Assembly: GCA_009777835.1 (NCBI GenBank)
Contig: WRKZ01000005.1
Span: forward strand, 1 to 53,839
From: Oscillospiraceae bacterium
GTDB lineage: Bacteria > Bacillota > Clostridia > Oscillospirales > Ruminococcaceae
Length of the DNA: 53,839 nucleotides
Reading direction: 5' to 3'
The notes beneath the pieces are model-generated. The model was given only the letters and a program-made list of their open reading frames with translations. It ran no database searches and was not told the origin of the DNA. Below are positions 1 to 53,839 of this stretch, in pieces. A program made the position numbers and the translations under genes. How positions within the stretch are numbered: the stretch's first letter is position 1; every line of letters starts with the position of its first letter.

Positions 1-1
1 A

Positions 2-55
2 ATCCTGACCCTAATCACCGAAATGCAGGTGAAATACAAAGATGTCATGCTTTAA
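2..55 (+). CDS. C-terminal tail of an upstream gene (partial, product unknown)
   Basis: Open frame ILTLITEMQVKYKDVML* from the window edge to TAA at 53-55, directly upstream of cdaA. Too short to identify. Confidence 0.4.
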   Translation: MLTLITEMQVKYKDVML

Positions 56-79
56 GAGAAAAATAAGGAGAGAATCATT

Positions 80-1021
80 TTGTTTACGAATTTGAGGATG
101 TATTTACAAGATATACTTGTTCATGCTTTTAGCGTCATTAGAACAATGGGGCTTGTGGATTTTATTGAGATTCTCATCTTGACGTGGCTTGTGTATATCG
201 TAATCAGGTTCGTTCGGGAAACCCGAGCGGCGCAACTCCTGAAAGGGATTTTCATAATACTGATTGTCTCTTTGCTTTTACAACAACTCGAATTCAAAGT
301 GCTGGGTGTTTTCGGTGAACTCATCATAAATGTCGGTGCGACTGCGGCGATTGTCATGTTCCAGCCGGAACTGCGGCGGGTTCTCGAAAAAATGGGCAGA
401 ACCCAAATTGTGAAATCAATTACCACAAATTCCGAACCGTATAAGTTGAGTGGCTGGATTGAACAGGTCTCACGTGCGTGTGAAGACCTTTCGCGGAAAG
501 CGACCGGCGCACTTATTGTAATCGAACGTGAAACAAAACTCGGCGAACAAATCAATACCGGGACATTGCTTAACGCAATGCCGTCGGGCGAACTGTTCGG
601 CAACATATTCCACCCTCATACCCCGCTACATGACGGGGCGGTCATAATCCGCGACGGGTTGATTCTGGCGGCGGGGTGTTTTCTCCCGAAACCGCAGCGG
701 GAAGAACTAATCTCGAAAGACTTAGGGAGTCGTCATCGTGCGGCAATCGGCTTGAGCGAAGTGTCAGATGCCGTAATCATCATCGTATCCGAAGAAACCG
801 GAACGATTTCCATTGCAAGGGACGGAATCATCGACCGCGGATACGATTATATGAAACTTCATGATTATCTGGTGGACGCGCTTATTCCCACACCGAAGCG
901 TAAACCAAAATACAAGAAACCAACAAAAAATGCGGAAAAAGAATCCGCCGTAAATTCAATAAACCCGGAAGACGAGTTAATCGAGCCCGAAATGCCTAAA
1001 TTCAATTCCGAGGGGGAATAA
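80..1021 (+). CDS. cdaA: Diadenylate cyclase CdaA (DisA_N domain, N-terminal TM helices)
   Basis: TTG start with upstream AAGGAGAG. Hydrophobic N-terminus, then DGAVIIRDG and GSRHRAAIGLSE motifs typical of diadenylate cyclases. Followed by a YbbR-type gene as in cdaA-cdaR operons. Confidence 0.95.
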   Translation: MFTNLRMYLQDILVHAFSVIRTMGLVDFIEILILTWLVYIVIRFVRETRAAQLLKGIFIILIVSLLLQQLEFKVLGVFGELIINVGATAAIVMFQPELRRVLEKMGRTQIVKSITTNSEPYKLSGWIEQVSRACEDLSRKATGALIVIERETKLGEQINTGTLLNAMPSGELFGNIFHPHTPLHDGAVIIRDGLILAAGCFLPKPQREELISKDLGSRHRAAIGLSEVSDAVIIIVSEETGTISIARDGIIDRGYDYMKLHDYLVDALIPTPKRKPKYKKPTKNAEKESAVNSINPEDELIEPEMPKFNSEGE

Positions 1022-1024
1022 CTT

Positions 1025-2320
1025 ATGAAGACTGCGTTGCTGCGATTTGCCAAATCTTTTTTGAATAACTTAAAGACTATAATATTCGCACTTATACTAT
1101 CGGTAATAATCTGGTTAGCGATTTCCTTCCAGTTATTCCCGAATGTTTTGCGGACAATTAACGTACCGATTTCGGCGGAACTTCCCACAAGTATGCTTGA
1201 CCGCAATCTCGAATTAGCCGAAGATTTTAACGAGTCTATCGAAATCACGATTGAAGGTAAGCGATACGAAATCGGGCGGCTCGGCCCTGAAAGTTTCGCT
1301 GTTTTTCTCGACCTTTCAGAGATAACCGAATCCGGCGAATACGAGGTTGATGTGATGGTCGTACCGCTCGTCAACGAGAATGTGCAGGTTGTCACGAGAG
1401 ACACGACACGTCAACTGAAAATCATTCAGACGAACGTGCGGGATAACCTGGCGATTTCGGTTGACCAGAGCGATATAGAAGTCGTGGACGGATTCTCCAT
1501 TGGCAGCGTTACCGTCAACCCGTCTTCAATCCGAATATGGGGTGAGAAATCGCTTGTGGATTCAGTGGCGGAGGTGCAGTTCGCCGGGTTCAACAGCGAA
1601 ACGCTTTCAGCTACGACCAAGTTCACGCTGGAAACCGCCGACATTATTCTCTTCGATGACAACGGCGAACCTATCGACAGCAGTGGGCTTAATATCGAAG
1701 ACAGGGTTTTCACGGTGACGATTTCACTTTTCAAGGTGAAATCTCTGCCGGTTTCGGTGAATATCGTGAACGAGCCGGGTAATTTCGATTTAAACTCACT
1801 TAAACGGAGAATGAGAATCGTCCCGGATGAATTGACAATCGGAATCCCGGATGAAGCCTCCGACAATCGGGAAAGTTGGGATTTAGACTCAATCTCACTC
1901 AGCAGTATTACCATCTGGGGATTGCAAAACGGGATTTCACTCCCGATTACCCTGCCCGAAGGTTACAAGAATATGTCCAACGACACGGAAGCGCGAATCA
2001 TCTTTGATGACGTCGAAGAATACGGCATGATTCCGCTGACCGTCCCCACACGGGACTTCGTCACAATCGGCACGCCGTCGGGGTACTCGGTTTCGTACAT
2101 AACGAACTCGATTACCGTGAAAGTTGCCGGCCCGTCGGACTCTATCCACCCCATGACCATTGCCGACATCAACGGAACAATCAACCTCACAGGAAGAGAC
2201 GACCTAACCGCGGGGACTATGCCGATTCGTGTGAAGTTCACGATTGCAGGCTCAAATGTAGACTCATGGGTGGTAGAAGACGAATACGAAATCTATATCG
2301 AAATCAAAGAAGTGGATTAA
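1025..2320 (+). CDS. cdaR: YbbR-domain protein CdaR, putative CdaA regulator
   Basis: Single N-terminal TM segment and repeated YbbR-like beta modules; immediately downstream of cdaA. Confidence 0.88.
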   Translation: MKTALLRFAKSFLNNLKTIIFALILSVIIWLAISFQLFPNVLRTINVPISAELPTSMLDRNLELAEDFNESIEITIEGKRYEIGRLGPESFAVFLDLSEITESGEYEVDVMVVPLVNENVQVVTRDTTRQLKIIQTNVRDNLAISVDQSDIEVVDGFSIGSVTVNPSSIRIWGEKSLVDSVAEVQFAGFNSETLSATTKFTLETADIILFDDNGEPIDSSGLNIEDRVFTVTISLFKVKSLPVSVNIVNEPGNFDLNSLKRRMRIVPDELTIGIPDEASDNRESWDLDSISLSSITIWGLQNGISLPITLPEGYKNMSNDTEARIIFDDVEEYGMIPLTVPTRDFVTIGTPSGYSVSYITNSITVKVAGPSDSIHPMTIADINGTINLTGRDDLTAGTMPIRVKFTIAGSNVDSWVVEDEYEIYIEIKEVD

Positions 2321-2344
2321 GAAATTTCATAGAAGGAGGCGCGC

Positions 2345-3304
2345 ATGAACAAAATACAAATCACAATCGGGGGAAGGACTTACGCCCTCAAAACCGATGA
2401 AAGTCCCGAACGTATGTCAAAAATGGCAGAATCGCTTACCGTCAAAATCAACGAGTTTTCGCAGAATATGAAAGGCAGAGCCGAGACCGAGATTCTCACA
2501 ATCGTTGGTTTCGACTTAATGCAGGAACTTGAAAACGTCATCGAAGAGCGAAATCAACTGAAAGATACCCTGGAAGAGCATGAAATCAAGAACATGCAGT
2601 TGTTAATTGAGAACATGAACTCAGCAGGAAGCGAGATGTACCAAATCGCCGCAGTGAAAGAGCAGGAGAACAACATACTTCGTGCTAAAATTCAGGAGTA
2701 TGAACAGGCGATGGATTCTCAGATTTCCAAAGCGTATTACGGGGCGAACGATGAATTCATGCGGATTTCTGTTATAAAAGAGCAGGAAAATGCCTCTTTG
2801 AGAGAGCGGATTCAAGAGTTCGAACATATGTGGGAAGAATATACATCAAAAACCTACGGCGGTGCGGCAGAAGAGTTCATGCAGATTGCCGTAATCAAGG
2901 AGCGTGAAATCTCCGAGTTGCGCAAGAGCCTTCTCGATTATGAACAGGCATGGGATGACTGTGTCAAAAAAATCCGAGATGAAGCGGGAGACGAGTTCGC
3001 CGAAATCGCCGCAGAAAAGGAAAAAGAGAAGAGTGAGCTTATTGCAAAACTCCTCGAATACGAGAAGAATTGGAATCAACACACCCTCGACGTGTTTGAG
3101 AGTGCGCTGACGGAGTTTCGTGAAGCCGCCGATGGTAAAGAGCTGAAGAATCAAGAGCTGAACGAAAAACTCGAAAACTTTGAACGTGCATTCGACGATT
3201 ATTCGAAAACGAAAGAGACTGAAATCCTTCGTATGCAGGAGGAAATTGAAGCATTGAAACTGAAACTCGCCGATTCCGAAGACGGTCAAATGACTCTCGT
3301 ATAA
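2345..3304 (+). CDS. ZapA-like cell division protein with long repetitive coiled-coil extension
   Basis: N-terminus MNKIQITIGGRTYALKTDESPERMSKMAESLTVKINEF resembles ZapA; RBS GGAGG upstream; then five 40-aa repeats. Confidence 0.75.
   Translation: MNKIQITIGGRTYALKTDESPERMSKMAESLTVKINEFSQNMKGRAETEILTIVGFDLMQELENVIEERNQLKDTLEEHEIKNMQLLIENMNSAGSEMYQIAAVKEQENNILRAKIQEYEQAMDSQISKAYYGANDEFMRISVIKEQENASLRERIQEFEHMWEEYTSKTYGGAAEEFMQIAVIKEREISELRKSLLDYEQAWDDCVKKIRDEAGDEFAEIAAEKEKEKSELIAKLLEYEKNWNQHTLDVFESALTEFREAADGKELKNQELNEKLENFERAFDDYSKTKETEILRMQEEIEALKLKLADSEDGQMTLV
2633..3232 (+). repeat. Five tandem 120-bp / 40-aa coding repeats
   Basis: Units begin EMYQIAAVKEQEN, EFMRISVIKEQEN, EFMQIAVIKEREI, EFAEIAAEKEKEK, EFREAADGKELKN; each is exactly 40 residues. 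Confidence 0.9.
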
Positions 3305-3334
3305 ATAAATAAAAAAACAAAGCGAGGAATTAAT

Positions 3335-4042
3335 TTGAAGAAAATTACATCGATTCTGCTTGCGGTTTGTATTTCAGTCACGATAGCCGTCACCACAACC
3401 ACCGAATCCATGAGTGCGCAATCCACGCTTAAGGGCGATATAGACGGAAACGACAAAGTCACAATATCAGACGCACTGGAAATCCTCAAATATTTAGCGG
3501 GAATGGAAAGCATGATTTCGCCGCAAAATCCGAGTGTGTGGGCTGCCGCAAGGGTAACGGGCGGGAATCATCCGGTAATTGCAGACGTACTCGAAATCCT
3601 TAAGTACTTAGCGGGAATGGAAAATATAATCGGCACGAAACCGCTAACGCATGAACAACAGTTAGCGGCAGAAGTAGTCAAGTTGGTCAATATCGAACGT
3701 CAAAAAGCAGGGTTAGACCCTTTCGTGTCTTCGAACAGAGCCTTGAACAACGCTACCCAACGGCGCGCGCGAGAGCTGACTATAGACTATAACCACAACC
3801 GCCCCGACGGAAAGAGTGCATTCACTGTCCTTGCTGAGTTCGGTCTAAGACATGCCCACGCCGCAGAGAATATTGCAATGGGTCGGGTCAAACCTGCAGA
3901 TATTGTAAATGCCTGGATGAATTCACCCGGACATCGCGAAAATATCCTCAACAATGAATACACCCAAATAGGTGTAGGGGTCGCACAAGATTCAGAAGGG
4001 ATGTATTATTGGGCACAGTTGTTCTTCACCCCACTTGGTTAA
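3335..4042 (+). CDS. Secreted dockerin-like repeat plus CAP/SCP (YkwD-like) domain protein
   Basis: Signal peptide; GDIDGNDKVTISDALEILKYLAGM dockerin-like segment plus a degenerate second copy; CAP-like motifs NIERQKAGLDPF, HAAENIA, AWMNSPGHRENILN. TTG start after AGCGAGG. Confidence 0.85.
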   Translation: MKKITSILLAVCISVTIAVTTTTESMSAQSTLKGDIDGNDKVTISDALEILKYLAGMESMISPQNPSVWAAARVTGGNHPVIADVLEILKYLAGMENIIGTKPLTHEQQLAAEVVKLVNIERQKAGLDPFVSSNRALNNATQRRARELTIDYNHNRPDGKSAFTVLAEFGLRHAHAAENIAMGRVKPADIVNAWMNSPGHRENILNNEYTQIGVGVAQDSEGMYYWAQLFFTPLG

Positions 4043-4045
4043 ATC

Positions 4046-4080
4046 AAAAATTCCGTTGGATTGACTCCAACGGAATTTTT
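4046..4080. terminator. Bidirectional intrinsic terminator
   Basis: Perfect hairpin AAAAATTCCGTTGGA-TTGAC-TCCAACGGAATTTTT between convergent genes. Confidence 0.9.
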
Positions 4081-4108
4081 ATATCTTAATCTTACATATC
4101 TTAACATA

Positions 4109-5485
4109 TCAGAAGCTGATTTTGGATTCGATATACTGCTTGACTTCGCTTATTTTAATACGCTCTTGGCTCATCGAATCACGTTCCCGAACGGTGACAC
4201 AACCGTCTTCCACACTGTCGAAATCGTAGGTCACACAAAACGGCGTTCCGATTTCATCCTGCCGCCTGTATCGCTTCCCGATTGCGCCGGTATCATCGTA
4301 TTCTACAGCGAAAGCCTTGCAGAGTTCGTCGGCAATTTGCATTGCCCCCTCCGCCAGTTTTTTCGATAACGGCAGAACCGCCGCCTTAACGGGTGCCAAA
4401 TAAGGATGAAGCCGTAACACGTTCCTAACAGTCCCGTCGTCGAGGGATTCTTCATCGTAAGCATCGACAATCAGGGCGAGGAACAGGCGTTCCACACCGA
4501 GACTCGGCTCTATCACGTAGGGAATATACTTCTCATTGGTTTCCGGGTCGAAATATTCAAGGGACTTACCCGACGTTTCGATGTGTTGCTTCAGGTCATA
4601 GTCGGTTCTGTCGGCTATTCCCCACAGTTCCCCCCAACCAAACGGATAAAGAAACTCAAAATCGGTTGTAGCTTTGGAATAGAAAGCCAATTCATCCGGG
4701 TCATGGTCACGGAGTTTGAGACTTTCTTCCTTCAACCCGATTGACAATAGCCAATTCTTACAGAAATCTTTCCAATACGCAAACCATTCTAAGTCAGTCC
4801 CGGGCTTACAGAAGAACTCAAGTTCCATCTGCTCAAACTCCCGAACGCGGAAGATAAATTTCCCCGGCGTGACTTCATTTCGGAAGGATTTGCCCACCTG
4901 CGCCACCCCGAAAGGTACTTTCTTGCGGCTGGTTCGTTGAACATTCGCGAAGTTCACGAAAATCCCCTGCGCCGTTTCCGGTCGAAGGTAAATTTCATCT
5001 GCAGTATCCTCGGTAATCCCTTGGAAAGTCTTAAACATCAGATTAAACTTCTTTATATCGGTAAAATCGCGCTTACCGCAATTCGGGCAACCGATTCTCT
5101 TGTTGCGCATATACTCAACGAGTTTACGGTCTTCCCAACCGGAAGTATTCGTCCCGTCAAATTCCTCGATAAGATTATCCGCTCTGTGACGGGTCTTACA
5201 GGCTTTACAGGAAATCAGCGGGTCAGAAAACCCCGCCAAATGACCCGATGCTACCCAGGTCTGCGGATTCATCAGAATCGCCGAATCCAACCCGACGTTA
5301 TAACGGCTTTCCTGTACAAACTTCTTTAACCATGCCTTTTTGAGGTTGTTCTTGAGTTCCGCGCCGAGTGGCCCGTAATCCCATGTATTAGCGAGTCCGC
5401 CGTAGATTTCACTATTTTGATAGATGAACCCCCTACCCTTGCAAAGCGCGGTGATTTTCTCCATCGTTTTTTCGGTATTGAGCAT
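4109..5485 (-). CDS. glyQS: Glycyl-tRNA synthetase (single-chain class II)
   Basis: Sequence contains [14 protein letters not shown]-like start ([25 protein letters not shown]), [26 protein letters not shown] and [12 protein letters not shown] motifs. Confidence 0.97.
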
Positions 5486-5531
5486 TTCCCATTCCTTCTT
5501 TCTTAATATTTATACACGACTTTCGTCGCTG

Positions 5532-6833
5532 TCAGTCATCACTTCGCCGCCTGAACCCAAAGTCGGATGCGTCTTCCTTCTTAAGGACAATCTTATTGAA
5601 CAACAGAATCAGCGGGACGAGTGTAATCGCCACGAATCCCCCGGCGAATCCATTGTTATAAAGGTTCAACCCGCCGTTCAAGTTTCCGATGAAAATCGCC
5701 ACCGAAACGTGCATGAATCCTGCGATTATCCCCCAAATAGGGCCGAACTTGCAGGCAATCGGTGCAAGCCCCGTCGAAAACAAAATCGAAAGTGCGTTAG
5801 AGGCGGAAGCAACCTCATACAAATTAAGGTGAGCCGCCGCAATACTCCCGATTAAAACGGGGATGGTGTTCCGTATATGCTTTCCCGCCGCCGCAAATCC
5901 CGCTATAGTTATTATTCCCCCTAAAACCGGACCGTTAATCGGGATTTTCAACAGCAACATAGTCGTTGTGGCTATAATGCACATAACTCCTATGTTTATG
6001 TAACAGGTATCCCCATAATAGATGTAATAGTCGTTATTACTCCTGTCTTTCTCCTTGGTGATTCGTACGAATTTAGCCAACGCCTCTTTCGGGCCGCTGA
6101 TTACCAATCCGAAGATAATCGCCGCCACCGAGAATGCGAACGCCCCCGCCGCCAGATATACCGTATGGGAAGTGTCCCAATACGACTCCGGAACGACTTC
6201 AAGCCCCATACTGCGCAGTAGTCCCACCGCAAAAGTCGCGATGAATCCCCCGGCAATCCCGGAATTATAAAGGCAGTAGTCGTTGTGCATTCGCTTAACC
6301 GAATCCGAAATCGCAGGGAAAATAAACCCGATGAACATTCCTACAATGTACGCAACCACAAGCTGCAGAAAGCTGAACCGGTCATTCAAGAAAGCAATCT
6401 CACTCACGATTGGGGAAACCGTCGCACTCGCCATTGCATGAATAAGATAATCGCCGAACCGCGCCCCTTTAACTTTAGCATAAGCGAACACACCTATACA
6501 AAGCGGAATCGTATTAAGCAGATTCTTCCCGAACATAGCGAACCCCAAAGTCAAGAACAGTACCGCTATGATTTTCCCGGTAGGTTTAGTTTTCGTGATA
6601 ATCAGCAGAACAAGAAATGTTGAACACGACACCGCCGAATTTAGCAAGGTCGCACTTAATCCCGCCATATCTACATAATCTGAGACAAGGACACTCCTCG
6701 ACGTATTGATTACCCCGAAATTATACATAACGTCCATAAACGGGACTGTCGTGAACGCAAAAATCACAAACAGCCCGCATATGAACATCAACGCATAATA
6801 ATCGAAAGGAATTTTGAATTTTTCCTGTTTCAC
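5532..6833 (-). CDS. Polytopic membrane protein, DUF1576-like
   Basis: About 10 hydrophobic segments; NSGIAGGFIATF and NNGFAGGFVAITL internal duplication. Confidence 0.65.
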   Translation of the reverse strand: MKQEKFKIPFDYYALMFICGLFVIFAFTTVPFMDVMYNFGVINTSRSVLVSDYVDMAGLSATLLNSAVSCSTFLVLLIITKTKPTGKIIAVLFLTLGFAMFGKNLLNTIPLCIGVFAYAKVKGARFGDYLIHAMASATVSPIVSEIAFLNDRFSFLQLVVAYIVGMFIGFIFPAISDSVKRMHNDYCLYNSGIAGGFIATFAVGLLRSMGLEVVPESYWDTSHTVYLAAGAFAFSVAAIIFGLVISGPKEALAKFVRITKEKDRSNNDYYIYYGDTCYINIGVMCIIATTTMLLLKIPINGPVLGGIITIAGFAAAGKHIRNTIPVLIGSIAAAHLNLYEVASASNALSILFSTGLAPIACKFGPIWGIIAGFMHVSVAIFIGNLNGGLNLYNNGFAGGFVAITLVPLILLFNKIVLKKEDASDFGFRRRSDD

Positions 6834-6864
6834 GCTATATTCCTTCTAATTATTAATTAATCCG

Positions 6865-6995
6865 CTCTTGTTTTGCTTGTACCGTCAAGCTGCCTGCCGA
6901 CCGGCAAAGCCGGTCGCACTGCAGCTCTTGTTTTGCTTGTACCGTCAAGCCGCCCTGCTCGTGGCAAAGCCACGACCCGGCGGCTCTTGTTTTAC
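6865..6995 (-). repeat. Structured intergenic repeat array: three constant modules and two variable two-tier hairpins
   Basis: CTCTTGTTTTGCTTGTACCGTCAAG at 6865-6889 and 6925-6949, partial copy from 6984; hairpins 6890-6924 and 6950-6983 with inner stems GACCGGC-AAA-GCCGGTC and CGTGGC-AAA-GCCACG. Confidence 0.85.
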
Positions 6996-8306
6996 TTAAT
7001 TATTCGGTTCGGGGTCTTCATCGCTGCTTGAAGATTTACGTGCATCGATTTCGAAACGTCCGCCGTTGATGATTTGCTTGTTCTGCGCACGAATTCCGTC
7101 ACCGACTGCCGTAATATCGAATTTACCGCCGTTAATCGTTACACTGCCGCTGGACCAGTCTCTGCAAGCATCAACGTGAGTATGATTCGGGTCTTCATTT
7201 CCGCATATGTTGAGGATATTGTTGGAACGAATTCCGTTGTTTCCGGCAGTGATTTTGATGTCGCCGTTATCGATTCTCACGCCGTCGCGTCCGTGAAGTG
7301 CGTTACCTTCGCCCTGGTTCGGTGAAGATGGTGCAGGAACAGCATTCACAGTGATTTTACCACCAAAGATTTCAAGTTCGTCACGGGTGTGGATTCCGTC
7401 TCTGAAGTTACCGTTAATGTTGAGTGTTCCGCGCCCCGAAATTTCAATGTTGCGGCGGCTGTAAATTACGCCCCTCGGTTCGGTCGTTCTTTCCTCGATT
7501 GGTTCGTGCGAATACAACTCGACGTAGTTCGCGGCATCGGTAAGGGTGTTGGTAGTTCCGTCTTGGATTACAATCTCGGTCGTTTCAGAACGGTAAATGT
7601 GAATTGCCGGCCCGGTAGTGCTGGTAATGTTCACGTTGTTGAGAATCAAGCGAACTCTCTCTTCGCCCCGTTCGCCGAACGCATTTTGAGGAGTACGCGC
7701 ATTGATGTAGATGTGTCCGTTGAAGTTTCCGGTAAGAATGTACGTACCGCCTCTTCTGATTTCCAGTCTGCTCTGTTGAACAGATTGCGGAATTCCGGCT
7801 TCAACAGGTGCGCGACGGACAATAGTCCCATCTGTTCCCGTAATATTGGTTCCGTCGAAGGTGATGGTTCTGGCACCCTGGGTTTCATCCGGCAAAGTGC
7901 CCGAAGACTGACCCAACGGGTCATTTGCGGGAATGTTTACCGGCGGGCAGGTATGATTCGCCCATACCGTACATGACGGGCAGATTCCCGGCCATTCGGG
8001 ACATTCGTGTGTTTCATCATGCACAGAAGGGTCGGGGCAGGTTCCCTGCGATTTAAGGTAAGCATTTTCAATCTGCAAATCGTTGAGTGCTTGCCCGTAT
8101 TTCGAAGGCTTATCGATTTCGTTACTCATTTTCGCCAATTTCTTGAGGATTTCAAGAGCATCGGCTATGGTGACATTGCCGTCCTCATTGACATCTCCGC
8201 GCACGAAGGTGATGTTGGTGTCGGTATTGGCAAACGAAGTCATTGCGAGGGTGATTGCAATCGTAAGTACGAGTGCGATGGTTTTAAGGTTGAACGTTTT
8301 TTTCAT
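6996..8306 (-). CDS. Secreted protein with half-dockerin-like repeat and Cthe_2159/DUF4353-like carbohydrate-binding beta-helix domain
   Basis: Start refined to ATG at 8306 (MKKTFNLKTIALVLTIAITLAMTSFA signal peptide, upstream GGAGAAAT). GDVNEDGNVTIADALEILKKLAKM; repetitive NGGKFDI/NGDIKITAGNNGI beta-helix turns. Confidence 0.8.
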   Translation of the reverse strand: MKKTFNLKTIALVLTIAITLAMTSFANTDTNITFVRGDVNEDGNVTIADALEILKKLAKMSNEIDKPSKYGQALNDLQIENAYLKSQGTCPDPSVHDETHECPEWPGICPSCTVWANHTCPPVNIPANDPLGQSSGTLPDETQGARTITFDGTNITGTDGTIVRRAPVEAGIPQSVQQSRLEIRRGGTYILTGNFNGHIYINARTPQNAFGERGEERVRLILNNVNITSTTGPAIHIYRSETTEIVIQDGTTNTLTDAANYVELYSHEPIEERTTEPRGVIYSRRNIEISGRGTLNINGNFRDGIHTRDELEIFGGKITVNAVPAPSSPNQGEGNALHGRDGVRIDNGDIKITAGNNGIRSNNILNICGNEDPNHTHVDACRDWSSGSVTINGGKFDITAVGDGIRAQNKQIINGGRFEIDARKSSSSDEDPEPNN

Positions 8307-8370
8307 TTTAGAATTTCTCCTTAATCTTAATTTTAAAAATTTTATTCTATAAAATCTCACGAGTGAGAAA

Positions 8371-9435
8371 TTATACATGTTTTACCCAACCGAATTCGTC
8401 GGCGATTCTGCCGTACTGAATTCCCGTAAGGGTATCGTAGAGTTTCTGCGAAATCTCCCCGATTTCGCCATTATTAATTCGGATGACTTTTTCACCCTTC
8501 TTCAACACACCGACCGGCGAAATAACCGCCGCAGTTCCCGTCCCGAAAACTTCGCTGAGTTTCCCGTTTTCATAAGCGTCAAACACTTCATCAATGGAAA
8601 TCTTACGCTCGGTGACTCGTTTTCCCCATTTGCGACAGAGTTCAAGCACCGACATTCGGGTAATCCCCGGGAGAATAGAACCCGACAGTTCCGGTGTGAT
8701 GATTTCATCATCAATTACAAAGAACACGTTCATCGCACCGACTTCTTCGATATATTTCCGCTCCACCCCATCAAGCCAGAGTACCTGTTCATACTTTTGC
8801 GCTTGTGCTTCCTTCTGACCCAACAATGAAGCAGCATAGTTTCCGCCCGCTTTAGCGAAGCCCATTCCGCCCTTGGTGGCACGGACATAGTTTTCCTCAA
8901 CGAAGATGCTGACCGGATTCAACCCTGTGGAATAATACGCGCCGGACGGTGACGTTATTATAATAAAATAATACTTATCCGACGGACGAACCCCTAAAAA
9001 CTCGTCGGCGGCGAATATAAACGGACGAATATACAAAGACGCGCCGTTACTCCGCGGAATCCAGTCACTGTCGAGCTTGATGAGTTCTTTGAGTGCGTTC
9101 AGACAATCCTCAACATCAATCTGCGGAATCACCGAACGCTCTGCCGAGACATTCAGACGTTTAAAGTTTTCTTCCGGTCGAAACAAGGCAATTTCACCGT
9201 TGCAGGTTCGATATGCCTTCAACCCCTCGAAAATCTCCTGACCGTAATGCAGAACCATGGATGCCGGCGAAATCGAGATGTTTTGAAACTCCTTGATTTC
9301 GGGGTTGTGCCAACCTTTTTCGCCACTGTGCTCCATTATGAACATATGGTCAGCGAAAACCCGCCCGAATCCTAACTGAGATTCATCGGTAGGCTTTGGT
9401 TTAGGTGAACCGGTTTTTGTGATTTTGATATTCAT
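8371..9435 (-). CDS. ilvE: Branched-chain amino acid aminotransferase
   Basis: HYGQEIFEGLKAYR, YIRPFIFA, GGNYAASL, EEVGAMNVFFV motifs of fold-type IV BCATs. Confidence 0.95.
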   Translation of the reverse strand: MNIKITKTGSPKPKPTDESQLGFGRVFADHMFIMEHSGEKGWHNPEIKEFQNISISPASMVLHYGQEIFEGLKAYRTCNGEIALFRPEENFKRLNVSAERSVIPQIDVEDCLNALKELIKLDSDWIPRSNGASLYIRPFIFAADEFLGVRPSDKYYFIIITSPSGAYYSTGLNPVSIFVEENYVRATKGGMGFAKAGGNYAASLLGQKEAQAQKYEQVLWLDGVERKYIEEVGAMNVFFVIDDEIITPELSGSILPGITRMSVLELCRKWGKRVTERKISIDEVFDAYENGKLSEVFGTGTAAVISPVGVLKKGEKVIRINNGEIGEISQKLYDTLTGIQYGRIADEFGWVKHV

Positions 9436-9488
9436 GTATTTGTGAATCCTTCCTATACTTTTACTTTATTACAGCAAATCTTGCGACT

Positions 9489-10772
9489 TCAAACCTCAAG
9501 CGTAGCGAAATAATCCGCAGGGGTCTCGGCACGACGAATCAGCTTGACTTCGCCATCTTGTTTTAACAGCAACTCTGCCGAACGCAGTTTTCCGTTATAA
9601 TTATACCCCATTGAAAATCCATGCGCCCCGGTGTCATGAATGACCAGCAAGTCACCAACATCAATTTTCGGGAGTTTCCTGTCAATCGCGAACTTGTCGT
9701 TGTTTTCGCAGAGTCCGCCCACTACATCGTATTTATGAGTATTCGGCAAATCCTCTTTCCCTGCCACCGTAATGTGGTGATACGACCCGTAAATCGCAGG
9801 TCGCATGAGGTTGGCGGCACACGCATCCACCCCGATGTATTCCTTATAGATGTGCTTCTCGCGAATCGCGCGGGTGACTAAACAACCATGTTCGGCAAGC
9901 ATGAATCTGCCTAACTCGGTCAAAATGGCAATTTCACCCAATCCGGCGGGAACAAGGATTTCTTCGAAGGCTTTTCTTACCCCCTCCCCGATTGCAAAAA
10001 TATCATTAGGGGTCTCGGTCTCGGGATTATACGCAACCCCTATTCCCCCCGACAGATTGATGTATTTCAGACAAATACCGGTCTGCTCTTTAAGTTCCGC
10101 CACCATCTCGAAAAGAATCCGCGCCAACACGGGATAGTACTCATTCGTTTTGGTGTTACTCGCCAAAAACGCATGAACCCCGAAGGTAGTCGCCCCTTTT
10201 TCGGCGAGCAACTTATATCCCGCAAACAACTGTTCTTTCGTGAATCCGTACTTGGCATCCTGCGGAACGTCCATTACATTTCCTTCTTGAGTCAGCTTGA
10301 ATTCCCCACCGGGATTATAACGACAGAAAATCGTTTCGGGGATACCGCCTTTAGATTCCAACAGCTTTTCAAGGATTTCGATATGCGTAAAATCATCGAG
10401 ATTAATCACCGCACCCAACTTATGCGCCAGGAGGAAATCTTCATCCGGCGTTTGGTTAGAGCTGAACATGATGTCATGCCCTTTCGCACCGATTCCGTCA
10501 GACAACAACAACTCGGTATAAGACGAACAGTCAAACCCGCAACCCTCTTCCATAAGAATTCGCATAATATGCGGATTCGGTGTGGCTTTGACGGCGAAAT
10601 ACTCCCGAAACCCCTTATTCCATGAAAACGCTTTGTACAATGCACGGGCAGACTCACGAATTCCGTTTTCGTCATAAAGATGAAACGGAGTGGGGTGCTC
10701 GGCGGCTATGTTTTCGAGCTTTTCGCGGGTGGCAAATGTAGTTTTTTCCATAAATTCATGAACGCTCCCCAT
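9489..10772 (-). CDS. lysA: Diaminopimelate decarboxylase-family PLP enzyme
   Basis: YFAVKATPNPHIM (PLP Lys), GFDCSSYTEL, HDTGAHGFSMGYNYN motifs. Confidence 0.88.
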   Translation of the reverse strand: MGSVHEFMEKTTFATREKLENIAAEHPTPFHLYDENGIRESARALYKAFSWNKGFREYFAVKATPNPHIMRILMEEGCGFDCSSYTELLLSDGIGAKGHDIMFSSNQTPDEDFLLAHKLGAVINLDDFTHIEILEKLLESKGGIPETIFCRYNPGGEFKLTQEGNVMDVPQDAKYGFTKEQLFAGYKLLAEKGATTFGVHAFLASNTKTNEYYPVLARILFEMVAELKEQTGICLKYINLSGGIGVAYNPETETPNDIFAIGEGVRKAFEEILVPAGLGEIAILTELGRFMLAEHGCLVTRAIREKHIYKEYIGVDACAANLMRPAIYGSYHHITVAGKEDLPNTHKYDVVGGLCENNDKFAIDRKLPKIDVGDLLVIHDTGAHGFSMGYNYNGKLRSAELLLKQDGEVKLIRRAETPADYFATLEV

Positions 10773-10847
10773 TTTAAGTATAATTGTATATTATATCAGA
10801 TTTGTAATTCAAATGCAAGCAAAAAACAAAAAAATTTTTTTAAATTC

Positions 10848-10878
10848 AAAACGCCCCGCGATTTTTGCGAAGCGTTTT
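10848..10878 (-). terminator. Intrinsic terminator downstream of the TraB/GumN gene
   Basis: AAAACGC...GCGTTTT stem with inner CGC/GCG; T/A-rich tract follows on the minus strand. Confidence 0.6.
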
Positions 10879-10903
10879 CTGTTAAGGAAATTCGTGGCAA
10901 TTT

Positions 10904-11944
10904 TTACGGTGAAACCAACTCAATCGTATACCCATCACGTCTGAGAAGGTCGATTACGCTGTTCTCACCGACCAAATGTGCCGCACCGACCACGTAAAAG
11001 ACATTCAATCCGTCTGCCATGTACGACTTAGCGACTTCAGCCATACCAATATCGCGATTCGTCAGCATAGCCGTGATATACTCATCGTGGAGTTTTTGGT
11101 AATACTCAAACTCTTCCGGTGCGACTTCGCTGAAATCCGCTTCACGATGTTCCGCCAATGCTTTTTCATCACCGTTCTTCCAGGCCTCGTAAAGCTCCAA
11201 CAAGCCTTCCACACCTTTTTCCATGTCCAGCGACTCTTCTATGACAACCTGCCACAATTCGTCCGAGAAACTCAACATCATTTCCAACTGGAACTCCACC
11301 GATTCAACTTCGAGGATTTCTATACCGCTCCCTTGCTTCTTCGCCGCTTCCAGGAAGAATCTGTCCAGTCCGTCATCGTAAGATAACCCCGCTTTTTCTG
11401 CCGTAACCCCCGAAATCGCGTCACTCCACATCGCCGGCTTGAACATCTTGTACTGGCTGTACATTCGTGCCATAACCGAATAATCCCCGTCGGAATCGCC
11501 GAGTATATCCAACATTTCATCTATGACATCAAGGTCGAGAACGTCTTCGATTGTCCTACCGTCATCGTACATGAATTTATAAACCACATCTATCTGCGCT
11601 TGGGAATTTTTCTCAAAAGCGACTATATCGGCTTCAACCGCGAGATACTCACTATTGTAGAAACACTCGGTAATGTAATTGGGTAGCGGATAAATATCCA
11701 TAGTCGCCGCATGAATCGAACCAAACATATATATGCTGTTACCTTCGGGGGAAGTCACCCTCCACAGAAGCGGTGTAATTTCGGATTTAGGCTGGCTCGG
11801 TGTGGTAGTTACCGCCGACGTGGCGGAAGTCTCTGCCGTTGTTTCGGTTGATTTGCCGTTCCAATCTTCGGGAATCGAACTCACGCACGAAACACTCAGA
11901 ATCATAACCAGCGACAGTAAAATCGCCGACAATTTTCTTTTCAT
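10904..11944 (-). CDS. TraB/GumN-family lipoprotein
   Basis: Lipobox-like ILSVSC; LLWRVTSPEGNSIYMFGSIHAA and VVGAAHLVGENSVIDLLRRDGYTIE motifs. Confidence 0.88.
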   Translation of the reverse strand: MKRKLSAILLSLVMILSVSCVSSIPEDWNGKSTETTAETSATSAVTTTPSQPKSEITPLLWRVTSPEGNSIYMFGSIHAATMDIYPLPNYITECFYNSEYLAVEADIVAFEKNSQAQIDVVYKFMYDDGRTIEDVLDLDVIDEMLDILGDSDGDYSVMARMYSQYKMFKPAMWSDAISGVTAEKAGLSYDDGLDRFFLEAAKKQGSGIEILEVESVEFQLEMMLSFSDELWQVVIEESLDMEKGVEGLLELYEAWKNGDEKALAEHREADFSEVAPEEFEYYQKLHDEYITAMLTNRDIGMAEVAKSYMADGLNVFYVVGAAHLVGENSVIDLLRRDGYTIELVSP

Positions 11945-11975
11945 AATTTCTTACTATTCCTTTATATTTAATATT

Positions 11976-12320
11976 TCAATTCGCCCTGTAGATTCGTTCA
12001 TGCGGGTCGGCGTAACCCCACTCATCCCTGGCATGACGTTCCAGGTACTCATCGAAATTTTCTCCGTCGAGATAACGGCGATACTGCTCATTCTCTAAAT
12101 CAAGCCGATTCAACTCTTCCATCATCGCGATGAGATTCGCGCGCTTACGATTAGCCTCGGTCTTATCCTGCGTGACTTCGTATATCACCGGCACCAGAAC
12201 AAACGCCGCCAACAACACAAACAACAGAATCACGAAATAATTCCTATGCCTTGTTTGTTCGCCGGATGACCCGTGCTCTAATTGCGGAGCTCTCTGCTCC
12301 CTCTCTTGATTGTTCTCCAT
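11976..12320 (-). CDS. divIC: Septum formation initiator, DivIC/FtsL-like
   Basis: One TM helix then short coiled coil and ERHARDEWGYADPHERIYR; RBS AGAGGAG before ATG at 12320. Confidence 0.82.
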   Translation of the reverse strand: MENNQEREQRAPQLEHGSSGEQTRHRNYFVILLFVLLAAFVLVPVIYEVTQDKTEANRKRANLIAMMEELNRLDLENEQYRRYLDGENFDEYLERHARDEWGYADPHERIYRAN

Positions 12321-12858
12321 TTCGGCTCTCCTCTTTTTTAGATTTCCTTTTAGAAATTTTTTCTGCACGTCTTAACAGTCTTTGCGTATTCATACTATTA
12401 TACTTGATTTCGATGTTAGTTTTCAAGCCCTTACCGCATTTTTTTGAAAATTTGTACAATTTGACCAAAATCTGCCTGATTTTTTGTGCAATTTTCATAA
12501 AAAGTTTTTTCAAAAGCCGTTTCACGGGTCGTAAAATGCGAACCCTAATCGCATAAGCGAATCTCCCCATAATTAACGAAATCAGTTTTCCCGCTGTCAG
12601 AAAATATACGCTCGCGCCGAAAACTACCCCCGCCACATAGAAATAACGGAAGTATCCCTCACCGAATTCCAACGAATAAGCGAAGATAAGCAATCCGCTT
12701 ATGGCGAGGAAGAGAGTGTCTTGGATTGCAATCACAACCGTACCTGTTTTCACGAACAGCCTAACAATCCGCAACGGCTCATACAATCCGCCGAGGAAGA
12801 ACCCGATAACCGAAAACATCATAAGCTCATACAAACTCTGCGAAATAGGTTCAAACAT
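12244..12858 (-). CDS. yabQ: Spore cortex biosynthesis protein YabQ-like
   Basis: MFEPISQSLYELMMFSVIGFFLGGLYEPLR... multi-TM, between yabP- and divIC-like genes (conserved order). Confidence 0.75.
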   Translation of the reverse strand: MFEPISQSLYELMMFSVIGFFLGGLYEPLRIVRLFVKTGTVVIAIQDTLFLAISGLLIFAYSLEFGEGYFRYFYVAGVVFGASVYFLTAGKLISLIMGRFAYAIRVRILRPVKRLLKKLFMKIAQKIRQILVKLYKFSKKCGKGLKTNIEIKYNSMNTQRLLRRAEKISKRKSKKEESRNGEQSREGAESSAIRARVIRRTNKA

Positions 12859-12884
12859 TTTATTATCTCTCCTTTAACGACTAT

Positions 12885-13154
12885 TTACCTGAACAACTTA
12901 GTGATTATGTTATTCGGGCTTCTGTCGTGGTCGGAATAATGCAGTGAGGTGACTTCACCGGTCATTTCCAGGTCGCCGGTTTCAACGCTGATTTTACTGA
13001 TTTCGAGGTTTTTGCCGCGAATCTTCAACCCGCCCGAATGTGTGATGATAATGATATCGTTCTCGTTAAAACTTTCCACATCTTTGACCCCCGTAATTAC
13101 CGTTTTCCTTCGATTCTCCACGATAATGCTGTGCGGTTTCGATTGCTCAAACAT
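12885..13154 (-). CDS. yabP: Sporulation protein YabP-like
   Basis: NRRKTVITGVKDVESFNENDIIIITHSGGLKIRGKNLEISKISVETGDLEMTGEVTSLHY; start refined to ATG at 13154. Confidence 0.85.
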   Translation of the reverse strand: MFEQSKPHSIIVENRRKTVITGVKDVESFNENDIIIITHSGGLKIRGKNLEISKISVETGDLEMTGEVTSLHYSDHDRSPNNIITKLFR

Positions 13155-13274
13155 GACATACCCCCAAAAACTCTTATAGCAAGTCCGCTTTCCGAATGTC
13201 AAGCGGAACTGCTGTATTACTCCTTATTATCGGACAAAACCCCGTTCGTTTATTGAAATTAAGGGTGTAATACC

Positions 13275-13330
13275 CCGCCCCTTGGGGCGGCTCTCTCGCC
13301 GCAGGGCGAGGGGTGCAGGGCTTGCCCTGC
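13275..13330. repeat. Cluster of three consecutive GC-rich hairpins
   Basis: CCGCCCC-TT-GGGGCGG (13275-13290), CTCGCC-GCAG-GGCGAG (13295-13310), GCAGGGC-TT-GCCCTGC (13315-13330). Confidence 0.75.
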
Positions 13331-13419
13331 GATGTTACCTTACATTCATATTCAAGGGTAAGGATGAATATTCCTTTGTAAAAACCTCAAATTTCCTTTG
13401 TAAAATTTCAGATTAACTG

Positions 13420-13448
13420 TTGACATTCTCTTTTGATTGTGTTATAAT
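13420..13448 (+). promoter_or_regulatory. Sigma-A type promoter for the chemoreceptor gene
   Basis: TTGACA (13420-13425), 17-nt spacer, TATAAT (13443-13448). Confidence 0.85.
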
Positions 13449-13493
13449 TGCAAGAAAAATACACTGAAACCAAAGGAAAAAGAGGATTTTACA

Positions 13494-15200
13494 ATGAAAA
13501 ACATGAAAATCTCAGCCAAGCTAACGACAGGATTCTCAATCATGATTGCACTGATGTTGGTCATCGGGATTATCGGGATTATCGGGATTTTGCAACTCAA
13601 CGGTTCCCTATCCGAAATGTATGATGACCAAACCGAACCTCTCCCCAAAATGGCAAAAATCATCGAGTTGGTTCAAAGGCAACGGGCTTGTATGCGTGAA
13701 TACATAGTCGGCGCGGCAACCGATGATACCGACCTCATCAAAGACGCACACAGCAGATTCTTGGCTTACAAAGACGAAATAGAACAGAACAAAGCTGAAT
13801 ACAGACAAACGATTCTGAACAACGCCGAAATGTTGCGGGTTTTCGATGAAGCGGTCGCGCTTTATGACGGTGCGTTCATGGATTGCGAAAAAGCAATGTA
13901 CGACGGTGCGATGGCAGGGGATGATGCAGATGCGTTATACGTAGACCTGCGTACCTACACCGCCGACACCAACAAAATGGCAGACCTCCTTGACCAGTCT
14001 ATGGCACTGAAGATTGAACTCGCATCCGAAGCTGACGAAGCTTCCGACAAATTGTTCGTTACCTTGCTGATTCTCGTAATCGTTGTTCTGGCGGGTGCAA
14101 TTGTAGTAGCAATTTTCCTGGTATTCTACGTTTCGGGATTGATTGCGAAACCCATCGGCAAAATGGTAAAAATAGCGAAACAAATCGAACTCGGCGATAC
14201 CGAAGTATCGATTACATCAGATTCCAGAGATGAAGTGGGCGACCTTGCCACGGCGTTCTCGCTCATGATAGACGGAATCCGTGAACAAGTACGGGTTATC
14301 CAGGAAATTGCGGCAGGTAACTTCACGATTAAATCGAAAGTCCGCTCCGAAAAAGATGCTATGGGTAAAGCATTAACCCAGACCCTTAAGCAGTTGAACG
14401 ATATGTTCGGCGAAATCAATACCGCTTCCGACCAGGTTAATTCGGGCGGAATGCAGGTGTCGGGTGCGGCACAGGCACTTTCGCAAGGTGCAACCGAGCA
14501 GGCAAGCGCAATCGAACAATTGTCGGCATCTATTCAAGAAATTTCCGACCAGGTACGCGACAACTCCTCCAACGCAAACAAAGCGAATGAACTCGTTAAC
14601 GAAACCGGTGACGAAGTCACCCGCGGAAACAACCATATGAACGATATGCTGAACGCCATGACCGAAATCAATACGGCATCATCGGAAATCTCGAAGATTA
14701 TCAAAGTTATTGACGATATTGCGTTCCAGACGAACATACTCGCGCTTAATGCAGCGGTTGAAGCTGCGCGTGCAGGTTCGGCAGGTAAAGGATTCGCAGT
14801 GGTTGCGGAAGAAGTCCGTAACCTGGCATCGAAATCGGCAGATGCGGCAAAACACACGACTTCTCTTATCGAAGGCAGTGTTTCTTCTGTAGAAAAAGGT
14901 GCGTCAATCGCACAAGAAACTGCACGTTCGCTTGAAGCAGTCGCTGAAAAGACACAGGAAGTTCAACGTCTGGTCAACGATATAGCAAGGGCATCGAACG
15001 AGCAAGCGGAAGGAATTCGCCAGATTAACACCGGCGTTGACCAGATTTCGCAGGTTGTTCAAACCAACTCCGCAACTGCACAAGAAAGTGCGGCGGCATC
15101 AGAAGAACTCTCCAGCCAAGCAAACCTTCTGCAGGAACAAATCGGCAAAATCAAACTGGATTCCTACAACAGCATGGGATTAGGCAATTCCGGTTGGTAA
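13494..15200 (+). CDS. Transmembrane methyl-accepting chemotaxis protein (4HB-type sensor, HAMP, MCP signal domain)
   Basis: Two TM segments, HAMP-like linker, conserved hairpin tip [40 protein letters not shown]. Start refined to ATG at 13494. Confidence 0.95.
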
Positions 15201-15292
15201 GCAAAACAAGAGCTCACAGGTCGGCGGCTTCGCCGTCGAGCAGGTGAGCTTGACGAAAGCAAAAGCAAAAAGAGCTCACAGGTCGGCGGCTT
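15201..15292 (+). repeat. Structured intergenic repeat, second locus (one complete and one truncated hairpin unit)
   Basis: GCAAAACAAGAG + hairpin CTCACAGGTCGGCGGCTTCGCCGTCGAGCAGGTGAG (15213-15248) + CTTGACGAAAGCAAAAGCAAAAAGAG + CTCACAGGTCGGCGGCTT (15275-15292). Matches the minus-strand reading of 6865-6995. Confidence 0.85.
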
Positions 15293-15303
15293 ATTTATAA
15301 CAC

Positions 15304-15337
15304 AAAAAAGACTCACTCGAAAGGGTGAGTCTTTTTA
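15304..15337. terminator. Bidirectional intrinsic terminator
   Basis: AAAAAAGACTCACTC-GAAA-GGGTGAGTCTTTTT between convergent genes. Confidence 0.92.
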
Positions 15338-15358
15338 TGCCTTTTCTTCAAACAACTT

Positions 15359-16027
15359 TTATACAGTTCTGCCATCGGCGAGACGAATTATTTTCGTAGC
15401 TGATTTCGCCGCACGCTCATCATGCGTAATCAGCACGATTGTTCGTCCCTGCAAATTGAGCGACTTCAACGTATCCATCACTTTCTTCCCCGATTTAGAA
15501 TCAAGGTTGCCGCAGGGTTCATCCGCCAGAATCAAATCGGGCTCGGCGGCAATCGCACGTGCAATCGCGACCCGTTGTTGCTGACCGCCCGACAGCTCGG
15601 ACGGTTTATGCTCCGCCCGTGAGGAAAGCCCCACGATTTCCAACGCCGCATCGGCTAATAGGTGACGCTGTTTGACATTTATCCGCGGATTCCTGCGATA
15701 TTTCAGAGGGAGTTCGACGTTTTCGCGTGCAGTCAACATAGGAATAAGGTTAAATCCCTGGAATATAAACCCGATTTTCTCGTTACGAATAAAACTGAGT
15801 GCGCGACCGGACAATCGCGATACGTCCTTCCCGCACAGAAAATACTCGCCGGAACTCGGTCGGTCAAGACACCCCATGATGTTCATAAGGGTGGATTTTC
15901 CTGAACCCGATGTACCGAGAATCGCCGCAAATTCGCCCTTCTCAACGGTTACATCAACCCGGTCGAGTGCCTTGATTTCATTATCACCCATATGATAGAC
16001 CTTCTCAATTGAACGGAGTTTGAGCAT
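15359..16027 (-). CDS. ABC transporter ATP-binding protein (MacB/LolD type)
   Basis: Walker A GTSGSGKST, signature LSGGQQQRVAIARA, Walker B DLILADEP; start refined to MLKLRSIEKVY at 16027. Confidence 0.95.
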   Translation of the reverse strand: MLKLRSIEKVYHMGDNEIKALDRVDVTVEKGEFAAILGTSGSGKSTLMNIMGCLDRPSSGEYFLCGKDVSRLSGRALSFIRNEKIGFIFQGFNLIPMLTARENVELPLKYRRNPRINVKQRHLLADAALEIVGLSSRAEHKPSELSGGQQQRVAIARAIAAEPDLILADEPCGNLDSKSGKKVMDTLKSLNLQGRTIVLITHDERAAKSATKIIRLADGRTV

Positions 16028-16187
16028 TTGCACCGGTCCCTCCGTTCTTTTTAGATTTGCCCTTGGAATTACCTTCATAATAGCAACAGGGGGATGCCAG
16101 TGCGTTCGTGATTTGCGCGACCCCGTTAAGTCCGCAGTAACCGTCTTTCTGGTGGCGACATTTTTCGTTACAGATTATCATGTTCAT
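16005..16187 (-). CDS. Small Cys-rich protein
   Basis: MNMIICNEKCRHQKDGYCGLNGVAQITNALASPCCYYEG with C-x3-C-x7-C...CC pattern; overlaps start of the ATPase gene. Confidence 0.6.
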   Translation of the reverse strand: MNMIICNEKCRHQKDGYCGLNGVAQITNALASPCCYYEGNSKGKSKKNGGTGANAQTPFN

Positions 16188-16342
16188 GTTGAAAGAACCT
16201 CGTTCATTCCATAGATTATAGCCTCAAAAATAAGTTAGCCAAAAATTTTCGGAATATACCCATAATATTTTCCAAAAAAGATTCCATAATAATATAGAGC
16301 ATTGCGAAAACAAAACTTCGGCAGGAAGGGAATGATTATATA

Positions 16343-17086
16343 ATGATAACAAAAGCGAAATCAAAAATGAAAAGCCTGATTTTCAAAGGAACAGTCATAG
16401 CCGTGATTCTGATTGCGGGATTGATAACGGTGTGGGGAATCCCCGATGCGGTCGAGAGTTTTCTGCCGGTAGTCGAGACGGTCTCGATGACCCCTACCGA
16501 ATACAATCAAACCGTTTCGGGCAACGGAATAATCACCCAAACACCCCACGGCGACTGGTACGTAACCATTGCAATCGGAGAAAGCGATATTCGCCGGGTA
16601 GAAGTCGGGCAGTCTGCCGATTTAAGCGGGGCTGCATTCGATGACGGAATCTATACGGCAACCGTCGAAAGCGTTGACGAAACCGCAAGTCATCGGCAGG
16701 TAGACTACTCCCACGAGACCGTTGTGGAGGTAGTCCTTAAAATCGATAACCCCAACACCGTTGTAATCAGCGGTTCTTCCGGAACATCGGGGGAATCCGG
16801 CGGGATTCTGCGTTCGGGATATTCGGCGCGTGCCGATATAAAGGTAAGCGAAACACGCACGATTTTCGTATTGCCGTATTCGGTGATTCTTCAAGATGAC
16901 AAAGGCGAATACGTCTACGTCCTCTCAAAAAATTCAGCGTTGAGAAGAGACATCATCACCGGGATTGAACTCAGTCACGGTGCGGAGGTCATATCCGGAC
17001 TACGCACCTCCGACCGGGTGATTTTGAATCCGCAGTCACTCAGCGATAACGCACTGGTTAAGGAAGGAGACTCAAATGCTGAGTAA
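16343..17086 (+). CDS. Membrane-fusion/HlyD-like adaptor of an ABC exporter
   Basis: N-terminal TM; RSGYSARADIKVSETRTIFVLPYSVI typical of MacA-like adaptors; overlaps a MacB-like permease gene. Confidence 0.8.
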   Translation: MITKAKSKMKSLIFKGTVIAVILIAGLITVWGIPDAVESFLPVVETVSMTPTEYNQTVSGNGIITQTPHGDWYVTIAIGESDIRRVEVGQSADLSGAAFDDGIYTATVESVDETASHRQVDYSHETVVEVVLKIDNPNTVVISGSSGTSGESGGILRSGYSARADIKVSETRTIFVLPYSVILQDDKGEYVYVLSKNSALRRDIITGIELSHGAEVISGLRTSDRVILNPQSLSDNALVKEGDSNAE

Positions 17087-18269
17087 CATTTTCAGGGCTA
17101 AAACCCGTTCCGCACTTACTATTTCTGCGATTGCAGTAGGCGTTTTCGCTGTAGTGTTGATTTCTGCCGCCGGGAATGCGGGGAGCAACGAAATCACACG
17201 AACCCTCGAAACCATGGGGATAAACTCGATTCTTGTTCAGCACGAAAGTGCGAGCGCGCCTCCCGCATTAGACCCCGACGATATAGCCGCAATCACGCGA
17301 ATTTCCGGGGTGGAAAAGGCTATGCCGTTAATGTCAAGCATTAACAAAACCAGGCTGTTAGATGAAAACATCAATTGTTTCACCTGGGGAATCAACGCAA
17401 ACGCTCGTGAAATCATCTCGCTTGAAGCATTGCACGGCAGACTGATTTCATCGCAGGACACGGCAGGCCGGGCGATGGTCTGCGTTATAGATGAAGATAT
17501 CGCAATCGCAGGATACGGACGTTCCAACGTCGTGGGAAAAACCGCACGAATCCTACTCGGCGGGGTGTATCATGACTTTGAAATCGTCGGTGTGGCAAAA
17601 TCAGGAATAAGTACGCTTCAATCCGCATTATCAGGGATAATTCCGAACTTCGTATACGTCCCGATTACGACCATGCAAATGCTCACCGGGAAAACCGGCT
17701 ACGATAAAATAGCAGTCCTGATTGATGAGAACCAAGCGATGGTCTCACCACAGGGGCAAAAAGGTGATTTGCAAATCATAGATGCAATCAGCAACACAAT
17801 CACCCAAACCAGAGGAGAAAACTCGGGTTTAATTGTCTCAAACCTGCTTCAGCAAAAAAAAGGCCTCGAAAACATCCTCACGACCATCACGGTAGTCCTG
17901 TCCCTGATTGCGGGAATATCGTTGCTGGTATCGGGATTAACAGTGATGACCACCATGCTGGTCAGCGTGAATGAACGCAAACGCGAAATCGGGATTAAAA
18001 AGTCAATAGGGGCGAAAGACTTCGATATAGCGCGGGAATTCTTACTCGAAAGCATGACACTCTCGGGAATCGGCAGTACACTCGGCGCAGGATTAGGTGT
18101 AGGAGTCACCGCTATAGGTTGCGCTGTTATAGGAATCGACTTTTCGCTGAACCTCACACCGATTATCATGGCGGTGTCGTTCGCAGTGGGACTCGGCGGG
18201 ATATTCGGTGCGTACCCGGCAGTCAAAGCCGCAAAACTCGAACCAATTGAAGCACTCCGCCAAACGTAA
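17076..18269 (+). CDS. ABC transporter permease (MacB/FtsX type)
   Basis: MacB_PCD-like N-terminal region, VNERKREIGIKKSIGAKDFDIAREFLLES, GAYPAVKAAKLEPIEALRQT. Confidence 0.93.
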   Translation: MLSNIFRAKTRSALTISAIAVGVFAVVLISAAGNAGSNEITRTLETMGINSILVQHESASAPPALDPDDIAAITRISGVEKAMPLMSSINKTRLLDENINCFTWGINANAREIISLEALHGRLISSQDTAGRAMVCVIDEDIAIAGYGRSNVVGKTARILLGGVYHDFEIVGVAKSGISTLQSALSGIIPNFVYVPITTMQMLTGKTGYDKIAVLIDENQAMVSPQGQKGDLQIIDAISNTITQTRGENSGLIVSNLLQQKKGLENILTTITVVLSLIAGISLLVSGLTVMTTMLVSVNERKREIGIKKSIGAKDFDIAREFLLESMTLSGIGSTLGAGLGVGVTAIGCAVIGIDFSLNLTPIIMAVSFAVGLGGIFGAYPAVKAAKLEPIEALRQT

Positions 18270-18350
18270 CAAACAATCGCGACTAATTGTGAAATATGCA
18301 CAAATTTTTTCAACAAAATTTGTAGGAATTGTAGAATATAGCTAAAATGC

Positions 18351-18380
18351 TTGACAACTATAGGGGGTATTTGATATAAT
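18351..18380 (+). promoter_or_regulatory. Sigma-A type promoter for the hydrogenase-like/MCP gene
   Basis: TTGACA (18351-18356), 18-nt spacer, TATAAT (18375-18380). Confidence 0.8.
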
Positions 18381-18436
18381 ATCATTGTAAGCGGATTGTA
18401 AACCGTATGTAAAATTATTCTGCGGAGGTGAGAATT

Positions 18437-20341
18437 ATGTTAAACACAAACTTTTCCAAAAACTCTAAATCTAAAAAGGATTCGTGCTGTGATTTAGTCC
18501 ATCTGAACTACGACAAGTGCGTAGGTTGTAATCGATGTATTGCCGAGTGTCCCGTAAGTCTCGCCAATCGCGAGAGTAAGAGTGAGGACGGTAAGCTCGT
18601 AGTCGATGTAAGGTCGGAATACTGTATCGACTGCGGGCAGTGCATCAAATGCTGTTTTAAAGATGCACGAAAATACGTTGACGATACGCAGGAATTCATG
18701 GAGGCGTTGACTTCCGGGAGGAAAATTTCAATTGTTTTCGCACCTGCGTTCAAAACCAACTATCCCCAATGGAAACGGTACCTGGGATTCTTCAAGAAAT
18801 TCAACATCGGAAAAATCTATGATGTGTCTTTCGGGGCAGAAATAACCTCCTGGGCGTACTTAAAATTCATCAAGGAATCCGGGCAAAGCGGATGGATTTC
18901 CCAACCCTGCCCGGTAATAGTCAATCTGATTGAGAAATACACACCGGAGCTTTTGCCAAAGCTGATTCCCATACACAGTCCTGCAAGCTGTACGGCAGTC
19001 TATATGCGGGAGTACATGAATATCAGCGACGACATCGTATTCCTGTCGCCTTGTTTCGGGAAAAAGTCGGAATTTATCCGTCACGGTTTAATCAAATATA
19101 ACGTGACCTTCAAATCTCTCGCGAAATATTTCGACAAGAACAAAATCGATTATTTAAGCGCACCGGAAGTTAATCCCGACAGTCCCCCCGGGGAATTGGG
19201 AAGTTTCTATCCGTCGCCCGGTGGTCTGCGTGAAAACGTTGAATTCCACACCGGCAGAACAGCATGGGTTCGACAGGTCGAAGGCAGCGATATGCTCTAC
19301 GATTACTTCACTAAGTACAGTGAGCGGGTAAAAAGCAGAAAACCGCTACCCCTTTTAGTCGATGCGCTGAACTGTCTCCACGGGTGTAACGGCGGGACGG
19401 GAATCGACAAACGAATCGACTCTGACGATGTAGAGTATGAAGTCCACAACATACGGAAAACGGCGGCGCAAAATCGTGCGAATAAGCCTAAGAACTACAA
19501 GCATTTCGTCGAATTCGATAAAAAGCTAAACCTGAGTGATTTCAAATGCGGTTATTCCGAACAGAAACTCGACATAAAGCCGTTACCGCGCTACCAAGTC
19601 GAAGCGTGTTACGCAAAACTGCTTAAAGAAACCAAAGCCGAGCGTGAGATTGACTGTCAATGCTGCGGGTATGACACCTGCTACGAAATGGCGGAAATGA
19701 TTGCCCGCGGTGTGAACGTCGAGCATAATTGCGTGTATTATCTCAAGAAGCTGGCAGAGAACGACAACCTCAAACTTTCCTCGTTGGAGGACATACGAGT
19801 TCAACGTGAACACGCACTCAACGATGGCGTAAAAGGGATTGCGGAGTCGATTATTCTGCTTAAGTCAAACAGCGAAAAGCAGGCACAGGCGGTGGAAGTC
19901 ACCCTGGCGGAGGTTGAGCGAATTGCGGTCGAAGCCGGGGCGTTAAGCAAGATTATTGCGGAAATCGGTAACGATATGAAGCGGTATCTGCACCTGACTA
20001 ATGACATTGTAAACGTATCGGAGCAGACGAACCTACTTAGCCTTAATGCCAGTGTCGAGGCTGCACGTGCAGGTCAACACGGAAAAGGATTCGCCGTGGT
20101 TGCGGCAGAAGTGCGAACCCTCGCACAGAAAGCCAAACGCTCGGCAACAGGTTCAACCGAAATAAATGAGTCGGTCCAACCGCTTTTGAAGCAGATGACC
20201 GACATCAGTGAATCTTTCTTGAGGGTGGTTGAAAACCTCAAACTCAACATGGATGAAATTTCGAGTGAGGTGCTAATCAACGTTCAGCAAGCCGACGAAA
20301 TTCAGAAATTATCCGAAAGAATCGTAAACGACAACGGCTGA
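18437..20341 (+). CDS. Soluble FeFe-hydrogenase-like sensor: 2x4Fe-4S, H-cluster-like domain, 4Fe-4S domain, MCP signal domain
   Basis: [12 protein letters not shown] and [12 protein letters not shown]-cluster-like loops [38 protein letters not shown]...NC; C-terminal [45 protein letters not shown] before ATG at 18437. Confidence 0.9.
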
Positions 20342-20856
20342 ATCGAATTCGGCGGCTCGGCATAACAAGCCACGAAGAGGTTTCCGTGCCTGTGAACAAG
20401 TTCGGGCGGGAACACGGTCGTGTCGATACCCTTGAATCCTTGTGAAAATCCCTTTCCGGTGAATTTCGCAAACGCCTCCTTCAAAACCCAGATACGTGTG
20501 AAGTCGGCTTCGGTTTTGATTAGGCTTATTTCATCAGCACAACAGACCCGCTCTATCAGGGCGGGTCTTGTTTTTCGTGTTTGTTGAATGTTTTGAATAT
20601 CAACGCCGATTTCCCGACGTGCGACCGCACACGCTATTCCGTACTTACAGTGGGAATAACTGAAGCATATACCCGGATTAATCGGCTCTTGTTTAGCGAA
20701 ATACGGCTTACCGTGTTCCCCGTAAACAAATTCACCGAAATCGCTGCGCTTAACCCCGAAATCCCGCATGAGTGCGTAGTCGAGTAAGCCGAGCACGGCT
20801 TCCCGCTGTTTTGACTTATCACCGGGAATTTCCGAAGCAGTGAAATAGACGTTCAT
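20302..20856 (-). CDS. 4'-phosphopantetheinyl transferase (Sfp-type)
   Basis: [23 protein letters not shown] and [17 protein letters not shown] motifs. Confidence 0.9.
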
Positions 20857-21746
20857 TCGTTTTCTTCCCCCGAACCGTCCTTGACAAATTCGATTCTTGC
20901 GGTGTCGGCAGGTACATAAATGTAATCACTCACCCTGAATCGTTCACCTTCCGATACACTGCCGGATAAGGTTCCCGTTGTCATGATAAATCCGTCACTG
21001 TCGTAACACTTGACCTCAACCCGCAGAGAATCGCTACCCTCCACCACACCGATTATTTCAAAGGTGAGCCTTGTATTGGTTGTGCGTTCTTCGACTTCTG
21101 TAATTCTAATCGATTCGATTGCAGTAAACCTACGTATCTCGCCGCTGTAATTATACAATTCGGTGATTGTAAAAGGCTCATTTATATACCCGATTTTCGG
21201 GCGGTTTTCTTGCGTTCGCTCTTCCCGATTATTCGGCTCTTCCCAATATCTTTCATTATGTGGATTTGAATTTAAGCTTTCACGATAAGAAAAAATCAAA
21301 GCAACCGAAATTGTCAATATAACCGAAGCAATTGAAATCGCAATCAAGGCGGTAACAGCTTTATTCCCTTTACCGAATACAGTAGTGATTCTCACCGACT
21401 TCTTGTTCTCGACCCTTATGCCGTTAGAATTAATCCTGTAATCGCCGCCGGAGCAGAAAGTACGGAACGTGAGCTTGCCTGCCGCCATCATAGCTGACCA
21501 TGCGTACGTAACCTCATACTGTGTATTTCGCTTGACCGTGAGTTTCGCAGACACCACACCGATTTCGTTACCGGCATAAGGAATCGATGCACGTATATTA
21601 TAGACTCCCTCTTCAAATTGCATGGCGACCGATTCACCCCCGACAAGCATGAACGGTTCTCTGCCGTCCACCGCCACCTGAACCGAACCCGGCATTGTCG
21701 TTCCCACTCCGTTAAAGCTGAAAGTTACGTTGTTTGTTCCGTTCAT
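20853..21746 (-). CDS. Uncharacterised single-TM protein
   Basis: Continuous ORF with one TM segment; ATG at 21746 overlaps the preceding TGA (ATGA). Confidence 0.6.
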   Translation of the reverse strand: MNGTNNVTFSFNGVGTTMPGSVQVAVDGREPFMLVGGESVAMQFEEGVYNIRASIPYAGNEIGVVSAKLTVKRNTQYEVTYAWSAMMAAGKLTFRTFCSGGDYRINSNGIRVENKKSVRITTVFGKGNKAVTALIAISIASVILTISVALIFSYRESLNSNPHNERYWEEPNNREERTQENRPKIGYINEPFTITELYNYSGEIRRFTAIESIRITEVEERTTNTRLTFEIIGVVEGSDSLRVEVKCYDSDGFIMTTGTLSGSVSEGERFRVSDYIYVPADTARIEFVKDGSGEENE

Positions 21747-22918
21747 TCCAAGACCTCCATTGCCATCAGGCACATTCTTCCGTTGTGATACGGGCATTTC
21801 CAATCGCCGACGATTGGCAGTTCAACCATTTTGCCTTTTTTCTCATCGAAAGTCTCTGTAACGGGATTCTCATTCTCGTCAAGTTCATTGAACCACTCCC
21901 CGCCCTCACGCTTGTCGATTACATGGGATTTAATATACCCCCACAGACCTTCCGCCCTCTCGAAATACTTCTGCTCTCCCGTTCGTCGAAAAGCATCGAG
22001 AAAACCTACCACACCTTCGGCTTGCGGCCACCATGCCCTCCTTTTATTCACAACCCCGCCGACTTCTTCATAATACAGCGCACCACCGGTCGAAAAGGCA
22101 ACTTCATCCGCTTTTTTATACAACGACTCGTTCATGACGCGAATTTTCGCCGTCAAATCAAGGTCGAACAAATCACCAAATGTGTCCAACGTTCGCCCGA
22201 TTAGCCATGCCGCCTCAACATAATGCCCATACATCCGCTTATCTCCGACCACATTCATGTTTTCGTCAAAGACTTCATAAAGGCAACCCTCATCTTTGTT
22301 ATAAATCTTATCGTAGATAATCCGCAGGATTTCCTCGGTGCATTTTGCAATGTGTGCCTTCAACGATAACGATTCTGTCACACGATAAAACTCGGTATAC
22401 GATTCCACCAAATGCAGAATGTATCCCGCAGTCTTGTTTTCGGAACGCGAACACCAATTTTGCGCATAGGTCTCGTAATAACCCTTGACTTCGACTTTGC
22501 GGAAAAGCTCCAACACCAACTCAAACGCGGCAGAATCACCCGATGCGGCGTAATAACTCGACATTGCGTATATGAAGAACGCATAACTATACCCGCTCTT
22601 CTCATAAGGGGAAAGGCTTTTTCCCGTGGCGGTGACGTTCGTGAAGACACCTCCCCACTCTTTATCCCAAAAGTGCTTCACAATGAAATCGTAACAGTGT
22701 TTCGCTGTTTTGAGGTGTTTTTCGTCCCCCAAAATAAGATAGCAGTTGGAATAAAACCACAGAATCCGCAAATGCAGGACTGCCCCTTTATCAGCGGTCT
22801 TGTCGGGCTTTAAGTCGTTTCCCACATACCCGTAGAATCCCCCGTTTTCACGGTCAACGAGGGAATCCCAGAAGGGTATAATGTGTTCGTTCAGATGATT
22901 TATTATTTCGTTTTTCAT
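21743..22918 (-). CDS. N-acylglucosamine 2-epimerase / cellobiose 2-epimerase family protein
   Basis: IIPFWDSLVDRENGGFYGYVGNDL, KWWGGVFTNV-like and WWPQAEGVVGFLDA motifs of the AGE family; start refined to MKNEIINHL at 22918. Confidence 0.9.
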   Translation of the reverse strand: MKNEIINHLNEHIIPFWDSLVDRENGGFYGYVGNDLKPDKTADKGAVLHLRILWFYSNCYLILGDEKHLKTAKHCYDFIVKHFWDKEWGGVFTNVTATGKSLSPYEKSGYSYAFFIYAMSSYYAASGDSAAFELVLELFRKVEVKGYYETYAQNWCSRSENKTAGYILHLVESYTEFYRVTESLSLKAHIAKCTEEILRIIYDKIYNKDEGCLYEVFDENMNVVGDKRMYGHYVEAAWLIGRTLDTFGDLFDLDLTAKIRVMNESLYKKADEVAFSTGGALYYEEVGGVVNKRRAWWPQAEGVVGFLDAFRRTGEQKYFERAEGLWGYIKSHVIDKREGGEWFNELDENENPVTETFDEKKGKMVELPIVGDWKCPYHNGRMCLMAMEVLE

Positions 22919-22975
22919 GTCTATAACCATTTCCTTACTGCACACAAAAGTACAATGAATATCCTATTAGATATT

Positions 22976-23015
22976 ATTAAACCGCAACAAATGTCTTGAC
23001 ATTTGGCGGTTTAAT
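22976..23015. repeat. Long hairpin, terminator-like
   Basis: ATTAAACCGC-AA-CAAATGTC-TT-GACATTTG-GCGGTTTAAT: 18 paired positions with one AA bulge. Confidence 0.85.
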
Positions 23016-23024
23016 TCGACGGAT

Positions 23025-23112
23025 GCGTCGGTTGCCCCGGAGGGGCGAGACGCAGGGCAATTTGAACTGGAAAAGTCCTAATCGGGCTTTGCCCGATTAG
23101 ACAAGACTTTTC
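23025..23112. repeat. Two consecutive two-tier hairpins
   Basis: GCGTC-GGTT-GCCCC-GGA-GGGGC-GA-GACGC (23025-23053) and GAAAAGTC-CTAATCGGGC-TTT-GCCCGATTAG-ACAA-GACTTTTC (23070-23112). Confidence 0.8.
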
Positions 23113-23122
23113 GAGCGGAGTA

Positions 23123-24433
23123 TTATTGCTCCGCAAAAATCCGATTCATGACCAGCCCGGTGGTCAGCTTCGGGTAAAAGTAGGTTGACTTCTGAGGCAT
23201 TTTCCCGCCCGCTAAAGCCACGTCCTTGATTTCGCCGACTTTTGTACCGTTAAGCAGGAACGCACAATTCGCCGTGCCGTTGTCAACCGCGGCGATTGCA
23301 TCCTCTTCGAGTTTGATATACGTCAGATTCGTCTGTGCCGCCATATTCGCCTTGTCAATACCGAGTAAGCGTTCTAACACAAGCGAATGAAGTACACTCA
23401 CATCAAGTTGTCGAAGGCTGATATCTTCGTTAGGCAGGAGTGAGTCCATGACAGCTATATCTTTCAAGGTCATCAACGTATATTTACCGCCCACATACAG
23501 GACGAATGCCTTCTTGCCGTTTTTACACGCCGCCGCTGATTGGGAAACGCTTTCTTCTCTGCTCAGACCTTCGGTAATGTCGAAGTATTCGCCCGATTTC
23601 GCGATGATTTCACTGTAATCGAATCCCGGTAAATCCCGAACGATTCGGTGGGTGGGCAGAACGATTAATCCGGGATTCTCCATGTTAACCAACATCATGG
23701 GTACGTAAGCCGAAGTCCCGATTTCCGACTTATCGGAAACCGAATTGCGATAGTTCAACGCCGTTTCGTAGCGGTGATGTCCGTCTGCTATGAAGACCTG
23801 CTTGTCTTTCATTAATTCGGCGATTTTCGCGATTGTCGCCTGCCCTCCGACCCCATCGATTCTCCACAGTTTGTGGGTAACTCCGTCTTTATCTGTAAAT
23901 TCCGACAACGGTGAACCGTCAGTCGCTTTGTGGAGAGTATCAAGAACGGCATTATCGTCGTCCATATACAAAGAGTAAATCTGGCTGAAATTAGCCCCGG
24001 TTGCCGTCATAAGATTGAATCGGTCGGTTTTCGCCTTTGAAAGCGTTTCTTCGTGCGGTAAGACAATCCCTTTCGAGAATTCTTCCAGTTTAACTAACCC
24101 GACGAATCCTTTTGCTGCGTAATTCGCACCCTCAAAATCGAACGAAAATTCATAAACGTAGAGACTCTCGTCTCCATCGTCAGCTAAAATGCCCGAATTC
24201 ACCCAATCACGAAGGATTTTGCCGGCTTCTTTGTACGATTCCATGTCTTCGTTCTCGGCACCATCTTTGTAGGAACGCGGAAGCTCCAACCGGATAATGT
24301 TGTATTGATTTTGTTTGAGCAAATCCTGCCGTTCACTCTCACTGATTATGTCGTATGGGGGACAGCATAATTCGTTTAATTTACCTGCGGTTTCTGCGTA
24401 GCGAAGTCCTTTGAATCCTCTGATTTCAGCCAT
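23123..24433 (-). CDS. DUF1015 family protein
   Basis: MAEIRGFKGLRY, CCPPYDIIS, FIADGHHRYETALNYR motifs. Confidence 0.93.
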   Translation of the reverse strand: MAEIRGFKGLRYAETAGKLNELCCPPYDIISESERQDLLKQNQYNIIRLELPRSYKDGAENEDMESYKEAGKILRDWVNSGILADDGDESLYVYEFSFDFEGANYAAKGFVGLVKLEEFSKGIVLPHEETLSKAKTDRFNLMTATGANFSQIYSLYMDDDNAVLDTLHKATDGSPLSEFTDKDGVTHKLWRIDGVGGQATIAKIAELMKDKQVFIADGHHRYETALNYRNSVSDKSEIGTSAYVPMMLVNMENPGLIVLPTHRIVRDLPGFDYSEIIAKSGEYFDITEGLSREESVSQSAAACKNGKKAFVLYVGGKYTLMTLKDIAVMDSLLPNEDISLRQLDVSVLHSLVLERLLGIDKANMAAQTNLTYIKLEEDAIAAVDNGTANCAFLLNGTKVGEIKDVALAGGKMPQKSTYFYPKLTTGLVMNRIFAEQ

Positions 24434-24491
24434 GATTTTTTTCTCACTTTCGGTTGTAATAATATTTTTTGCTCATTATAACATACTACTG

Positions 24492-24520
24492 TTGAAAAAT
24501 CAAGAGCAGTATGCTATAAT
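24492..24520 (+). promoter_or_regulatory. Sigma-A type promoter for mutS2 with palindromic -10 region
   Basis: TTGAAA (24492-24497), 17-nt spacer, TATAAT (24515-24520) inside ATGCTAT-A-ATAGCAT. Confidence 0.75.
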
Positions 24521-24528
24521 AGCATATT

Positions 24529-26967
24529 ATGAATAGATGTCACAAAAAATTAGAACTCGATAAAATTCTGCTGCTGTTAGCCGATGAAGCGTACAGCGAC
24601 GCTTGCCGCGAAAGAATCGGCAGGTTGAATCCGCTGGATGAACCGTCTGAGGTTGCCGATGAACTGAACAAGACGGGAGATGCGTTTCGCTTATCCGCAA
24701 AACTCGGCACCCCTCGGTTCTCCAATATAAAAGAACCCGGCGAATCGGTGAAACGAGCATCTCAAGGGGGGAGTCTGTCACTGCGCGAACTCCTGGACAT
24801 TGCAGCGGTTCTCCGCGAAATACACCTTCTCATAAGTTGGCGAAAACAATCCGAAGAGGACAACAGCCTTTCTTATCTGTTCAGTCAGCTTTTTCCGAAT
24901 AAAGAACTGCTTGAACGAATCGAAACATCAATCATAGCGGAGGATGAACTGGCAGACTCGGCAAGCCCGGAGCTCTTTCGGATTCGACGCAGTCTCGAAA
25001 AGCAAAGCTTGTTAATCCGCGAACGTCTCGACAAGCTGATTCGCAATGCCGACAACAAGAAATATCTTCAAGAGAGCCTGGTCACTCAGCGGGACGGGCG
25101 ATTTGTCATTCCCGTCAAAGTCGAACACAAGAACGAAATCCCGGGATTAGTCCACGACACATCGGGTTCGGGGGCGACGCTTTTTGTCGAACCGATGGGG
25201 GTTGTCGAAGCCAACAACGAAATCCGGGTACTGAAATCACGCGAGAAGGACGAAATCGAGCGAATAATAGCCGAACTGTCGGCGTTAGCAGGCGGATTCG
25301 CCGAAGAACTTAACGACGGATTCAACGCTTGTATCCGCCTGGAACTCTGCTTCGCTAAAGCGAACCTCGGTGCGAGAATGAAGGGGGTTATCCCCGAATT
25401 AACCGCAACCCCCGCCATCGACCTTCGAAAAGCCCGCCACCCGCTTATTTCCGCCGAAAAAGTCGTACCAATCGACATAACTGCGGGGGACTGTCAACCA
25501 TTAACCGTCAATCGCCAACTGGTCATAACCGGACCGAACACCGGCGGGAAAACAGTGGCAATCAAGACGGCGGGATTACTCACGCTGATGGCACGATGCG
25601 GGCTAATGCTCCCTGTGGCAGACGGCTCACGAATCGGGATTTTCGGTAACGTTTTCGCAGATATAGGTGACGAACAGAGCATAGAGCAGAGCCTTTCCAC
25701 GTTTTCATCTCATATGAACAATATCGTGAGAATCACCGGCGAAGTCAAGGCGGGAGACCTGGTTCTGTTGGACGAGTTGGGTTCGGGTACCGACCCTTCG
25801 GAAGGCGGCGCATTGGCGGTGGCGATTCTCGACAGTCTCAAAGAGAAGGGCTGTCTTGTTATAGCAACCACGCATTATCAGGAAGTGAAAATCTACGCCC
25901 TCGAAACAGATGGGGTGGAAAATGCCTCCTGCGAATTCGACATTGCCACGCTTCGACCGACCTATCGGCTGATTACCGGCACACCGGGTAAATCTAACGC
26001 CCTGGCGATTGCCAAACGTCTCGGCTTAAGTGACGAGATTATCGCAAAAGCATCGGGACTTGTCAGCAGTGAAAATAAGCGGTTCGATGATATAATTCGC
26101 AAGCTTGAGGATTCACGGGTTGAAGTCGAGGCACTAAAGAAGAAAGTCACTCAAAATGAGCGAGATTCACGCGAGATGGCGGCTAAACTTGAAAATGAGC
26201 GTAAGACGCTCGCCGCACTTCGCGAAAAAGAATTGACTAATGCACGGCAGCGCAGTCTTTCCATTATAGAAGGGGTCAGGCAAAGCGCGGATTCAATTCT
26301 GGAGGAATTGGAGGAGCTTAAACGAAGTAAGGACAAGTCCGACTTCTCGGAAAAAGTTAGGGGAATTCGTTCAAAGGTTAATACCTCGCTTAATCGATTG
26401 CATGATGAGGCTAATCCAATCGAAAAAAACGACAAAAACGAAAACTATAAACTCCCGCGTGCTCTGAAAAAATTCGATACCGTGCTTTTGGTCGATATGG
26501 ACAAGAAAGGAAGTCTGATTTCCCTGCCGGATTCTTCCGGGAATTGTCTGGTGCAGGTCGGGATAGTCAAAACCAAAACAAATGTAACGAACCTGCGGTT
26601 GGTAACGGTCAAAGACGAAGAACGGGTTTCACTTAACGGGAAGCCGATTTCAAAACAGAATCACGGTTTTTCATCGGTCAAAGCTCACCCTCACGAACAT
26701 CATGCCCATTCGGGAAGAAGTTCAAGCCTGCTGGAAGTGGATATTCGCGGGATGAGCAGTGATGAAGGGATTTCAACGGTAGATGTATTCTTGGACTCCT
26801 GCGTTATGAATCACATTCAAACGGTAACGGTTATTCACGGAAAAGGTACCGGGATTCTGAGACAGGCGGTTCACGCTTATCTTAAATTGAATCGGCAGGT
26901 GAAAGAATTCCGCACCGGCAAATACGGCGAAGGCGAAGACGGGGTGACAATCGTGACTTTGCGGTAA
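24529..26967 (+). CDS. mutS2: MutS2 (MutS-type ATPase with C-terminal Smr domain)
   Basis: ITGPNTGGKTVAIKT, LLDELGSGTDPSEGGALA, ATTHYQEVK; Smr LEVDIRGMSSDEG and VIHGKGTGILRQAV. Confidence 0.97.
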   Translation: MNRCHKKLELDKILLLLADEAYSDACRERIGRLNPLDEPSEVADELNKTGDAFRLSAKLGTPRFSNIKEPGESVKRASQGGSLSLRELLDIAAVLREIHLLISWRKQSEEDNSLSYLFSQLFPNKELLERIETSIIAEDELADSASPELFRIRRSLEKQSLLIRERLDKLIRNADNKKYLQESLVTQRDGRFVIPVKVEHKNEIPGLVHDTSGSGATLFVEPMGVVEANNEIRVLKSREKDEIERIIAELSALAGGFAEELNDGFNACIRLELCFAKANLGARMKGVIPELTATPAIDLRKARHPLISAEKVVPIDITAGDCQPLTVNRQLVITGPNTGGKTVAIKTAGLLTLMARCGLMLPVADGSRIGIFGNVFADIGDEQSIEQSLSTFSSHMNNIVRITGEVKAGDLVLLDELGSGTDPSEGGALAVAILDSLKEKGCLVIATTHYQEVKIYALETDGVENASCEFDIATLRPTYRLITGTPGKSNALAIAKRLGLSDEIIAKASGLVSSENKRFDDIIRKLEDSRVEVEALKKKVTQNERDSREMAAKLENERKTLAALREKELTNARQRSLSIIEGVRQSADSILEELEELKRSKDKSDFSEKVRGIRSKVNTSLNRLHDEANPIEKNDKNENYKLPRALKKFDTVLLVDMDKKGSLISLPDSSGNCLVQVGIVKTKTNVTNLRLVTVKDEERVSLNGKPISKQNHGFSSVKAHPHEHHAHSGRSSSLLEVDIRGMSSDEGISTVDVFLDSCVMNHIQTVTVIHGKGTGILRQAVHAYLKLNRQVKEFRTGKYGEGEDGVTIVTLR

Positions 26968-26999
26968 AAAAATCTAAAATATGAAAGGAGAACAGCAAT

Positions 27000-28250
27000 T
27001 TGGATTTCAGCCACGAACTCCTTGAAAAAGCGGCTCAAGCAGAAGAAATGTGCAGGGACGCGTTCAAGAGTTTTGACGAGAACGCACGTTACAACGGCGA
27101 GAAAGTCTTGCGTGCGTTCATAAACGGGCGGGTATCGGAAAATCATCTCCAAGGGAGCAACGGATACGGATACGGCGACGAAGGTCGGGACACACTCGAC
27201 AGGATTTTCGCCGAGTCATTAGGGGCAGAAAGTGCGTTGGTACGTCACAACTTCATAAATGGGACACACGCGATTACCGTCGCACTTTTCGGAATTTTGC
27301 GTACCGGCGACCGTCTCGTCTCGGTCACGGGCAAACCGTATGACACACTCCACAGTGTAATCGAAGGAGATTCCGGCGGTTCATTAAAAGAATACGGCAT
27401 ACAGTACAGCCAAGTAGAATTACTGCCTGATTCTTCACCGGATTTTGAAGCGATTCGTCGAGAATGTAGGGTGCATAAAAACGTTAAAGCAGTATTCATT
27501 CAGCGTTCACGGGGGTATTCGTTGCGAAAACCGCTGACGGTAACTCAAATAGGTGAGATTGCGGCAACCGTACGCGAAGTCAACCCCAAAGCCGCAATCA
27601 TAGTCGATAACTGTTACGGTGAATTCTGCGAGAAAAGTGAACCTACATCGGCGGACGTTGATTTAATCGTGGGCAGTCTGATTAAGAATCCCGGAGGAGG
27701 AATCGCCGAAACCGGAGGATACATCGCCGGGAAGCGCGATTTAGTCGAGCTCTGTGCGCAACGTCTGACCGTACCGGGAATCGGTTCGGAAGCGGGGTGT
27801 TCGCTTAATCAGAATCGCGGAATGTACATGGGGTTGTTCCGCGCACCCGAAACGGTTGCGGGCGCACTAAAGACTTCTGCGTTTGCGGCGGCATTGTTTG
27901 AGCTGTTGGAGTTCGACTGTTTTCCGCGGTACAACGAATACAGAACCGACATAATCGTTGCCGTAAACCTCACCAATGAACAGCGGATTCGCGCTTTCTG
28001 CGAAGGAATTCAGGCGGCAAGTCCGGTGGATTCATTCGTTACACCGGTTCCGTGGGAAATGCCGGGGTACGGACACCAAGTCATCATGGCGGCGGGGGCG
28101 TTCACGGCGGGGGCTTCAATCGAACTCAGTGCCGACGCGCCTATTCGAGAGCCGTACACAGTGTTCCTGCAAGGAGGACTGACATTTACCGCAGGCAGAG
28201 CGGGAGTGCTTTCTGCGGCGCAAAAACTTATTCTATTAGGAGATGATTGA
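27000..28250 (+). CDS. Methionine gamma-lyase family protein (YnbB / 'aluminum resistance protein')
   Basis: NHLQGSNGYGYGDEGRDTLDRIFA, VRHNFINGTHAI, VDNCYGEFCE, SLIKNPGGGIAETGGYIAG. TTG start. Confidence 0.9.
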   Translation: MDFSHELLEKAAQAEEMCRDAFKSFDENARYNGEKVLRAFINGRVSENHLQGSNGYGYGDEGRDTLDRIFAESLGAESALVRHNFINGTHAITVALFGILRTGDRLVSVTGKPYDTLHSVIEGDSGGSLKEYGIQYSQVELLPDSSPDFEAIRRECRVHKNVKAVFIQRSRGYSLRKPLTVTQIGEIAATVREVNPKAAIIVDNCYGEFCEKSEPTSADVDLIVGSLIKNPGGGIAETGGYIAGKRDLVELCAQRLTVPGIGSEAGCSLNQNRGMYMGLFRAPETVAGALKTSAFAAALFELLEFDCFPRYNEYRTDIIVAVNLTNEQRIRAFCEGIQAASPVDSFVTPVPWEMPGYGHQVIMAAGAFTAGASIELSADAPIREPYTVFLQGGLTFTAGRAGVLSAAQKLILLGDD

Positions 28251-29254
28251 TTATGGAAAGTTTCACAAAAAAGATTTCTTTATTCCTGGTATTCACGTTG
28301 ATTTTTTCATTGACATTTTTGTCGGGATGCAAGAAGGAAGAAGGCAGCGAATTTTACGACAAACCCAACGTCTACGGGAACACAGCGGGGAACATTCAGA
28401 ACCACGGAATGGCGACTATGCAGGGGGACTGGATTTTCTTCATAGGCTCCCTCGGTTCGCTTTATCGAATGAAACAAGACGGCTCTGAATTCACGGAAAT
28501 ACACGAATATGCCGGGTTCGGTCTCAACGTAGTCGGGGAATGGATTTACTTCATAGGATGGGAAGATGATAAACTCTATCGAATGAAGCTTGACGGTTCG
28601 GATGTTTCATTGGTTATCGATGAAGAATGTGGATTCGTCACCGTTCATGAAGATTGGATTTATTACGTCAATGTCGGATTAGACGGGTGTATTTACAAAG
28701 TCAAGACCGACGGTTCGGGCAAAAAGAAGCTCAACGCCGCCTACAGTGAGTATATTTCGGTACTGGGGGACTGGATTTACTACGTCAACGTAGATAGGGA
28801 CGAGACCATATACAGAGTCTCTACCGAAGGTGTGAACAACGAGAAACTCCGTGATGACGAGGAGATTGAATCCCTGCAAATCGCTTATGACGGTTGGCTG
28901 TACTTTTCGATGGTTGTTCCGAGTTCGGCAAGCAACGTTGAAGACAGCTACGGGATATTCAAGCTTGCACCGGATAATAACGAAAGAAGCAAGGTCATCA
29001 TGAGTTTCGATAACAACGAACATCTCAACGTCACGGGGGATTGGATTTACTACGCAAACTCGAACGATGGGGGGGCGGTTTACAAAATCAAGACCGACGG
29101 TTCGGGGGTGCGGGACGAGATGAAGTATAAACTCAACCAAGTCCAAAGCGGGTATATGAACGTAGTCGGTAACTGGATTATCTATCGTGAAGAAGAATGG
29201 GGTATGATTTTCATGATGAAAACCGACGGCAGCGAGAACACGTTTATTCCGTAA
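28247..29254 (+). CDS. Lipoprotein with DUF5050-like propeller repeats
   Basis: Lipobox FLSGCKK; repeated GDWIYYVN...IYRMKTDGS units. Confidence 0.85.
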   Translation: MIMESFTKKISLFLVFTLIFSLTFLSGCKKEEGSEFYDKPNVYGNTAGNIQNHGMATMQGDWIFFIGSLGSLYRMKQDGSEFTEIHEYAGFGLNVVGEWIYFIGWEDDKLYRMKLDGSDVSLVIDEECGFVTVHEDWIYYVNVGLDGCIYKVKTDGSGKKKLNAAYSEYISVLGDWIYYVNVDRDETIYRVSTEGVNNEKLRDDEEIESLQIAYDGWLYFSMVVPSSASNVEDSYGIFKLAPDNNERSKVIMSFDNNEHLNVTGDWIYYANSNDGGAVYKIKTDGSGVRDEMKYKLNQVQSGYMNVVGNWIIYREEEWGMIFMMKTDGSENTFIP

Positions 29255-29267
29255 AAACAAAACTAAA

Positions 29268-29285
29268 GGGCGGGCTTTGCCTGCC
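29268..29285. repeat. Single GC-rich hairpin downstream of the DUF5050-like gene
   Basis: GGGCGGGC-TTT-GCCTGCCC (one G-U pair). Confidence 0.6.
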
Positions 29286-29373
29286 CTGCAGAGGAAGTTC
29301 ATACGGATTTCCAAAATTAATAAAGTATATTTATTGAATTGCGCGAAAAGCGCGGAAAGGTAAGGTCATAACA

Positions 29374-29775
29374 ATGGCAAAAACAAAATTCGGTATTTCG
29401 GTAGGATTATTCGGGGCGGGACTCTATTTCATGGGGTTAATCAACGTGGTTGCGTTGGTTATAATGGCGTTGTACGTTCTTATTTATGAGGGGGACGAGT
29501 GGCTTCGCAAAACGGCGGTGAAAGCGGTGGCGGTATACGTATTCTTCACTGTGTTGTCGGCGTTTATCTCACTTGCACGGGATTCAGAATCGTTATTGAC
29601 AAGCGTTGCCGCACTTTTCAACGGCTCGATTGACATGGGCTGGCTTAATCGGATTCTCTCGATTTGCAGAAGCGGGCTGTCACTGGTTCAGACACTGGTG
29701 TTGCTGATGCTGGGATTCGCCGCACTGAAACAAGGAACAGTGAAAATCGGGGCGATTGACAATATGCTCGAGTAA
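29374..29775 (+). CDS. Small multi-TM membrane protein
   Basis: Three or more hydrophobic segments; RBS GAAAGG upstream. Confidence 0.65.
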   Translation: MAKTKFGISVGLFGAGLYFMGLINVVALVIMALYVLIYEGDEWLRKTAVKAVAVYVFFTVLSAFISLARDSESLLTSVAALFNGSIDMGWLNRILSICRSGLSLVQTLVLLMLGFAALKQGTVKIGAIDNMLE

Positions 29776-29782
29776 TATTAAA

Positions 29783-29816
29783 CCGCAACGAAACTCTTGT
29801 AAGACTTTCGTTGCGG
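29783..29816. terminator. Long hairpin downstream of the 29374-29775 gene
   Basis: CCGCAACGAAA...TTTCGTTGCGG, 11-bp perfect stem. Confidence 0.6.
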
Positions 29817-29890
29817 AGAAATAACTACAAAAAACGCAACCTTTTTCAGCTTTGGATTGTTTTATTATTATAAGGAAGGGATTCTGTGTC

Positions 29891-30418
29891 ATGGACGTGA
29901 AGAAACTGTCAATTGAAGAAATCGTGCATAGATATTCCACCATGCTGTATCGGTTGGCTTTCGCTAAAACCGGAAACAATCACGACGCAGAAGACATCGT
30001 ACAAGAGGTTTTCATTAAACTCATCACGCACGAAAAGTCGGGGAAGACTTTCAACGACGAGGAACACAGGAAAGCATGGCTAATCCGCGTGACGAGCAAT
30101 ATTTCGGTTAATGTAGCGCGTTCACCGCATAAAGTCAAGAATGCAGGGGAGTTTAATGAGGAATTTGCCGATTCCCCGCAGGAAGACAAAGCAATAAAAG
30201 ACTTCGAGACACGTTCCCTCGTTGAACCTGCCGTCATGTCCCTGCCGGAAAAAGAGCGGGTGGCGGTTCATCTGTTCTATTACGAAGGACTGTCGCTGAG
30301 TCAAATCGCAAAAGCGACCGGACAGGGGATTAACACGGTGAAGTCTAGGCTTTTTCGCGCACGGAAACTGTTAAAGGAAAAACTGAAAGGGGTTGATTTC
30401 GATGAGGATTTCGTTTAA
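29891..30418 (+). CDS. ECF-type RNA polymerase sigma factor
   Basis: AEDIVQEVFIKL, LPEKERVAVHLFYYEGLSLSQIAKATGQGINTVKSRLFRARKLLKE. Start refined to ATG at 29891 after AAGGAAGGG. Confidence 0.93.
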   Translation: MDVKKLSIEEIVHRYSTMLYRLAFAKTGNNHDAEDIVQEVFIKLITHEKSGKTFNDEEHRKAWLIRVTSNISVNVARSPHKVKNAGEFNEEFADSPQEDKAIKDFETRSLVEPAVMSLPEKERVAVHLFYYEGLSLSQIAKATGQGINTVKSRLFRARKLLKEKLKGVDFDEDFV

Positions 30419-31040
30419 AGAGTTATACACTGAAAAAACGGAAATGCACACGCCTTCGCCGGCTTTTGTCGGGACGTTGATTTGCGATTTAAAGAAATTG
30501 CAAGATACAGGCGACCTGCCCGAAACGCATATTCTCCCGGTGAAGGTCAAACAGAGGAGGTTCTCTCGCCTCGCAACTGTGACGGCGGCGACTTGTCTGT
30601 TAGTATTCGGAGTCACCTACTTTGCCGCGCGTTCGCCTTCGTTTGACCATGACCGTGATTATGCAGGCGATATGGGCTTAATCGGGGGGGGGGGTACTCT
30701 TGATTCACCTCACGAAGACGGTAAAGGTCAAGCATGGGCAAATTCCTACGATTATGAATCAGACGAAAATTCGGCTGTGAACAATCATGGTGAAATTCGG
30801 GGCGAAAGCGACGAGCAAGAGATTACAAACGAATCGGGAGAAGTTCCGGCCACTTTTTTCAATGACCATTATCTCCGCGATGAAACTAAAGAAACTATGA
30901 TATCACGCTATTTCAGTGACTACTACCTCTTCCTTTTTAGAAGGGCAGAGACGACCACGACAACAACGAGTAATCCGTTTGTTCAGATATTGCATGAAAT
31001 TGCCGAGGTATTATCCGGAACGACGGAGGACAACAGATGA
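30402..31040 (+). CDS. Putative membrane anti-sigma factor
   Basis: Overlaps the ECF sigma gene; one TM segment after about 60 cytoplasmic residues. Assignment is by position and topology only. Confidence 0.6.
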   Translation: MRISFKELYTEKTEMHTPSPAFVGTLICDLKKLQDTGDLPETHILPVKVKQRRFSRLATVTAATCLLVFGVTYFAARSPSFDHDRDYAGDMGLIGGGGTLDSPHEDGKGQAWANSYDYESDENSAVNNHGEIRGESDEQEITNESGEVPATFFNDHYLRDETKETMISRYFSDYYLFLFRRAETTTTTTSNPFVQILHEIAEVLSGTTEDNR

Positions 31041-31984
31041 CTCCACGACTGCTCTTGATTATCAATCCCAACGCAGGAAAGATGAAAGCCGGCTCAATTT
31101 TGTTGGATTTAGTGAGTGAGTTTTCTGCACGCAAGTACGAAGTTACCGTCTTCCCCACGAAGAAAAAATTCGATGCTCGTGAGAAAGTTGCCAAATACGG
31201 CAAAAATTACGATTTAATCGTCTGCTATGGCGGTGACGGAACTATTTCGGAGGTCGTGAACGGGCTTTCTCGGTTGCAGCGGTTTCCGGAACAGACAGAA
31301 ATTTCAGAATTGACGGAATTGACAGAATCTCCACCGTTCAGTTTTATTCCGTCGGGGACTGCTAACGATTTCGCATCAACAGTCGGTATGCCGAACGATG
31401 TTTCCCTTGCGGTAAAGAAAATCGTTGCAGGGAAAAATCGTGCCATTGATATAGGCGGATTCAGGGGCGGGCAATCGGCCAGCGAAAAGAATTTCATGTA
31501 CGTAGCCGCATTCGGGCTGTTTACGTCGGTTTCGTACACCGTCACCCAAGACATGAAAAAGACGTTCGGTCATCTCTCCTATGTGATGGAAGGGCTGAAA
31601 CAGGCAATCGACATTCCGTCTTATCGAATGAAAGTAGAATTCGACGGTAAGGTAATCAAAGATGAATTTGTTGTAGGACTGGTCACTAACTCAACTTCGG
31701 TAGCGGGAATGTTTAAACTGGACAAGTCCGGCGTTCGATTAGACGACGGTAAGTTTGAACTCACTCTGGTGAAGAATCCTAACAATCCGCTTCTGTTAAG
31801 CCAGATTATCATGGATTTATCCAAGCAAAAATACAATCCCGATTATGTCACCTTCGAAAAGGTCTCAAACGTAAAAATCCTCTGCGACCGACCCGTCGCG
31901 TGGTGTCTCGACGGTGAAAACGGCGGACTCTACAAAAGGGCGGTAATCAACAATCTCCACAAGAAAGTGGTTTTAAGAATTTAA
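31037..31984 (+). CDS. Diacylglycerol kinase-family (YegS/DgkB-like) lipid kinase
   Basis: LLIINPNAGKMKAG, VCYGGDGTISEVVNGL, FIPSGTANDFA; DGE near C-terminus. Confidence 0.93.
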   Translation: MTPRLLLIINPNAGKMKAGSILLDLVSEFSARKYEVTVFPTKKKFDAREKVAKYGKNYDLIVCYGGDGTISEVVNGLSRLQRFPEQTEISELTELTESPPFSFIPSGTANDFASTVGMPNDVSLAVKKIVAGKNRAIDIGGFRGGQSASEKNFMYVAAFGLFTSVSYTVTQDMKKTFGHLSYVMEGLKQAIDIPSYRMKVEFDGKVIKDEFVVGLVTNSTSVAGMFKLDKSGVRLDDGKFELTLVKNPNNPLLLSQIIMDLSKQKYNPDYVTFEKVSNVKILCDRPVAWCLDGENGGLYKRAVINNLHKKVVLRI

Positions 31985-32011
31985 CTCACACAAAGAAAGG
32001 CTAATCCTAAA

Positions 32012-32932
32012 ATGCTCGACGTTTGCTTACCCGGAACCGGCGGAATGATTCCCCTGCCTAATCGATGGCTTACCTGCTGTTGGATTGAATACCAGGGGGC
32101 GGCTGTTTTAATTGACTGCGGCGAAGGAACACAGATAGCAATCAAAAAAGCCGGACTTAAACCGTCTCGGCTTGAATTGCTTTTAATCACTCATTTCCAC
32201 GCCGACCATGTGGCGGGTCTGACAGGAATGTTACTCACTCTTGCGAATTCTGCAAGGGGGGCAGACCAACCCCTCACCATTGCAGGGCCGCCGGGAATCG
32301 GGCGAATCGTGTCCGCGCTGACCATAATCGCGCCGAGACTGCCTTTCCCTATAGAAATCATCGAGTTAAGTTGGGAACGTGGGGGAATGCCGCAAAAAAT
32401 CGAGAAAGCAGGGCTTACGGTAACAGCACTCCCTTTACGTCACGGAATGTTGTGCCTGGGATATCGAACAGAATTGTTCCGCAAACCGATTTTCAGTCCG
32501 CAAAAAGCAGCCGCGCTTGACATTCCGGTGAAGATGTACAAGGTCTTACACGCCGGGGAAACCGTTACGTTGGAAGATGGTCTGACTATTCGGCCCGAAC
32601 AAGTGCTTGACGGTCTGCGCAAGCCGATTTCGGTGTGCTATTTCACCGATACTCGTCCGTTCGACACAATGGCGGATTTCGCGTATAACACCGACCTACT
32701 CATAAGTGAGGGAATGTATTACGATGAGCAAATGCGCGGTAAAATCGAAGAAAAAAACCATATGCTGTTCACGGATTCGGCGAGGATTGCCGCAAAAAGC
32801 GGTGCGAAACGTCTGTGGCTGACCCACTACAGTCCCGCACTGGAACGCCCGCACGACGGGATTCGTGTTGCACAAAAGATTTTCCCCGATACAGTCACCG
32901 CACATGACGGAATTGCAATTACACTTGAGTAA
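32012..32932 (+). CDS. rnz: Ribonuclease Z-type metallo-beta-lactamase fold protein
   Basis: DCGEGTQ, THFHADHVAGL, CYFTDTRP, LTHYSPA motifs. Confidence 0.9.
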   Translation: MLDVCLPGTGGMIPLPNRWLTCCWIEYQGAAVLIDCGEGTQIAIKKAGLKPSRLELLLITHFHADHVAGLTGMLLTLANSARGADQPLTIAGPPGIGRIVSALTIIAPRLPFPIEIIELSWERGGMPQKIEKAGLTVTALPLRHGMLCLGYRTELFRKPIFSPQKAAALDIPVKMYKVLHAGETVTLEDGLTIRPEQVLDGLRKPISVCYFTDTRPFDTMADFAYNTDLLISEGMYYDEQMRGKIEEKNHMLFTDSARIAAKSGAKRLWLTHYSPALERPHDGIRVAQKIFPDTVTAHDGIAITLE

Positions 32933-32935
32933 TGT

Positions 32936-33961
32936 TCAAGAAATAAGCAAACTCACCTCACCGGAAGAAAGCGACAGGGTTTCTCCGTCATCTTTTCTCA
33001 CGGTTAATCTGCCGGTCTCGTCTATATCGACTGCGACCGCCTCGAAAGGTTTCTTTAATCCCGAAACCACCACTCTTTTGCCGAGCATCATAAGTCTGCG
33101 CCTGTATTCCTGCAATAGGGTTTGACTATCATCATCCGGTTCCAGCACATGATTAATGACCTCTGCGGCAAGCCTGTTTCGTGAACAGGTGGGTTCGGTT
33201 CCCTCGATTCTGTCAAACACAGCTCCGGCTGTGTTTTTTATTTCATCGGGGAATCCGTCTTCGGGGGTGATAAAATTTATGCCGATTCCCACGATAATCC
33301 ACTGCATATTACCGCTTTCGAAATCGGTGACAGCCTCGGTCAATATTCCGCAGATTTTCTTCCCGTCGAGAAAAACATCGTTTACCCATTTGATTTGAGG
33401 TGACTTCCCGGTTGTTGATTCTATAGCCCTGCACACCGAAACAGCCGCATGAGCCGTCACCAGCGTAGGAACATCAAAACTGTCGAATTCTTCCCATTGC
33501 GACGGACGGAGTATGATACTCATATAAACCCCATGTCCCGCCAACGTAAAGAATTTCCTGTTATATCTGCCTTTCGCCTTGGTAATCTTATCCGCAAGAA
33601 TCACCGTTCCGTGTTCCGCGCCGTCTATAGCCTTTTCTTTTGCGGCTTTACCGGTGGATTCTATTACCGAATGGACTTCAAGCTTGTGCGACATTTCCTT
33701 GCCGAAAAGTTCCCGCAAGTGCGACACAATTCCCGCGGCAGACAAAACGTCACTGTTTTCGCAAAGACTATACCCGCGATTACTCACACCCTCTATTTTG
33801 TACCCCGCCTTCTGCAACTGCTTGACCGCTTTCCAGACAGCATTTCGCGATATCCCCAACGTCCGTGAAATCACCCCGCCGGAAACGCTTTCGCCCCGCT
33901 TTTCCTCAAGAAATTGTAAAACCAGATTCTTTGTGTTAGCACCCACCACGCAACCCTCCAA
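32936..33961 (-). CDS. birA: Biotin-protein ligase with N-terminal winged-helix repressor domain
   Basis: N-terminal ISRTLGISRNAVWKAVKQLQKAGYKIEGVSNRGYSL HTH; IIVGIGINF and KWVNDVFLDGKKICGILTE catalytic motifs. Exact start ambiguous (33961 or an in-frame GTG downstream). Confidence 0.95.
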   Translation of the reverse strand: MEGCVVGANTKNLVLQFLEEKRGESVSGGVISRTLGISRNAVWKAVKQLQKAGYKIEGVSNRGYSLCENSDVLSAAGIVSHLRELFGKEMSHKLEVHSVIESTGKAAKEKAIDGAEHGTVILADKITKAKGRYNRKFFTLAGHGVYMSIILRPSQWEEFDSFDVPTLVTAHAAVSVCRAIESTTGKSPQIKWVNDVFLDGKKICGILTEAVTDFESGNMQWIIVGIGINFITPEDGFPDEIKNTAGAVFDRIEGTEPTCSRNRLAAEVINHVLEPDDDSQTLLQEYRRRLMMLGKRVVVSGLKKPFEAVAVDIDETGRLTVRKDDGETLSLSSGEVSLLIS

Positions 33962-33976
33962 TCGTTTCTATACGAT

Positions 33977-34005
33977 AGTATACCACAATTATTCCAAAAA
34001 TTCAA
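33977..34005 (-). promoter_or_regulatory. Probable birA promoter
   Basis: On minus strand TTGAAT (34005-34000), 17-nt spacer, TATACT (33982-33977). Confidence 0.6.
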
Positions 34006-34008
34006 GAC

Positions 34009-34047
34009 GAATTGTCACCCAATTCTCAGAAACTCAGTTGACAATTC
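34009..34047. promoter_or_regulatory. Inverted repeat between divergent birA and bioY promoters, candidate BirA operator
   Basis: GAATTGTCA (34009-34017) - N21 - TGACAATTC (34039-34047), 9-bp perfect arms; right arm overlaps the bioY -35. Confidence 0.5.
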
Positions 34048-34066
34048 AAAATTTTTTCTGTATAAT
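34038..34066 (+). promoter_or_regulatory. bioY sigma-A promoter
   Basis: TTGACA (34038-34043), 17-nt spacer, TATAAT (34061-34066). Confidence 0.85.
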
Positions 34067-34099
34067 GGAAGAAAAAAAGAAAAACAGGAGAACCCAAAA

Positions 34100-34666
34100 A
34101 TGGATATCAACAGAAAAAACGAAAAAAAATCAACGGTTCGCGAAATCTGCTACATAGCTGTATTCGCGGCAATTATCACGGCATGCGCTCAATTGAAAAT
34201 TCCGTTACCCGGTGGGGTTCCGATTACGATGCAGACCTTCGCAATCCCGTTAGCAGGGGTGGTTCTGGGTTTGCGAAACGGCACTATAGCATCGCTTGTG
34301 TACGTCCTACTCGGAGCGATAGGGGTCCCGGTCTTTGCAGGATTCACCGGAGGAATGGGGATTGTCTTCGGACCGACCGGCGGATTTATTCTCACCTTCC
34401 CTTTGATGGCACTTACTGCGGGAATCGGCGCGAAATACAAGGGAGGAAACACGCTCTGGCTTACCATGTGGCTTATTCTGGGGGCGGTGGTGAACTTCAC
34501 GGGGGGGTTACTGATGTACGCATTCATTACCGAGCATAATCTTACGATTTCTTTCACCCGAACCGTCGCGCCGTTCATTCCGGGGGCGATAATAAAAATC
34601 CTCCTGGTCGTATCATACGGTAAGATGATTCGACAATCACTCATAAAAGCGCGTGTTTTGACTTAA
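34100..34666 (+). CDS. bioY: Biotin transporter BioY
   Basis: IPLPGGVPITMQTFAIPLAGVVLG, LGAIGVPVFAGFTGGMGIVFGPTGGFI signatures. Confidence 0.95.
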   Translation: MDINRKNEKKSTVREICYIAVFAAIITACAQLKIPLPGGVPITMQTFAIPLAGVVLGLRNGTIASLVYVLLGAIGVPVFAGFTGGMGIVFGPTGGFILTFPLMALTAGIGAKYKGGNTLWLTMWLILGAVVNFTGGLLMYAFITEHNLTISFTRTVAPFIPGAIIKILLVVSYGKMIRQSLIKARVLT

Positions 34667-34685
34667 CCGCTTTTGAATTTCAGTC

Positions 34686-34715
34686 TTGACAAATCCTAAT
34701 TGTATGTGATATAAT
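34686..34715 (+). promoter_or_regulatory. secA sigma-A promoter
   Basis: TTGACA (34686-34691), 18-nt spacer, TATAAT (34710-34715). Confidence 0.8.
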
Positions 34716-34773
34716 AGAAATAATTATAATCAGAATATAATATAGAAAAAATATAGAAAAGAGAAAAGCATAC

Positions 34774-37506
34774 ATGGGATTATTCAAAACTTATTCACAA
34801 AAAGAGCTTAAGAGAATCGAGCCGTTGAAGCAAAAGACCCTCGACCTCGAACAGCATTATCAATCCATGAGCGATAAACAGCTCAAAGAACAAACCGGGC
34901 TTTTGAAAGAACGTCTCTCCAAAGGGGAAACCCCGGATGATATTCTGCCGGATGCTTTCGCGGTCTGCCGTGAAGCTATGTGGCGAGTAATCGCAATTAA
35001 ACCCTACCCTGTTCAGATTATCGGCGGAATAGTCCTCCACCAAGGGCGAATCGCCGAGATGAAAACAGGTGAAGGTAAAACCTTCGTGGCGGCACTCCCC
35101 GCCTACCTCAACGCATTAAGCGGGCGGGGCGTTCACGTTGTGACCGTGAACGACTATCTCGCGCGGTACGGCTCTGAACTGATTGGAAGGGTCTTCCGTT
35201 TCCTGGGAATGACGGTGGGACTGATTGTTCACGAAAAACGCAATGATGAACGCAGAGCGTCGTATCATTCCGATGTAACCTACGGCACGAATAACGAGTT
35301 CGGGTTCGATTATCTGCGAGATAATATGTGCGTTCGTAAATCAGATAAAGTTCAGCGGGAACATCACTTTGCCATAGTGGACGAGGTTGACTCGATTCTT
35401 ATCGACGAGGCGCGGACTCCCTTGATTATCTCGGGCAAGGGGGATAAATCCACCGATTTATACGAGAAAGCCAACAAGCTCGTGAGGGGATTCAAGGCGA
35501 AAAAGGTTGTTGAACTCGATTCAAAAGAAGAACACGACCATTATGAGGGCGATTATATCGTTGACGAAAAGGCACGGACTTCTACACTACTCCCTTCCGG
35601 AGTAAAGAAAGCCGAGGCTTTTTTCGGCATTGAAAACTTGATGGAACCCGATAACGTTTCGATTCTCCATCACGTGAATCAAGCAATTAAAGCCCACGGA
35701 ATAATGAAACTCGATGTTGATTACGTTGTTAAAGAAGGGGAAATAATAATAGTAGACGAATTCACCGGACGTTTGATGTTAGGGAGAAGATTCAACGAGG
35801 GTCTTCACCAGGCAATCGAGGCGAAGGAGGCGGTGAAGGTCAAGAATGAATCTAAAACACTGGCGACCATCACTTTCCAGAATTTCTTCCGTTTATATGA
35901 CAAACTTTCGGGGATGACAGGTACGGCAATGACCGAGGAAGAAGAGTTCCGCGGAATTTATCGGCTTGACGTGGTGGAAATTCCTACTAATAAACCTTGT
36001 ATACGTTCCGACCATAACGACCACGTTTACAAAAACGAAAACGGAAAATTCACCGCTGTGGTTCGTCAGGTCGAGGATTGTCACGAGAGAGGTCAGCCGA
36101 TTCTCGTAGGTACGATTTCGATTGAGAAGTCGGAACAATTATCGAAAATGCTGAAGAAAAAAGGAATCAAGCATGAAGTCCTCAATGCGAAAAACCACGC
36201 ACGAGAAGCTGAAATAGTCGCCCAGGCAGGCAAGAAGAACGCAGTCACCATTGCGACTAACATGGCAGGACGCGGAACCGACATTATGCTGGGCGGTAAC
36301 GCTGAGTATCTGGCACGCTCGGAAATGCGCAAGCGAATGAGTCGCGACGGATTGGACGAAGAGTTGATTGAACAGGTCATATATGAAGCTACCGGTTTCG
36401 CCGAGACCGATAACGAACAGGTGCTTCAAGCGCGGGAAACGTTCAAAGAGTTGTTTGATAAGTACAAGGCGGAAATTGCGCCGCAAGCTGAAGAAGTCTG
36501 CGCAGTGGGAGGATTATTCATACTCGGTACCGAACGGCATGAATCCCGCCGAATCGATAATCAGTTGCGGGGGCGGGCGGGTCGTCAAGGAGACCCCGGA
36601 GAAAGCCGATTCTTCTTATCGTTGGACGATGACTTAATGAGGCTCTTCGGCGGGGAGCGAATCCATTCCATGATGGAAATGCTAAAGGTGGAAGAGGATA
36701 TTCCGATTGAAAACAGGATTCTGTCACGAACAATCGAAAACGCACAGAAAAAAGTCGAAGGCAGAAACTTCTCGGCACGTAAGCACGTTCTTGAATTTGA
36801 CGATGTTATGTCTCAGATGAGAAGTACGATTTATAAACAACGCGGAAAAGTCCTCGACGATGAAGATATAAGCGGGAATATTCGCGAAATGCTCGAAGAA
36901 ACAGTCAACGAAACAGTCGCGACTTTCTGTCAAGGTGAAATCGCCGACGACTGGAATCTCATGGGACTGCGGGAACATTTCAGAGGGTTCGCACTCACCG
37001 ACGAAAACGATTACAACTACACGGTCGAACAGTTGGGCGAAGTCTCGAAAGAAGATATTCAAGCGGATTTACTGGAACGTGCTTTGGCGCGTTATGCCGC
37101 ACAAGAGGCTGAGTTCACCTCCGAAATCATGCGAAATATTGAGCGTGATGCGTTACTCCGCAACGTTGACACTCATTGGATGGAACACATCGATGCGATG
37201 GCGGATTTGAAACAGGGGATTTATCTCCGTACTATGGGCGGAGGAAAAGACCCGGTTGTCGAATATCGGCACGAGGGCTTTGCTATGTATGATGCTATGA
37301 TTGCGTCTATTCGTGAAGATACGGTGAGAATGATTCTGACTGTTCGTAAAATGACCGAACGCGAACAAATCATGAAGGCTTTCGCCGAGAATGCGGGTGC
37401 GAAAATCACGGTCGTCCGTAAGTCGAGCGAGAAGGTCGGGCCTAACGACCCGTGTTCGTGCGGTTCGGGGAAGAAGTTCAAGAAGTGTTGCGGGATTGGT
37501 AGGTGA
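34774..37506 (+). CDS. secA: Preprotein translocase ATPase SecA
   Basis: MKTGEGKTFVAALPAYLNAL, DEVDSILIDEARTPLIISG, GRGTDIMLGGNAEY; C-terminal zinc motif CSCGSGKKFKKCC. Confidence 0.98.
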   Translation: MGLFKTYSQKELKRIEPLKQKTLDLEQHYQSMSDKQLKEQTGLLKERLSKGETPDDILPDAFAVCREAMWRVIAIKPYPVQIIGGIVLHQGRIAEMKTGEGKTFVAALPAYLNALSGRGVHVVTVNDYLARYGSELIGRVFRFLGMTVGLIVHEKRNDERRASYHSDVTYGTNNEFGFDYLRDNMCVRKSDKVQREHHFAIVDEVDSILIDEARTPLIISGKGDKSTDLYEKANKLVRGFKAKKVVELDSKEEHDHYEGDYIVDEKARTSTLLPSGVKKAEAFFGIENLMEPDNVSILHHVNQAIKAHGIMKLDVDYVVKEGEIIIVDEFTGRLMLGRRFNEGLHQAIEAKEAVKVKNESKTLATITFQNFFRLYDKLSGMTGTAMTEEEEFRGIYRLDVVEIPTNKPCIRSDHNDHVYKNENGKFTAVVRQVEDCHERGQPILVGTISIEKSEQLSKMLKKKGIKHEVLNAKNHAREAEIVAQAGKKNAVTIATNMAGRGTDIMLGGNAEYLARSEMRKRMSRDGLDEELIEQVIYEATGFAETDNEQVLQARETFKELFDKYKAEIAPQAEEVCAVGGLFILGTERHESRRIDNQLRGRAGRQGDPGESRFFLSLDDDLMRLFGGERIHSMMEMLKVEEDIPIENRILSRTIENAQKKVEGRNFSARKHVLEFDDVMSQMRSTIYKQRGKVLDDEDISGNIREMLEETVNETVATFCQGEIADDWNLMGLREHFRGFALTDENDYNYTVEQLGEVSKEDIQADLLERALARYAAQEAEFTSEIMRNIERDALLRNVDTHWMEHIDAMADLKQGIYLRTMGGGKDPVVEYRHEGFAMYDAMIASIREDTVRMILTVRKMTEREQIMKAFAENAGAKITVVRKSSEKVGPNDPCSCGSGKKFKKCCGIGR

Positions 37507-37511
37507 GTGCT

Positions 37512-37736
37512 ATGAAACGTAATCTAACGGTCGTTATCGAGAAAGACAACGAGTCCGGGGGGTATGTCGGTTTCGCCCCCGGTATACCCGGGGCGCATAC
37601 CTGTGCCGAATCAATCGAACAATTGTATGTGAATCTTAAAGAAGTAACCGAATTGTGTCTTGAGGAAATGAACAGCGAACAAAAGCGGGAAATCCCGGAC
37701 TTTTTCGCAATCTCGCATATTGAGGTCGCGGTATGA
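37512..37736 (+). CDS. HicB-like antitoxin-family protein
   Basis: MKRNLTVVIEKDNESGGYVGFAPGIPGAHTCAESIEQLYVNLKEVTELCLEEM matches the HicB partial RNase H-like fold pattern. Confidence 0.8.
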   Translation: MKRNLTVVIEKDNESGGYVGFAPGIPGAHTCAESIEQLYVNLKEVTELCLEEMNSEQKREIPDFFAISHIEVAV

Positions 37737-37750
37737 GTAAGGTTGATTAG
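37733..37750 (+). pseudogene. Possible residual hicA start (MSKVD, stop)
   Basis: ATGAGTAAGGTTGATTAG overlaps the hicB stop as ATGA, but terminates after five codons. Confidence 0.3.
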
Positions 37751-37761
37751 GGAGGTAGGCT

Positions 37762-38832
37762 ATGGCTATAGAACGTGTGGAAATCAAGGATTTCCAGGTT
37801 TTTAAGGGCGAATTCACGTGCGACTTCTGTCCGGGCGTGAACGTCCTTATCGGCGGTAACGGCACGGGTAAGAGTACGTTGATGAGAGTGATGTGCCGTC
37901 TTTGTGACAACAAAGATACGGAATATTACTTTTTTGAAAACAATTGGCTTGGAAGGTTTGGTGATTACCCGTTTGAATATTTAAGAATGGAAACAATAAG
38001 CGAAGGTGTAGTTAATCGCATCAGCGTTAAATCCATTCGTATTGATGGCAAGGGTGATTTAGGCGATAGAGTGATTAAAGACGGAAGATGGGTTGAAGTC
38101 CCTATGACTGACGATTATACAGAAACGGAAACGATGATTTGGGGTGATTGTATACAAGAAATTGTATATACTCAAAAGGGACATAAAAACACTCCCTCAA
38201 TGTTTATTCCCGAGAACGACCTGCTCTCCAACGCACGAGGTTTGGTAGAAACAGCAACATATGGGAATGCGCAACTTTTGTTGCCGGAAGTTGAGGTTAT
38301 TGCAAAATCCCGTGTGCTTCCCTCTGTGCCGGAACAACCATTATACCGCAAAATCTGTGACTTAATCGGTGGCGAACCGGAACACGATGGTCAAAGTTTC
38401 TTTATGAAACGTCAAGGTATTGACAAACGTATACCATTCACGATGGAAGCAAGCGGTTTCCGCAAGTTCGGACTATTGGCTCTGCTCGTTCGCAATGAAA
38501 TGATTAAACCCGGCACTGTACTCTTCTGGGACGAACCAGAGAACAGTCTCAACCCGTTGCTAATGGAAAAACTCGTGGAAATCTTAATAGAGTTATCGCG
38601 AAACAAAGTACAGATTTTCCTTGCAACGCACAGTGAATTACTTGCAAAGGAAATCGACATACAACGCAAAGAGAGCGATGAAATCAAGTTCCTTTCGCTG
38701 TATGAAGACGATGGCAAAATCAAAGCAAATTCAAACAAACGTTTCGACCTGCTCGAACCGAATCATCTAATCTCTGTTCCTGTCAAGCAGTATGACAGGG
38801 AAATTCAAAAGGAGCTTGGCGGAAATGAATGA
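37762..38832 (+). CDS. SMC/ABC-type AAA ATPase of an accessory two-gene module
   Basis: Walker A GGNGTGKST, EASGFRKFGLLALL signature-like segment, Walker B GTVLFWDEPENSLNP, IFLATHSELLAKE. Confidence 0.9.
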   Translation: MAIERVEIKDFQVFKGEFTCDFCPGVNVLIGGNGTGKSTLMRVMCRLCDNKDTEYYFFENNWLGRFGDYPFEYLRMETISEGVVNRISVKSIRIDGKGDLGDRVIKDGRWVEVPMTDDYTETETMIWGDCIQEIVYTQKGHKNTPSMFIPENDLLSNARGLVETATYGNAQLLLPEVEVIAKSRVLPSVPEQPLYRKICDLIGGEPEHDGQSFFMKRQGIDKRIPFTMEASGFRKFGLLALLVRNEMIKPGTVLFWDEPENSLNPLLMEKLVEILIELSRNKVQIFLATHSELLAKEIDIQRKESDEIKFLSLYEDDGKIKANSNKRFDLLEPNHLISVPVKQYDREIQKELGGNE

Positions 38833-39319
38833 TTATATTGAAGAAAGCGATATGAATTTTATTCCCGATAATTCCTTTCGTATTGAAAAATCGAAAGTGT
38901 ACGATGACTTGAAACATTCGAAAATTAAAACGGTCGAGTTTATCCGGGTCAAAGGTGACAGATTATTATTATTCGTTGAAGCAAAACCACGTCTGCATGA
39001 CCCGGATAAATTACAGAGAAACGTCAAAATTTTCGAAGAGGAAATCATTGAAATCAAAGATAAATTCATACACGCTCTAAATCTTTTTTCGGCTATAAAA
39101 GTCGGGGTTAAAGAAGCGGATTTTCCCGATGATTTTGTCTTACCAAAAAGGCTTTCGCTTACGTTTATACTTGTTGTTAAGAAAAACAGCGAGAGGGAAT
39201 CTCTAAAAGCACGTGAAAAGCTTATGTCTCTTTTGCCAAACTACTTAAAAACAATCTGGGAACCGAAAGTTTTTGTCTTGAATTATACTCAAGCTAAAGA
39301 ACAAAAACTAACAGTCTAA
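38825..39319 (+). CDS. Small partner protein of the ATPase; possible PD-(D/E)xK-like fold
   Basis: ATG at 38825 overlaps the ATPase 3' end. KIKTVEFIRVKGDRLLLFVEAKPRL two-strand pattern with E-x-K, then alpha-beta-alpha-beta. Fold assignment is inference. Confidence 0.6.
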   Translation: MNDYIEESDMNFIPDNSFRIEKSKVYDDLKHSKIKTVEFIRVKGDRLLLFVEAKPRLHDPDKLQRNVKIFEEEIIEIKDKFIHALNLFSAIKVGVKEADFPDDFVLPKRLSLTFILVVKKNSERESLKAREKLMSLLPNYLKTIWEPKVFVLNYTQAKEQKLTV

Positions 39320-39334
39320 CACAGGGGGTCACTC

Positions 39335-41815
39335 ATGCACAAAATATACCATAATTTACCCGAAGAACCGCCGGAAAAACTCAAAAGCGCACCAAAACCG
39401 AAATCCGACAAACGTCCCCGCAGGAAGGGCAAACTCACACCGGTTAAAGGGGTGAAACACGTCCTGTCGGTTATAGGGACGACTTTTCTGACGCTGTTTC
39501 TCATAATCGTGATTACCGGGTGCGTCGTCGCAGTTGCTTTGAGCGTGTATATCACGCAGTTCGCCGAATCCATGTACGACGTGGATTTACAGGCGGTGGA
39601 ACTCAGCTATAACAGCTTCCTTTTAGCAAAGAATCCGCATTACAATCCCGAAGACCCCGAATCGGAGGAATACATTGAACTGTTTGCGTTGAGTGCGGAC
39701 GAAAATCGAATTTGGGTGGATTTGGAAGACATTCCGCAACACGCAATAGATGCGCTCGTAGCGACGGAAGACAAACGCTTCTACGACCATGCCGGGGTAG
39801 ACTGGTATCGGACGGCGGGGGCGACACTTTCGGAATTTGCGGGAATAGGCGAGGCACGCGGCGGCGGTTCAACCATTACGCAACAGTTAGTCAGAGACAT
39901 CACAAAAGACGACCAGGTCAACATAGGCAGAAAACTGCGCGAAATCTTCCGGGCAATCAGCTTTGAACAAAAATATTCCAAACACGATATTCTGGAGAGT
40001 TATCTTAATCGTGTCGCTTTGGGGAACACAGTATACGGAATAGGCTCTGCCGCGAAACATTACTTCGATAAAGAAGCGAGTGAGCTCACCATAGCCGAAT
40101 CTTGTATACTCATAGGTCTGCTTCCGTCACCGGTTTCATATAATCCTTATTATAATCCCGAACGTTCGCGATACTGGCAGAAGAACGCAATCTGGAATAT
40201 GTACGACCAAGGGTATATTTCGTTTGCGGAGTATGAGGAGGCATTGAATGAACAGGTGCAGTTCCGTCTCCCGATTAGCAGTCAGTGCCGTTGCCCTGAA
40301 GAGCTTCCTCGCTGTGACGGTGCGTACTTCGGTTATATAGACGAGAGGTATGAGGAATTCTACGGTCTGCAGGGCAATGCCGATGATGAAGACTTGTACT
40401 TCCAAAATGTCCCTATGGAGGATTTAATCAATCCGTTTAAATTCACCGAATATGCAGTTCGGCATAACTGGTACATCGATGCCGCGCTGAAGGAAATTAC
40501 CGCCGATTTAGCCGCACTTAACGAAATTCCTTATGAGAATGCCGCCGCACTGATTCGAAAAGGCGGGTATAAAATCTACCTTTCGATGGACATCGAAATG
40601 CAGGACAAATTGGAGGCTATTTACAACGACCCGTATTTAGTGCGAAACCCATCCTACCCGTATGCTGCGGGAACCCCCGCACGGAACACTATTCAGAGTG
40701 CGTTTGTTGTGATGGATATGCACGGAAACGTAGTCGCGGTAGCAGGGGGGGTCGGTGACAAACCCGGTAATGATGCCTTCAACAGGGCGAATCAAGCCCG
40801 ACGAAACATCGGTTCTACCATTAAGCCTTTCGGCGTGTATGCCCCCGCAATTGACATGAACAAAATCACCTATTCGTCCATGTTGCTTGACCTTGCGGGG
40901 CTAATCGACGACCCGGGCGCACCCGGTCAATTTAAAGACTGGCCGGAAAACTACGGCGGCAGTCTCGGTTCGGGAAGCAATTACGCAGCATGGTACGCTT
41001 TAGCGAAGTCCACCAACACCGTTTCCGCACGGACGATGCACCTGCTCGGCCCAAATACCGCATTAAACTTCCTGCAGGAGCGTTTGGGGATTACCACACT
41101 CACCACGAAACAGCACTTGACTTATTCGTCACTTGCAACCGGTTCTATGGAAGTTAAACTGCACGAATTAGCCGGGGCGTTCCAGATTTTCGGAACGGGG
41201 GGGATTTATTACAAACCCGCCTTCTATTCGCGGATTGAAGACCATAACGGGAATATAATCATGGAGAGAGACTCTGTGGGTTCGCAGGCAATCGGTGCGG
41301 ATTCAGCGTGGGTAGTAAACCGAATGATGCGGGACGTTGTGGAAGACCCGAATGAAATGGGTCGCCGTGCGCAATTGCCTATGCCGAACGTTGAAATAAT
41401 CGGTAAGACGGGAACAGCTAACGATATGTCTGACGTTTTGTTCGCCGGATTAACCCCCGATTATGTAGCGGTAATCCGTCTCGGCTATGACGACAACCGC
41501 GCGCTGTCGAATCAACCGGGCGGCGGTGACTGGTGGAGACCGCCTACAATCGTCTGGGGGGAAATCATGTCAAAACTAATCCCTATCGACCAACCCCGCG
41601 GTTGGGCAGAGGTGAAAAACAAATCCGGGGCTGTCGAGGACTACTACTGCGCTTCGACGGGATTGATGTACGGGCCGAATTGTGCGGAGGATGGCGCAGG
41701 CCGAAGGGTGGGATACTATAAATCCTCGAACATTCCGGCAAGATGTACGCACGATGCTACGGCATGGGCAATGATAGAACAAGAACAAAAACCGCTGTAT
41801 CGGATTTTGAGTTAG
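39335..41815 (+). CDS. Class A penicillin-binding protein (transglycosylase/transpeptidase)
   Basis: ATEDKRFYDHAGVDWYRTAGA, GGSTITQQLVRDI; transpeptidase region GSTIKPFGVYAPA, STNTVS, GKTGTAND. Confidence 0.96.
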   Translation: MHKIYHNLPEEPPEKLKSAPKPKSDKRPRRKGKLTPVKGVKHVLSVIGTTFLTLFLIIVITGCVVAVALSVYITQFAESMYDVDLQAVELSYNSFLLAKNPHYNPEDPESEEYIELFALSADENRIWVDLEDIPQHAIDALVATEDKRFYDHAGVDWYRTAGATLSEFAGIGEARGGGSTITQQLVRDITKDDQVNIGRKLREIFRAISFEQKYSKHDILESYLNRVALGNTVYGIGSAAKHYFDKEASELTIAESCILIGLLPSPVSYNPYYNPERSRYWQKNAIWNMYDQGYISFAEYEEALNEQVQFRLPISSQCRCPEELPRCDGAYFGYIDERYEEFYGLQGNADDEDLYFQNVPMEDLINPFKFTEYAVRHNWYIDAALKEITADLAALNEIPYENAAALIRKGGYKIYLSMDIEMQDKLEAIYNDPYLVRNPSYPYAAGTPARNTIQSAFVVMDMHGNVVAVAGGVGDKPGNDAFNRANQARRNIGSTIKPFGVYAPAIDMNKITYSSMLLDLAGLIDDPGAPGQFKDWPENYGGSLGSGSNYAAWYALAKSTNTVSARTMHLLGPNTALNFLQERLGITTLTTKQHLTYSSLATGSMEVKLHELAGAFQIFGTGGIYYKPAFYSRIEDHNGNIIMERDSVGSQAIGADSAWVVNRMMRDVVEDPNEMGRRAQLPMPNVEIIGKTGTANDMSDVLFAGLTPDYVAVIRLGYDDNRALSNQPGGGDWWRPPTIVWGEIMSKLIPIDQPRGWAEVKNKSGAVEDYYCASTGLMYGPNCAEDGAGRRVGYYKSSNIPARCTHDATAWAMIEQEQKPLYRILS

Positions 41816-41828
41816 AAAGAGAGTTTTC

Positions 41829-42554
41829 ATGAAAAAAATTATCTGCAAAACCTACGAAGAAATGAGTGCGGAAGCCGCATTCATCATAGCGAACCAAGTC
41901 CGCACCAAACCCGACAGCGTACTGGGTCTGGCAACCGGTTCAACCCCGATTGGAACGTATAAGCGACTCGCGGAGGAGCATAAGAAAACCGGGTTGGACT
42001 TCTCGCAGGTCAAGACGTTTAACCTCGACGAATATTATCCCATTAAACGAGATAATCGACAGAGTTACCGATATTTCATGGACGAGAACCTCTTCTCCCA
42101 TGTGAATATCCCTCCGTCAAACGTAAACATTCCCGACGGTGAATGTTCAGCACCCGAAAAAGAATGTTCGGATTATGATTCCGGGTTGAACAAAGCCGGC
42201 GGGACTGATTTACAACTCCTCGGAATTGGCAATAACGGACACATCGCCTTTATCGAACCGGGGGAAAATCTCCCGCTTGCAACGGGTTTGGTGGAACTCA
42301 CACAGGATACAATTACCGCAAACTCACGCTTCTTCGAAAAAGAGGAAGATGTCCCGAAGAAGGCGATTTCAATGGGGTTAAGCGGGATTATGGGTTCGAA
42401 ACACATTCTGTTGCTGATTAGCGGGAAAGCAAAGGCGACGGTCGTGAAGGAGTTGTTTTCGGGGAAAGTGACCACGCAAATCCCTGCGACCCTGCTTAAT
42501 CTGCACCCGAACGTCACTGTAATCTTAGACGAAGAGGCGGCGGGACTTCTATAA
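41829..42554 (+). CDS. nagB: Glucosamine-6-phosphate deaminase
   Basis: LGLATGSTPIGTY, FNLDEYYPI, LLGIGNNGHIAFIEPG motifs. Confidence 0.95.
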   Translation: MKKIICKTYEEMSAEAAFIIANQVRTKPDSVLGLATGSTPIGTYKRLAEEHKKTGLDFSQVKTFNLDEYYPIKRDNRQSYRYFMDENLFSHVNIPPSNVNIPDGECSAPEKECSDYDSGLNKAGGTDLQLLGIGNNGHIAFIEPGENLPLATGLVELTQDTITANSRFFEKEEDVPKKAISMGLSGIMGSKHILLLISGKAKATVVKELFSGKVTTQIPATLLNLHPNVTVILDEEAAGLL

Positions 42555-42573
42555 GAGCAAAAAAGAGAGACAA

Positions 42574-42611
42574 AAAAGCGTTCCCGTTTGAAATAAAACA
42601 GGAACGCTTTT
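42574..42611 (+). terminator. Intrinsic terminator after nagB
   Basis: AAAAGCGTTCC...GGAACGCTTTT stem. Confidence 0.9.
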
Positions 42612-42620
42612 AATTTCTAC

Positions 42621-42694
42621 ACGCCGTAAGGGACTCGAACCCCAAACCTCCTGGTCCGTAGCCAGACACTCTATCCAATTGAGCTAACGGCGCA
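42621..42694 (-). tRNA. tRNA-Arg (anticodon ACG)
   Basis: Cloverleaf GCGCCGTTAGCTCAATTGGATAGAGTGTCTGGCTACGGACCAGGAGGTTTGGGGTTCGAGTCCCTTACGGCGTG; anticodon loop CTACGGA; CCA not encoded. Confidence 0.95.
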
Positions 42695-42787
42695 TATCGT
42701 CTCCAACAAGACTTGATACAGTATATCAGACTTTTCAGAGAATGTCAAGAGTTTTTTAAAAGAAATTCGCCAAAATAAAAATTCTTC

Positions 42788-42816
42788 TTGACAAATTTCT
42801 TGATTTGCAGTATAAT
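42788..42816 (+). promoter_or_regulatory. Sigma-A promoter for glutamate dehydrogenase gene
   Basis: TTGACA (42788-42793), 17-nt spacer, TATAAT (42811-42816). Confidence 0.85.
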
Positions 42817-42858
42817 TGCTTTTAATCTCAATTAATTCGTAATAAGGAGAAAATAAAA

Positions 42859-44142
42859 ATGGCATCAACCTACAACCCTTTTGAGAACGCGCAAGCGCAG
42901 TTCGACAAAGTGGCGGATATGATTCAACTCGAACAGGACTCACGGGAGTTTCTGCGGCAGCCAATGCGGGAGTTACATTTCATGATTCCTGTGAAAATGG
43001 ATGACGGAACATCAAAAACGTTTCGTGCGTATCGGATTCAACACAGCACCGCGCGCGGCCCCGCAAAAGGCGGACTGCGATTCCACCCGCACGAAACCGC
43101 AGACACGGTTCGTGCACTTTCCATGTGGATGACCTGGAAGACAGCGGTAGTTGATATTCCGTTGGGCGGCGGTAAAGGCGGAATCGTATGCGACCCGCGT
43201 ACTATGTCCCTGTCGGAACAAGAACGGCTCTGTCGTGGATTCGTGCGGCAATCGTTTGACTTACTCGGTCCGAACGTAGACGTTCCCGCGCCGGACGTTA
43301 TGTCAAACGGTCAGCATATGCTCTGGATGCTCGACGAATATGAAACCATCGCACGGGGGCACTATCCCGGCGTGATTACCGGTAAACCGGTCGGCTCGGG
43401 TGGTTCGCTCGGCAGAACAGAAGCAACCGGATACGGCGTTGTGTACATCGTAGACGACCTTCTCAAAAACGAAGACATCGATATAAAAGAAACAACGGCG
43501 AGTATTCAAGGCTTCGGTAACGTCGGCGAATACGCGGCGAGACTGTATTCCGATTTAGGGGGGACTGTCATCAGCGTTTCGAGTTATGACCTTGCCGATA
43601 AAGCCTCCTATACTTTCAGGAAGAAAACCGGCTGTAATATCGAAGAACTCGTGAGCATAAAAGACAATTTCGGGTGCATTGACAAGGAAAAGGCGCAATC
43701 GTTGGGATATGAACTTTTACCGGGCGAAGCGTGGCTTTCGGAAGATGTTGACATATTGTTCCCGGCGGCACTCGAAAACCAAATCACACCGGAGAACTTC
43801 TCCTGCGTTTCGGGGAATGTAAAGGTCATAGCGGAAGCGGCTAACGGCCCTGTAACCCCCGATTGTGACCCGCTCATCGAAAAGCGGGGAATCCATTTAG
43901 CACCCGACTTTCTCGCTAATGCAGGCGGGGTAACGGTTAGCTATTTTGAACAGATTCAATGTAACATGAACTACTTCTGGAGTAAGGAAGAAGTGTTGGA
44001 GAAACTCCGTTACACCATGTCGAAAGCGTTCAGCGGGGTATACCAACTCTCGAAAGAGCGAGGAGTATATTTAAGAGATGCAGCGTATATGATTGCAATC
44101 GACCGGGTGAACAAAGCGGTAAAACAGCGCGGTTGGCTTTAA
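42859..44142 (+). CDS. gdhA: Glu/Leu/Phe/Val dehydrogenase (glutamate dehydrogenase)
   Basis: RGPAKGGLRFHP, MTWKTAVVDIPLGGGKGGI, IQGFGNVGEYAA, AEAANGPVTPD. Confidence 0.93.
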   Translation: MASTYNPFENAQAQFDKVADMIQLEQDSREFLRQPMRELHFMIPVKMDDGTSKTFRAYRIQHSTARGPAKGGLRFHPHETADTVRALSMWMTWKTAVVDIPLGGGKGGIVCDPRTMSLSEQERLCRGFVRQSFDLLGPNVDVPAPDVMSNGQHMLWMLDEYETIARGHYPGVITGKPVGSGGSLGRTEATGYGVVYIVDDLLKNEDIDIKETTASIQGFGNVGEYAARLYSDLGGTVISVSSYDLADKASYTFRKKTGCNIEELVSIKDNFGCIDKEKAQSLGYELLPGEAWLSEDVDILFPAALENQITPENFSCVSGNVKVIAEAANGPVTPDCDPLIEKRGIHLAPDFLANAGGVTVSYFEQIQCNMNYFWSKEEVLEKLRYTMSKAFSGVYQLSKERGVYLRDAAYMIAIDRVNKAVKQRGWL

Positions 44143-44153
44143 ATCCAATCAAA

Positions 44154-44186
44154 AAACAGAGGTGTCATTGCATGACGCCTCTGTTT
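44154..44186 (+). terminator. Intrinsic terminator after gdhA
   Basis: AAACAGAGGTGTCA-TTGCA-TGACGCCTCTGTTT. Confidence 0.9.
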
Positions 44187-44219
44187 ATATACTACAGTAG
44201 TATATAGGAGCTGATAAAT

Positions 44220-45929
44220 TTGAAACAAAACGCCCGGTATCAGGGGCGTAGACGGCAACGAGTTTCATTGCACGTTGGTGTCGGAAAGGCATGGTCATAT
44301 ATGAGTATAATTCGTAATGCAATGCGTGTGATTCCGATTTGCCTGGTTTTAATCGGATTGTCGAGCTGTTTCTTAAAAAAAGGTGACAATCCCGACGATG
44401 ATTTCAGTGCGGTCTATCGAATGGAGAGGGACATCATCTTCTTTGAAAGTCCCAATCGCGATAAAACGACCATTGTTTTCCATGATGGTAAAACACAGGA
44501 AATAGCGGGTGAGTTTTATAATCATGAAGTCAATATGGAAGGAACAAAGGCGACAGCGTTGTTCGATTACAGCACCGAGAGCGGAGGAACACTCTACTTT
44601 TTCGATGAATTCGCCGATGCACCGCTCAGAATCGCGGTGGGAGTATATGGGTTCAAATTGGCAGATTCCGGTAACGGACTCATTTACTGGAGTCATTTCA
44701 ACAACAACAATGAAACCGCTCAACTGCACTACTTAGCGACTTCCTCAAGCGGGGAAGAATCACGCTTAGTCAGCGAATCCACTTTTTATGACGGAAGGTC
44801 AAACGTTTGCGGAGTGATTTCCCCGGATGGTGAGTTGGTCTTCTACGTTACCGATGTTACCATGACATTCCAATCTAATCAAGAGGGTGAATCGACACCT
44901 ATATTCACGAGTAAAGCCTTCATCAGCAGAAACGGCGGCGAAAGCGAATTGTTCGGTGAAAATATGTTCCCGTATGCAATCGCCGATGAAGGGAAGTTCG
45001 TCTATTACGCAGAAGACAGCAGACTCATGGTGAAAAAGGGAACGGATTCGAGTACGACGGGGGTGTCACTTGCAAGAATCGGACCGGCTGTGCCTACGCA
45101 TTTCAACCGTGATTATTCGCAGATTGTCTTCAACGAGGGGGAATTCGCCTACATCAGCATTGACGGCGGCGTGAGGAAACGGATTTCCGACGATGTACTC
45201 TCACGATTCATCATTCCGAAGGGGGCGCAGTCCTCCCGCGAAAGCCACGAGAGCAGTGTCACGTACGGATTCGACGATTTTAGCGGGAAAGTCTTCTCAA
45301 CGTTAGGAAACGGACTGTTTTCGCTGGACTCGGCATACGATTCCCGCTCACTTGACAACGGAAATCTATACGATGTAACCCTATCGCGGGACGGTAAAAC
45401 GCTATTCTACAAAGACGGAAACTGGGAGAGTGCGAGCTTGAAATCGCGTCCGCTGAACAACAAAACTGACGAAGCCGGCAAGGTGATTGCGGTAAACATT
45501 GACAGTTATGTAACCACGAGTGATGGGAATATCTATTACACCGATGCCGAAAGCAACGCACTCTTCCGCAAAACGGCAGATGACAGCGGAAGAGGTATTC
45601 AAATTGCCGATAAAGTGGAATTCGGGACGTTGCAGGTCTATGCCGGGGAAATCGTGTATTTTATGACGGATTTTTCTTTTGAAAACGGCGCGACACTCCA
45701 TTCTTCTCGTTCGGAAGACGCGACCCTGTCAAATAAAATCGCTGAGGGTGTCACCCAACTCGACGTTTATAATAAGCAGGTCTATTATTACTCTCTGTTA
45801 ATTTCCGTGAGCGATTCAACCGATTATTATGAGGTTTTCAAGAGCGATGACGGCGGCGTTTTCACCGAATTTACTAAAGTAATCTTTTTCGGATATAATA
45901 AAAATTATTCAACAGGGGGGATATGGTAA
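44220..45929 (+). CDS. Lipoprotein with propeller-like repeats (DUF5050/TolB-like)
   Basis: Lipobox LIGLSSC; repeats such as GLIYWSHFNN, DGELVFYVTD, GKFVYYAED, DGKTLFYKDG. Start may be ATG at 44301. Confidence 0.7.
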   Translation: MKQNARYQGRRRQRVSLHVGVGKAWSYMSIIRNAMRVIPICLVLIGLSSCFLKKGDNPDDDFSAVYRMERDIIFFESPNRDKTTIVFHDGKTQEIAGEFYNHEVNMEGTKATALFDYSTESGGTLYFFDEFADAPLRIAVGVYGFKLADSGNGLIYWSHFNNNNETAQLHYLATSSSGEESRLVSESTFYDGRSNVCGVISPDGELVFYVTDVTMTFQSNQEGESTPIFTSKAFISRNGGESELFGENMFPYAIADEGKFVYYAEDSRLMVKKGTDSSTTGVSLARIGPAVPTHFNRDYSQIVFNEGEFAYISIDGGVRKRISDDVLSRFIIPKGAQSSRESHESSVTYGFDDFSGKVFSTLGNGLFSLDSAYDSRSLDNGNLYDVTLSRDGKTLFYKDGNWESASLKSRPLNNKTDEAGKVIAVNIDSYVTTSDGNIYYTDAESNALFRKTADDSGRGIQIADKVEFGTLQVYAGEIVYFMTDFSFENGATLHSSRSEDATLSNKIAEGVTQLDVYNKQVYYYSLLISVSDSTDYYEVFKSDDGGVFTEFTKVIFFGYNKNYSTGGIW

Positions 45930-46723
45930 AATTGAACATTTTAGATGAAATAGCGGCTCGTACACGCAATCGCATTGATGAGAGGAAGAAAATCCACTCG
46001 TTCGCGCAAGTGAGAAGGCAGGCAGAATCAATAGAAGTCGGCGATTTCCCGTTTGAGAAGTCACTGGGTTCTTCTGATTTGGGGTTCATTTGTGAAATCA
46101 AGAAAGCTTCACCCTCAAAGGGAATTATAGCAGAAGACTTCCCGTACCTGCAAATCGCGCGGGATTATGAGTCGGCGGGGGCAGCAGCAATTTCAGTGCT
46201 GACCGAACCGTTTTACTTCAAAGGGAGTGATGACTACCTTTGCGAAATCGCCGACACGGTCGCAACTCCGCTGTTGCGCAAAGACTTCACCGTTGACGAA
46301 TACATGATTTACGAGGCAAAAATCCTCGGTGCCGACGCGATTCTGCTTATTTGCGCCATACTGGAAAAATCTGCCCTTGCCGAATACATCGAAATAGCTC
46401 ACGATATCGGGCTTTCGGTGTTGGTCGAAACCCATGACGAATCCGAGGTGGAGATGGCATTATCGGCGAATTCCCGCGTTATAGGTGTGAATAATCGTAA
46501 TCTTAAGACTTTTGAGGTTGATGTTTCACTCAGCGGGCGTTTAAGGCGGCTCGTTCCCTCCGACAGGCTGTTCGTTGCGGAAAGCGGCATTAATTCACCT
46601 GCCGACATAAACATTCTCCGTGAAGCAGGGGTAAATGCAGTATTAATCGGCGAGACACTCATGCGGAGTCACGACAAAAAGGCAGAAATAGAAAAATTGA
46701 GAGGAACGGGGACGAAAACTTGA
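45923..46723 (+). CDS. trpC: Indole-3-glycerol phosphate synthase
   Basis: FICEIKKASPSKGII, AAAISVLTEPFYFKGS, LLRKDFTVDEYMIYEA, IGVNNRNLKTFEVD, VAESGI. Confidence 0.97.
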   Translation: MVKLNILDEIAARTRNRIDERKKIHSFAQVRRQAESIEVGDFPFEKSLGSSDLGFICEIKKASPSKGIIAEDFPYLQIARDYESAGAAAISVLTEPFYFKGSDDYLCEIADTVATPLLRKDFTVDEYMIYEAKILGADAILLICAILEKSALAEYIEIAHDIGLSVLVETHDESEVEMALSANSRVIGVNNRNLKTFEVDVSLSGRLRRLVPSDRLFVAESGINSPADINILREAGVNAVLIGETLMRSHDKKAEIEKLRGTGTKT

Positions 46724-47322
46724 CAAAAATCAAGATTTGCGGGCTTACACGGGTTGAAGATATCGACTGTGTTAACGAGTTACATCCGGATTACATCGGA
46801 TTCGTTTTCGTTGAAAAAAGCCGACGGGCAATCACCCCGGAAAAAGCACGGGAACTACGTAAGCGGCTTCGCCCCGGGATTGTTGCGGTCGGCGTTTTCG
46901 TGGACGAACCTGCCGAAAATATAATCGACATGGTCGAAAACGACATAATCGACATGATTCAACTTCATGGTTCGAGCGAATTCGAAAACGCCGAATACAT
47001 TTGCGGATTGGCGAAAACCGGTGTACCGATTATCAAGGCGATAAACCTTCAAACCGATGAATTACCGACAGGGTCGGATTTCTTGCTGTTTGATGGTGTT
47101 GAACCGGGTTCGGGCAGGACTTTTGACTGGAATTCACTCCCAAAAAGAATCAATCAGCCGTTTTTTCTGGCAGGCGGGATTTCACCTGATAATGTCAAAG
47201 ATGCAATTGAAAAGGTCAATCCTTTTGCCGTTGATGTCAGTAGCGGGGTTGAGACGAACGGCGTAAAAGACTGCCAAAAAATCAAGGCGTTAATTTCGGC
47301 GGTTCGTGAGTCGGGGGACTGA
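46720..47322 (+). CDS. trpF: Phosphoribosylanthranilate isomerase
   Basis: KICGLTRVEDI, IGFVFVEKSRRAI, VGVFVDE, QLHG, FLAGGISPDNV, VDVSSGVE. Confidence 0.97.
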   Translation: MTKIKICGLTRVEDIDCVNELHPDYIGFVFVEKSRRAITPEKARELRKRLRPGIVAVGVFVDEPAENIIDMVENDIIDMIQLHGSSEFENAEYICGLAKTGVPIIKAINLQTDELPTGSDFLLFDGVEPGSGRTFDWNSLPKRINQPFFLAGGISPDNVKDAIEKVNPFAVDVSSGVETNGVKDCQKIKALISAVRESGD

Positions 47323-47352
47323 ATTTGTCAATACGATTCCGAAAAAAATTTT

Positions 47353-47382
47353 TGAATATACTTCCCTAATTTACAGATACTA
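47353..47382 (+). promoter_or_regulatory. Forespore-type (sigma-G/sigma-F-like) promoter for spoVT
   Basis: TGAATA (47353-47358), 17-nt spacer, GATACTA (47376-47382). Confidence 0.65.
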
Positions 47383-47433
47383 GTATCAATGCAGAATTTC
47401 TGCTTAGTATAAAACGAATTAGGAGGTTTATAT

Positions 47434-47976
47434 ATGAAGGCAACCGGCATCGTCAGGCGAATTGACGATTTAGGGCGCGTAGTAATCCCTAAAGAAATCA
47501 GGCGCACAATGAGAATACGCGAGGGCGACCCGCTTGAAATATACACTAACGTTGACGGCGAAGTTATTTTCAAAAAATATTCACCTGTAGGTGAAATTTC
47601 CAATACGGCAGCGCAGTATGCGGAAGTTTTATCACGAATCGGGGGATGTCCCGCAGTAATCTGCGACCGTGACCATGTAATCGCCGCTTCGGGAATCCAA
47701 AAGAAAGAAATCCTCGAAAGAAGGGTCTCCAACTCCCTTGAAGACTTGATTGAACAGCGCAAAACTCATGTTTACAAATCCTATGAAGACAAGCGACTTA
47801 ATCCCATTGAAGGCATGGACAGATACGCTATCGCTTGTTCGCCGATTATCTCACAAGGTGACGTTAGCGGTGCGGTAATGATGCTCGCTGCGGAGGGACA
47901 CGAATACGCTAATCCCGAACAGACCGCTTTAGTCAATGCGGCGGCTATGTATTTCAGTAAACAAATGGAAGAATAA
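47434..47976 (+). CDS. spoVT: Stage V sporulation protein T (AbrB-type N-terminus, GAF-like C-terminus)
   Basis: MKATGIVRRIDDLGRVVIPKEIRRTMRIREGDPLEIY. Confidence 0.96.
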   Translation: MKATGIVRRIDDLGRVVIPKEIRRTMRIREGDPLEIYTNVDGEVIFKKYSPVGEISNTAAQYAEVLSRIGGCPAVICDRDHVIAASGIQKKEILERRVSNSLEDLIEQRKTHVYKSYEDKRLNPIEGMDRYAIACSPIISQGDVSGAVMMLAAEGHEYANPEQTALVNAAAMYFSKQMEE

Positions 47977-47984
47977 CGAATATT

Positions 47985-48016
47985 AACAGTGGGGTAAAAT
48001 TACCCCACTGTTTTTG
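47985..48016. terminator. Intrinsic terminator after spoVT
   Basis: AACAGTGGGGTAA-AA-TTACCCCACTGTT followed by T-tract. Confidence 0.92.
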
Positions 48017-48022
48017 TAATAG

Positions 48023-49201
48023 CTATTCGGGAGGGGCAATTACATCAGGCGTTTCCGGCGGTTTTTCCGTCTCGGTTTGCGTTACCGGCGGTGAATCGTT
48101 AAAAATCCATTCGGTACTAGGATGTCTCCGAAGCCAATTTTCCACATTCTCATTCCAATCTGCCTCATTCATATCGATGTAAAGCCTTTCTATGGCAAGG
48201 AAATTACTCGGTCCCAACTTCGTAATTGTAGAGGGGAGCGTGACCTCATTTAATTCGATGGGAATGATTTCCCCGCTTTTATCATAATAAGACTGAAGAA
48301 AGGCACCATGCGAAATCACCTCAACCCCATAGGGAACTGTATAAGACGAGCCTTTTCGCATAGGCGGATAGGCAAACAAGATTTTCTCGTCTTTGCTGAA
48401 CAAAATGCCGTCAATAGAAGTGAAGGTCTGATTATTCTCATCAACCTCTATGATTTCCAAAAAGGCGCAACCCGAAAAGGGGTTACCTAAATTCTGCAAA
48501 TCGTCATAGTTTTGGACCCGACCATCGCCATACGTGGTTCTTACATCCCACATAAAAAATCCCGAAAATCCTGCGGAAAGCTTTATTTTCGTGAGATTAA
48601 AATCTCCGTTCATAAACATGTTCAATCCTATTCTCGTAACACTGTCGGGAACGACGTACTCGCGCTCACTTTTCCCTGCCGGATAAAACCAAAGCTCTGT
48701 TTTATCCTTGTTGAACAGCACCCCGTCAATGGAAGAGTAATACGGATTGCCTTCACCCACATTTATGTGGGTGAAATTCTCTCCTGTAAAGCTATGGTCA
48801 ATAAACTTCAACGAATCGGGAATGTCAACCGTTGTTATAGACGATTGAAAACCGAAAGAGCCTATAATCTCTTCAAGCGAATTCGGCAGATTAATCTCTT
48901 CAAGTTCCGTCAAAAAGCTAAACGAAAATTGAATAGTCTTTATACTATCAGGAAAAACAATCCGTGAAACGGTGACATTTTCATTAGTCCCGGAAACAGA
49001 GCTTATTCCTATAACCGGCTGATTTTTATATTTGGCGGGGACAACCAACTCGGGATTATCGCCATTATACGCAACAAGGAAATACCCCTCATAATATTCA
49101 TTATATTCAAACTCGAATTCAGACGGTTGTTTAGGTTCAGAAGCGCACCCCGAAAAAGCCAACACCGATAACAACATCGCGGATATCAATAAATGCTTCA
49201 T
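48023..49201 (-). CDS. Lipoprotein with BspA-type (LRR_5) leucine-rich repeats
   Basis: Lipobox LAFSGCAS; FPDSIKTIQ, LPNSLEEI, VPDSVTRIG, NPYYSSIDGVLFNKDKTELWFYPAG. Confidence 0.9.
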   Translation of the reverse strand: MKHLLISAMLLSVLAFSGCASEPKQPSEFEFEYNEYYEGYFLVAYNGDNPELVVPAKYKNQPVIGISSVSGTNENVTVSRIVFPDSIKTIQFSFSFLTELEEINLPNSLEEIIGSFGFQSSITTVDIPDSLKFIDHSFTGENFTHINVGEGNPYYSSIDGVLFNKDKTELWFYPAGKSEREYVVPDSVTRIGLNMFMNGDFNLTKIKLSAGFSGFFMWDVRTTYGDGRVQNYDDLQNLGNPFSGCAFLEIIEVDENNQTFTSIDGILFSKDEKILFAYPPMRKGSSYTVPYGVEVISHGAFLQSYYDKSGEIIPIELNEVTLPSTITKLGPSNFLAIERLYIDMNEADWNENVENWLRRHPSTEWIFNDSPPVTQTETEKPPETPDVIAPPE

Positions 49202-49217
49202 ACCAAATCTTCCCTTC

Positions 49218-51815
49218 CTATGCCGTCACAATCTTATTTGCCGCTTGCAGCCCGAGTTTTTCAACAGCTTCTTCCCTCATTTTGTACTTAAGAATTTTAC
49301 CTGCCGCATTCATCGGAAATGCCGTAACGAAATCTACATAACTGGGTACTTTGTGTTTCGCCATGCTCTTCAGCACAAATTCCTTGATTTCGGCTTCGCT
49401 TGCCGTCTCACCCTCTTTTAAAATAACACACGCCATGATTTCCTCGCCATATGCCTTCGACGGAACACCGATTACCTGAACGTCCTGCACTTTCGGGTGG
49501 GTGTAGATAAAATCCTCGATTTCTTTCGGATAAATATTCTCGCCGCCGCGAATAATCATATCACGCGCCCGCCCGGTGATTTTATAGTTCCCGTCCGACA
49601 GACGAATCGCCAGGTCGCCTGTATGAAGCCACCCATCCGAATCAATCGCCGCCGCTGTCGCTTCGGGCATTTTGTAGTACCCTTTCATGATGTTGTAACC
49701 GCGTGCGCACAACTCACCCGGAACATTATCGGGGAGGTCGTTTCCTGTTTCCGGGTCAATGATTTTGACCTCCACCCCGAACACCGGTCCGCCCACCGTA
49801 CTCACGCGGGTCTCTACGCTGTCGGTAGTACTGCTCATGGTAATTGCAGGGGAAGCTTCGGTCTGACCATAAGTGATACAGATTTCATTCATGTTCATCT
49901 TGTTCAGAACGTCTTCCATCACCTTGACCGGACAGGGCGAACCCGCCATAATCCCGGTCCGAACGTGTGAGAAATCGGTCTTCGAAAAATTTTCATGTCC
50001 CAGCATCGCAATAAACATAGTCGGCACACCGTGAAATGCCGTGATTTTCTCTTTATTAATACAATTCAGCCCTTTCGCAGGTGAAAAAGCGACAATCGGA
50101 CACATGGTTGCCCCATGGGTCATTGATGCGGTCATTGCAAGCACCATTCCGAAACAGTGGAACATCGGCACTTGAATCATCAGCTTGTCAGCGGTGGAAA
50201 AGTCCATGCAATCCCCGATTACCTTACCATTATTGACTACGTTGTAGTGGGTCAGCATAACCCCTTTAGGGAATCCCGTCGTACCGGAGGTATACTGCAT
50301 ATTACAGATATCGTGCTTGGTGATTGTCCTTCGGCGGTTTTCGATTTCTTTAGCGATTCTGCCGCTTTCATCGGCTAACGCCTTTTCTCCGAGCGACTGT
50401 GCTTCCTCCCAGGTGAAGCAGCCCGGCTGTTCTGAATCAATCGTGATTATATTGCGCAGGCAGGGCAATCTTTCGCTCTTGAGTTCGCCGGGTTTGGCAC
50501 AAGACAATTCGGGGCAGATTTCCTTAATAATCCCCACATAGTCGGAATCTTTGAACCCGTCAATCATCACGAGTGTGTGGGTGTCGGATTGACGAAGCAG
50601 GTATTCCGCCTCGTGAATCTTGTAGGCAGTGTTCACGGTGACTAAAACAGCCCCGATTTTCACCGTTGCCCAGAAGGTTATAAACCATGCCGGGACATTC
50701 GTTGCCCAAATCGAAACGTGGTCGCCTTTACCAACCCCCATCGAAACCAACGCCGCGGCAAACCTGTCAGCATCCTCCCGAAATTCAACATAGGTGCGGG
50801 AATAATCCAATTCGGTATATCTGAAGGCATATCGGTCGGGAAATTCCTCGCAGATTCGGTCTAACACATCAGGAAAAGTCTCGTCTATATGACAATTCTT
50901 CCGCCACGGATACAAACCGCCGGAATTCGCTTTATAGAGTTGTTTCTTTGCAACGAGATACGGCTTCATGTATCGCGCAAAGTGCGGGAAAACGATTCCC
51001 GCATCTTCTAAATCGCCCGCCCAACGCTTGACCCATTCAAGGGTGACATAACCGTCATAACCGATTTTCACAAGCTCTTCCAGTGCGGTTTTGACCGGCA
51101 AGTCCCCCTCACCCATGAGCTTGTATTTCACTGAACCGTCAACCATGAGCGAATCCTTCACATGGACATAGCGGATATAGTCGGCGAGGTTTGCAACCGT
51201 TTCAGTCGGCTCTTCCCCTGCATAACGATAAGGATGGTGAATATCCCACAACGCCGCCACACTGGGAGAATTTACTTCATCTAACAGCCTCCGAAGTCTT
51301 TTCGTGTCGCAATAAACGCCGTTAGTTTCGACCAACAACGTGACCTTCGCTTTTGCGGCGATTCCCTTCAGTGCATTCAGCGTTTCGATTACAACATCGT
51401 CATCCACCGGGCAATCCGGATTCGGCATTGGTTCGACTTCCCCCAACACGCGAACATAATCCGCGCCCAATTTTTCGGCAAGCTGGATATAACTCTTGAT
51501 TTCTTCTACATTCTGCTCAAAATTATCCCGGTCTTTCAAACTGCAACCGGAAGAAAAGCAGGGCGTTTCCAGAGAAAGACGTTTGAGTGTTTCGCGCGTT
51601 TTATCAAGTTGGTTTGCGGTAAACGGCTTCGCTTTCGGTGCGAAAATTTCGTCTCCTAATCCGCGGATTTCAATCCCGTTAAATCCTAAGTCCTTTGCCA
51701 TCGAATAAATGTCCGTCCACGAAAAATCCGGACACGCTATTGTTGAAAATGCAATCTTCATTTTTTTAGCCCATATTGCCCCACTTTCCACAATTCGCAA
51801 CAAGAATTGCGGCAT
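49218..51815 (-). CDS. Fusion of TIM-barrel sugar phosphate isomerase/epimerase domain and AMP-dependent acyl-CoA synthetase domain
   Basis: N-terminal GFNGIEIRG, LGADYVRVLGE, ALWDIHHPYR, YVHVKDSL, YDGYVTLEW; C-terminal YTSGTTGFPKGVMLTH, YGQTEASP, GWLHTGDLA, GRARDMIIRGGENIYPKEIE. Start may instead be ATG at 51761. Confidence 0.93.
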   Translation of the reverse strand: MPQFLLRIVESGAIWAKKMKIAFSTIACPDFSWTDIYSMAKDLGFNGIEIRGLGDEIFAPKAKPFTANQLDKTRETLKRLSLETPCFSSGCSLKDRDNFEQNVEEIKSYIQLAEKLGADYVRVLGEVEPMPNPDCPVDDDVVIETLNALKGIAAKAKVTLLVETNGVYCDTKRLRRLLDEVNSPSVAALWDIHHPYRYAGEEPTETVANLADYIRYVHVKDSLMVDGSVKYKLMGEGDLPVKTALEELVKIGYDGYVTLEWVKRWAGDLEDAGIVFPHFARYMKPYLVAKKQLYKANSGGLYPWRKNCHIDETFPDVLDRICEEFPDRYAFRYTELDYSRTYVEFREDADRFAAALVSMGVGKGDHVSIWATNVPAWFITFWATVKIGAVLVTVNTAYKIHEAEYLLRQSDTHTLVMIDGFKDSDYVGIIKEICPELSCAKPGELKSERLPCLRNIITIDSEQPGCFTWEEAQSLGEKALADESGRIAKEIENRRRTITKHDICNMQYTSGTTGFPKGVMLTHYNVVNNGKVIGDCMDFSTADKLMIQVPMFHCFGMVLAMTASMTHGATMCPIVAFSPAKGLNCINKEKITAFHGVPTMFIAMLGHENFSKTDFSHVRTGIMAGSPCPVKVMEDVLNKMNMNEICITYGQTEASPAITMSSTTDSVETRVSTVGGPVFGVEVKIIDPETGNDLPDNVPGELCARGYNIMKGYYKMPEATAAAIDSDGWLHTGDLAIRLSDGNYKITGRARDMIIRGGENIYPKEIEDFIYTHPKVQDVQVIGVPSKAYGEEIMACVILKEGETASEAEIKEFVLKSMAKHKVPSYVDFVTAFPMNAAGKILKYKMREEAVEKLGLQAANKIVTA

Positions 51816-51914
51816 GGTGCATCATCCTTTCTTTTTAAAAAGTTCGGACTACCGGACTCGTCTATGACAGTTCGGTAGCCCTTGAATTTACTCTTACTAT
51901 TAATGTTGCATATC

Positions 51915-53839
51915 CTAAATCAAATTCCAAATCGTCTCCGCATAATCACGAACCGCACGGTCAGCCGAGAACAACCCTGCACCTGCGATATTGGCAAGTG
52001 ACATTTTGTTCCACTCTTGCGGATTACGATAAACTTGACTTGCCTTCGCCTGGGCTGCCCGATACGACTCAAAATCGGCAAGACACATATACCTATCGCT
52101 CGTACGCAGGTCATCCGCTACTTCCTGGAAGGGTACGCCGTTGACCGAATTGTACATTCTGTCGATTACGTTTTTGATTGTATCATTGTTGTTGTAATAT
52201 CCCTCCGGCGAGTATCCGTTGGCTTTCATTATAGCGGCTTCCTGCGCGTTCATTCCGAAGATGAAGATATTTTCATCTCCAACCTGCGAATGGATTTCCA
52301 CGTTTGCGCCGTCGTAAGTTCCGATTGTCAACGCACCATTCAACATGAGTTTCATGTTACCCGTACCCGACGCTTCGGTTCCCGCCAAAGAAATCTGTTC
52401 CGATAATTCACTCGCCGGCATCAGAATTTCAGAGAGAGTCACGCGATAATCTTCCAGGAAAACCACCTGTAATTTCTCACTGATTTTCGGGTTCTGACGG
52501 ATTTCTTCGCCCAGGCACCAAATCAATTTTATAATCTGCTTCGCCAGATAATAAGCAGGGGCGGCTTTCGAGGCGAAAATATAGGTCTTCGGAACGAAAT
52601 CAGCATCGGGATTCTCCATAAGGAAGTTGTATTCGCTTATAATGTTCATGGCGTTCAGGTGCTGCCGCTTATACTCATGCAGACGCTTTACCTGAACATC
52701 GAAGATACTGTCGAGGTTGAGCTTGATTCCCATAGTATCGTATACGTACTTAGCGAAAACGCCTTTATTCGCACGTTTGATTTCGCCCAACTTCTCAAGA
52801 ACCGACTTGTCATTCTGGAAGACAGTGAATTTCGAGAGTTCGCCGCCGTCTTTTTTGAATCCGCAGCCGATTTTACTTTCCAAAAGGCTCGTCAAATCCG
52901 GGTTAGACTGTAATAGCCATCTCCGATACGCAATTCCGTTCGTGACGTTCTTGAACATCACCGGCTTATCCTCGTACTGGTCTTTAAAAACACTTTCCTT
53001 GATAATACCCGAGTGGAGTTTAGAAACCCCATTCACCGAATGAGAACCATCAATACACAGATTCGCCATCTTAACACGATTCCCCGAAATAATCGACATT
53101 CTTTCGACTTTGGTGGAATCCTGCAACCGATTATATAATCCACCGCAATAACGATTATTGATTTCGCAGATAATCGTAAAGATTCGCGGAACAATCCGCT
53201 GCAACAAATCCTTGTCCCAGGTTTCCAGGGCTTCGGCTAAAACGGTATGGTTGGTATACGCAAAAGTATTCTGAATTATATGCCACGCTTTCGACCAATC
53301 GTACCCGCAATCATCGAGAAGAATCCGCATTAACTCAGGAATCGCCAATGTCGGATGGGTATCGTTGATTTGAATCGCGACTTTATCGTGAAGATTATCC
53401 AACGTCCCGTAGGTATTCATTTGACGAATAACGAGGTCGCCTATGGAAGCCGCACACATGAAATATTGCTGTCTCAAGCGGAGTGCCTTGCCTTCCATCA
53501 GCGTATCGTCGGGATAGAGTACTTTAGAAATTGACTGAGCAATCGGGTCGAACACCGCACGCTCAATATCTCCCTTATTGAAGTACGCCATGTCGAAATT
53601 AGGGCTTTCGGCTTTCCAGAGCCTCAACTTGGAAACGCCCGGACTGTCATATCCCGAAACGTACATATCATAAGGAACTGCGTTCACGCACTGATAATTA
53701 TGCTGGGTAACATGATGATGGTCGCCATCCCAGTACTCATTAAGGTCGCCGCCGAACCGTACTTCTATCGATTGGTCGGGGACAGGCTGCAACCAAACTT
53801 CGCCGCCGGGCAACCAGTCATCTTTACCTTCGGTCTGCC
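51915..53839 (-). CDS. glgP: Glycogen/starch/alpha-glucan phosphorylase, partial (5' end outside the window)
   Basis: QINDTHPTLAIPELMRILLD, VKRLHEYKRQHLN, FASKAAPAYYLAKQIIKLI, EASGTGNMKLMLNGALTIGTYDGANVEI. Frame is open through the window edge. Confidence 0.97.
   Translation of the reverse strand, partial: QTEGKDDWLPGGEVWLQPVPDQSIEVRFGGDLNEYWDGDHHHVTQHNYQCVNAVPYDMYVSGYDSPGVSKLRLWKAESPNFDMAYFNKGDIERAVFDPIAQSISKVLYPDDTLMEGKALRLRQQYFMCAASIGDLVIRQMNTYGTLDNLHDKVAIQINDTHPTLAIPELMRILLDDCGYDWSKAWHIIQNTFAYTNHTVLAEALETWDKDLLQRIVPRIFTIICEINNRYCGGLYNRLQDSTKVERMSIISGNRVKMANLCIDGSHSVNGVSKLHSGIIKESVFKDQYEDKPVMFKNVTNGIAYRRWLLQSNPDLTSLLESKIGCGFKKDGGELSKFTVFQNDKSVLEKLGEIKRANKGVFAKYVYDTMGIKLNLDSIFDVQVKRLHEYKRQHLNAMNIISEYNFLMENPDADFVPKTYIFASKAAPAYYLAKQIIKLIWCLGEEIRQNPKISEKLQVVFLEDYRVTLSEILMPASELSEQISLAGTEASGTGNMKLMLNGALTIGTYDGANVEIHSQVGDENIFIFGMNAQEAAIMKANGYSPEGYYNNNDTIKNVIDRMYNSVNGVPFQEVADDLRTSDRYMCLADFESYRAAQAKASQVYRNPQEWNKMSLANIAGAGLFSADRAVRDYAETIWNLI

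Follow-up and report, generated by a model that had tools for sequence, protein, structure and literature searches.

Between two genes of an Oscillospiraceae bacterium, a 25-nt sequence recurs around short hairpins that differ from each other in sequence, which raises the question of what kind of element this array is and how its hairpins could change and still pair. The window analyzed here is a stretch of 53,839 nucleotides (contig WRKZ01000005.1 of assembly GCA_009777835.1), in which exact copies of CTCTTGTTTTGCTTGTACCGTCAAG lie at 6865-6889 and 6925-6949 with a period of 60 (a repeat count expected to be 0 in shuffles), and one more copy, a partial one, follows at 6984-6999. The inter-repeat segments, 6890-6924 (35 nt) and 6950-6983 (34 nt), form two-stem hairpins with an asymmetric internal loop, and the array region folds better than every shuffle (z of -3.8 on the plus strand and -5.2 on the minus strand). 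The 25-nt repeat, its period of about 60 nt and the hairpins in between, which the original prediction had described, are all borne out by these measurements.

Both genes flanking the array, an upstream gene for a 460-aa protein with a dockerin-like motif recognized by eye (6996-8378) and a downstream 433-aa membrane-type open reading frame (5532-6833), lie on the minus strand, and this shared sense is the meaningful strand of the array. Read in this direction, the array begins at the stop codon of the upstream gene (6996-8378) and runs from TAA through GTAAAACAAGAG, hairpin 1, CTTGACGGTACAAGCAAAACAAGAG, hairpin 2 and a second CTTGACGGTACAAGCAAAACAAGAG to CGGATTAATT; its left end, TTAAGTAAAACAAGAG (6984-6999, minus strand), overlaps the stop codon. 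Unit 1, of type A (6935-6999, minus strand; hairpin body 6950-6983), is positioned directly 3' of that stop codon (6998-6996) and gives an R1 match of 62.3 bits (E 3.6e-12). Unit 2 (6875-6934, minus strand; hairpin body 6890-6924) has a hairpin of a different subfamily and gives an R1 match of 44.6 bits (E 4.3e-8). The two exact minus-strand copies of the linker CTTGACGGTACAAGCAAAACAAGAG are divided between units, as the copy at 6925-6949 comprises the right end of unit 1 and the left end of unit 2, and the copy at 6865-6889 the right end of unit 2 and a terminal partial left end. No terminator-like site, in which a GC hairpin would precede a U run on the sense strand, was found within 6700-7200. 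With a threshold of E 1, Rfam covariance models likewise matched nothing in 6800-7060, and none matched one locus of the type B units described below. The array at 6865-6999 is most probably one site of a family of miniature mobile palindromes that is present in high copy number, is of the REP or Rickettsia palindromic element (RPE) kind and is confined to one clade of the host genus.

Composition and distribution of the family

Beyond the 6865-6999 locus, the exact 25-mer linker has no other site in the bacterium's own genome, and what recurs genome-wide instead is a shorter pair of ends with a hairpin between them. Two patterns common to both window sites, CGAGCAG-N-CTTGACG and AACAAGAGC-N-GGTCG, have 24 and 17 matches in the own genome, compared to 0 for the reversed controls. 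A covariance model was built from 14 units on a structure-guided alignment, which replaced a first MAFFT alignment that had misplaced the short hairpins. Scanning with this model yielded 117 matches in the 1.74-Mb own genome (about 100 at E<0.001), as well as dozens in each of five genomes of the same genus. Grouping of 107 own matches gave 85 clusters, with 66 single, 16 double and 3 triple. The locus had been described as a local tandem intergenic element; the array stands, but its restriction to this locus does not, with more than 100 matches dispersed across the genome. A repeat scan of the window also exposed a second locus (15197-15292) missed in the original prediction, where a full type A unit on the plus strand (15197-15263; R1 match of 93.9 bits, E 2e-19) extends from the stop codon (15198-15200) of the 13437-15200 open reading frame and is followed by a truncated second unit on the same strand (15264-15292, AGCAAAAAGAGCTCACAGGTCGGCGGCTT; 96% direct repeat).

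Each unit is constant at its ends, with GCAAAACAAGAG on the left and, on the right, CTTGACG, which takes the forms CTTGACG/A with the variants GACA, GAAG and CTCGACG. Between these ends lies an imperfect hairpin of about 35 nt that can be exchanged. The hairpin folds into two stems (7 + 8 pairs) with an internal loop and a 3-nt apical loop. At the outer end, CGTC is found in 41 and TGTC in 36 of 100 own units, and the relatives carry CGTC in 44, TGTC in 14 and CTTC in 24 of 98. Type B units (35 clusters) have other ends, GTTTGAATAAGAG ... CTTGACAGGTTTGAA, plus the tail TTCATGCCACTTTGTGGCAGAAAGGCATGGTCATAA, the last 16 bases of which occur at 63 sites in the own genome (at most one mismatch), about half of them lacking a hairpin core. 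Two such core-less tails, GAAAGGCATGGTCATA at 44284-44299 and a copy with one mismatch at 29355-29370, lie on the plus strand of the window. The combination of GAAAGGYATGGTYATA and a following AANNATG thus forms a start-codon context that is strongly repeated in the own genome (G000), at these 63 places and with or without the hairpin core; it includes an upstream ATG that is often in frame with the gene. Inverted repeats of another kind (TAATCGGGCTTTGCCCGATTA and neighbors) are clustered between two open reading frames at 22960-23130 of the window.

The same-genus carriers (G006, G009, G012, G014 and G016) showed 34-65 matches per genome in a first look capped at 72, all copy numbers being lower bounds because the assemblies break at units; in G016, contigs C7, C61, C70, C75, C77 and C98 are among the many that end in or next to one. 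The other 65 genomes of the genus have no match or at most one weak model match, and a family-wide sample of 398 genomes added one weak match. Weak matches in the non-carriers G030, G038, G049 and G057 were rejected, their sequence being unrelated to the family; a single match in G005 (L116) is possibly a lone copy. From the linker search, 16-mer matches with mismatches turned up in 59 genomes of the genus as well as in viral contigs; they were discarded as chance, the contexts inspected looking like coding sequence, and a scan of GTDB and IMG/VR with the 3' half of the hairpin returned three contigs, none with a credible element. In a tree of aspartyl-tRNA synthetase (AspRS), from which carrier G006 was left out, the five carriers form one clade (support 99/97), requiring one change, with the non-carriers G015, G040 and G041 as sisters.

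Conserved pairing and exchange of hairpins

Standard pairs make up 93.8% of the pair cells in 94 distinct own units, and both sides have changed in 13 of the 15 pairs. Double-change cells number 128, compared to 25 in shuffled alignments, and the covariation score is 0.346, compared to 0.147 when shuffled, with slid structures reaching no more than 0.07. Among 95 distinct units from the five relatives, which were outside model building, 92.4% of cells are paired, double changes number 239 compared to 60, and the score is 0.467 compared to 0.150, all of these counts being read as conserved pairing and not as a probability, since cells are not independent, related copies inflate them and the alignments are model-fitted. 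Compensatory change is strong across the family, and with further copies and such changes both present, the refutation set out in the original prediction clearly fails.

At the window array the picture is a different one, as the linkers are identical at 25/25 positions and the hairpins at 71%. Adjacent units in the family fall into two classes. The first has near-identical hairpins, and its arrays are recent tandem duplications. The second, to which the window array belongs, combines identical linkers with hairpins that are 66-74% alike, further examples being L052 (linker 29/29) and L295 of G012 (26/26, one mismatch allowed). Window hairpin 1 resembles the own-genome subfamily of L045, L052 and L057, and window hairpin 2 that of L136 and L142. 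With identical linkers and each hairpin matching a dispersed subfamily, whole hairpins must have been replaced at this locus, rather than altered by stepwise compensatory mutation. The covariation originally claimed for these stems therefore survives as conserved pairing throughout the family, but not as point covariation at 6865-6995, where the hairpins were swapped en bloc. In addition, the hairpin body behaves as a cassette, as seen from chimeras of left and right arms joined at the apical loop (L045, L057 and L176) and from unrelated palindromes between the constant ends (L190 and, in G016, L280, L288 and others). The bodies of L190 and L282 are near-perfect palindromes.

Several arrays have features of their own. 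The near-perfect palindrome of L190 (G000:C15:10845) resembles a terminator-like palindrome located shortly downstream; it looks as though the constant ends had taken up a hairpin from the neighborhood. Arrays in the own genome are head-to-tail, and G016 has BIME-like arrays (L280 and L288) in which two palindromic unit types alternate in orientation. In L101, the AspRS array, the linker contains GATGCCG, the target sequence beside the insertion, which suggests that array-specific linkers may be partly target-derived.

Pairing could also be maintained at the DNA level, through correction of one arm by the other (template switching between the arms of a quasi-palindrome) together with body swapping, with no selection on RNA. 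En bloc change between identical linkers, the apical-loop chimeras and the near-perfect palindromes are all accommodated by such a process. However, it should not favor G.U over A.C pairs on one strand, and on the sense strand of own units G.U/U.G outnumber A.C/C.A by 105:28, or 64:28 once one subfamily-wide column is removed; in the relatives, with two mis-assigned internal-loop columns left out, the ratio is 55:8. As cruciform DNA would treat both strands alike, this excess suggests that it is the sense strand that pairs, either as RNA or as single-stranded DNA, and we consider arm correction a doubtful account of the conserved pairing, although the strongest of the alternatives.

Placement, insertion and spread

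Of 50 type A clusters, 19 begin no more than 30 nt past a stop codon of the same strand, mostly at 9-17 nt, compared to 18 of 481 shifted controls, and the relatives show the same placement in 24 of 84 cases, compared to 17 of 426 controls. Four units, plus one in G012, begin at the 3' end of a tRNA gene. The tail of type B units, as a rule, ends two bases before a start codon, with a second hairpin near the Shine-Dalgarno sequence. This placement would suit a cis-regulatory RNA that spread only secondarily, with type A as a 3'-end protector or a stop-proximal brake on translation and type B as a 5' leader acting on start-codon access. The excess of G.U over A.C on the transcript strand fits such a role, the fixed spacing of type B looks more like a leader than like random insertion, and there is a precedent in E. 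coli REPs, which are cited in PMC12306157 as lowering translation when located at most 15 nt from the stop codon. However, type B units precede housekeeping genes that are unrelated to one another (SHMT, der, a Cys/Met PLP enzyme, alaS and ruvA), which makes a regulon unlikely, several copies reside within coding sequence, Rfam has no match and the bodies are freely exchanged. Regulation as the primary role of the family is therefore unlikely.

The preferred reading, a family of mobile palindromes, is addressed directly by the sequences that flank the units. In the own genome, type A insertions are flanked by direct duplications of 45, 47, 34, 32, 15, 15, 13, 13 and 12 bp, compared to at most 11 bp when flanks of different sites were paired as controls; clear duplications are found in only about one-fifth of type A clusters, those of type B copies are weak, and two or three shorter ones (L157, L141 and L150) overlap the element ends. 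In the clearest cases, the left copy of the duplication abuts GCAAAACAAGAG, often with 1-3 nt common to both, and the right copy begins 12-20 nt behind the hairpin. At hisA, gatB, proB and one further open reading frame (hisA and gatB confirmed by Pfam, proB named from its sequence), the duplication spans the start codon together with the first codons and thereby leaves a complete gene downstream of the insert. Long duplications may be over-represented among survivors.

Other copies reside within genes. In AspRS, two units amounting to about 38 residues are inserted in frame, preceded by EMPFF and followed by FVAMHHPF. The insertion is absent from all 29 other homologues extracted, and tblastn alignments of other genomes break at this point; the species are far apart (AspRS is about 75% identical), so the empty-site comparison is confined to this gene. 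RecJ and PurL also carry in-frame insertions, that of PurL being a reversed unit, and the three proteins tolerate roughly 20-40 foreign residues. One unit lies at the predicted N terminus of GlnRS, where it may be untranslated; the GlnRS open reading frame (1500-3101, L175) also contains an unrelated in-frame tandem repeat, GQLTVDN, in about five copies. Together, the flanking duplications and interrupted genes indicate that copies of this family are mobile.

How they move is a separate question. A bacterial SINE-like retroelement, whose RNA copy is inserted through target-primed reverse transcription, would explain variable duplications of 12-47 bp, a fixed left end that often has 1-3 nt in common with the target and ragged right junctions. 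Since a reverse transcriptase (PF00078) was found in one of the six carriers, all incomplete metagenome-assembled genomes, and none is common to them, we regard this route as improbable. Mobilization by a Y1 (RAYT) transposase, which the original prediction had suggested looking for, would make the hairpins substrates of the TnpA_REP type. The high copy number, placement at gene 3' ends, tandem arrays and alternating arrays of G016 do resemble REP/BIME sequences. Long variable target duplications, however, are not expected from the single-strand transposition of Y1 enzymes (IS200/IS605), and PF01797 had no match in the same six incomplete carrier genomes, with control genomes positive, leaving this explanation with very little probability. 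Integron attC sites or a mini-CRISPR, suggested by short constant repeats around structured, sequence-variable interiors, can be dismissed, as GTTRRRY/RYYYAAC-type ends and cassettes between units are lacking and the supposed spacers are palindromes repeated at many loci, not unique and non-palindromic, so that the likeness to CRISPR is as superficial as first described.

Given the long variable target duplications and the absence of a detected Y1 transposase or shared reverse transcriptase, we infer that new copies are pasted in by copy-in at staggered breaks or by template switching during repair or replication. Such repair-type copy-in is the mobilizing route that we prefer; a trans-acting enzyme not recognized here is possible. 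Arrays grow by tandem duplication, and selection would remove harmful insertions, the survivors being those that leave genes unbroken by lying after a stop codon or tRNA, ahead of a start codon or in frame. Where units lie in transcripts, the sense-strand hairpin is kept, probably because an intact one shields the 3' end or because copying requires it. Tentatively, it is possible to go further and see here a transposase-less palindrome of which only the short ends and foldability are conserved, with a replaceable cassette as its body and an undescribed mode of copy-in whose duplications of 12-47 bp repair the genes it strikes.

Relation to known palindromic repeats

The closest likeness is to the CGTC-tagged REP superfamily, which includes RPE-4 and RPE-6 of Rickettsia and dRS3 of Neisseria (Di Nocera et al. 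2013, PMC3733652). Those repeats are placed behind genes, have intragenic copies in repair and tRNA-synthetase genes and have no dedicated transposase; the five phyla listed for them do not include Firmicutes (PMC3733652). The units described here are likewise short high-copy palindromes, most of them with CGTC (TGTC in type B) as the outer end of the complementary strand next to the stem, and they too lie behind genes, with intragenic copies in genes of the same kinds and no associated transposase found. However, they fold as a two-stem hairpin of about 35 nt with an internal loop and a 3-nt apical loop, whereas CGTC-tagged REPs have a stem of 8-9 bp and a loop of 4-5 nt. The opposite end is long and conserved here and is CCA there, the arrays are head-to-tail (alternating only in G016) rather than mainly head-to-head dimers, the bodies are swappable and the tag varies (CTTC in many G016 units). 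As stem and loop size, dimer type and opposite end disagree, the family is better described as REP/RPE-like than as a member of the CGTC-tagged superfamily.

Rickettsia palindromic elements, as a kind, share the in-frame palindromic units in essential genes (here AspRS, RecJ and PurL), but the present units are shorter, mostly extragenic and tandemly arrayed, part of them with target duplications. REP/BIME sequences and REPINs with their RAYTs share dispersed hairpins and placement at gene 3' ends, and tandem clusters with repeated flanks have also been described for REPINs (PMC3116915). In contrast to REP/RAYT systems, there is no GTAG/GGAG tag 5' of the hairpin, the ends being GCAAAACAAGAG and CTTGACG, and no Y1 transposase was found. 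Another group of modular small mobile repeats comprises pneumococcal BOX and RUP and other bacterial MITEs. The family resembles these in its modularity, but lacks terminal inverted repeats with a short target duplication of fixed length.

How palindromic repeats that lack a transposase move, such as CGTC-tagged REPs and RPEs, is an open question (PMC3733652), for which the readable target duplications, the empty site in a conserved gene and the single-clade spread found here provide material. In addition, constant ends around an exchangeable hairpin separate the recognition of sequence from the recognition of structure. Compared to the open-access literature, these elements are best filed as a new REP/RPE-like family that is unusual in its module-swapped hairpins and its long, variable target duplications.
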